NCBI GenBank assembly: GCA_019113475.1
Contig: DXHJ01000146.1
Span: forward strand, 1-40,100
Length of the DNA: 40,100 nt
Reading direction: 5' to 3'
Source: Candidatus Dorea intestinavium
GTDB lineage: Bacteria; Bacillota; Clostridia; Lachnospirales; Lachnospiraceae
The notes beneath the pieces are model-generated. The model saw nothing but the letters and a program-made list of their open reading frames with translations, made no database searches and was not told where the DNA came from. Position numbers and translations under genes: made by a program. Shown in pieces: positions 1 through 40,100 of the stretch. How positions within the stretch are numbered: the first letter of the stretch is position 1; each line of letters starts with the position of its first letter.

Positions 1-435
1 ACTATTAATTTAGAAAATTATTTAACTATTATAAAACCACGTTATGGGGGACAAATTACTACTGACTTATTCGTAGAACCAGAAACAATGGATTTTGAGA
101 TTCCCAACTTGTTACTTCAACCACTTGTTGAAAATGCCTTTTTTCATGCTTTTCAAATACAAAAGCAAGGCACTATTAGAATTTTTATTTCCTTAATAAA
201 AAATCGTATCCATTGCAGCGTTATTGACAATGGCGATGGTATGTCAGATGCGAAAATAAAAAAGGTTTTAAGTAATTCCTCAAACCATATATCTGTGACC
301 AATATTGGACTTATAAATATTAAAGAACGACTCGAACTCATCTATCAAGACCAATGTGAATTTTCTATAATGAGTGAACCTGGCCTCGGAACAAATATAT
401 CTCTATCCTTCCCAGCTATTAAGCCCTCACAATAA
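1..435 (+). CDS. Sensor histidine kinase, LytS/YehU type, C-terminal part (5' truncated by the window edge)
   Basis: Frame +1 is open from base 1 (TINLENYLTIIKPRYGGQ...), upstream of the listed ORF start at 88. Motifs IPNLLLQPLVENAFFHAF, DNGDGM, NIGLINIKERL, EPGLGTNISLSFP match His_kinase/HATPase_c. Confidence 0.85.
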   Translation, partial: TINLENYLTIIKPRYGGQITTDLFVEPETMDFEIPNLLLQPLVENAFFHAFQIQKQGTIRIFISLIKNRIHCSVIDNGDGMSDAKIKKVLSNSSNHISVTNIGLINIKERLELIYQDQCEFSIMSEPGLGTNISLSFPAIKPSQ

Positions 436-473
436 TAGTGAAAACCTTTTAAGTCGTCTTCTATCATTCTAAA

Positions 474-534
474 AAATACTGACTTCCAAGAACCGCTCTT
501 TTACTTCAATTCTTGAAAATCAGTATTTCTTTAT
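474..534. terminator. Probable bidirectional terminator hairpin between convergent genes
   Basis: AAATACTGA (474-482) pairs with TCAGTATTT (520-528); inner CAAGAA (487-492) pairs with TTCTTG (510-515); followed by T-rich CTTTATTT. Lies between the kinase stop and the nth 3' end. Confidence 0.6.
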
Positions 535-542
535 TTATATTC

Positions 543-1172
543 TTATTTCGTTCTCCCCTTTAGATACTGACAAATATCTCTAAAAGGACAAGCTTCGCAT
601 TTGGGATTTCTGGCAGTACAAAAATAACGACCAAAGAAAATTAACAAATGGTGAGCATGGTTCCATCTTTCTCTTTTAATCTTTCTTTTGAGCTTTTCTT
701 CTACTTTTTCTACCGTATCTGCTGGTTTTGCCAAGCCCAGTCTTTTAGAAACCCTTTGGACGTGAGTATCAACAGCTAAAGCCGGAATACCAAACCACAC
801 ACTTAAAACCACGTTGGCTGATTTTCTGCCTACTCCAGCTAGAGAGGTCAGTTCTTTCATAGTACTAGGTACTTCTCCCTTAAACTCATACTTAAGCTGA
901 TGAGTTAGGGTTTTAATATGCCTTGCCTTGCTGTGATAGAGACCGATTTGTTTAATATAACTTTCGATTTCTTCTACTGTTGCTTTATCATAATCATCTA
1001 ATGTCGGAAAAGCCGCAAATAGTGCAGGTGTTGCTTTATTAACCGATACGTCCGTCGCTTGTGCTGACAAAACTACTGCTATAATTAGTTCTATTGCACT
1101 CTTATGATTTAGTTCGCACTGTGCATCAGGAAACATCTCTTCAATTATGTCTAATATTTCATCTGTATTCAA
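543..1172 (-). CDS. nth: Endonuclease III
   Basis: HhH-GPD motif LTSLAGVGRKSANVVLSVWFGIPALAVDTHVQRVSKRLGL and C-terminal 4Fe-4S cysteines C-x6-C-x2-C-x5-C (CTARNPKCEACPFRDIC). Confidence 0.95.
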   Translation of the reverse strand: MNTDEILDIIEEMFPDAQCELNHKSAIELIIAVVLSAQATDVSVNKATPALFAAFPTLDDYDKATVEEIESYIKQIGLYHSKARHIKTLTHQLKYEFKGEVPSTMKELTSLAGVGRKSANVVLSVWFGIPALAVDTHVQRVSKRLGLAKPADTVEKVEEKLKRKIKRERWNHAHHLLIFFGRYFCTARNPKCEACPFRDICQYLKGRTK

Positions 1173-1245
1173 TTAAATCACCTCTTAAGCCTTTTCTTCT
1201 ATTCTATAGTTTATCTTCTCTTCTAGCAAGGTCTTCTCAACATGA

Positions 1246-1304
1246 TAAAAGAACCTTACCTAAGACCATTGCATTTTACCGTCTTAGATAAGGTTCTCTT
1301 TATT
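1246..1304 (-). terminator. Rho-independent terminator of the amino-acid ABC operon
   Basis: AGAACCTTACCTAAGAC (1250-1266) pairs with GTCTTAGATAAGGTTCT (1281-1297), 17 bp with one mismatch. A-run on + strand at 1246-1250 gives a T-run on the minus strand. Confidence 0.7.
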
Positions 1305-1311
1305 ATATCTT

Positions 1312-2055
1312 TTATACTTCTGTCTTTAAAATTCTCGAAAGGAACTCTCTTGTTCTTTCTTCTTTCGGATTCATAAAGATTTCTTGTGGGGTGTCCTCTT
1401 CGGCAATTACGCCTTGATCCATAAAGATAACTCGGTCAGATACATCCTTGGCAAAGGCCATTTCGTGGGTAACAATAATCATGGTCAGGCCAGTATGAGC
1501 AAGACCTTTAATCGTCTTTAGCACCTCTCCTACCATCTCAGGATCAAGAGCTGAGGTTGGCTCATCAAAGAGCATTACATCCGGATCCATAGAAAGAGCT
1601 CTGGCAATAGCAACACGTTGCTTTTGTCCACCTGATAATTGGGTGGGTTTGGCATCAATATATTTTTCCATACCAACTTTAGTTAAGTTTTCAAGGGCAA
1701 TCTTTTTTGCTTCCTCTCTCCCTCTTTTAAGAACGGTGGTTTGTCCGGTAATGCAGTTTTCTAAGACATTCATATTGTTAAAGAGGTTAAACTGTTGAAA
1801 CACCATACCTAAATGAGCCCGGTATTTTGAAAGATTATAACCGCTTTTTAAAACATTTTCACCTCTATAAATAATCTCCCCACTATCGGGCTTTTCTAAG
1901 TGATTTACACAGCGAAGGAGAGTGGATTTTCCGGAGCCAGAAGAACCGATAATGGTAACAACTTCTCCTTTTTTCACATCTAAATCAATGCCTTTTAAGA
2001 CTTCATTTTGTCCGTATTTTTTCTTTAGATTTCTTATTTCAAGTATAGTTTCCAT
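1312..2055 (-). CDS. Amino-acid ABC transporter ATP-binding protein (GlnQ/HisP-like)
   Basis: Walker [25 protein letters not shown] signature, Walker [15 protein letters not shown]; polar amino-acid transporter subfamily features ([12 protein letters not shown]). Confidence 0.95.
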
Positions 2056-2056
2056 C

Positions 2057-3643
2057 TTAATGACTCCCTTCTACAGAAACACTGTCGTTATTTTCAATTG
2101 GTGTATAGTTGTCTGGTCCGTCTAATTTCTTCTCTACCAGACGCAGAATTCTGGTAACTGTAAAGGTAAGTACAAAGTATATTACACAAATAATAAAGTA
2201 GGTTTGGAAGAACATGTAGTTTGCCCCTGCTGCCGATTTTCCTTGGAAAAATAGTTCTGTAACGGAAATAATACTAAGTACTGAAGTATCTTTAATGTTA
2301 ATAACAAATTCGTTTCCTGTTGCTGGTAAGATGTTTCGCAGTACCTGAGGGATTACTACCTTTCTCATGGTTTGACTATGAGTCATACCAATAGCCTGGG
2401 CTGCTTCAAATTGTCCTTTATCCACAGCAAAAATACCACCACGAACAATTTCTGACATATAAGCACCGGTGTTAATGGAAACAATAAAAAGAGCCGCTGC
2501 CGTTCTATTTAAATCTACCCCGAAAAGTAAGGCAATTCCATAATACATGACTGCCGATTGAACAATCATTGGGGTACCTCTAAAGACCTCAATGTAAATA
2601 TTTAAAATCCAACCAAAGAGCTTTTGGAAAAATCTTTTTCCTTTCGTTTCTGCTAAAGGAATGGTCCGATAAACCCCCACTAAAAGACCCACAATTGCTC
2701 CTAAGAAAGTACCGGCAATGGCTAGAAACATGGTCATTCCGGTTCCTCGTAAAAATAAGGTGCCATTTTGTTTTAAGATTCTGACAATACTGCTTTCGGT
2801 CTTTGTTTCTTCTGAAGCCGGTTGATTCTTAATGGCTTCATCCATAATATCTAATCTTTCTTGCTTGGAGATTCCGGCTAAAATTTCATTAATCTTACCA
2901 ACTTCTGTACTACCCTTTGGTAGTCCAATGGCAATGGCCGTATCTTCCGGATTGGTTTGAAAGCCGTTTTCTTTAGTAAACTCAATCATCTCTAGCTTTT
3001 TATCCACGGACTCGGCGGTAACACCTTCCGGTCTTTCTGTAACATAGCCATCTATAACTCCTGATTGCAAAGCCACCCTCATAGCCGGGAAGTTATCCAT
3101 TGCTTCTTGTTTCTTAACGCCTTTAATTTGATCAATAACCGAATAATGGAAGGTGTTAAGTTGGCCGGTTATTTTCGCTCCTTTAAAATCCGCAATGGAT
3201 TTTGCCTTACCATAGTCCCCATCTTTTCGGGTTACCATAACCAGATCAGATTCATAGTAAACATCACTAAAGTCAACTTGTTCTTTTCTTTCCGCAGTAG
3301 GTGACATACCCGCAATAATCGCATCAATCTTACCGGATTGTAAAGCTGGTTGTAAGCCGTCCCACTCGGTTTTAACAATGACTAGTTTTCTGCCAAGTTT
3401 ATCAGCAATTCTTTTGGCAATTTCCACATCATAACCACCTGCGTAAGACTTATCACCATCGATTGCCACTGCGCCATTCTTATCTGAGTTTTGTGTCCAG
3501 TTAAAGGGAGCATACCCTGCTTCCATTCCCACTCTAAAGGTTTTTGTGTCATCTGTTACTTCACTAGCTGTTGCTACTGTTACTGGTGCTACTAGCATTA
3601 GGACCATCAGTAGCATGAGTAAAGCACTCATTTTTTTTCTCAT
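2057..3643 (-). CDS. Amino-acid ABC transporter, fused substrate-binding protein and permease
   Basis: Signal peptide [29 protein letters not shown]_bac_3 domain, then HisM/GlnP permease domain ([10 protein letters not shown]...[23 protein letters not shown]). ATG at 3643 with SD AAAGGGGAAG is a better start than 3784, which would lie in the riboswitch leader. Confidence 0.92.
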
Positions 3644-3668
3644 ATTTCTTCCCCTTTCTTCTGGGCAC

Positions 3669-3702
3669 AAAAAAATGCGCCCTTCAAAATAGAAAAGCGC
3701 AT
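3669..3702 (-). terminator. Leader intrinsic terminator (riboswitch expression platform)
   Basis: Minus strand ATGCGC...GCGCAT with loop and run of T (ATGCGCTTTTCTATTTTGAAGGGCGCATTTTTTT), upstream of the transporter ATG and downstream of the L-box-like element. Confidence 0.75.
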
Positions 3703-3744
3703 CAAAAGATTCTTTTTTAATAGCGCACCTTAGCTGATTTTTTG

Positions 3745-3887
3745 CTAAGACAGTCCGTAGTCTCTTAAACGTACGTCCCAACATTATATTCGGTGAAAGA
3801 ATATAATATTTCGGCGAAAAATCCTACTCTTGCTTCTTTGCATTCACCTGCTCCACAAGATTAATAAATTTCGCGACCTCTATTCTG
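3745..3887 (-). promoter_or_regulatory. Lysine riboswitch (L-box) candidate
   Basis: Minus strand reads ...AGAATAGAGGTCGCGAAATTT...AGTAGGATTTTTCGCCGAAATATTATATTC-TTTCACC-GAATATAATGTTGGGACGTACG...TACGGACTGTCTT. This has the AGAGGU, CGCCGAA, long P4 helix, UGGGACG and ACUGUC landmarks in L-box order. Confidence 0.8.
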
Positions 3888-3918
3888 AAATATATTGTAT
3901 TGTTTAGGCTGTAGTCTA

Positions 3919-5310
3919 CTACCAACCCTTTTGCTTGTCAAGGACTTCTTTTAAAATTTGTCGAGAAACATAAACGCCACTAGCAGAAGCATGGGATAAA
4001 GAATGGGTAACCCCGCTGCCATCGCCGATAATATAAAGGCCCTTATATTTTGTTTCTAGATTAGGATCAACCTGAACTTCCATGTTGTAAAATTTCACTT
4101 CTACCCCGTATAAAAGCGTGTCTTCATTGGCTGTTCCCGGAGCAATTTTATCGAGGGCATAAATCATTTCAATAATGCCATCTAAGATTCTTTTTGGTAA
4201 CACCAAACTTAAATCTCCCGGTGTAGCATTTAAAGTTGGGGTAACAAAGGATTCACTAATCCTGTTTTCATTACTTCTGCGGCCACGAATCAAATCCCCA
4301 AAGCGCTGTAAGATTACCCCGCCTCCTAGCATATTCGAAAGTCTGGCAATACTTTCACCGTATTCGTTGCTATTTTCAAAAGGCTCAGAAAAATGTTTGG
4401 CCACTAGGAGCGCAAAATTAGTATTTTCTGTTTGTTTTTTCGGATCTTCATAGCTATGACCATTGACCGTAACAATACCATTGGTGTTTTCATTTACCAC
4501 AATTCCTTTGGGATTCATGCAAAAAGTTCTCACCTTATCCTCAAAGGTTTCCGTACGGTAAACTATTTTGCTTTCATAAAGCTCATCCGTTAAATGGGAG
4601 AAGATAGCAGCTGGCAGTTCCACTCTTACCCCTAAGTCCACGCGATTAGACTTAGTCGCAATGTCTAGCTTTTTACAAATTTCTTCCATCCAGCGGCTGC
4701 CCGTTCGGCCCACTGAGACAATGCATTTTCTGCATTCATCACTTTTATCTTGGCCAGAAACCAGATAAATTCCCTCTTTTACTTCAATGTCTTCTACTTT
4801 GTAGTTAAAGCGAAATTCCACCTTATCTTTTAAGTACTCGTAGAGATTTTCTAACACAACGTAATTAATATCGGTGCCTAAATGACGAACACTGGCATTT
4901 AAAAGATTGAGTTGATTTTGCATGCAAAGCTTTTTAATACTGGTGTTGGCCGTGGAATAAAGTTTCGTTCCTTCCCCACCATAGGAAAGATTAATCGCAT
5001 CCACATATTCCATCAAATCTAAGGCTTGCTTTTTACCAATGTATTTATATAAAGTGCCACCAAAGTCATTGGTAATATTATACTTGCCATCAGAAAAGGC
5101 TCCTGCCCCACCAAAACCACTCATAATATCACAAGAAGCACAGTGAATACAACTCGTTATCTTCTCACCATCAATAGGGCATTTTCTTTTCTTAAGCTCA
5201 TTACCAGCTTCAAAAACGCCTACCTTAAGACTTGGATCTGCTTTCATTAGTTCATAGGCAGAAAAAATTCCGCCCGGTCCTGCCCCCACAATAATTACAT
5301 CATATTTCAT
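3919..5310 (-). CDS. NAD(P)/FAD-dependent dehydrogenase (COG2509-like)
   Basis: Dinucleotide-binding VIIVGAGPGGIFSAYEL; CPIDGEKITSCIHCASCDIMSGFGGAGAFSDGKYN; C-terminal GLYIIGDGSGVTHSLSHASASG. Confidence 0.85.
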   Translation of the reverse strand: MKYDVIIVGAGPGGIFSAYELMKADPSLKVGVFEAGNELKKRKCPIDGEKITSCIHCASCDIMSGFGGAGAFSDGKYNITNDFGGTLYKYIGKKQALDLMEYVDAINLSYGGEGTKLYSTANTSIKKLCMQNQLNLLNASVRHLGTDINYVVLENLYEYLKDKVEFRFNYKVEDIEVKEGIYLVSGQDKSDECRKCIVSVGRTGSRWMEEICKKLDIATKSNRVDLGVRVELPAAIFSHLTDELYESKIVYRTETFEDKVRTFCMNPKGIVVNENTNGIVTVNGHSYEDPKKQTENTNFALLVAKHFSEPFENSNEYGESIARLSNMLGGGVILQRFGDLIRGRRSNENRISESFVTPTLNATPGDLSLVLPKRILDGIIEMIYALDKIAPGTANEDTLLYGVEVKFYNMEVQVDPNLETKYKGLYIIGDGSGVTHSLSHASASGVYVSRQILKEVLDKQKGW

Positions 5311-5330
5311 ACGCCGTACCTCACTTTTAT

Positions 5331-6428
5331 TTACAATTCGTTTTCACAAAGTTCTAGTGCCGCTTCAATTACCTTATCCATATCATAATACTTGTAATTT
5401 CCTAATCTACCACCAAAAATTACCTTTTCTTCTTTTTCTCCTAATTCCTTATAAGCCTTAAAAAGATTGTTATTTTCTTCGTTATTAACTGGGTAATAAG
5501 GCTCCATTCCCACTTCCCATTTGGTGGAATATTCCTTAGAAATAACGGTTTTTTCTTGTTTACCAAATTCAAAATGTTTGTGTTCAATGATACGAGTATA
5601 AGGAACCTCATAATCGGTATAATTAACCACGGCATTGCCTTGGTAGTTTTCTTCCTCGAGAACTTCTGTATCAAAACTTACACTACGATATTCAAGAGGT
5701 CCTAGTTTATAGCCAAAGTATTCATCAATCATACCGGTATAAATAACTTTATCGGCAATATCTTTGTTTTCTTTGCTAAATTCAAAGTAGTCTGTGCTAG
5801 TTTTCACATCGCTTCCTACCAGCATTTTTTCAATAATCTTGGTATAGCCACCAATCGGTATTCCTTGGTAACGATCATTAAAATAATTGTTATCATAGAC
5901 AAAACGAAATGGTAATCTTTTAATAATAAAAGCCGGTAGTTCCGTACAAGGACGTCCCCATTGTTTTTGCGTATAACCTTTAATTAATTTTTCATAGACG
6001 TCAGTTCCTGCTAGAGAAAGTGCTTGCTCTTCTAAGTTTTTTGGTTCTTTAATATTTAACTTCTCAATTTGACTCTCGATAATCGCTTTTGCTTCCGCTG
6101 GGGTCTTAATATTCCACATTTTGCTAAAGGTGTTCATGTTAAAAGGAAGGTTATAAAGTTCATCCTTATAAATAGCAATGGGGGAATTAATATAGTTATT
6201 AAAAGAAGCAAGTTGGTTTACATAATTCCATACTCGCTCGTTTGAAGTATGGAAGATATGAGCACCGTATTTGTGCACGTTAATGCCTTCAATTTCTTCA
6301 CAATAGCAGTTACCGGCAATATGAGCTCTTTTATCAATCACCAAACATTTCTTTCCTTTTTTTGTTGCTTCCTGAGCAAAAACAGCGCCAAATAGACCTG
6401 CTCCTACGATTAAATAATCATACTTCAT
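5331..6428 (-). CDS. glf: UDP-galactopyranose mutase
   Basis: DYLIVGAGLFGAVFAQEATKKGKKCLVIDKRAHIAGNCY, KYGAHIFHTSNERVW, YTQKQWG, RFVYDNNYFNDRYQGIPIGGYT, GGRLGNYKYYDMD. Confidence 0.95.
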   Translation of the reverse strand: MKYDYLIVGAGLFGAVFAQEATKKGKKCLVIDKRAHIAGNCYCEEIEGINVHKYGAHIFHTSNERVWNYVNQLASFNNYINSPIAIYKDELYNLPFNMNTFSKMWNIKTPAEAKAIIESQIEKLNIKEPKNLEEQALSLAGTDVYEKLIKGYTQKQWGRPCTELPAFIIKRLPFRFVYDNNYFNDRYQGIPIGGYTKIIEKMLVGSDVKTSTDYFEFSKENKDIADKVIYTGMIDEYFGYKLGPLEYRSVSFDTEVLEEENYQGNAVVNYTDYEVPYTRIIEHKHFEFGKQEKTVISKEYSTKWEVGMEPYYPVNNEENNNLFKAYKELGEKEEKVIFGGRLGNYKYYDMDKVIEAALELCENEL

Positions 6429-6519
6429 TTATATTCTCCTGTACTCTTATATTTAGAGGCTTGTTTACCCTCTTTTTTCTTCTCTTAGTCTATCATATTT
6501 ATGAAAAAAATACTTCTTT

Positions 6520-7020
6520 TTATGCTTGATACTCTCTTCTGGCGACTTTTGTTAGCTTACTAAGATAATAAACATTTAAAATTGGCACAAACCAAATAAA
6601 AAAGAGCGCTATTTTTTTGTTTTTTTCAATTTTATTCGTTAAAACCACCACTCTTATTCCTCCTTGTAGAGCGAGAAAATATAAGACAATTAGACTAAGG
6701 AGAGTGTTTAAAATGGTCACTTCATAAGGCGAATAAGAAACGCCAATAATGGTAATAAGCACCTGAACCACCCAGCCATAAGAAGAAAGGATTAACTGAT
6801 CACAACCACCATTTAACACTCTTTCTTTGGCACCCATTTGCCTTACTCCTGGGGTAGTAAAAACTTGAGGAATCATAAAATAAAGTAAATAAAAAATAAT
6901 CCCTACTACTATCTCTAACCAATAAATCGTTTTTGACATACCAAAAAAATAATTAAGCCAAAAATAGTTTCCTATCATTAAAATGAGTAATCCGGCTATT
7001 ACTCTTTTTAAATAAATCAT
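6520..7020 (-). CDS. Small integral membrane protein of unknown function
   Basis: 166 aa ORF with several hydrophobic segments; no family recognised. Confidence 0.55.
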   Translation of the reverse strand: MIYLKRVIAGLLILMIGNYFWLNYFFGMSKTIYWLEIVVGIIFYLLYFMIPQVFTTPGVRQMGAKERVLNGGCDQLILSSYGWVVQVLITIIGVSYSPYEVTILNTLLSLIVLYFLALQGGIRVVVLTNKIEKNKKIALFFIWFVPILNVYYLSKLTKVARREYQA

Positions 7021-7188
7021 AAATTTTCCTCATTTCTCCAACTTTTCCTATAGTTACTAACATAATTTTAATAGATTCCCCCTTAAAACACAAGAAATCC
7101 TCACTAAAATAGCTTTGACAGTGGTTCTGATCCTCTTTATAATTGTAACTACCAATGAAAACTCCAAACAAAAGAAAGAGGAGCCTCT

Positions 7189-8490
7189 ATGCGAAGACGA
7201 ATCTATGACATTCTCGAACGAGCAAGACCAGGCGATAAGCTTAGCCATGCTTATGACTGGATGATTGTATCCGTTGCCTTAATCAGCGTTTTTCCCTTGA
7301 TGTTTCGCCGTCCCCCGGACTATCTAACGAATCTAGTGGAAACCATTTGTGTTTACCTCTTATTTTCTGATTATATTTTAAGATTTATTACGGCCGATTA
7401 TGCTTCCAAGCATCCGGCAAAGAAAGCTTTTTTTCTTTATCCTTTTACCCCCTTTGCCATTGCTTCTTTGCTTGGCATCTTGCCTTCTCTTAATTTATTA
7501 CCTGCCAGCTTTCGTGTTCTAAGGCTGCTCCTTTTAAGCGTAGTTTTACACTACTCCAAAAGCTTTAAACGCATTGTCAAAGTTTTTCACAACCAAAGAC
7601 GAACCCTTTTATCCGTTCTAGTGGTGGCTATTGGTTATATCTTTCTTTCTGCTCTTGTTATGTTTATTTCGGAACCCGAGCATAACTTTCCCCAGTTTTA
7701 TGACGCCATCTATTGGGCCACTACCGCTCTTACTACCGTAGGTTATGGTGATATTTATCCTACTACTGTAATTGGAAAATTTATTAGTATGCTCTCTTCC
7801 ATTTTTGGTGTTGCTGTAATCGCCATGCCAGCAGGTATTGTTACCGCCGGTTTTCTTGATACCCTAAATGAAGACTTAAAACATGAAAATAATCCGATTA
7901 AACCCGCTCCTGTTGCTAAAATGGCAAAACCACTTTTTATTTATTATCTTAAAATTATGAGTATTGGTTTTCTTTTAAATTTAGTTCTTTATTACCTCGC
8001 TCACCATTTCGCCCTGCCAGCTTGGTTAGATTCCCTTGGCACCATTTATGCAGCGATTATGTTGGAACCTACAGCTGGTCTATTATTAGCCTTTTTAACT
8101 ATTTTTATTCAAACTGTTTTTGTTTACGGACCAGGGGTTATGGTTTATTACTTAATCGGTGCGATTGCCGCTCTTTCTTTTGGTCTTTTACTGCGAAATA
8201 GCCAAAAAGAACTTTCCTTTAAAGCGCTACCAAAGGCCCTACTATTATTTTTTGTTTTAGGTACTATTTTTGCCGCCCTTTTAACGCTTTGGGAAACCGG
8301 CGGCGTTCCAAAGAGCGGCTGGGAACGTGATTTTTATAATCTTGCCAGAGAACGCGGCTTTTCTAATACCCTCTCCTGCTTTTTGGGAACAGGCGTCCTA
8401 AAGCTTATTGACACTTTAGTTATTGCTCTAGTAATTCCTTTGTTGGTTATGTTCAGTCATAAAATTTCTTTTTTAAAAAGACCCAAATAA
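7189..8490 (+). CDS. Voltage-gated K+ channel-like protein with an additional C-terminal multi-TM domain
   Basis: N-terminal ion-channel helices, selectivity filter TTALTTVGYGDIYPTT, then a further roughly 200-residue hydrophobic region (AIMLEPTAGLLLAFLTIFIQTVFVYGPG...). SD AAGAGGAG before ATG. Confidence 0.85.
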   Translation: MRRRIYDILERARPGDKLSHAYDWMIVSVALISVFPLMFRRPPDYLTNLVETICVYLLFSDYILRFITADYASKHPAKKAFFLYPFTPFAIASLLGILPSLNLLPASFRVLRLLLLSVVLHYSKSFKRIVKVFHNQRRTLLSVLVVAIGYIFLSALVMFISEPEHNFPQFYDAIYWATTALTTVGYGDIYPTTVIGKFISMLSSIFGVAVIAMPAGIVTAGFLDTLNEDLKHENNPIKPAPVAKMAKPLFIYYLKIMSIGFLLNLVLYYLAHHFALPAWLDSLGTIYAAIMLEPTAGLLLAFLTIFIQTVFVYGPGVMVYYLIGAIAALSFGLLLRNSQKELSFKALPKALLLFFVLGTIFAALLTLWETGGVPKSGWERDFYNLARERGFSNTLSCFLGTGVLKLIDTLVIALVIPLLVMFSHKISFLKRPK

Positions 8491-8542
8491 AAAAGCAAAA
8501 TGTTGAGTGACCTTAAATCTCAGCATTTTGCCTTTTCTTTTT
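8491..8542. terminator. Bidirectional terminator between convergent genes
   Basis: GCAAAATGTTGAG (8495-8507) pairs with CTCAGCATTTTGC (8519-8531), flanked by A-rich and T-rich runs. Confidence 0.8.
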
Positions 8543-9947
8543 AAAATTTGAAATATTCTTTTACGTTATTGTAGCAAACGTCTTCTATTATTTCTTTTAA
8601 GTATTGTTCTTTTGAGAAATATTCGCCCTTTTCAATCAGTTCTCCTAAATAGTTACAAAAAACTCGGCGATAGACCTCATGTCTTGGATAAGATAAAAAG
8701 CTTCTTGAATCTGTTAGCATTCCTACCGACAAGCTAACCGGATAAAGATTCGATGCTGCCTTAAATTGGCGATCTAAGCCATAAGCTTGATCGTTGAACC
8801 ACCAAGGTGCGCCCATTTGTACTTTTCCTTTTACATCACTATCACAAAATGCAGCAGCTAGAATAACAAAAGATTCAATCTGCGCAGCATTTAGAGGATA
8901 TAAAAGTGTTTTTGGTAACTCATTGATGGTTGTCAACTTATCTAAGAGTTTACCCACACTTTTGATTGCTGTGGAATCATCTACACAATCAAAGCCTGTT
9001 GAATGACCTATTACCTCAACTTTAGAAGTATTTGTATCTTGGTAAGTACCTATATGTAATTGCATAACAAAACCATTTCTGTTATAAGCTTTTGCCATTT
9101 CAAACATAAAAGCTGAGTGGTATTTAGCAATCTCTTCTTTGGTTAAGCTTTCTTTTGCTCTAGCTTTCTCTACTATTTGATTAAGCTCTTCTTTGGTGTA
9201 ATCACACCAAGTAAAGTCAGGAATTCCATCATCGCTGACGGTGGTACCGATTGCTTTAAACGCCTTTAATCTTTCTTCCAAAGAATCAATCACATCATCA
9301 AAGGTTGTGATATTTGCTTTTGTTGCCTCACTTAACTTATCAATATAAGCAGCAAAGCCTGGCTTTTCACAAAACATTGCTTCGTCTGGGCGAAAAGCTG
9401 TTAACACCTTTGTTTTAATTTTCTTTTCTTTCGCGATTACTTTATAAGCCTCTAAGGTATCTAAGGGATCTTCTGTGGTACACACAGTGTCCACATTCAT
9501 TTTTTCCATACACCAAGCAGGTGTTACTTTTTCATCTGCTATCATTGTGGTCGTCTTTTTATAAATAGCTTCTGCATTATCAGGTCCTAAAGGCTCATCA
9601 ATACCAAAATAGCGTTTTAACTCTAAGGCATTCCAAATATACAAGGGGTTGCCAATTAATTTAGGAGAGATTTCTGCATACTTCATAAATTTTTCGTAAT
9701 AGCTAGCATCACCTGTAATGTATTTTTCTTCTATACCAAAAGTTCTCATTGCCCGCCATTTGTAGTGATCACCGCTAAGCCATAATTCTCCGATATCGTG
9801 ATACTGCTTATTTTCTACAATGTCTTTAACTGGTAAATGACAGTGATAATCGATAATAGGCATGTTTTCTGCGTATGTATGATATAAATAACTTCCAGTT
9901 TCGTTGGTTAAAAATAATTCTTCACTAAATTTATTATTTAACTTCAT
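8541..9947 (-). CDS. uxaC: Glucuronate/uronate isomerase
   Basis: MPIIDYHCHLPVKDIVENKQYHDIGELWLSGDHYKWRAMRTFGI, full length; MLTDSRSFLSYPRHEVYRRVFCNYLGELIEKGEY. Confidence 0.95.
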   Translation of the reverse strand: MKLNNKFSEELFLTNETGSYLYHTYAENMPIIDYHCHLPVKDIVENKQYHDIGELWLSGDHYKWRAMRTFGIEEKYITGDASYYEKFMKYAEISPKLIGNPLYIWNALELKRYFGIDEPLGPDNAEAIYKKTTTMIADEKVTPAWCMEKMNVDTVCTTEDPLDTLEAYKVIAKEKKIKTKVLTAFRPDEAMFCEKPGFAAYIDKLSEATKANITTFDDVIDSLEERLKAFKAIGTTVSDDGIPDFTWCDYTKEELNQIVEKARAKESLTKEEIAKYHSAFMFEMAKAYNRNGFVMQLHIGTYQDTNTSKVEVIGHSTGFDCVDDSTAIKSVGKLLDKLTTINELPKTLLYPLNAAQIESFVILAAAFCDSDVKGKVQMGAPWWFNDQAYGLDRQFKAASNLYPVSLSVGMLTDSRSFLSYPRHEVYRRVFCNYLGELIEKGEYFSKEQYLKEIIEDVCYNNVKEYFKF

Positions 9948-9965
9948 CTTCTTACCTTCTTTATT

Positions 9966-10631
9966 TTATAATATACCGAATTTGGCAAAAGCATCTGTTG
10001 CCGTCATTCCTGCTTCAATTGCTTTACGAACTGTTTTTTCTCCACTGGCCTTTTCTAAACTCTTTTTAATTACTTCTACCGCAATTTCTTTAGGAATTAC
10101 TAAAACGCCATCAATATCGCCAAAAATATAGTCCCCATCATGAATGGTAACTTGTCCGATTTCAATAGGACAGCGATAATCCACTACTTGAGTACGTATG
10201 CTTGAATCTTGTGCATAGCAACCGCAACTAAAGACTGGCCAATTTTGTTCTAAGACTTGTGGGGTGTCTCTATGCCAACCATTTACAATTGCTCCTACTG
10301 CGCCTCTCGTTCTAGCTGTAGCCGTAAGAAGTTCTCCCCAGTAGGCACAACGTTTTGTGCCACCAGTAGCGATATAAATTTCATTTTTTCCTAGTTGATC
10401 TAAACATTCTGTTAAATAACCAAATGGTTTCTTTTGTGGGCCAAAAACATCGATCATTAAAACCGTCATAGCCTTTCCGGCTACTTTCATATCTGACTTA
10501 ATCCCTTGTATCTCTTGAGGAAGGAATTGATGGGCATAGCCCATTGCATCAAGAATATCTCCTACCACTGGTGTATAGAGCTTTTCTTTCATCAACTGAA
10601 ACAATTCATCTTCATTTTCCCAATTTTCCAT
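9966..10631 (-). CDS. RraA / 4-hydroxy-4-methyl-2-oxoglutarate aldolase-family protein
   Basis: Family motif [25 protein letters not shown] with the Arg-Asp pair retained; [13 protein letters not shown]. Confidence 0.85.
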
Positions 10632-10648
10632 TTTTATAAATTTCCTTT

Positions 10649-11392
10649 CTAAAACCCGTAAGCTAATGCTCCGCCATCAACTGCAAAATCTTGTCCCGTT
10701 ACATATTCAGACTCATTTGCTGTTAAATACAAAATAGTCGCTCCTATTTCTCTTGGATCACCAAATTTATGCACTGGCATTCTATTAAGAATTTGAGCCT
10801 TTCTTTTATCATCCATAACTTCTTTTAATAACTCAGAAGGAAACCAGCCTGGTGCAACAGAATTTACATTTATATTATCTTGTGCCCATTCTACTGCTAA
10901 GCCTCTAGTTAAACCAAGGACTGCGCTTTTACTTGCGCAATAGGGAACAACCAAACTAAATCCTAGGTGAGCTGCCATAGAGGATATATTGATGATTCGT
11001 CCTCTGTTTTTGCTCTTTTTTAGATAAGGATAACAAAGATTAGATACTCTAAAAATACTATTTACATTTGTACTCATTACTGAGGCAAATTCTTCATCGG
11101 TAATTTCTTCTGCTCTTTTTTTAACCGAAATACCCGCATTATTGACAAGAAAATCGATCCCTTGTGCATCTCCTATCTCCTTTATTAGTTCCTTCATCTG
11201 CTCATGATTATTAATATCGCCTTGTTTATGAATAATATTACTATGACAATATTCCTCTGGATCTTTAGGATGTCCACTTCTACTAATTGAATATACCTTT
11301 GCTCCTGCTTCTGCAAGTACATTAGCCGTTGCTAGTCCTATGCCGCTAGAAGCGCCTGTAATTACCCCAATCTTTCCACTTAAATCAAACAT
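10649..11392 (-). CDS. SDR-family oxidoreductase (gluconate/deoxygluconate dehydrogenase-like)
   Basis: [23 protein letters not shown]-terminal [21 protein letters not shown]. Confidence 0.9.
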
Positions 11393-11404
11393 AACTATTC
11401 TCCT

Positions 11405-12520
11405 TTATAAAATCACTTTTTTATATGAAACACAATTATTTTCGATAAACTCCCAATCTAAATCAGCACCAACTCCCGGTCCTTCGGGAACCGTAATTAT
11501 GCCATCTTTAATTGGTAATTTCGTGTTCATTGGAAACATAAACTCTTCTTCTGGCACGAAGTATTCAAAGTACTTACAATTTCTAATAGCGCAAGAAACA
11601 TGTAAATTTACTAAATCCATGTAATTCATGGTTGTAGTATGAATTTCACAGTTTAATCCAAAAGCTTCAGCCATGTGAGCAATTTTTAATGTTCCCGTGA
11701 TTCCACATTTCCAAGAAACATCAGCGCGCACAATATCTGCTGCGTGTTGGTTAATAACTTGCGCTACACCCCAGTGGCATCCTCTAGTTGTTTCCGTTGC
11801 TGCGATAGGAATATCTAAGGCATTGCATAGTTGTCGATACTTTTCCGTTTCAAAATCTCTAAAGGGTTCTTCAAACCATTCATAATTAAGTTTTTCTAAC
11901 TGTCTGCCCACTTTAATGGCTTCATCTAGGGTATATTCACCGACTGGATCGGTCATTAAAACATAATCCTCTCCTAATTCATCTCTTAGCATTTGATGAA
12001 TTTCCATGTCTTTAGTAACTGGTCCAGAAGGGTGAACTTTATAGGCTTTAATTCCTTCTTCTTTATATCTAAGCGCTTCTTTAAGATAAACCTGTGGATC
12101 ATCATAAAAAAGACTACTTGCATAAACAGGTAAAGAATTTCGATAAGCTCCTATATATTTGTACAAGGGAAGCCCTGCCTCTTTCGCACAAATATCCCAT
12201 AAGGCAACATCCATTGGTCCTGGCAAAAACACCGGGAAAAAAGCTTCATGCCTATCGGCATTCCACATATCATGCCAAATTGCTTCTCTATCATGAGGGT
12301 CTCTTCCGAGTACAATTGGAATAATTGTATCGTGAAGATAATTTTCTGTAACCCCACCGGAACGTGCAGCCATTGCAGTTGCTACTCCGCTTATGCCTGT
12401 ATCAGTTGTGACTTTTAAGACCAAGACGTCCCAGTCCATCTTTCCGGCTCCTTTTCGCTTTTCATCAAAAAGGCATTTATTTCGTTTTGTCCACCAGGTT
12501 TCTACCATTGATATTTTCAT
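11405..12520 (-). CDS. Mandelate racemase/muconate lactonizing enzyme superfamily protein (sugar-acid dehydratase or cycloisomerase)
   Basis: Ordered motifs AYKVHP, LMTDPVGEY, WFEEPF, AATETTRG, ADIVRADVSWKCGIT, CEIHTTT. Confidence 0.85.
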   Translation of the reverse strand: MKISMVETWWTKRNKCLFDEKRKGAGKMDWDVLVLKVTTDTGISGVATAMAARSGGVTENYLHDTIIPIVLGRDPHDREAIWHDMWNADRHEAFFPVFLPGPMDVALWDICAKEAGLPLYKYIGAYRNSLPVYASSLFYDDPQVYLKEALRYKEEGIKAYKVHPSGPVTKDMEIHQMLRDELGEDYVLMTDPVGEYTLDEAIKVGRQLEKLNYEWFEEPFRDFETEKYRQLCNALDIPIAATETTRGCHWGVAQVINQHAADIVRADVSWKCGITGTLKIAHMAEAFGLNCEIHTTTMNYMDLVNLHVSCAIRNCKYFEYFVPEEEFMFPMNTKLPIKDGIITVPEGPGVGADLDWEFIENNCVSYKKVIL

Positions 12521-12540
12521 ATATTTTCTTCTCTTCCTTC

Positions 12541-13830
12541 TTATTGTAAATTTGGTAATGTCATGCTAATAGCTGGTATAAATGTAACTAGCATTAAGCA
12601 AATAATCATTGTAATGTAAATTGGCACCATACCCTTTGCCAGCTTTTCAATTTTTATTCCCGAAACTGCTGATCCTATAAATAGTGAGCTTCCTACTGGT
12701 GGTGTTAAAAGACCAATTCCTAAGTTTAAAATCATAATGACACCAAAGTGGATAGGGCTATAACCCATAGAAGTTACTATTGGAAGAAGTATTGGTGTGA
12801 TAATCAAGATCAGAGAACCCATTTCCATTACCATTCCTAAAATCAGTAGTAACAAATTAATAATTAACATAATAACAACAGGATTTTTTGTAATACTATA
12901 AATTCCATTGGTAATATGTTTTGGTACTTTTAAGTAAGCCATCAACCAGCCAAAGGCTGTCGAGGTTGAAATTAGTATCATAATCATGGCTAAGGTTTTA
13001 ACTGCACTTAATAACATTTTAGGTAGTTCTCTAATTGGAACTTCACGATAAATTGCAAAAGTTACAAAAATGCTCCATAAAACTGCTAGTCCAGCGCCTT
13101 CAGTTGCGGTAATAAATCCCGTACAAACACCAATTACTACGATTACAATAGTCATAAGTCCCCAAAAAGCGTCTTTTAAAGCTAAAAAGAATTTTTTTAA
13201 AGAGAACTTTTCGCCTACTGGATAATTACGTTTTCTTGCCACTATATAGCTATAAACCATTAGACAAAGTGCTAATAAACAACCAGGGAAAATACCAGCT
13301 AAAAACAAAGCCCCAACGGAAACTCCACCTGCTGCCAAAGAATAGATAACCATATTTTGACTTGGCGGAATCAAAATACCTTCTACAGAACTAGCCATAG
13401 TAATGTTTGTGGCAAATGTCTTATCATATCCTTCTTTTTCCATAGTTGGTATCATGGTTGGACCTATGGTCGCTACTGATGCAGCCGATGATCCGGATAC
13501 AGCCCCAAAAAGTAAGGAAGCAATAATATCAACCATAGCCAGACCACCATGCATCCAACCAACCATTACACTCGCCAGTTGTAACAACCGTTTCGATATG
13601 CCTCCGGCACTCATTATTTCACCCATTAAGATAAAAAATGGAACGGCTAATAATGAATAGGTATTAACTCCTTTAACCATGCTTTGAAGTACCATTTGCA
13701 TTGGTATTTTTAAATACCAACAAGTAATTATGCTGGAAATACCAATAGATAATGCTATTGGCATTCTAACAGCCATTAGCGAGATAAAGATTCCAATTAA
13801 TAAAAGAATTGCTATTTTTTCAGATGGCAT
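12541..13830 (-). CDS. dctM: TRAP transporter large permease (DctM-like)
   Basis: 429 aa, about 12 TM; VPFFILMGEIMSAGGISKRL, FGAVSGSSAASVATIGPTMIPTMEKEGY, LIPPSQNMVIYS. Confidence 0.95.
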   Translation of the reverse strand: MPSEKIAILLLIGIFISLMAVRMPIALSIGISSIITCWYLKIPMQMVLQSMVKGVNTYSLLAVPFFILMGEIMSAGGISKRLLQLASVMVGWMHGGLAMVDIIASLLFGAVSGSSAASVATIGPTMIPTMEKEGYDKTFATNITMASSVEGILIPPSQNMVIYSLAAGGVSVGALFLAGIFPGCLLALCLMVYSYIVARKRNYPVGEKFSLKKFFLALKDAFWGLMTIVIVVIGVCTGFITATEGAGLAVLWSIFVTFAIYREVPIRELPKMLLSAVKTLAMIMILISTSTAFGWLMAYLKVPKHITNGIYSITKNPVVIMLIINLLLLILGMVMEMGSLILIITPILLPIVTSMGYSPIHFGVIMILNLGIGLLTPPVGSSLFIGSAVSGIKIEKLAKGMVPIYITMIICLMLVTFIPAISMTLPNLQ

Positions 13831-14291
13831 AATAATTCCCTCCCTCTATCTATTGCTGCCATAACAAAAGCAAATCCGGATACCGGTATTACTGCATATA
13901 AAACTCCAGAAGGCAGACCGATTCCTGTCATTATGTTACGAGATGTTAATTTTACCAGTACAATTCCACCAAATAACATGATTATTCCTAGGATTATAAT
14001 TAAAACCAAGTCAAATAAATCCATATATTTAATGGTTCGTTCCGATACAAAGTTATCAATTAACGTTACCTTTAAATGGGAATCATCGGTTATTGCTAAG
14101 GTTGCACTAAGAAGGCAAAACCAAACCATACAGATAAGTGCTACACTTTCTCCCCAACTTGGTGCGTATTTAAAAAGATAACGACTAGCTGCGACAAATG
14201 AAACAATCAATACTTGTAAACTCAAAAGAACACAGCAAATGATGGAAATAAATTTTCTAACTTTTTCACAAATTTTAGTAAATGTTTTCAT
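13812..14291 (-). CDS. dctQ: TRAP transporter small permease (DctQ-like)
   Basis: 159 aa, 4 TM; position between DctP and DctM; SRYLFKYAPSWGESVALICMVWFCLLSATLAITDDSHLKV. Confidence 0.9.
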   Translation of the reverse strand: MKTFTKICEKVRKFISIICCVLLSLQVLIVSFVAASRYLFKYAPSWGESVALICMVWFCLLSATLAITDDSHLKVTLIDNFVSERTIKYMDLFDLVLIIILGIIMLFGGIVLVKLTSRNIMTGIGLPSGVLYAVIPVSGFAFVMAAIDRGRELLCHLKK

Positions 14292-14300
14292 TCTTGCCTC

Positions 14301-15323
14301 CTATTTCATTTCTTGTATTTCTTCTACTAGATGCATATAACCTTTTCCGTATTTCTCATAAACGGGTTTAACAGCATCTTGCCAAGGAGTAAAGTCCGTT
14401 ATTTCTACTACATTGACTTTTTTCTCTTTTAATTGTTCAATTTGATCTTGATCATCTTTTTCAATGATTTTTTTATTATAATCTTCAGCATTTGATGCGG
14501 CTTTTTTTAAGATACCTTGTTCTTCTTTATTTAACCTATTCCATTTATATTCACTAAAAATAATGATTCCTGGGCTATAAGTATGTCCATCTAAAACTAA
14601 ATTATTATTAACTTCAAAAAAGCTATTACTGATATATCCTGCCAAAGGTTGATCGGCACCGTCAACTACTCCTGTTTGCAATGAAGTATATAATTCACTC
14701 ATGGAGATTGGCGTTGGGGAAGCGCCAAAACATTTAACGGTATCCATTAAAATAGAGGTCTCTGCAACTCTCATTTTCATTCCTTTTAAATCTTCTGGTG
14801 ATTTTATTTCCTTTTTAGCAAAGAAATTACGTGAACCTTCATCAACAAAACCCAAACCAATCATGCTGGTTTTGTTCTTTTCTAAGCCCTTTAAAATCTC
14901 TCTGCCAGTCTCACTTTTTAAGGCTTTCCAAAGATGTTCTCTTCCTTGAAATAAATAAGGAAGACCAAATACGTTCATTTCTTTTACACCAAAATCACCC
15001 ATAGTAAGGGTATTCGCTCTAAAAGCATCAAGCGCTCCCATCTGGACTGCTTGAATCTCTGTTCTCTCATCACCAAGTTGTCCCCCACTATATAACTCTA
15101 CTTCCATCTCACCATCCGATAGTTTTTTTACTTCATCACAGAAATACTGCATTACTTCTGTATTGATGTTATCATCTGGGCTAAGTTCTCCCGCTTTTAG
15201 AACGATTTTAGGTTGGGTATTTGCTGACTTTTTTGTTTTAGTCTGATTACCTTCTCCACATCCACTAAGCATTAAGGTTAAAGTCATTACAATGGCCAAC
15301 ATGGCACTAAAACCTTTTTTCAT
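14301..15323 (-). CDS. dctP: TRAP transporter substrate-binding lipoprotein (DctP-like)
   Basis: Lipobox LMLSGCG; GAGELSPDDNINTEV, QLGDERTEIQAVQMGALDAF, SELYTSLQTGVVDGADQPL. Confidence 0.95.
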   Translation of the reverse strand: MKKGFSAMLAIVMTLTLMLSGCGEGNQTKTKKSANTQPKIVLKAGELSPDDNINTEVMQYFCDEVKKLSDGEMEVELYSGGQLGDERTEIQAVQMGALDAFRANTLTMGDFGVKEMNVFGLPYLFQGREHLWKALKSETGREILKGLEKNKTSMIGLGFVDEGSRNFFAKKEIKSPEDLKGMKMRVAETSILMDTVKCFGASPTPISMSELYTSLQTGVVDGADQPLAGYISNSFFEVNNNLVLDGHTYSPGIIIFSEYKWNRLNKEEQGILKKAASNAEDYNKKIIEKDDQDQIEQLKEKKVNVVEITDFTPWQDAVKPVYEKYGKGYMHLVEEIQEMK

Positions 15324-15342
15324 TCCTTTTCCTCCGTGTAAT

Positions 15343-15993
15343 CTACTTGATAAAGTACTTCAAAGTGTATCTCTTTGATGCCTCTAAATGGGCTATTAAT
15401 GCCTTTTCTATCCTTTCAGGATCCTCTGCTAAGTAAGCATCTATAATTTCCACGTGACCAGCAATTTCATCAATATAGAAGGTATTATCTTCGGCAGTTT
15501 TTATTCTGATTCTCTGGTTGTGATCTGTGATATTTATCATTAATTGCTTAACAAAGCGATTTTCCACTTTATCCAAAATAGCCTCATGTAGCTCTCTATC
15601 AAGATTTGTATAATATTTCACCTGTTCCTTTTTATCCATCTGGGTAAGATCAACTAAAAATCTTTTTTTAATGTCTTCCAACCACTCTCTATCCAAACGA
15701 CCACAAATGCTTTTAGACATATAAGGTTCTACTAAAAATCTTGTCTCATATATTTGGTGAATCAAATCTAAGGTAATGTCAGCAACAATAGTACCTTTTC
15801 TAGGATAAATATATACAAAGCCTTCCTTTTCTAGACGTTGTATCGACTCTCTTATTGGGGTTCTACTAATACCAAACTCCTTCATAAGTGCTTCCTCAGA
15901 GATATCTCCTAATGGCTTAAGTTCGCCATTTAAGATTTTTTCCTTTATTGTTTTATATGCTAATAATTTCTTTTCTGCTGCTTTACTTACCAT
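15343..15993 (-). CDS. GntR-family transcriptional regulator, FadR/FCD subfamily
   Basis: N-terminal wHTH (ISEEALMKEFGISRTPIRESIQRLEKEGFVYIYPRKGTIV) plus FCD domain (RELHEAILDKVENRFVKQLM, HVEIIDAYLAEDPERIEKALIAHLEAS). Confidence 0.9.
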   Translation of the reverse strand: MVSKAAEKKLLAYKTIKEKILNGELKPLGDISEEALMKEFGISRTPIRESIQRLEKEGFVYIYPRKGTIVADITLDLIHQIYETRFLVEPYMSKSICGRLDREWLEDIKKRFLVDLTQMDKKEQVKYYTNLDRELHEAILDKVENRFVKQLMINITDHNQRIRIKTAEDNTFYIDEIAGHVEIIDAYLAEDPERIEKALIAHLEASKRYTLKYFIK

Positions 15994-16011
15994 TTAATCT
16001 TACCCCTTTTC

Positions 16012-16776
16012 TTAAAATCCGATTAATGCACCACCATCTACTACTAAACTGATACCGTTTACGAAGCTTGCGGCATTTGAGCATAAATAAACTGCTGCCC
16101 AACCAATATCTTCTGGTTTTCCAAATTTATTCATCGGTGTTCTTCCTAATATTTTTGCTTTTCTTGGTGGATCATTATCCACTGCTTTGTGTAACATAGG
16201 CGTTTCAATCCAACCTGGTGCAATCGCATTAATCCTAATTCCCTCAGACGAAACTTCCGACGCTAGCGTCCTTACAAGCCCTAATACTGACGACTTAGCT
16301 GCTGAATAACCAGCTACATAAGGTTGTCCAATAAAGCCCGTCATAGAAGAAATAAATAAAATATTGCCCTCCTTTCTTTCTTTCATGTGGGGAATGATTG
16401 CTTTACTTAAAGCAAATGAAGCTGTTACGTGTAAATCTAATACATCCGTAAACTCTTTTAGGCTCATTTCTTCAATTGGCTTTTTACAATGATTTCCCGC
16501 ATTATTTACTAAAATATCTATCGGCCCTTTTTCTTTAATTATTTTTTCCACCAACTTAGGAATTTCTTCCATTTGAGAAATGTCGAACTTATAATAAGAC
16601 GCCTTTTCCCCTAGTTTTTCTACTGCGTCATCTAAACTGGACCCTTTACCTCGACCAATTAAGATAACCTCAGCACCTGCTTTTGTCATGCACTTGGCCA
16701 TAGCAAAACCAATTCCACTAGCTCCTCCGGTTATGATGGCTCTTTTTCCATTAAGCCCGAACTCCTCTTGTAACAT
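16012..16776 (-). CDS. SDR-family oxidoreductase
   Basis: GGASGIGFAMA, NNAGNH, YSAAKSSVLGL, FVNGISLVVDGGALIGF. ATG at 16776 has a nearby GAAGGAA SD; the listed ORF starts at 16812. Confidence 0.9.
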   Translation of the reverse strand: MLQEEFGLNGKRAIITGGASGIGFAMAKCMTKAGAEVILIGRGKGSSLDDAVEKLGEKASYYKFDISQMEEIPKLVEKIIKEKGPIDILVNNAGNHCKKPIEEMSLKEFTDVLDLHVTASFALSKAIIPHMKERKEGNILFISSMTGFIGQPYVAGYSAAKSSVLGLVRTLASEVSSEGIRINAIAPGWIETPMLHKAVDNDPPRKAKILGRTPMNKFGKPEDIGWAAVYLCSNAASFVNGISLVVDGGALIGF

Positions 16777-17995
16777 TTCCTTCACACCTTTCTCTTTTAC
16801 TTTTTTTGTCATCTTGATATTTGTAAGGAATAAAAAATTCCTTATGACCTAACTCTTCTGCTTTTGTTTTTTCCCCTGCACAAATTTGTGTAACTAATTT
16901 GATTAATGAAAAAACACTATCTTCTATCGTGCATGCTCCTGATAAAATATCACCAGCATTAAAATCCATATCTTCTTGCATGTAGCTATAGGTATTGTTA
17001 TTACCCGTGATCTTGATTACTGGTGAGATTGCACTTCCAACCACATTACCTCTGCCGGTAACTAAAAATAGTAACTGTGCTCCTGAAGCAACTAAATCTG
17101 TCAATCCTTCATTGTCATTAGGATTAGTAAAACCAAAATCCATAAAGTAAGGATCCGGCGTACTATCTAATAGCCATAGGCCTTTATTTTTCACCTCTTC
17201 AGCGACCTTTAAAACACCTTGAATGGGTTGCGACCCGCTTTTAATTAAAGCTCCCATACTCTTTTCTTCTATGGTTGTCAGACCTCCAACAAAGTTACCT
17301 GGGGAAATAGAATACTGTTTTACTTTTTTGCAATATTCCATTGCTTTATCATAAGTGCTAGCAAGTTCTTCTCTTGCTTCTTCTGATATGCCCCTTTTTA
17401 CTAACATTTCTTTTAATCCAACCGCTTCCACTATTTCTTCAAAAATCGCGATTCCCTTTTGGTTTACGAGAAAATCAAAAAATCTACCTACGACTACATT
17501 TCCTGCTAAGCCCGAGGTATAATCTGATCCTCCACATTCTGCGCCCACTATTAAATCGGCAAATCCCATAGGAACTATTTTTGTATCTTCTAGTTTCTCT
17601 AATATTTCTTCTACGTTTTCGCAGGCCTTTTCAATCGACTTCTTCGTTCCACCTTCATTTTGGATGAGTAGCCAACTACCAAATTTTCCTTTTTCCGCTG
17701 CGTATTGACTTAACTTTTCTGCTTGCAGATATTCACAACCAAGTCCAATTACATATACTCCTCCCACATTGGGGTGACGTATTAATGCTAATAGCAAATT
17801 AAGAGCATAGGTATTATCCGTACAACCGGAAAATCCAACGACTTCCACCTCCGGATTATTAATTCTTCTAACCACCTCTTTTGCCACAAATGCAGCGCAT
17901 TCAACGGTATACATAACTAAAACTTTATTTCTTATCCCAATTTTTCCATCTTGTCTTAAATATCCTGACCATTTTATATCTTCTAAATTATCCAT
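16751..17995 (-). CDS. UxaA-family dehydratase, large (C-terminal) subunit
   Basis: GYLRQDGKIGIRNKVLVMYTVECAAFVAKEVV, GLGCEYLQAEKLS, VGAECGGSDYTSGLAGN, DSTPDPYFMDFGFTNPNDNEGLTDLVASGAQLLFLVTGRGNVVGSAISPVIKITGN. ATG 17995 preceded by AAAGGAGATTGG. Confidence 0.9.
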   Translation of the reverse strand: MDNLEDIKWSGYLRQDGKIGIRNKVLVMYTVECAAFVAKEVVRRINNPEVEVVGFSGCTDNTYALNLLLALIRHPNVGGVYVIGLGCEYLQAEKLSQYAAEKGKFGSWLLIQNEGGTKKSIEKACENVEEILEKLEDTKIVPMGFADLIVGAECGGSDYTSGLAGNVVVGRFFDFLVNQKGIAIFEEIVEAVGLKEMLVKRGISEEAREELASTYDKAMEYCKKVKQYSISPGNFVGGLTTIEEKSMGALIKSGSQPIQGVLKVAEEVKNKGLWLLDSTPDPYFMDFGFTNPNDNEGLTDLVASGAQLLFLVTGRGNVVGSAISPVIKITGNNNTYSYMQEDMDFNAGDILSGACTIEDSVFSLIKLVTQICAGEKTKAEELGHKEFFIPYKYQDDKKSKRERCEGNVTRGVRA

Positions 17996-18005
17996 CCAAT
18001 CTCCT

Positions 18006-18329
18006 TTATTTATACAAGGCATCTTTCGGAGCACCTGTTGTTAAATCCATCTTTGAAGAGCGTTCATCATAGTTACTTTTCATATTGTGTAGATGAACAT
18101 GCTCACCTTTTTTTATATCTTTTGTTGCTATTCCTATATTTGTGTTATATTTAATAATCTGCATACCTTCTTTTATATCTGTTATTGCTACTTTATGCCC
18201 CGACATAATCTTCTCTTTCACTTCAATAGCGGATTTTACTTCACCTAAAATTGTTTTTTTCCCGGGATCTAAATCTAACAATGCCGTTGCTACATTATCA
18301 TTTTTATCAATTAAAAATAATGATTCCAT
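18006..18329 (-). CDS. UxaA-family dehydratase, small SAF-domain subunit
   Basis: GHKVAITDIKEGMQIIKYNTNIGIATKDIKKGEHVHLHNMKS is typical of the SAF domain of altronate dehydratase/SuyA-like proteins. ATG at 18329 with SD GAGGTG; the 18338 start in the track is a GTG. Confidence 0.9.
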   Translation of the reverse strand: MESLFLIDKNDNVATALLDLDPGKKTILGEVKSAIEVKEKIMSGHKVAITDIKEGMQIIKYNTNIGIATKDIKKGEHVHLHNMKSNYDERSSKMDLTTGAPKDALYK

Positions 18330-18366
18330 GATTTTCACCTCATTCTTACTGGCTGTTGTTTTTCCT

Positions 18367-18398
18367 GTGATATATCACTGATATATCTGTGATATATC
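18367..18398. promoter_or_regulatory. Triple phased GATATATC operator candidate upstream of the sugar-acid operon
   Basis: GATATATC at 18369-18376, 18380-18387 and 18391-18398, exactly 11 bp apart, about 40 bp upstream of the first ATG. Confidence 0.6.
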
Positions 18399-18469
18399 TT
18401 ACTTCTCTTAAAACTATTAAACAAGCATCAATTTAGACAAAAACTACTTTTATTTTTATGCATAATCAC

Positions 18470-18520
18470 AAAAAAGCTGTTATACAAGGGGTTCAAATCC
18501 CTTAGCATAACAGCTTTTTC
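18470..18520 (-). terminator. Long terminator hairpin downstream of the GNAT gene
   Basis: AAAAAGCTGTTAT (18471-18483) pairs perfectly with ATAACAGCTTTTT (18507-18519); inner AAGGG/CCCTT stem; T-run on either strand. Confidence 0.8.
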
Positions 18521-18531
18521 CTTTATTTCTT

Positions 18532-18978
18532 TTATTCTTTTTTCATTCGTATCACAGGTTTTTCTTCATAACCGATAGAAGTGTACATCTCTTTTGCGTA
18601 TTCGTTATTTGGCTCTAGCTCCACTCTAATCTGGGCTGTTTGTGGTTCAATCTTATCCTTGATAAAACCAAGAAATTCACTAGCAAGGCCTCTACCTCGG
18701 TATTCTTCTTTTACATATAACTCTTCAATCCAAACCACCTTGCCTCCAGCTCTTTGGGAAAAAGTGGTACTAAGGAGTGCAAAACCAACAGGCTTTTTCG
18801 TCTCCTCAATAATATAGGCACTTAAATAACTATCTTCTCTCATAATTTCATCCCAAGCATTATTGACATAATGTTCGGGAATTGAACACGTAAATTTTGG
18901 TGAATCGTAGAATTCCATGGCCAATGATACATAGAGTTTCTTTTCATCTGGTCTAACTTTTCTAATCATAATACTCAC
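18532..18978 (-). CDS. GNAT-family N-acetyltransferase
   Basis: WIEELYVKEEYRGRGLASEFLGFIKDK; ELEPNNEYAKEMYTSIGYEEKPVIRMKKE. Confidence 0.9.
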   Translation of the reverse strand: MSIMIRKVRPDEKKLYVSLAMEFYDSPKFTCSIPEHYVNNAWDEIMREDSYLSAYIIEETKKPVGFALLSTTFSQRAGGKVVWIEELYVKEEYRGRGLASEFLGFIKDKIEPQTAQIRVELEPNNEYAKEMYTSIGYEEKPVIRMKKE

Positions 18979-19029
18979 CTCTTTCTTTTGATATTTCTAT
19001 TTTATCACAAGATATCTTAAGAAAAAAGT

Positions 19030-20583
19030 TTATTCAAAAGAAGCTAGTTTCCCAATTTCTTCCATTACATTTTGGTAATCCCCTTCGCCGCTCATAACCA
19101 CTAAGAAATCACCCACTAAAAGATGCAACTCCCCATTCGGAATAAGCTCACTGCTGCCCCTTTCAATCGAGACAATTAAAGAGCCCTTTGGCCAATTTAC
19201 TTCGCTAATACGTTTTCCTTCCAGCTTAGATCCTAGTTCGACCGTGTAATAAGATAAGACTTTTTCTTCTTGCGCATTTTTATGCAATGGATCAATTTCT
19301 TTCTTTTGCCTTTTTAATAGTCGCTCTAGTAGACTCTCATAAATTGGCTTACTTCTCATCATCGTTGCTACCACATAAGCCACAATCGATACTAGGGATA
19401 GGGACATCATTTGATTTAAGGAGCCGGTCATCTCAAAGATCAAAATAATTCCTGTTAACGGTGCTCTAACAATGGCGGCAAAATAACCAGCCATGGCTAG
19501 TATAACAAAGTTACTAATATAAGTTGGATTTACTAGTAGAGCAAAAGCACCACCAATATAGCCACCAATAACTAAAAGAGGAAAGAAAATTCCGCCTGGT
19601 ACACCACTACCAAAACTTACTGCCGAAAAAACAAACCGACCGACTAAAATCAAAAGAACCATTCCTAGGGCCATGGGTTTTGTTGTTAAATCTTCAATAA
19701 GATTGTGGCCGCTTCCTAAAATTTCTGGCATAACAAAGGCTAAAATTCCTGCTACCATAAAAGGAAATAACATTCTTAGTACTTCCGGTATAGCCTTAGC
19801 TTCTTGGTATAATCTTTGTACTCTTAAGGTAAACCAGTTATAAAAAACTCCTAAAAGGCCAAGAATAAGCCCTAATAAGATGAGTAGTAAATAATCGCTA
19901 CGAGGAATATTTTGTATGGTTCCAAAAGAAAAGACGGCATTTAAACCAAATACCTTTGAGGACACAAAGTCTGCCATTAAAGAAGAAGACATAACCCCAA
20001 TTAAAAGAGAAACGCTGAAATTTTTATGAACTTCTTCAAGGGAAAATAAAACTCCGGCTAAAGGAGCATGAAAGGCTGCTGATAAACCCGCACTAGCACC
20101 ACAAGTTAAAAGAAACTTTTCTCTAGTTTTATCTTTTTTTAAGCCTCTTCCTGTTAATTTTCCAACCATCGCCCCAAGCTGTATGGAGGGACCTTCTCGG
20201 CCTAGTGCTAAACCGGAGAATACGCCTAGTAAACCACCAATAAATTTAGCCGGTAAAACTTTCTTCCAATTTTCTTCTAAGGCTCCTTGAATTTCTCCTT
20301 CTAGTTGCGGAATACCACTTCCTGATATCATAGGTTCAAATTTTACCAAACGATAAACTAAGTAACCACAAACTATAACCAGCAAAAACCAAATACCTAT
20401 CTTAAGGAAATCGCCTTTTGCCCAAGTGATAATCCTATTTCTTAAAACACTACTCTTATCCAATAAAAGACGATAAAGGAGGGCCACAAAACCAGCTCCT
20501 GCTCCCACTATAAGACCTTCTAAAATAAGCACAATCTGATTTGTTGACGTAAAGCTTGCTTTTTTTCTTTCTTTAATCTTCAT
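19030..20583 (-). CDS. ClC-family chloride channel/transporter with C-terminal TrkA-C-like domain
   Basis: GSGIPQLEGEIQG, GREGPSIQLGAMVGKL, GVPGGIFFPLLVIGGYIGG; C-terminal LEGKRISEVNWPKGSLIVSIERGSSELIPNGELHLLVGDFLVVM. Confidence 0.93.
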   Translation of the reverse strand: MKIKERKKASFTSTNQIVLILEGLIVGAGAGFVALLYRLLLDKSSVLRNRIITWAKGDFLKIGIWFLLVIVCGYLVYRLVKFEPMISGSGIPQLEGEIQGALEENWKKVLPAKFIGGLLGVFSGLALGREGPSIQLGAMVGKLTGRGLKKDKTREKFLLTCGASAGLSAAFHAPLAGVLFSLEEVHKNFSVSLLIGVMSSSLMADFVSSKVFGLNAVFSFGTIQNIPRSDYLLLILLGLILGLLGVFYNWFTLRVQRLYQEAKAIPEVLRMLFPFMVAGILAFVMPEILGSGHNLIEDLTTKPMALGMVLLILVGRFVFSAVSFGSGVPGGIFFPLLVIGGYIGGAFALLVNPTYISNFVILAMAGYFAAIVRAPLTGIILIFEMTGSLNQMMSLSLVSIVAYVVATMMRSKPIYESLLERLLKRQKKEIDPLHKNAQEEKVLSYYTVELGSKLEGKRISEVNWPKGSLIVSIERGSSELIPNGELHLLVGDFLVVMSGEGDYQNVMEEIGKLASFE

Positions 20584-21250
20584 TTTTATTTGTTTCCTTA
20601 TCTGTTTCTGCCATCTTGCAAATATCTAAATAACTATAAAGGGTGAATTTAGAAATACCTAAAAATTTTGCTACCTTATCGCTTGATTTTGTAATTAAGA
20701 AAGCTCCTGCATCATTTAGATAGCGAACAAATTCCACCTTATCACTTTTATTCATTAACCCCACCGGTTTATGAACAAGTTCTAGCGCGCTTTCAATGAG
20801 TTCCTCTAAAAGATCATTCACATTATTCGTAATTTTCCTTGGTTTTTTCTCACTACTTTGGGTCGCAATTAAATCTTTAATTCCAAGTTCAAAATCAACA
20901 AACCTAGTAATATCAAAATTGATTCCTAAGATATATTGCACCTGATCTCCTTCACCTCTAACATAAATGGTGCTGGATTTTAGAATACGTCCATCTTTTG
21001 TCGTTGTCAGATAAGATAACTTATCTTCTAACTGATGAGACTCTTTGCTAAGAGCTTCCACCACAACAGCAGAAGGACCATCACCTTGATTTCTCTTGGT
21101 AATATGACCATTGACAATGTAGGCAAGTGAATTATCCAAATCTTGCTTCGTCAAATCATGAATGGTTACCTCACAATTAGAGCCAAACTCGGCTGCTAAT
21201 GCATCTGCTAACTGAATCAAAAATTTTAACGTGTTCTTTGTTGTAATCAT
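20573..21250 (-). CDS. YheO-like PAS/HTH transcriptional regulator
   Basis: N-terminal YheO/PAS-like domain (ALAAEFGSNCEVTIHDL...SLAYIVNGHITKRNQGD) and C-terminal DNA-binding domain (KFLGISKFTLYSYL). Confidence 0.85.
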   Translation of the reverse strand: MITTKNTLKFLIQLADALAAEFGSNCEVTIHDLTKQDLDNSLAYIVNGHITKRNQGDGPSAVVVEALSKESHQLEDKLSYLTTTKDGRILKSSTIYVRGEGDQVQYILGINFDITRFVDFELGIKDLIATQSSEKKPRKITNNVNDLLEELIESALELVHKPVGLMNKSDKVEFVRYLNDAGAFLITKSSDKVAKFLGISKFTLYSYLDICKMAETDKETNKNED

Positions 21251-21524
21251 TTTCTAGCATCCCTTTCTCCGTCACTTTTACCTCTCTATCATACCACAAA
21301 CGTTACTTTTAACACTGAATATTTTTTGCCTTATCTAACTTTTTATAATATCTGTCTTAAAAGTGCTATAATCTTGCCTAAATCAGTAAAAAAGTGTCAG
21401 AAATACGATTTCTCATATTTCGATTTACGAAGGTTTCTTCTTTTGCTATACTTTTTATAACATATAACTATGTCTCCCCATAATTAACCGACATAGTGAG
21501 AAAATATTAAACGGAGAAAAAGAT

Positions 21525-22088
21525 ATGTTAAGAAGGAAAATTGGGGTTTTTGCTCTAGTCGGCATTAGCATCTTGCTTTTTGCTTGTGGCAGTAAAGCCG
21601 TAGAAAAAAAAGGAAATAAAAATGATGAAGAGATGGAAGTCATGGAAGAAAGTTCCCGGGAATTCTCCCTAGGAGAACTGACTTTTATTGCCCCCGATAA
21701 TTGGGAGAATGAAAGTAGTGATACTTTAATTACACTTCATCCTTTCGAAGATGAATCTTGTAGTATTGTGATTTATAAAGGACCAGGAAACTTAAGTGAA
21801 TCTCTCGATCACAACCTGCAAGAAGCTTATGCTGGGCTTAGCAGTGAAAGCTGGGTAACGGACTTTTACTTTGAAGATTTACAAATGGATGGACAACCTG
21901 CTAAGTCTGTTACTTGTCGCATGGCCGCAGAAGGGGAAGATGAATTATCAAAAGGCTATTATTTCCCGGCTGGAGATACCATTGATTATGCCCTCTTTGT
22001 GGCTAAAGATCATGCTTATGAACAATACTTAGATGATTTTGAAACCATGGTCAAAACCTTCCATGTGCCCGAGCATGAATTCAAATAA
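21525..22088 (+). CDS. Putative lipoprotein of unknown function
   Basis: Signal and lipobox MLRRKIGVFALVGISILLFACGSK; no family recognised. SD ACGGAG upstream. Confidence 0.7.
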   Translation: MLRRKIGVFALVGISILLFACGSKAVEKKGNKNDEEMEVMEESSREFSLGELTFIAPDNWENESSDTLITLHPFEDESCSIVIYKGPGNLSESLDHNLQEAYAGLSSESWVTDFYFEDLQMDGQPAKSVTCRMAAEGEDELSKGYYFPAGDTIDYALFVAKDHAYEQYLDDFETMVKTFHVPEHEFK

Positions 22089-22114
22089 AATCTGCTAGAA
22101 AAGAAAGGGCCTTT

Positions 22115-22723
22115 ATGTCTTTACAAATTTTACCTTTAAGGAAAAAAGATTATCCTAAATTAATCGACTTTGCCATTACTGGCATGAATTTCTCCAAATA
22201 TACCGATAGCAAATTGGCCCTGCGCCTTTATGGTCGTTATTTTCTCTACCTGGAGCTAGAACGTTCCACCCATATTTTAGCTACTTATGAAGGGGACCAG
22301 TTAGCCGGTGTTTTAATGGCTAAAATGGCTAGTAGTCCTCATCTTTACTCTTCTTTCTTTCATAAAATCTATGTTAAGTTTTTTGATTGGCTAATGAAGC
22401 GCTTCGCCTCTGGCGGAGATTCTTATGATGCCATTAATAAATCCATGCTTTCTTCCTTTCTAAAAAAGCATTTTCCTGATGGAGAAATCTGTTTTCTTGC
22501 TGTAAATCCAGCCTTAAAAGGCCAAGGTATCGGCTCTTTTCTCTTAGACGAATTTTCTAAAATCCAAAAAGGTAAACTTATTTATCTCTATACTAATAGC
22601 TACTGTACCTATAAATTCTATGATAAAAAAGGCTTTACGCAGTCACAAAAACGTGACATAAAAATGGATCTATCAGGCAAAAAAGTTCCCTTAACCTGTT
22701 TTTTATATAGCAAGCAGTTATAG
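22115..22723 (+). CDS. GNAT-family N-acetyltransferase
   Basis: ICFLAVNPALKGQGIGSFLLDEFSK, YLYTNSYCTYKFYDKKGF. Confidence 0.85.
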   Translation: MSLQILPLRKKDYPKLIDFAITGMNFSKYTDSKLALRLYGRYFLYLELERSTHILATYEGDQLAGVLMAKMASSPHLYSSFFHKIYVKFFDWLMKRFASGGDSYDAINKSMLSSFLKKHFPDGEICFLAVNPALKGQGIGSFLLDEFSKIQKGKLIYLYTNSYCTYKFYDKKGFTQSQKRDIKMDLSGKKVPLTCFLYSKQL

Positions 22724-22779
22724 TTTATTTTTATTGTATTGCTTTTTTAAGGGAAAAGTGGTTTCATATATATGCATAT

Positions 22780-22801
22780 GCACATTAATTCTTTAATGTG
22801 C
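22780..22801. repeat. Perfect inverted repeat/hairpin in the APC permease leader
   Basis: GCACATTAA TTCT TTAATGTGC: 9-bp perfect stem, 4-nt loop, just upstream of the 22827 ATG. Confidence 0.7.
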
Positions 22802-22826
22802 TAAATTAATAAATAGGAGATATATA

Positions 22827-24221
22827 ATGAAAACAGAAGAACAACTTCAAGAACTAACCACGGAAAAAACCAACTTCAAACGAGAAATTGGCGTCTTTGG
22901 TGGCGTCAGCATTATCGGCGGAATCATGATTGGTTCCGGTATTTTTTACCTTGGCTCTTATGTCCTCGAACGAACCGGTATGAATAGTGGACTTGCCCTT
23001 ATCTGCTGGATTGTAGCTGGACTCATTTCCCTTTTTGGTGGACTTTGTTACGCAGAACTTGGCACAGCCATGCCAAAAGCTGGCGGACGTGTCGTTTACC
23101 TCAATGAAGCTTACCACCCAGTAGTTGGCTTTATGGCCGGTTTTACCGATTGGCTCATTGGCGGTCCTGGTTCAATTGCTGCCGTAGCAATTGCTATGAT
23201 GACTGTTTTAAAACCTTATTTTCACTTGGGTGATTTTGGCGTAAAAGCTGCAGCTATCGTTTTAATTATCGCCATTACCGTCTATAACCTCATTGGAGTA
23301 AAGGTTGCTTCCTTTGTCCAAAACATTTCCATGGTAGCCAAATTAATTCCTGTTGCAATTATCATGATTGCTGCCATCTTTGTCGGAAAAATTAGCCCGG
23401 ATTTATCTTTTGCTTCTGCTAGCGCTTTTGCTAAAGAAACCAATACCAACCTCTTAAGTATGGTTGCTATTGCCATTGTTGCCGCACTTTGGGCTTATGA
23501 AGGTTGGAGTAACTTAAATACGGTTGCCGAAGAAATCAAAAACCCTAAACGTAACCTACCTCTTGCTCTTATTATCGGTATTGGTGGGGTAACTATTATT
23601 TATACTTTATTTAACTTCTGTATTATGAAAGTTTTACCTCATGATGAAATCGTTGCTATGATTAATAGTGGTGATCTTTACCTTGGTACAGCAGTTGCCA
23701 GAAAAGTACTAGGCGGCGCCGGCGTCTTTGTGGTTTCTGCCGGGATGGTTCTTGCTATGTTTGGTACCGCTAATGGTATGGTTTTAGCACAACCTAGAAT
23801 GTATTATGCCATGGCTGAAGAAGGACACTTCTTTAAAAGTTTTGCCAAACTTCATCCGAAATACAAAGTTCCTCATGTACCAATCATTGTTCAAGGCGTT
23901 TTATCCATTATTTTAGTCTTGGTTCGAAACTTAAACCAGTTAACGGACATGGTGGTGTTATCAGCTATGGTCTTTAACGCTTTAGTTATCCTCGCTGTGC
24001 CAATTTTGCGCCATAAATATCCACAAATCGAACGTCCTTATAAAGTTTGGTTTTACCCCGTTTCTATTATTGTTACAGCCCTTATTTTTATAGCACTTAT
24101 TGTTAACTCCGCAATTGAAGATCCTTTCCTTGGTTTTATCGGTCTTGGCGTTCCTGCTATTGGAGCTGTTGTTTATTTCTTATTTGATTTAAAACTTAAA
24201 CGCGAGAAAGAAGGAAAGTAA
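22827..24221 (+). CDS. APC-superfamily amino acid permease
   Basis: IGVFGGVSIIGGIMIGSGIFYL, AELGTAMPKAGGRVVYLNEAYHPVVGFM, LWAYEGWSNLNTVAEEIKNPKRNLPLALIIG. Confidence 0.93.
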   Translation: MKTEEQLQELTTEKTNFKREIGVFGGVSIIGGIMIGSGIFYLGSYVLERTGMNSGLALICWIVAGLISLFGGLCYAELGTAMPKAGGRVVYLNEAYHPVVGFMAGFTDWLIGGPGSIAAVAIAMMTVLKPYFHLGDFGVKAAAIVLIIAITVYNLIGVKVASFVQNISMVAKLIPVAIIMIAAIFVGKISPDLSFASASAFAKETNTNLLSMVAIAIVAALWAYEGWSNLNTVAEEIKNPKRNLPLALIIGIGGVTIIYTLFNFCIMKVLPHDEIVAMINSGDLYLGTAVARKVLGGAGVFVVSAGMVLAMFGTANGMVLAQPRMYYAMAEEGHFFKSFAKLHPKYKVPHVPIIVQGVLSIILVLVRNLNQLTDMVVLSAMVFNALVILAVPILRHKYPQIERPYKVWFYPVSIIVTALIFIALIVNSAIEDPFLGFIGLGVPAIGAVVYFLFDLKLKREKEGK

Positions 24222-24222
24222 T

Positions 24223-25845
24223 ATGAAAACATTGTTATATAACGCCAAGGTCTATGTGGAAAGAGACCATTTTGAAGAAGCTGTTCTAATTGAAGATGGC
24301 CTCATCAAAAAAGTCGGAAGTGATCGCAAACTTCTTCCTTTAGCTGATGCAACAACACAAAAAATAGATTGTGAGAAAAAGACGCTTTTACCAGGAATGA
24401 ATGATTCCCACCTCCACTTTATGCAGTTTGGTGAAACCCTTAATCAAGTCGATATTGATGGTGTTCCTTCCATTACCGAGATGATTAAAAGAGGTCAAGA
24501 CTTTATGAAAGCCTATCCTAAGAGAGTGGCTAAAGGCATGCATGCCATTGGTTGGAATCAAGACCTTTTTGTTGATAATAAACGCTTACCAAATCGTTAT
24601 GACTTAGACCAAATTAGTACCGAAATCCCCATTGTCTTAGAACGTGTTTGTGGCCACATTGTAACTTCCAATTCAAAAGCTATTGAAATCCTTGGCCTAA
24701 CCAAAGATTCCAAACCCTATCAAGACGGTGAATTTCTAACCGACGAAAATGGCGAGCCAAATGGTATTTTTACTGGAAATGCTTGCAATATTGTCAAATC
24801 TATCATTCCCGACTTTACCATGGAAGAACGAAAAGAAATTCTTGTTGAAACCATGCAATACGGTGTTTCTCACGGACTAACTAGTGTACAAAGTAATGAT
24901 GTTGGTACCACCTTTATGGATCAAGAAGCTGCTTTTAAAATGTTTTGTGATGTTTATGATAAAGGCGAAGGCCTGCTTCGTTATCGTCATCAAGTTTGCT
25001 TTAATGATCTGGACGGTTTTCGTGATTGTATGGCCAAAGGCAATTACAAGATTCCTGGTCAAGATAAAGATTCTTGGTTACAAATAGGTGCTCTTAAACT
25101 CTTTAAAGACGGAAGCCTTGGTGCTAGAACGGCACTTATGACTAATGGCTATGTGGGCGAACCTGACAACCACGGCCTTGAGTGGATTAAACAAGATGAA
25201 ATGGAAGAATATTGTAAGATTGCTAGAGATTACGGTTTATCCGTTATTACTCATGCGATTGGTGATGAAGCCATTCGTCGTACCATCGACTGTTATGAAA
25301 AAGCTTTTATTGATGGTAAAAACAAACTTCGCCTTGGCGTTAACCACTGCCAAATAACCGATCAAGAACTGATTGAGCGCATGGCTAAAGAAGACATCTT
25401 TGTTTATGCTCAACCAATCTTCCTCGATTATGACATGACTATTGTCGAAGACTTATGTGGAAAAGAACTAGCCTCTACTTCTTATGCTTGGCATTCTCTT
25501 AAAGAAAAAGGCGTTCACGTAGCTTATGGTACCGATTGCCCTGTTGAGGACTGTAATCCGTTCCCTAATATCTATATGGCGGTTACTAGAAAGAACCGCA
25601 AAGGTGAGCCAGCTGGCGGCTTTTATCCAGCAGAGTGCGTGGATGTAGAAACTGCTATTGATGCTTATACCTATGAAAGTGCTTATGCTGAATTTATGGA
25701 AGATAAAAAAGGTCGTATTAAAGAAGGCTTTTATGCAGATATGATTTTACTTGACCAAGATATCTTTACCATAAACCCTGATGATATTAAAGATATTCTT
25801 CCCGTTATGACTATGGTTGGCGGCAAGATTGTTTTTGAGAAATAA
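24223..25845 (+). CDS. Amidohydrolase family protein (YtcJ-like)
   Basis: LLPGMNDSHLHFMQFG, HAIGDEAIRRTIDCYE, VAYGTDCPVEDCNPFPNIYMAVTRKNRKGEP, KGRIKEGFYADMILLD. Confidence 0.92.
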   Translation: MKTLLYNAKVYVERDHFEEAVLIEDGLIKKVGSDRKLLPLADATTQKIDCEKKTLLPGMNDSHLHFMQFGETLNQVDIDGVPSITEMIKRGQDFMKAYPKRVAKGMHAIGWNQDLFVDNKRLPNRYDLDQISTEIPIVLERVCGHIVTSNSKAIEILGLTKDSKPYQDGEFLTDENGEPNGIFTGNACNIVKSIIPDFTMEERKEILVETMQYGVSHGLTSVQSNDVGTTFMDQEAAFKMFCDVYDKGEGLLRYRHQVCFNDLDGFRDCMAKGNYKIPGQDKDSWLQIGALKLFKDGSLGARTALMTNGYVGEPDNHGLEWIKQDEMEEYCKIARDYGLSVITHAIGDEAIRRTIDCYEKAFIDGKNKLRLGVNHCQITDQELIERMAKEDIFVYAQPIFLDYDMTIVEDLCGKELASTSYAWHSLKEKGVHVAYGTDCPVEDCNPFPNIYMAVTRKNRKGEPAGGFYPAECVDVETAIDAYTYESAYAEFMEDKKGRIKEGFYADMILLDQDIFTINPDDIKDILPVMTMVGGKIVFEK

Positions 25846-25850
25846 AAAGC

Positions 25851-25895
25851 AAAAAATTATCCTCTTGGTTTTTTTAACCAAGAGGATAGTTTTTT
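25851..25895. terminator. Bidirectional terminator
   Basis: TATCCTCTTGGTT (25858-25870) pairs with AACCAAGAGGATA (25876-25888), flanked by A-run and T-run. Confidence 0.85.
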
Positions 25896-27000
25896 ACATA
25901 TAATTGATTCTATAGCATGCTTCCTTTAAAGCTTCTTTAGCCTTCTTTTCTCCAATAAATGCTTCATAAATTGCTTCATATAAAATAGCATTTTTCTCTC
26001 CCATATCAGATACCATAGGCAAAGTATTTGAAATATTTAGCATTTCTAACTCAGTTTTATACCAAGAATGTGACCCTTTATCATTTTCATAACTATCTTT
26101 TCTAATAGGAACCCCACTATACTCACTAATGATTTTATCAACAGAGGGATTTTTTAAATATTGCAGTATTTTCATAACTAATTCCTTTTTTTCACTTCTC
26201 TTATTTACTGCAAAGGACCATGTAGTATTCCAAGAAGTAGTAAATGTGGAAAATCCCAATTTTTCCGGATTTTTACAGCCCTCTTTCATCACTTCAGCCA
26301 TCTGCCCCGACCAGGTAACTCCCATTGCAGCTTTTCCACTTCTTATGGCTTCGCACACTTCTTTATTTCCACATCTTTCAGTATCTTTGATTGCATATCT
26401 TTTTAGAGTACAATATTCTTCTAAGCCTTTTATAATTTCCTCATTATCACACTGACAATGCCCTTCTTTGTTATAAACGTCCTTTTTATGCATTCTTAAA
26501 AATGGTAGCGCATCTGTAAAAATCTCGCTTTTATCAGCTTTCATTACTATGCTTTCGTTTTTCTCATGTAATAATTTAGAGAGCTCTAAATATTCAAAAG
26601 GGGTAATAACATTATTTAATTTTTTTCCTATTACACTCTCAATAATATCCGATCTATAAACAATAATATGACCGTCACAAAAAGACGGGAATAAATAGAG
26701 TTCATCTTTTATTTTCAATTCTTTAACTATTTTAGGCACCACATCAGATAAATCAATTCTCATTGTATCTATAACGTCTTTTTCTACCAGTTCACGTAGC
26801 CATAAATGTCCGGCAGCCATAATTAAGTCACATTTACTATTACTTAAAGCTTGATACATTTTTTCATAGTATTTATCCCATTCCACTATATCAAAAATAA
26901 TATCTGTATTTAATTCTTTATCTATCTGCTCTTTAAGGCTCAAATATCCTTTAACAGCAGGATCATCTACTAAAAGAACTTTGACTTTTTCTCTAATCAT
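25894..27000 (-). CDS. Family 1 solute-binding-protein-like protein lacking a signal peptide
   Basis: SBP fold-like sequence (CDLIMAAGHLWLRELVEK, LYLFPSFCDGHIIVYRSDI, AIRSGKAAMGVTWSGQMAEV, WSFAVNKRSEKKELVMKILQYLKNPS). Best start is ATG 27000 behind GAGGAG; N-terminus MIREKVKVLLVDDP is hydrophilic. Confidence 0.75.
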   Translation of the reverse strand: MIREKVKVLLVDDPAVKGYLSLKEQIDKELNTDIIFDIVEWDKYYEKMYQALSNSKCDLIMAAGHLWLRELVEKDVIDTMRIDLSDVVPKIVKELKIKDELYLFPSFCDGHIIVYRSDIIESVIGKKLNNVITPFEYLELSKLLHEKNESIVMKADKSEIFTDALPFLRMHKKDVYNKEGHCQCDNEEIIKGLEEYCTLKRYAIKDTERCGNKEVCEAIRSGKAAMGVTWSGQMAEVMKEGCKNPEKLGFSTFTTSWNTTWSFAVNKRSEKKELVMKILQYLKNPSVDKIISEYSGVPIRKDSYENDKGSHSWYKTELEMLNISNTLPMVSDMGEKNAILYEAIYEAFIGEKKAKEALKEACYRINYM

Positions 27001-27015
27001 TTCTCTCCTCACATA

Positions 27016-27738
27016 TTAATATACATTTTGCATATTTACTGCACTTGAAATTCCTTTCGGCAATATATTACTGCTCATCCCCATACTTTCTCTTATTTTT
27101 GCTAATTCTCGTATTTGTTCTCCTGATAATTCATTTTGTTTATTTAGTATTTTTTCGGTAATCAAAGTTACTAATGCATAATACTCTACTGACTCCATGT
27201 GATAGAAAGCTTCCGTTACATTCTTTCCCCATGTAAGTGCACCATGATTAGCCAATAATACACTAGTATAATCTTTACAAAAAGGAGCAATTGAATCAGG
27301 TATTCCTTCTGTTCCTGGTGTAGCGTACTTAGCAACAGGAACTGTTCCTAATTGTACTATTGCCTCTGGTAATATCGCCTTGTTTAGACCAATTCCTGCT
27401 ATTGCGAAGGAAGTAGCTAATGGTGGATGTGCATGGGTCACAGCCAATACATTGGAATTTTCCTTGTAGACACGAATATGCATCTTAACCTCCGAAGAAG
27501 GCACTGAATTTCCTTTTATTATTGTGCCATCTAAATTCATTTTCACCAACATATCCTCTGTTAAAAATCCTTTAGAAACACCGGTACATGTAGTCCAAAT
27601 AGAATTATCGCTAACCTTACAACTTATGTTTCCATCATTAGCTGCAACAAATCCCTTAGCATACATTCTTCTTCCTACTTCTATAATTTCTGCAATTGCT
27701 TCTTTGTCTGATTTGTATATTCTTTTATTATTATCCAT
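27016..27738 (-). CDS. Class II aldolase/adducin family protein (fuculose/ribulose-1-phosphate aldolase-like)
   Basis: GFVAANDGNISCKV, VPSSEVKMHIRVYKE, VTHAHPPLATSFA, LLANHGALTWG. Confidence 0.9.
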   Translation of the reverse strand: MDNNKRIYKSDKEAIAEIIEVGRRMYAKGFVAANDGNISCKVSDNSIWTTCTGVSKGFLTEDMLVKMNLDGTIIKGNSVPSSEVKMHIRVYKENSNVLAVTHAHPPLATSFAIAGIGLNKAILPEAIVQLGTVPVAKYATPGTEGIPDSIAPFCKDYTSVLLANHGALTWGKNVTEAFYHMESVEYYALVTLITEKILNKQNELSGEQIRELAKIRESMGMSSNILPKGISSAVNMQNVY

Positions 27739-27763
27739 ACCAATTCTCCTTGCTTTTTATTGT

Positions 27764-27814
27764 TTTATTTGTTTTTGAACTTTATTTTATTTTGATTCAA
27801 CACAAACCAATAAA
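27764..27814. promoter_or_regulatory. Imperfect inverted repeat, candidate DeoR operator
   Basis: TTTATTTGTTTTTG (27764-27777) versus the reverse complement of CACAAACCAATAAA (27801-27814): 12 of 14 positions match. Located in the divergent aldolase/deoR intergenic region. Confidence 0.45.
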
Positions 27815-27877
27815 ATTATGTTATAATTCGCTATATATTATTTATTTAATAAGTAAATATAATTTAGGAGGGCAATT

Positions 27878-28648
27878 ATGTTAGCTGTTACAAGAAAATC
27901 AAAAATACGTGATTTATTGACTGAGCGTAAAAGTGTGACCGTCTCTGAACTTTCAGATTACTTCAAAGTAACTGAAGAAACTATCCGAAGAGATTTAAAA
28001 TCCTTAGAGGATTTAGGATTCTTAACTCGTACATATGGCGGTGCTTTTATACAAGATGGTGTAGAAAATAATGTCAATGTTGCCATAAGAGAAGTTGCTT
28101 TCACAGACAGTAAAACTGTGATTGCAAAGGCTAGTCGACACTTGATTAATAATGGAGATTCTATATTTTTGGATTCATCCACAACTGCATTATTTATTGC
28201 AAGGTCGATTAAAGAGATGAGGCTAACTGTTGTAACCAACTCTTTATTAATAGTAGATGAACTCGCTCCATATGATAATATCCATCTTATTTGTATTGGT
28301 GGGTCCTTACAAAGAGATGATAAAGCCTTTCATGGTAGTAGTGTTTTTGATCTCATAGACAAACTTTACCTTGATAAAACCTTCATGTCATGTCGTTCAT
28401 TATCTATTGAAAATGGAATAACTGACTCTTCCGAAAGCATAGGTGCTATCAGGAGAAAATTATTATCTCGTAGTAATAAAGTCTATGTTGTTGCCGATTA
28501 TTCAAAATTCAATAAAACTTCTTTTTTGCACATTTGTCATTTTAATGATATTGATGGCATAATAAGCGATTTTGAATACACTCAAGAATGGCGCGATTTC
28601 CTTAATAGGTCTAACGTCGAAATTATCAATTGCCCCTCAAAACAATAG
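27878..28648 (+). CDS. DeoR-family transcriptional regulator
   Basis: DeoR HTH (VTVSELSDYFKVTEETIRRDLKSLEDLGFLTRTYGGA) and sensor domain (GDSIFLDSSTTALFIARSI...VVTNSLLIVDELAPYDNIHLICIGG). SD TTAGGAGGG. Confidence 0.93.
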   Translation: MLAVTRKSKIRDLLTERKSVTVSELSDYFKVTEETIRRDLKSLEDLGFLTRTYGGAFIQDGVENNVNVAIREVAFTDSKTVIAKASRHLINNGDSIFLDSSTTALFIARSIKEMRLTVVTNSLLIVDELAPYDNIHLICIGGSLQRDDKAFHGSSVFDLIDKLYLDKTFMSCRSLSIENGITDSSESIGAIRRKLLSRSNKVYVVADYSKFNKTSFLHICHFNDIDGIISDFEYTQEWRDFLNRSNVEIINCPSKQ

Positions 28649-28668
28649 GGCGGTTTTACCGCCCTATT
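28644..28668. terminator. Terminator hairpin between convergent deoR and mtnA
   Basis: AATAGGGCGGT (28644-28654) TTT ACCGCCCTATT (28658-28668); on the minus strand followed by GTTTTG. Confidence 0.7.
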
Positions 28669-28675
28669 GCTCCTC

Positions 28676-29746
28676 TTATTTCTTCTCCATTATTTCTTTT
28701 AGAGACTCAGTATATGGGGCTCTAGCTATACCATATTCCGTAATAATTCCAGTTATTAAGTCATTATCTGTCACATCAAATGCTGGGTTAAATACTTTAA
28801 CTCCTGATGGAGCCATTCTTTCTTTATACCACATTTCTGTAACTTCTTCGCTTGGCCTTTCTTCGATTTCTATATCACTACCACTTTTTGTAGCTAAATC
28901 AATCGTCGATGTCGGTGCACACACATAAAATGGGACATTATATCTTTTTGCTATAGTTGCAACCACTGATGTTCCAATTTTATTAGCAGTATCACCGTTT
29001 GCAGCAACTCTATCACAACCTACAAATACGGCATTAACCCATCCATTTTTCATTACCATTCCTGACATGTTATCACAGATTAGTGTGACATCCATTCCAG
29101 CTTCTTGTAGTTCATAAGCAGTCAATCTAGCACCTTGCAGCAATGGTCTCGTTTCATCTGCAAAAATATGGAAATTATAACCCCTTTCATGACCCAAATA
29201 CATAGGAGCGGTAGCTGTTCCATATTTCACTGTAGCTAATTGTCCCGCATTACAATGTGTTAATAGTCCATCACCTGGTTTTACCAAGCTTAATCCAAAT
29301 TCTCCAATTTGTTTACATACCCAAATATCTTCGTCGCGAATTTTCACCGCCTCTTTATAAATTGCTTCAACTATTTCTTTAGTCTTTTTATCTTTATTAT
29401 CATTTGCAGCTTTAAAGACCCTATCTAACGCCCAAAAAAGATTAACCGCTGTAGGTCTAGCAGTTGCCAAGTATTCTTTCGCTTTTAACAATTGTTTCAA
29501 AAACTCTTCACTGTCCTCAGTTTCTATTTCTTTAGCTGCCAAATATAAACCAAATCCAGCAGTTACCCCTATAGCCGGGGCCCCTCTTACTTGTAATAAA
29601 TAAATCGCTGTCCATATTTCTTTTTGTCTTTTTAAAGTTAACATTTCTAAATCATATGGTAATTTAGTCTGATCAATTATAATTATTGCATCTTTTTCAT
29701 CATTTAATGCAACCGTCTCATAATCTAATATTGTTTTACTTTCCAT
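28676..29746 (-). CDS. mtnA: S-methyl-5-thioribose-1-phosphate isomerase (or 5-deoxyribose-1-P isomerase)
   Basis: VRGAPAIGVTAGFGLYLA, ATARPTAVNLFWALDRV, THCNAGQLATVKYGTATAP, ADETRPLLQGARLTAYEL, GCDRVAANGDTANKIGT. Confidence 0.95.
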   Translation of the reverse strand: MESKTILDYETVALNDEKDAIIIIDQTKLPYDLEMLTLKRQKEIWTAIYLLQVRGAPAIGVTAGFGLYLAAKEIETEDSEEFLKQLLKAKEYLATARPTAVNLFWALDRVFKAANDNKDKKTKEIVEAIYKEAVKIRDEDIWVCKQIGEFGLSLVKPGDGLLTHCNAGQLATVKYGTATAPMYLGHERGYNFHIFADETRPLLQGARLTAYELQEAGMDVTLICDNMSGMVMKNGWVNAVFVGCDRVAANGDTANKIGTSVVATIAKRYNVPFYVCAPTSTIDLATKSGSDIEIEERPSEEVTEMWYKERMAPSGVKVFNPAFDVTDNDLITGIITEYGIARAPYTESLKEIMEKK

Positions 29747-29779
29747 AGATATGCCTCCTATATCCTATATCTTACTTGA

Positions 29780-31003
29780 TTAAAATTCTTTTGCTACTTC
29801 CTCTATAGTTTTTCTATATGATTTTCCATCTGTATAATTATTTCTATCTAATATAAATCTTTTAGCCGCACTAATGCATATCTTCTCTGCCCTTGCCCGC
29901 TTATCCTCGTCCTTAATTTGAGTAATATCTATAACATTAGCCATACCAACTATTCGTCTAATTCCTTCTAATCCGGCCACTGCTGCTGTATCTCTTAGAA
30001 TTGTACCCAAATACCATTCTTTAAATCCTTCTGTTTTAGCCATTATTTCTGTCACATTATTTTCATAATAAACATTATATTTCTCAATGAATAAGTCCAC
30101 TATATTTTCTATAGTATCTAATATCCAATTACAATATTCTTCCTTTTCTTTGTCATCTTCAATTGTCGCATCTCCATTACTCCATGCAAACATTAAATTG
30201 GCAATTATATTTCCGATATCATATCCCATTGGACCATAAAATGCGAATTCTGGATCAAAAACATAAGTGTGTTCCTTGTTAATAAAAATAGATCCTGTAT
30301 GCAAATCACCATGCACCAAAGCTTGTGCATTATTCATGAAATCAAATTTACATTTTGCCACTTCCAGATGTAAATTTTTGTCATTATAAAGTTCCTTTTT
30401 CACAAATTCTAAGTTTGGTGGGAAAACATTATTCCTGTTATTTTGGTTATTATAAGGTTCTGTATAAACTAAGTCTTCACTAATTTCACACAACTCTGGA
30501 TTAATAAACTCTTTAACCAATTCTTTTTTTGCTTTATGCTCCATTACTATATCTGTAGAAGATATAAGTGAATTTACTAAAAATGTACTAATATGATCTG
30601 CAAACAAAGGATATATTTCGTGATTCATAAGCCCCGTCCTCATCATGGTATGACCTACCATATCTTGCATTATCATTGCACACATAACTTCATCATACAA
30701 ATATACTTTCGGAACAAGCCCAGGTGCACTTTTTTCTTGAAGTCCCAAAATGCGTGCTTCTATTCTTCCTCTATCCATGGATATGCTCATCTCTGACGAT
30801 ATTCGTAATGTTTCACCAGCTTGTTTTATAATAATAGATTTCCCACTTATTTGATCTTTTACTCGAAATACATAGTTTAGATTTCCATCTCCTATTTCTT
30901 TACAAGTTAATTCAGAATTTTTATCGAAAAAATCGACCTTCTCCATCACATATTCTGGCACATCCTTTTCTTTCATAAGAAAATAACTATCAAATCTAGA
31001 CAT
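29780..31003 (-). CDS. mtnK: S-methyl-5-thioribose kinase (or 5-deoxyribose kinase)
   Basis: EIGDGNLNYVFRVKD, IIIKQAGETLRI, ALVHGDLHTGSIFINKEHTYVFDPEFAFYGPMGYDIGNIIANL. Confidence 0.93.
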   Translation of the reverse strand: MSRFDSYFLMKEKDVPEYVMEKVDFFDKNSELTCKEIGDGNLNYVFRVKDQISGKSIIIKQAGETLRISSEMSISMDRGRIEARILGLQEKSAPGLVPKVYLYDEVMCAMIMQDMVGHTMMRTGLMNHEIYPLFADHISTFLVNSLISSTDIVMEHKAKKELVKEFINPELCEISEDLVYTEPYNNQNNRNNVFPPNLEFVKKELYNDKNLHLEVAKCKFDFMNNAQALVHGDLHTGSIFINKEHTYVFDPEFAFYGPMGYDIGNIIANLMFAWSNGDATIEDDKEKEEYCNWILDTIENIVDLFIEKYNVYYENNVTEIMAKTEGFKEWYLGTILRDTAAVAGLEGIRRIVGMANVIDITQIKDEDKRARAEKICISAAKRFILDRNNYTDGKSYRKTIEEVAKEF

Positions 31004-31015
31004 TTATACAACCTC

Positions 31016-32023
31016 CTAATTTTTTTTATTGTAATATGTCATTGCTAACGCTACCGCTAAAACGATTCCTTTAACTATGTTCATTGCATAATATGGAACT
31101 GCCATCATAATTAAGCCATTCTCCAAAATACCTACCAATGCTGCTCCTACCAAAGTTCCAAAGGCATTTGCTTTACCCGCTCCTAACACTGAGAATCCAA
31201 TATAGGCTGCTGCCACCGAGGGCATTAAATATGCATCTCCTGCCTGAACTTGCGCCGTTCCTACCCTCGCAGCTAAACATATTCCACCTATAGATGCGAA
31301 TATTGCTGACATAAAATAAGCTAGAATTTTATATTTTGCAACTGGTATCCCTGATAACTTAGCCGCTTCAGGGTTTCCTCCAACAGCATACATATATCTA
31401 CCATGTTTTGTATAACCCAAGAAGAAAATAGCGAATACCACAACGCACAACATAATTATAATTAGCCATGGCTCTGAACCCATTGCTTTAAAATGACTAC
31501 TTAATAATCCTTCAGCTTGGCTTCCATCTGGTCTTGTCATTCTTTCAGTTATGGCTCCACCTCTTGAATATGTTAAAGATACACCTTGAAACATAAACAT
31601 AACTGCCAATGCTGCTACCATATCAGGTATCTTGAATTTAACAATTAGAATGGAGTTTACAATTGCAATTGTTAAACATACCATAATAGTAAGTAATATT
31701 GATAAGCCCATATTTAAGTTGTACCATACAAACATTGTCATAATAAAAGTGTCTGCAAAATTCGCGCACGCACCTATTGATAAGTCCATTCCATCAACTG
31801 CTAAAGAATAGGTTAACCCAATAGAAATAATTGTTGTAATAGAAATGGCTCTTAAGATTGTAATAATATTAGAGGTCGTCAAAAACATGCTTCCTCCAAC
31901 CTGTGTGTTCCAGTTAGCAAAAGTAAATATTAAAAACAAAATAACAAGAGTTACTATTGTTCCCCATTTCATAATAAAATTTGATGTATTTACTTTTCTA
32001 TTCTTTGTCTTAGCCTGATTCAT
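31016..32023 (-). CDS. Sugar (ribose-type) ABC transporter permease, RbsC family
   Basis: TTSNIITILRAISITTIISIGLTYSLAVDGMDLSIGA; HGRYMYAVGGNPEAAKLSGIPV. Confidence 0.93.
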   Translation of the reverse strand: MNQAKTKNRKVNTSNFIMKWGTIVTLVILFLIFTFANWNTQVGGSMFLTTSNIITILRAISITTIISIGLTYSLAVDGMDLSIGACANFADTFIMTMFVWYNLNMGLSILLTIMVCLTIAIVNSILIVKFKIPDMVAALAVMFMFQGVSLTYSRGGAITERMTRPDGSQAEGLLSSHFKAMGSEPWLIIIMLCVVVFAIFFLGYTKHGRYMYAVGGNPEAAKLSGIPVAKYKILAYFMSAIFASIGGICLAARVGTAQVQAGDAYLMPSVAAAYIGFSVLGAGKANAFGTLVGAALVGILENGLIMMAVPYYAMNIVKGIVLAVALAMTYYNKKN

Positions 32024-32024
32024 T

Positions 32025-33533
32025 TTATTTTCCTCCTGTCGAATAGTATAGTAACTCTTTTTCAGTAGTTTCTTTTACGCCCAATTCTTTCACTATTTGT
32101 CCATCATACATAACATAGATCCGATCACAGATGCTTAGAAGTTCTTGAAACTCACAAGTAGCATAAATAGCACCTTTCCCTTGAGCTGCTAGATCTTCAA
32201 TAAGCTCATACATATCTTGTTTTGCTCCGACATCTATTCCTTTTGTTGGTTCATCATATATGTATACATCTGATGCTGAATTAAGCCATTTTGCTACTAC
32301 TACTTTTTGTTGGTTACCACCTGAAAGTAGAGAAACTTTCTGATTCTCAGAAGGAGTTTTTATTCCTAATCCAGATATCATTTCTTTACTGTCTTTTTTT
32401 TCTTTTTTCTTATTAATAACAGATATTTTATTAGTATATTTTTTTAAAGCTGAAATTGTAATGTTCGCATACACTGGATCAGTTACAAGGACGCCTTCTT
32501 TTCTTCTTTCTTCTGGAATGAGCGCCATTCCATGTTTTACTGCTTTGCGTGGACTTTTCATGTGTATATTTTCATTTTTTAATTTTATTGTTCCATCATA
32601 TTTATAACAACCAAATAAGGTTTTACATAATTCCGTTTTCCCTGCACCTACTAGGCCTGCAATTCCAACAATTTCACCTTCCCTAACATACATATTAATG
32701 TCTTTTACTTTGTTATTACTTTCAGTTAAATTGCTAACTTCTAATAATGGTTTTCCTATTTTGCATGGTTTCTTTACATAAACATCATCGTATTTTCTTC
32801 CCAACATGTATTCAACTATAGTATTGGCTTTTAAATCTCTTGAAAAAGGCATACTCTTTACAACCTTGCCATCTTTCATAATAGTTATATCTTCACAAAT
32901 CTCATACAATTCATTTAATCTGTGGGATATAAAGACAATTCCCACACCTTGTTTAGCTAGGTCTCTTACTACTTCAAACAACTCTTCCGTTTCTGTATTT
33001 GATAAAGGTGCTGTTGGCTCATCTAGTATAAGGAATTTACATTTTTCAACTACACATCTTGCTATAAGAACCATTTGTTTCTCTGCCAATGACAACTCTG
33101 AAGCCGGCTTAGTTACATCAACATTAATATTTAAAGAATTAAGCATTTCCCTTGCTTCTTTCCTTATATTTTTCCAGTTTACTAGTTGCTTTTTTCCCAT
33201 TTTGTTCACGATTGAGTTCAACATTACATTTTCTGCAACTGATAAATACGGGATTAATGCTGTATCCACTTCTTGATATACTATTTCAATTCCCTTTTCT
33301 TTCGAGTCTTTAGGGGATCGGATTTCAATCGGATCCCCATTAAGATAAATTTGGCCTGTATAATGATTATTTACTCCACCTAAAACTTTCATTAGTGTGG
33401 ATTTTCCAGCCCCATTAGCGCCAACAAGAGCATGTATCGTTCCGCTTTCTAAGCTAAAGTCAGCGCCCTCAAGTGCTTTAACACCAGGAAATTCTATAGA
33501 TATATTTTTCATTTCTAGTTTTGTTCGTTCCAT
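32025..33533 (-). CDS. Sugar (ribose-type) ABC transporter ATP-binding protein, RbsA family (two ATPase domains)
   Basis: GANGAGKSTLMKVL, SLAEKQMVLIARCV, LILDEPTAPLS, second domain GLVGAGKTELCKTLFG, LLSGGNQQKVVVAKWL. Confidence 0.95.
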   Translation of the reverse strand: MERTKLEMKNISIEFPGVKALEGADFSLESGTIHALVGANGAGKSTLMKVLGGVNNHYTGQIYLNGDPIEIRSPKDSKEKGIEIVYQEVDTALIPYLSVAENVMLNSIVNKMGKKQLVNWKNIRKEAREMLNSLNINVDVTKPASELSLAEKQMVLIARCVVEKCKFLILDEPTAPLSNTETEELFEVVRDLAKQGVGIVFISHRLNELYEICEDITIMKDGKVVKSMPFSRDLKANTIVEYMLGRKYDDVYVKKPCKIGKPLLEVSNLTESNNKVKDINMYVREGEIVGIAGLVGAGKTELCKTLFGCYKYDGTIKLKNENIHMKSPRKAVKHGMALIPEERRKEGVLVTDPVYANITISALKKYTNKISVINKKKEKKDSKEMISGLGIKTPSENQKVSLLSGGNQQKVVVAKWLNSASDVYIYDEPTKGIDVGAKQDMYELIEDLAAQGKGAIYATCEFQELLSICDRIYVMYDGQIVKELGVKETTEKELLYYSTGGK

Positions 33534-33551
33534 ATTATATCTACCTTCTCC

Positions 33552-34673
33552 TTATTTTACATATAAGTCTGTTATATCATCTGTATATAACGCTCCTTCT
33601 GGATCTTCAGCATTTCCCCATCCTTCAATAATTTCGCCTAATTGATCCATTGTTGTTCCTTCTTTTAATTGTGTTGTAACAATATTATTGGCACTAAGAT
33701 TAAAATATTCAGGTGTCTCTTTTCCTGCTAATTTCAAAGCAATAAGTCTCATGTCTACTATACCTATTAATTTAGGATCTACAGCTGCCGCTGACTTCCA
33801 TATTTCTGGATTTTCCACCATTAACTGAATGTCATCATTTGATATATCAATTGTGTACATTGGCATATCTGTTCTTTTCGCATCTTTTAATGCTTGTAAA
33901 ACGCCTTTTGCTAATTCATCATAACAACCCCATATTGCATCAACTTCACCCTCTCCAATCGTAGGTAAAATTGCTTCTGTCTTAGTAGTAACATCTCCTC
34001 TAGCATTTGCTGAGTCAGATGGTGAAATTGTATTTATAGTCTTGATTTTTCCTTCTTTTTCTAATTTTTCATATACAACATTTCTTCTATCAAGAGGAGG
34101 CACTCCAGGACCCATAAATGTTTTTAAAACATTCATCGGATATTCTCCACCTTTTTCTTCAAATTCTTGCATCATATATCCTAACGATAGTTCAGCTAAT
34201 GCTTGATCATCTTGAGCTGTTGAGGTCACTCCTTTAAGTAGTTCTCCTTCAGCATCTCCATCTTTCATTGGCATTGTATCAAAAGTAACTACTTTCATTC
34301 CTTTCTCTATAGCTGGCTCTAACATCCTGTATGAATAGGATAATTGACCATGAGATACTACGAGTGCATCATAGTTTTGGCTAATTACTTGTGCTACTGT
34401 CTCTTGACATTTAGCATCATCACCATCAGTTACAAAAGTATCAACCGTAAATCCGAATTTTTCACCTTCCTCAACACATCCTGCAAGAAATTGTTGAGTA
34501 TGATCCCCATTAGCTAGATTCCTTACAACTGCAACTTTTTTCCCGCTGATCCCGTCGGCAGTTGCATCGCCTCCACTTGTATCACTCTTTTGTGCTGCCT
34601 TGTCGCCACAACCGACTAACATCCCCATTAACATCGCAGAACATAACAGGATACTTACAATTTTCTTTTTCAT
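33552..34673 (-). CDS. Sugar ABC transporter substrate-binding lipoprotein (periplasmic-binding-protein type 1 fold)
   Basis: Lipobox AMLMGMLVGCGDK; KKVAVVRNLANGDHTQQFLAGCVEEGEKFGF, VISQNYDALVVSHG. Confidence 0.92.
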   Translation of the reverse strand: MKKKIVSILLCSAMLMGMLVGCGDKAAQKSDTSGGDATADGISGKKVAVVRNLANGDHTQQFLAGCVEEGEKFGFTVDTFVTDGDDAKCQETVAQVISQNYDALVVSHGQLSYSYRMLEPAIEKGMKVVTFDTMPMKDGDAEGELLKGVTSTAQDDQALAELSLGYMMQEFEEKGGEYPMNVLKTFMGPGVPPLDRRNVVYEKLEKEGKIKTINTISPSDSANARGDVTTKTEAILPTIGEGEVDAIWGCYDELAKGVLQALKDAKRTDMPMYTIDISNDDIQLMVENPEIWKSAAAVDPKLIGIVDMRLIALKLAGKETPEYFNLSANNIVTTQLKEGTTMDQLGEIIEGWGNAEDPEGALYTDDITDLYVK

Positions 34674-34706
34674 ATTTTCCCTCCTAAATATAATTTTTAT
34701 GCTGTA

Positions 34707-34744
34707 TTTAATAACAAACCCTTTTGGTTAATTTGTTTATTAAA
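34707..34744. promoter_or_regulatory. Inverted repeat in the promoter region of the ABC-mtnKA operon, candidate operator
   Basis: TTTAATAACAAA (34707-34718) against TTTGTTTATTAAA (34732-34744), complementary except for one extra base; contains ACAAACC, also present in the aldolase/deoR intergenic region. Confidence 0.45.
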
Positions 34745-35129
34745 TACTGCTATTTCATACCCGGATTGTAACATTCGATGTCCGTTTCATCAATATTTAT
34801 TTTTATTATATTGCATTTATTTCTGTTTTGTTTAATTTTATCATCATATTTTGTCTGTTTTATACAATGTTTTTCTGTTTTTAGTGAATATCATCATTTT
34901 AAACCTCGAATCAAACATAACCAAACATTTATACTCATTTTTTTGAAAATATGCTAGATTTACTATTTGTTTATTTAAGGTTTTTTATCTAATTTGTTCT
35001 TAATTCAATCTGATAATAGCTTAAAAATCTTTTAAATCATCTCTTTACTCCTAATATTGCGATTTTTTTATCATTCTTTTGCATATTTCACTTTTCTGGC
35101 ATTTATTCGAATTTATGACTAAGGAAACT

Positions 35130-35161
35130 AAAAAAAGCCATCAATAACTGATGGCTTTTTT
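35130..35161. terminator. Terminator hairpin downstream of the 99-aa gene
   Basis: AAAAAAGCCATCA ATAAC TGATGGCTTTTTT; T-run on both strands. Confidence 0.85.
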
Positions 35162-35169
35162 ACTCACGC

Positions 35170-35469
35170 TCAACTTTTAATCATCGAAATAGAATCTACT
35201 AAACAGTACCCTGATTGAATGTTATAAGCATCCTTTAGGTACACATAAAGACATTGACCTATTTCTTTAAACTTCGTCGGTATTGCTTCCATGGACACAT
35301 CACTTGCAAAATGAAAGGTTGCCCATTTCTGATTTTTCATTAAAAAATCAAGTTTATCCTTCTTTGATAATTCCACATTTATAAATAATTTTCCTACTTC
35401 TCTCGCATTTCCTCTAATTAGAAAATCCTCTATCTCCACCTCTTCTACCTTAGACAATACTTGTTCCAT
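35170..35469 (-). CDS. Hypothetical 99-aa protein, no family recognised
   Basis: Good spacing behind the CdaR-like gene, own SD (GGGAGGAAGC), strong terminator after it. Confidence 0.6.
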   Translation of the reverse strand: MEQVLSKVEEVEIEDFLIRGNAREVGKLFINVELSKKDKLDFLMKNQKWATFHFASDVSMEAIPTKFKEIGQCLYVYLKDAYNIQSGYCLVDSISMIKS

Positions 35470-35487
35470 AGCTTCCTCCCTTGTTGC

Positions 35488-36600
35488 TTAATCCACTTTA
35501 AGACTATGAAAAAAATAAATGGCTAAAGAATATAAATGAGCATATTGGAAAGAGCGGGGGTCTTTCCCTGTTTTATCCGCAATTCTAAGCAGTTTCTTTT
35601 GTAAGGTATTTTTATGAATATAAAGTTCTTGACTCGCTCTCATTATCGAGCCATTGTACTTATAATAAATTTCGAGCACTCTTAATAATTCCGGTATAGA
35701 AGCTTCTTCAATATTGGAAAACACTTTGATAATATAATCCTTTTTCGCTTGATCACTAATATCTTCCATCACGATCTCTAAATCAATATTATTATAAAAA
35801 TTAATAGTAAATCCAGCTTTTATCGAAGATATCTTGCCTGCTCTTATTGCCTCTTGATATGATTTATTAATATCCTTTTCTGCCCTACTGCGACCATCAA
35901 CACCTACACGTACGCATATCTCTTCGTTATTAGTAAAGGGTTCTACTATTTCTTTTACATATTCCTTAATCGACCGGTCTTCCATTTCTGGAATACCAAT
36001 AATAAAATAGGTTTTCTCTGCTAAAAAAAACGACTGCTCAAATTTACTCTCTTCATATTTCTTTGCAAAAGTCTCTAAGGATTCAACCTTTCCTTTAATA
36101 TTAACAAAAATAATACGCCTTGGAATTGTTACATCAATGCCTAATAACAACCCTCTTTCCGCAAAATCTTCAAAACTTCCTGCGTACTCATCATGGACCC
36201 ATTCACTTATGTAAATACTTTTTGCCGCCACGAAATCACGGCTTTCTTGTCTTTGAACATCCTCAAGCAATAAAATCTCCACCAATTTTGTAATAATCCG
36301 AACATGAGGTTTTATTTTAGGATATTCTCCACTTACAGCAATCGCACCTACTACTTTGCTGCGCACTCTAAGTGGTAATACAATGCCTTCTTTTGCCCCA
36401 GAAAATTCATCGTCAGAAATAATCTTTAACTCCTCTAATCCTTCCGAAATTAATTTAATGACGCCTGTATGCTTCGTTCCAATCCTTTCTTTTTCAGAAC
36501 TTGCTATAATGACTCCTTCCGCATCAATATAATTAATTTTCTGAGGGATAATTCCGGAAATTTCATCAACGATGTATTGCGCTCTTCTTCTCGTTATCAT
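35488..36600 (-). CDS. CdaR/PucR-like transcriptional regulator (sugar diacid recognition domain plus C-terminal HTH)
   Basis: N-terminal diacid_rec (AQYIVDEISGIIPQKINYIDAEGVIIASSEKERIGTKHTGV), C-terminal LLRVLEIYYKYNGSIMRASQELYIHKNTLQKKLLRIADKTGKDPRSF. Confidence 0.88.
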   Translation of the reverse strand: MITRRRAQYIVDEISGIIPQKINYIDAEGVIIASSEKERIGTKHTGVIKLISEGLEELKIISDDEFSGAKEGIVLPLRVRSKVVGAIAVSGEYPKIKPHVRIITKLVEILLLEDVQRQESRDFVAAKSIYISEWVHDEYAGSFEDFAERGLLLGIDVTIPRRIIFVNIKGKVESLETFAKKYEESKFEQSFFLAEKTYFIIGIPEMEDRSIKEYVKEIVEPFTNNEEICVRVGVDGRSRAEKDINKSYQEAIRAGKISSIKAGFTINFYNNIDLEIVMEDISDQAKKDYIIKVFSNIEEASIPELLRVLEIYYKYNGSIMRASQELYIHKNTLQKKLLRIADKTGKDPRSFQYAHLYSLAIYFFHSLKVD

Positions 36601-36850
36601 TTCCTTCTCCCTTCGTTCATATCATCTTGTTCTTTTATATACGGACAATGGCATTTAATATTTGGTGTTTCCTATACTATATTTAAGTTTGCTAAAAATG
36701 GAAAGGGGCACCCGTAATACTTATTACACAGCATATTGTTGTGGAAACCATTTGCTTAAAAACTCCATATATTATTTTGAAAATAACCGATTTTATGATT
36801 ATTTTTCCTCTTTTATTAGACAATACTCCAATTAACTAATTATATTATAG

Positions 36851-36891
36851 CGAAAAAAAACGGATATTACACATAAATTTGTATAATATCC
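36851..36891 (-). terminator. Terminator downstream of the surface-protein gene
   Basis: GGATATTA (36862-36869) pairs with TAATATCC (36884-36891); A-run on + strand gives T-run on the minus strand. Confidence 0.6.
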
Positions 36892-36917
36892 CTTCCTTTT
36901 TTATATTACAGCAACCA

Positions 36918-38792
36918 CTATCTTACTTTTCTTTGTCTTGTCACCTGTGCTATTACAAGCACAGAGACCAAAACTAATAATTGTAAGTTAAGGACTTTTT
37001 GATTTAACAGGTCCCCAGTTTTTGCATTTTTAGGTGCCGACACCGGAGCCGGTGCTGGTGGTTTTAAGCCACCTGGTGCTGTTGGTGCACTACTTGGTGC
37101 CACCGTTTGTGCTGGCGTGGGAGCTGCTGCTGTTGGCTTGCTTGGATTAAAAATCTCACTAATAGTAAAAGGGCCTGCCTCATAATTATCATGACTTGCT
37201 GGTTCATAACCTACTCTTACTTGATAATTTTTTAAATCTTTTGGATCCCAACTAATGGTTGCCTCACCTACTAAACTGTCTTCATTTTCTCTGGTAATTA
37301 AACTTTTGCCAATTACATTCCAAGTCTTACCGTAATCCGTAGTGTATTCAAAAACAGCTTCACCAGCCGCTTTGGTTTTCTCTTTTAAGCCTTCAACTGT
37401 TGCTTTTAGGGTTCCATCTGCTACTTTTAGATCTTTCATTTCTACCACAAAACGCTTTAAATTACCTGCTTCATCGTATTCTCCTGCTGCCTCTTTTGCT
37501 CCATTTCCTAAAACAGTGGAATTTGTAATTTTTCGTTTTTCAGGAAGATTTGCATTTTCATCTGCTAGATAAAGCGTCGAATTTAAGACTTCAAGTCCGG
37601 AATCATTGCCCGCCAAAAATCCTTTTGCATAAAATGTCGCCTGATCAAGGGTAAAAGTTCTTCCTGCATAAATTTCAATAAAATCAGCTTGTTGCACTTC
37701 GATAACATTTCCGTCACCTACTAAGCTACTGCCAAGCTTTACTTCGCCGGTTAGGGAAATAGGTTCACTTTTCTTACCGGTAAAAATTAGTTTTCCGCCA
37801 TCAATATTTAAGTTATGGAAATTAACTTTATCTCCCGTTACTTCTAACTCACCTTTAATAGTCGTATCATAAAAGTTAGTGCCACTGCGATCTTGAAGGA
37901 CTTTTCCTTCTTTTTCTATTTGTAATTCTTCTATAGCAATTGGGCTATTACTTTCTTCTAATGTTGTATCGGCTTGGATTCTTATCCGGCCAGACAGAAG
38001 CGTTAACGGTGTAAGTTCTTCGTTTGTAGCAAGAACCATTTCACCTAAGTTTCCCTCTTCATCCATAATCTGGTAAGTCCCACCAAATATTTTTCCTGGT
38101 ACCTCGTTTTCTCCTTTTTGTAAGAAAAGCTGTGCTCCTGGTGCTACTTTTACTTTTCCTTTAAACTCACTATTATCTCCTTTTAAGAAAAGTAGCCCAT
38201 TGCCAATTTCTAAATTGGCCTCTTCTGCTCCTTTTACAAAGCCATAATGAGTGTAAGTACTTTCTCCTTCTTCTACCTCTCCAGAAGAGAAGGTAAAAGT
38301 AGCATCTTTTGCGATTTCAATATTCCCACCAAAGTTTACCGCTTTCGGATCCATTAAAATCCTTCCTTCTTTGACATTTAACTTGCCATTAAACCAAGAA
38401 TAGTCGCCTTTTAAAAGCAAATCTTCTTTTCCCTCTTTAGTCAAAATTAATTCATCACTTGGTGCTGGTCTATTTTCACTAAGTCCTTCTGGATATCCTG
38501 CCAAGGAATACAAAGAACTTGCAAGGACTCCTTCATCTGGTAAAAACCATTCTTTTTCGCTTACCGGTAAATAAAGCGCTGTTTTTCCATCGTAATTTAA
38601 AAAATCATTTTTAGTTTCTGTATCTGCTACGACCCAGTTATTAATCCCTCTCTTTTGCAACTCGTAAATGCCTCGGTTGGCTAAATCATCAGGAGCAACT
38701 TCTAAATCATTTGCGAATGTTCCTAGTACCAAAGTCGTACTTGCCATAATTGAGGTAGCTAACAACTTAAATATTGTTCTTTTTTTGTTCAT
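36918..38792 (-). CDS. Secreted cell-surface protein with beta-helix-like repeats and atypical C-terminal sortase signal
   Basis: Signal peptide MNKKRTIFKLLATSIMASTTLVLGTFA (ATG 38792 behind AAGGAG is a better start than 38810); repeats such as LLLKGDYSWFNGKLNVKEGRILM and LFLKGDNSEFKGKVKVAPGAQLFL; Pro/Ala-rich linker; KNAKTGD, hydrophobic segment, RQRKVR tail. Confidence 0.8.
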   Translation of the reverse strand: MNKKRTIFKLLATSIMASTTLVLGTFANDLEVAPDDLANRGIYELQKRGINNWVVADTETKNDFLNYDGKTALYLPVSEKEWFLPDEGVLASSLYSLAGYPEGLSENRPAPSDELILTKEGKEDLLLKGDYSWFNGKLNVKEGRILMDPKAVNFGGNIEIAKDATFTFSSGEVEEGESTYTHYGFVKGAEEANLEIGNGLLFLKGDNSEFKGKVKVAPGAQLFLQKGENEVPGKIFGGTYQIMDEEGNLGEMVLATNEELTPLTLLSGRIRIQADTTLEESNSPIAIEELQIEKEGKVLQDRSGTNFYDTTIKGELEVTGDKVNFHNLNIDGGKLIFTGKKSEPISLTGEVKLGSSLVGDGNVIEVQQADFIEIYAGRTFTLDQATFYAKGFLAGNDSGLEVLNSTLYLADENANLPEKRKITNSTVLGNGAKEAAGEYDEAGNLKRFVVEMKDLKVADGTLKATVEGLKEKTKAAGEAVFEYTTDYGKTWNVIGKSLITRENEDSLVGEATISWDPKDLKNYQVRVGYEPASHDNYEAGPFTISEIFNPSKPTAAAPTPAQTVAPSSAPTAPGGLKPPAPAPVSAPKNAKTGDLLNQKVLNLQLLVLVSVLVIAQVTRQRKVR

Positions 38793-38982
38793 ATAAAGTT
38801 TCTCCTTCATATCTTACCTAGCCTTCATTATATATTTTTTGTGGTTAGTAGCAAGCAAACCGCGTTAACTTAGGCTTTTACAAAGCATAGTGAAAACATT
38901 AACAAATCGTTTATTTTCCTCTTATCTCTCGTAACATTATGTGTCATTCTTTTATGTTCTTTATACCACTATCAGATACCGG

Positions 38983-39034
38983 ACCTCCATTGTACAATGT
39001 TCTCAAGTAATAAAATAGTTTCATAAATGGAGGT
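38983..39034 (+). promoter_or_regulatory. Inverted repeat masking the cstA Shine-Dalgarno
   Basis: ACCTCCATT (38983-38991) is the exact reverse complement of AATGGAGGT (39026-39034), which contains the SD GGAGG for the ATG at 39041. Confidence 0.5.
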
Positions 39035-39040
39035 AATATC

Positions 39041-40100
39041 ATGATTTCTTTTTTCGTATGCCTAGTAGCTTTAGTTGTAGGCTACATCATCTACGGTAAT
39101 ATCGTAGAACGTGTTTTTCATCCTGATGAAAGACATACTCCCGCTGTAGAACACCCCGACGGCGTAGACTATGTACCAATGAAACCTTGGAGAGCTTTTT
39201 TAGTTCAGCTTCTTAACATTGCTGGACTTGGTCCTATCTTCGGTGCACTTTCAGGTGCTATCTGGGGACCATCCGTATTTCTTTGGATTGTCTTTGGTAC
39301 TATCTTTGCTGGTGGTGTTCATGACTATTTATCAGGTATGTTATCCATCCGTAACGATGGCGCTAGTATCTCTGAAATAGTTGGTAAATACCTTGGACCT
39401 GTTATGAAAAACGTAATGCGTGTTTTCTCAGTAGTCTTATTAGTCATGGTCGGTGTCGTATTTATGGTCGGACCTGCTGGCTTATTAGCACTACTAACTC
39501 CTAACACCCTAAACATTACTTTTTGGACCATCGTTATTTTAATTTACTATTTCCTTGCTACTTTACTACCAATCGATAAGATTATCGGCAAGTTATACCC
39601 AATCTTTGGTATTTGCCTAATCATTATGGCTCTTGGCATCGGTGGTGCTACTGTTCTTCGTAATGGTACTCACCCAATGATGGAAATTTCTCTTCAGAAC
39701 TTACATCCTGATGGCAAACCAATTTGGCCTTTAATGTTTATCACTGTTGCTTGTGGTGCTATTTCTGGTTTCCACGCAACTCAATCACCTATGATTGCTC
39801 GTACCTTAACTTCTGAGAAAAAAGGACGTCAAGTATTCTACGGAGCTATGGTAGCTGAAGGTGTTATCGCTCTTATTTGGGCAGCTGCCGGTTGTGCTTT
39901 CTATCAAAAAGACGGCGGACTTATGACTGGTTTATTAGCAGCTCAAGGTGGTAACTCAACAACTGTTTATAACATGTCAATTGGCTTACTTGGTAAAGTT
40001 GGTGGTGCGCTAGCAATGATCGGTGTTATTGCTTGTCCTATCACTTCTGGCGATACAGCATTTCGTAGTGCTAGACTTACTATTGCTGACTGGTTTAAAA
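39041..40100 (+). CDS. cstA: Carbon starvation protein A / pyruvate-peptide transporter family (3' truncated by the window edge; absent from the ORF track)
   Basis: Reading from ATG 39041: MISFFVCLVALVVGYIIYGNIVERVFHPDERHTPAVEHPDGVDYVPMKPWRAFLVQLLNIAGLGPIFGALSGAIWGPSVFLWIVFGTIFAGGVHDYLSGMLSIRNDGASISEIV..., open to the window end; SD GGAGG. Confidence 0.93.
   Translation, partial: MISFFVCLVALVVGYIIYGNIVERVFHPDERHTPAVEHPDGVDYVPMKPWRAFLVQLLNIAGLGPIFGALSGAIWGPSVFLWIVFGTIFAGGVHDYLSGMLSIRNDGASISEIVGKYLGPVMKNVMRVFSVVLLVMVGVVFMVGPAGLLALLTPNTLNITFWTIVILIYYFLATLLPIDKIIGKLYPIFGICLIIMALGIGGATVLRNGTHPMMEISLQNLHPDGKPIWPLMFITVACGAISGFHATQSPMIARTLTSEKKGRQVFYGAMVAEGVIALIWAAAGCAFYQKDGGLMTGLLAAQGGNSTTVYNMSIGLLGKVGGALAMIGVIACPITSGDTAFRSARLTIADWFK

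Follow-up and report, generated by a model that had tools for sequence, protein, structure and literature searches.

Gene clusters for 5-deoxyribose salvage (DHAP shunt) are known that encode MtnK, MtnA and DrdA/Ald2, accompanied in E. coli by a DeoR-type regulator (PMC6079011, PMC10986504, PMC12632272). Aldolase-type microcompartments are known as PVM-like, and GRM5 loci are likewise known (PMC4207490, PMC8217296). Among matches to the Pfam profiles of solute-binding proteins (SBPs), cytosolic single-domain proteins account for about 1% and constitute a recognised minority class (PMC9602780). Our literature search found no published link between a cytosolic SBP-fold protein and a 5-deoxypentose pathway and no proposal of a 5-deoxyribose microcompartment, though supplementary catalogues may list such loci without comment. 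Here we analysed a stretch of 40,100 nucleotides from Candidatus Dorea intestinavium (contig DXHJ01000146.1; hereafter the window), for which an initial annotation had reported an SBP-like protein without a signal peptide, encoded directly behind an aldolase gene. This observation was confirmed.

The genes for MtnK, MtnA and a class II aldolase are clustered in the window (Table 1), which is the gene set by which 5-deoxyribose salvage/DHAP shunt is recognised. The SBP-like gene is the last of the operon, which is ended by the intrinsic terminator. Both the preferred start with its Shine-Dalgarno motif and the proposed closeness of the aldolase stop (about 15 bp upstream) were seen in the sequence: the aldolase TAA occupies positions 27018-27016, 15 nt from the SBP-like ATG. 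As this TAA is at the same time the upstream in-frame stop of the SBP-like open reading frame, the frame cannot be extended. Aldolase and SBP-like protein share a frame across the TAA in the window, yet a readthrough fusion was dropped as a candidate because the shared frame is not conserved in the homologous loci L056 and L061, where the two genes are separated by 20 and 62 nt, respectively. The importer has, as annotated initially, a lipoprotein SBP of its own, which belongs to Peripla_BP_4 and thus to another family than the SBP-like protein. Neither the window operon nor the other clusters, which were annotated by comparison with it, contained a recognisable MalF/MalG-type permease, and the RbsC-type permease belongs to the importer; the proposed lack of an adjacent permease partner stands. 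BMC shell genes are absent from the window operon; the seven BMC-domain matches of this genome all fall into a separate locus of GRM type on a different contig. This glycyl-radical-type microcompartment locus (L039, 9659-19629; contig C79, offset 5000) has its own class II aldolase with a C-terminal extension, PduL, a PduS-like protein, BMC-T and an activase-like gene. Elsewhere in the window (36918-38810), a 630-aa protein without a Pfam match carries a hydrophobic stretch at the N-terminus, a proline-rich part and a hydrophobic, basic tail at the C-terminus.

Table 1. Features of the window operon and loci of secreted relatives
Feature	Location	Strand	Evidence or remark
Intrinsic terminator, 13-bp stem and T run, directly 3' of the SBP-like stop	25858..25888	-	
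SBP-like gene (family-1, no signal peptide), 368 aa, start ATG 27000	25894..27000	-	SBP_bac_1, two-lobe fold, 27 homologues
Ribosome-binding site GAGGAG of the SBP-like gene, 4 nt ahead of ATG	27005..27010	-	sequence
Class II aldolase (PF00596), 240 aa, without C-terminal extension	27016..27738	-	
DeoR-family regulator, divergent, with own DeoRC sensor domain	27878..28648	+	
MtnA-type 5-methylthioribose/5-deoxyribose 1-phosphate isomerase	28676..29746	-	TIGR00512 419 bits, cut-off 279
MtnK-type 5-methylthioribose/5-deoxyribose kinase	29780..31003	-	TIGR01767 418 bits, cut-off 275
RbsC-type sugar importer permease (BPD_transp_2)	31016..32023	-	
RbsA-type importer ATPase, two ABC domains	32025..33533	-	
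Importer's own lipoprotein SBP, Peripla_BP_4, signal and lipobox	33552..34673	-	
Sensor-type lipoprotein family-1 SBP locus	L114 1016-7112		
Sensor-type lipoprotein family-1 SBP locus	L115 3896-8921		
Sensor-type lipoprotein family-1 SBP locus	L118 5610-11706		

The alignment by eye with family-1 SBPs, on which the initial annotation relied, is backed by a Pfam match to SBP_bac_1 (PF01547; E 4e-13, 50.5 bits against a curated cut-off of 26), and the domain spans the protein nearly end to end. An NCBIfam search of the same protein gave no match. The structure prediction that had been called for returned a complete and confident two-lobe SBP fold (AlphaFold, pLDDT 93, pTM 0.90), whose best PDB matches were sugar SBPs, MalE3 and SmoF among them (TM 0.85-0.86). 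Foldseek searches against viral proteins yielded weak matches only. MqnA, MqnD and THI5-type proteins are enzymes built on the SBP fold; none of these was the closest, and the listed top PDB matches were binding proteins or MBP-tagged constructs. In a profile alignment, D109 and W261 correspond to D113 and W276 of SmoF, which we take to be ligand residues, and the position of SmoF R345 is held by Leu. The conserved set comprises D13, H65, W67, D109, H111, E159, N212, W230, W257 and W261, all of them pocket-like except D13 and H111. Since these positions are mostly acidic, His or aromatic, the putative pocket would, judged from the sequence, fit a neutral sugar better than phosphate.

Because a single genome could hold a frameshift, homologues were gathered from the relatives, family, order and phylum of the window; the GTDB contig collection and the order to which genome G936 belongs served as further sources. 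A single-sequence scan of genome contigs revealed no SBP-like homologue; the alignment-based scan of the GTDB contig collection recovered 12 SBP-like loci. The final set holds 28 distinct loci including the window, with near-duplicates (L029/L031, L065/L066) and some close members (L027, L028, L036), and the other proteins are 29-48% identical to that of the window. The hosts are Clostridia-type Firmicutes and one spirochaete, and no further spirochaete member was found among 247 genomes of that phylum.

All 28 proteins begin at, or slightly before, the first beta strand, and this strand (residues 4-11 in the AlphaFold model) is the sole hydrophobic run near the N-terminus of the window protein. 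The best 12-residue Kyte-Doolittle mean within the first 40 aa, which served as signal measure, was 0.82 for the window protein and 0.82-1.79 for the 26 SBP-like proteins measured, versus 2.40-3.19 for signal-bearing controls (importer lipoprotein SBPs with intact start and secreted family-1 SBPs from related genomes). A signal peptide or lipobox was found in 0 of 28 proteins (26 judged by hydrophobicity, L112 and L113 by their N-terminus). The signal-less state claimed for the window protein thus extends to its 27 homologues, none of which has the conserved signal that had been named as evidence against it. A local frameshift or misread start was rejected, as the signal-less N-terminus is common to all 28. 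The cysteines pointed out initially are present (9 in the window protein; C108 is conserved in 25/28 and C242 in 26/28), but their supposed unusualness did not hold: among secreted family-1 SBPs from related genomes the number of Cys ranges over 1-10, and it has therefore no diagnostic value. An ordinary external SBP, exported by a non-classical route or with a misjudged start, would be in keeping with fold and pocket, both as in transport SBPs; however, with no signal in any homologue, the window frame closed by the aldolase stop, no MalF/MalG-type permease recognised in the 28 clusters and an importer served by its own SBP, we regard this as highly implausible.

The SBP-like proteins form one clade, and a single branch (SH-aLRT 100) splits the cytosolic from the sampled secreted proteins. 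They probably descend from an exported family-1 SBP whose signal was lost once. With dN/dS values of 0.05-0.19, purifying selection acts on the gene. Three secreted relatives are lipoprotein family-1 SBPs without a permease, encoded beside Reg_prop hybrid histidine kinases or a dCache-GGDEF protein.

The recurrence beside DHAP-shunt aldolases, for which a homologue search had been advised, was observed: signal-less versions lie in DHAP-shunt-type clusters, next to importer, mtnK, mtnA and aldolase genes, and missing neighbours reflect contig ends. The contig of L031, for instance, starts at eutN. The immediate neighbour of the SBP-like gene varies by locus and can be the aldolase gene, mtnK, mtnA, deoR or eutN. 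In one sample of 295 genomes from the order, the SBP-like gene occurs in 14, MtnK in 21 and both together in 12 (Fisher p 3e-14). In the two genomes with the SBP-like gene only (G471, G585), the contigs start inside the cluster; in genomes with MtnK only, the cluster is mostly of another kind, its aldolase being distant (~30% identity) and an Rbs-type importer absent. Genome G064 offers what may serve as a natural deletion: its complete microcompartment cluster (L098, 613-16594) lacks the SBP-like gene, and eutN and the CoA-disulfide reductase gene lie ~110 bp apart. Since this and other mtnK/mtnA clusters are without it, the SBP-like protein is not essential to the pathway.

Microcompartment genes belong to the same operon in 21 of the 28 loci, a context of the SBP-like gene that is new relative to the initial annotation. 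Typical shell loci encode an aldehyde dehydrogenase (PF00171; NCBIfam PRK15398), BMC-H proteins, PduL and EutN and usually continue with CoA-disulfide reductase, a two-subunit CoA transferase, Fe-alcohol dehydrogenase and DhaK/DhaL. The SBP-like gene directly follows eutN in most of the 21 operons. Locus L017, which comes from Anaerocolumna aminovalerica DSM 1283 and has its SBP-like gene at 9382-10494, yielded Pfam matches to BMC, EutN_CcmL and PTAC; of the microcompartment genes, the short contig of the spirochaete locus L037 shows only those for BMC-T and an EutN protein. In L033 (14042-15927), the place of the Fe-alcohol dehydrogenase is held by a 445-aa ORF, PduS-like by eye, and a BMC-T-like shell protein. 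No shell gene was found in seven loci (window, L035, L056, L061, L073, L112, L113). Complete shell-associated aldolases have 259-333 aa including a C-terminal extension, which often ends in a motif such as EIIAEVVRRVMGQ, resembling an encapsulation peptide, versus 201-242 aa and no extension in the shell-less loci. In the shell-less L073 (12031-14410), mtnK is followed by an aldehyde ferredoxin oxidoreductase and a divergent class II aldolase, an arrangement that suggests another aldehyde outlet. On the trees, shell presence or absence switched at least 2-3 times; the window and L056 sit within the shell-bearing clade and therefore probably lost the shell. Operons combining mtnK, mtnA, an extended aldolase and microcompartment genes were seen in L017 (326-14864), L018, L027-L031, L033, L034, L036, L055, L057-L060 and L062-L066. 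They are probable 5-deoxypentose metabolosomes and possibly part of the catalogued PVM-like type.

The frequency of shell operons and the usual position behind eutN could indicate a microcompartment component, that is, cargo, a scaffold or a shuttle bringing substrate to the shell. This is very unlikely given the seven clusters that keep the gene without a shell, the repeated switches on the trees and the full shell cluster L098 without the gene; moreover, the SBP domain fills the protein almost completely, so that an encapsulation peptide would have no place in it. Because shell-less clusters keep the gene, a role as shell scaffold was rejected. As seven shell-less loci retain it and L098 lacks it, the SBP-like protein serves the pathway and not the shell: it accompanies one lineage of the pathway as an accessory that is not essential and does not belong to the shell.

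In this accessory, 41 residues are invariant across the 28 sequences. The invariant polar residues H65, D109, H111, K154, E159, D163 and R169 exceed the needs of simple binding, and C108, kept in 25/28, adjoins D109. Together with the location of a signal-less cytosolic protein among enzyme genes, this would suit an enzyme with an SBP fold, such as an anomerase, an epimerase or a catalyst in the aldehyde branch. We consider such an activity unlikely, though a real rival to binding: those invariant positions that could be mapped coincide with the ones by which ordinary SBPs contact sugar, binding proteins head the fold matches, and the pathway is complete without this protein in L098 and, as described, in other organisms (PMC6079011, PMC10986504).

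The cytosolic binding-protein role considered initially is supported by the lack of a signal in all 28 proteins and by the recurrence in DHAP-shunt-type aldolase clusters. Our main reading, to which we assign a probability of about 0.5, is that the SBP-like protein binds a neutral pathway sugar in the cytosol, as a sensor or buffer for pathway enzymes. It would be dedicated to the catabolic cluster for 5-deoxypentoses (5-deoxyribose/5-methylthioribose, DHAP shunt), and its putative ligand would most likely be the unphosphorylated 5-deoxypentose from the Rbs-type importer. The protein may close around the sugar, and the closed state may inform or feed pathway proteins, with kinase, isomerase, aldolase or regulator as candidate targets; it would not deliver substrate to a permease. 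Weak hints point to the sensor variant, namely the permease-less secreted relatives beside signalling proteins, the spirochaete gene in L037, which directly follows and overlaps deoR, and the mtnK neighbourhood in L073, L112 and L113, where the SBP-like gene adjoins mtnK. The DeoR regulator has its own sensor domain, which counts against the main reading, as does the absence of the SBP-like gene from L098 and other mtnK/mtnA clusters. The arrangement in L037 and the pairing of some secreted relatives with signalling proteins would also agree with a dedicated co-regulator working through the DeoR repressor. This narrower function is improbable, since besides the DeoRC domain, no deoR was recognised in the examined stretch of L059 and L062-L066, where the SBP-like gene is kept.

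Radical SAM and polyamine chemistry generate toxic by-products, which are the source of 5-deoxyribose and 5-methylthioribose. The gene context suggests one of them as substrate for a group of aldolase-type microcompartments, and such clusters may be detoxification or scavenging organelles of gut-type Clostridia. Tentatively, a former sugar-capture protein could have become a cytosolic effector by which free 5-deoxypentose gates kinase, aldolase or regulator, with the aldolase-type microcompartments that carry it being 5-deoxyribose/5-methylthioribose organelles. In any case, with a family-1 SBP that is consistently signal-less and bound to one pathway, the recruitment of a transport protein into metabolism or regulation becomes open to testing.

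Compared with known systems, the SBP-like protein shares the two-lobe fold, a near full-length alignment and the Asp/Trp positions of the sugar site with family-1 extracellular SBPs (PF01547; SmoF, MalE3, TMBP), but it has neither signal, lipobox nor MalF/MalG permease and belongs to a clade apart from the sampled secreted ones. With the cytosolic SBP-profile proteins (PMC9602780) it has in common a signal-less SBP fold in the cytosol, whereas the family found here is defined, conserved and linked to a single catabolic cluster, and the literature searched yielded no published counterpart. Kinase, isomerase and class II aldolase genes are clustered as in 5-deoxyribose salvage, often with a sugar transporter; the accessible portions of those reports (PMC6079011, PMC10986504, PMC12632272) mention no SBP-like protein or microcompartment. 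Relative to PVM-like and GRM5 loci, the homologous loci add mtnK, mtnA, the Rbs-type importer, CoA-disulfide reductase, CoA transferase and the SBP-like gene, and the window operon itself has no shell genes. Cytosolic SBP-fold proteins, DHAP-shunt clusters and PVM-like loci were already known; new, as far as our literature search goes, is the conserved signal-less family-1 SBP as a probable partner of 5-deoxypentose clusters.
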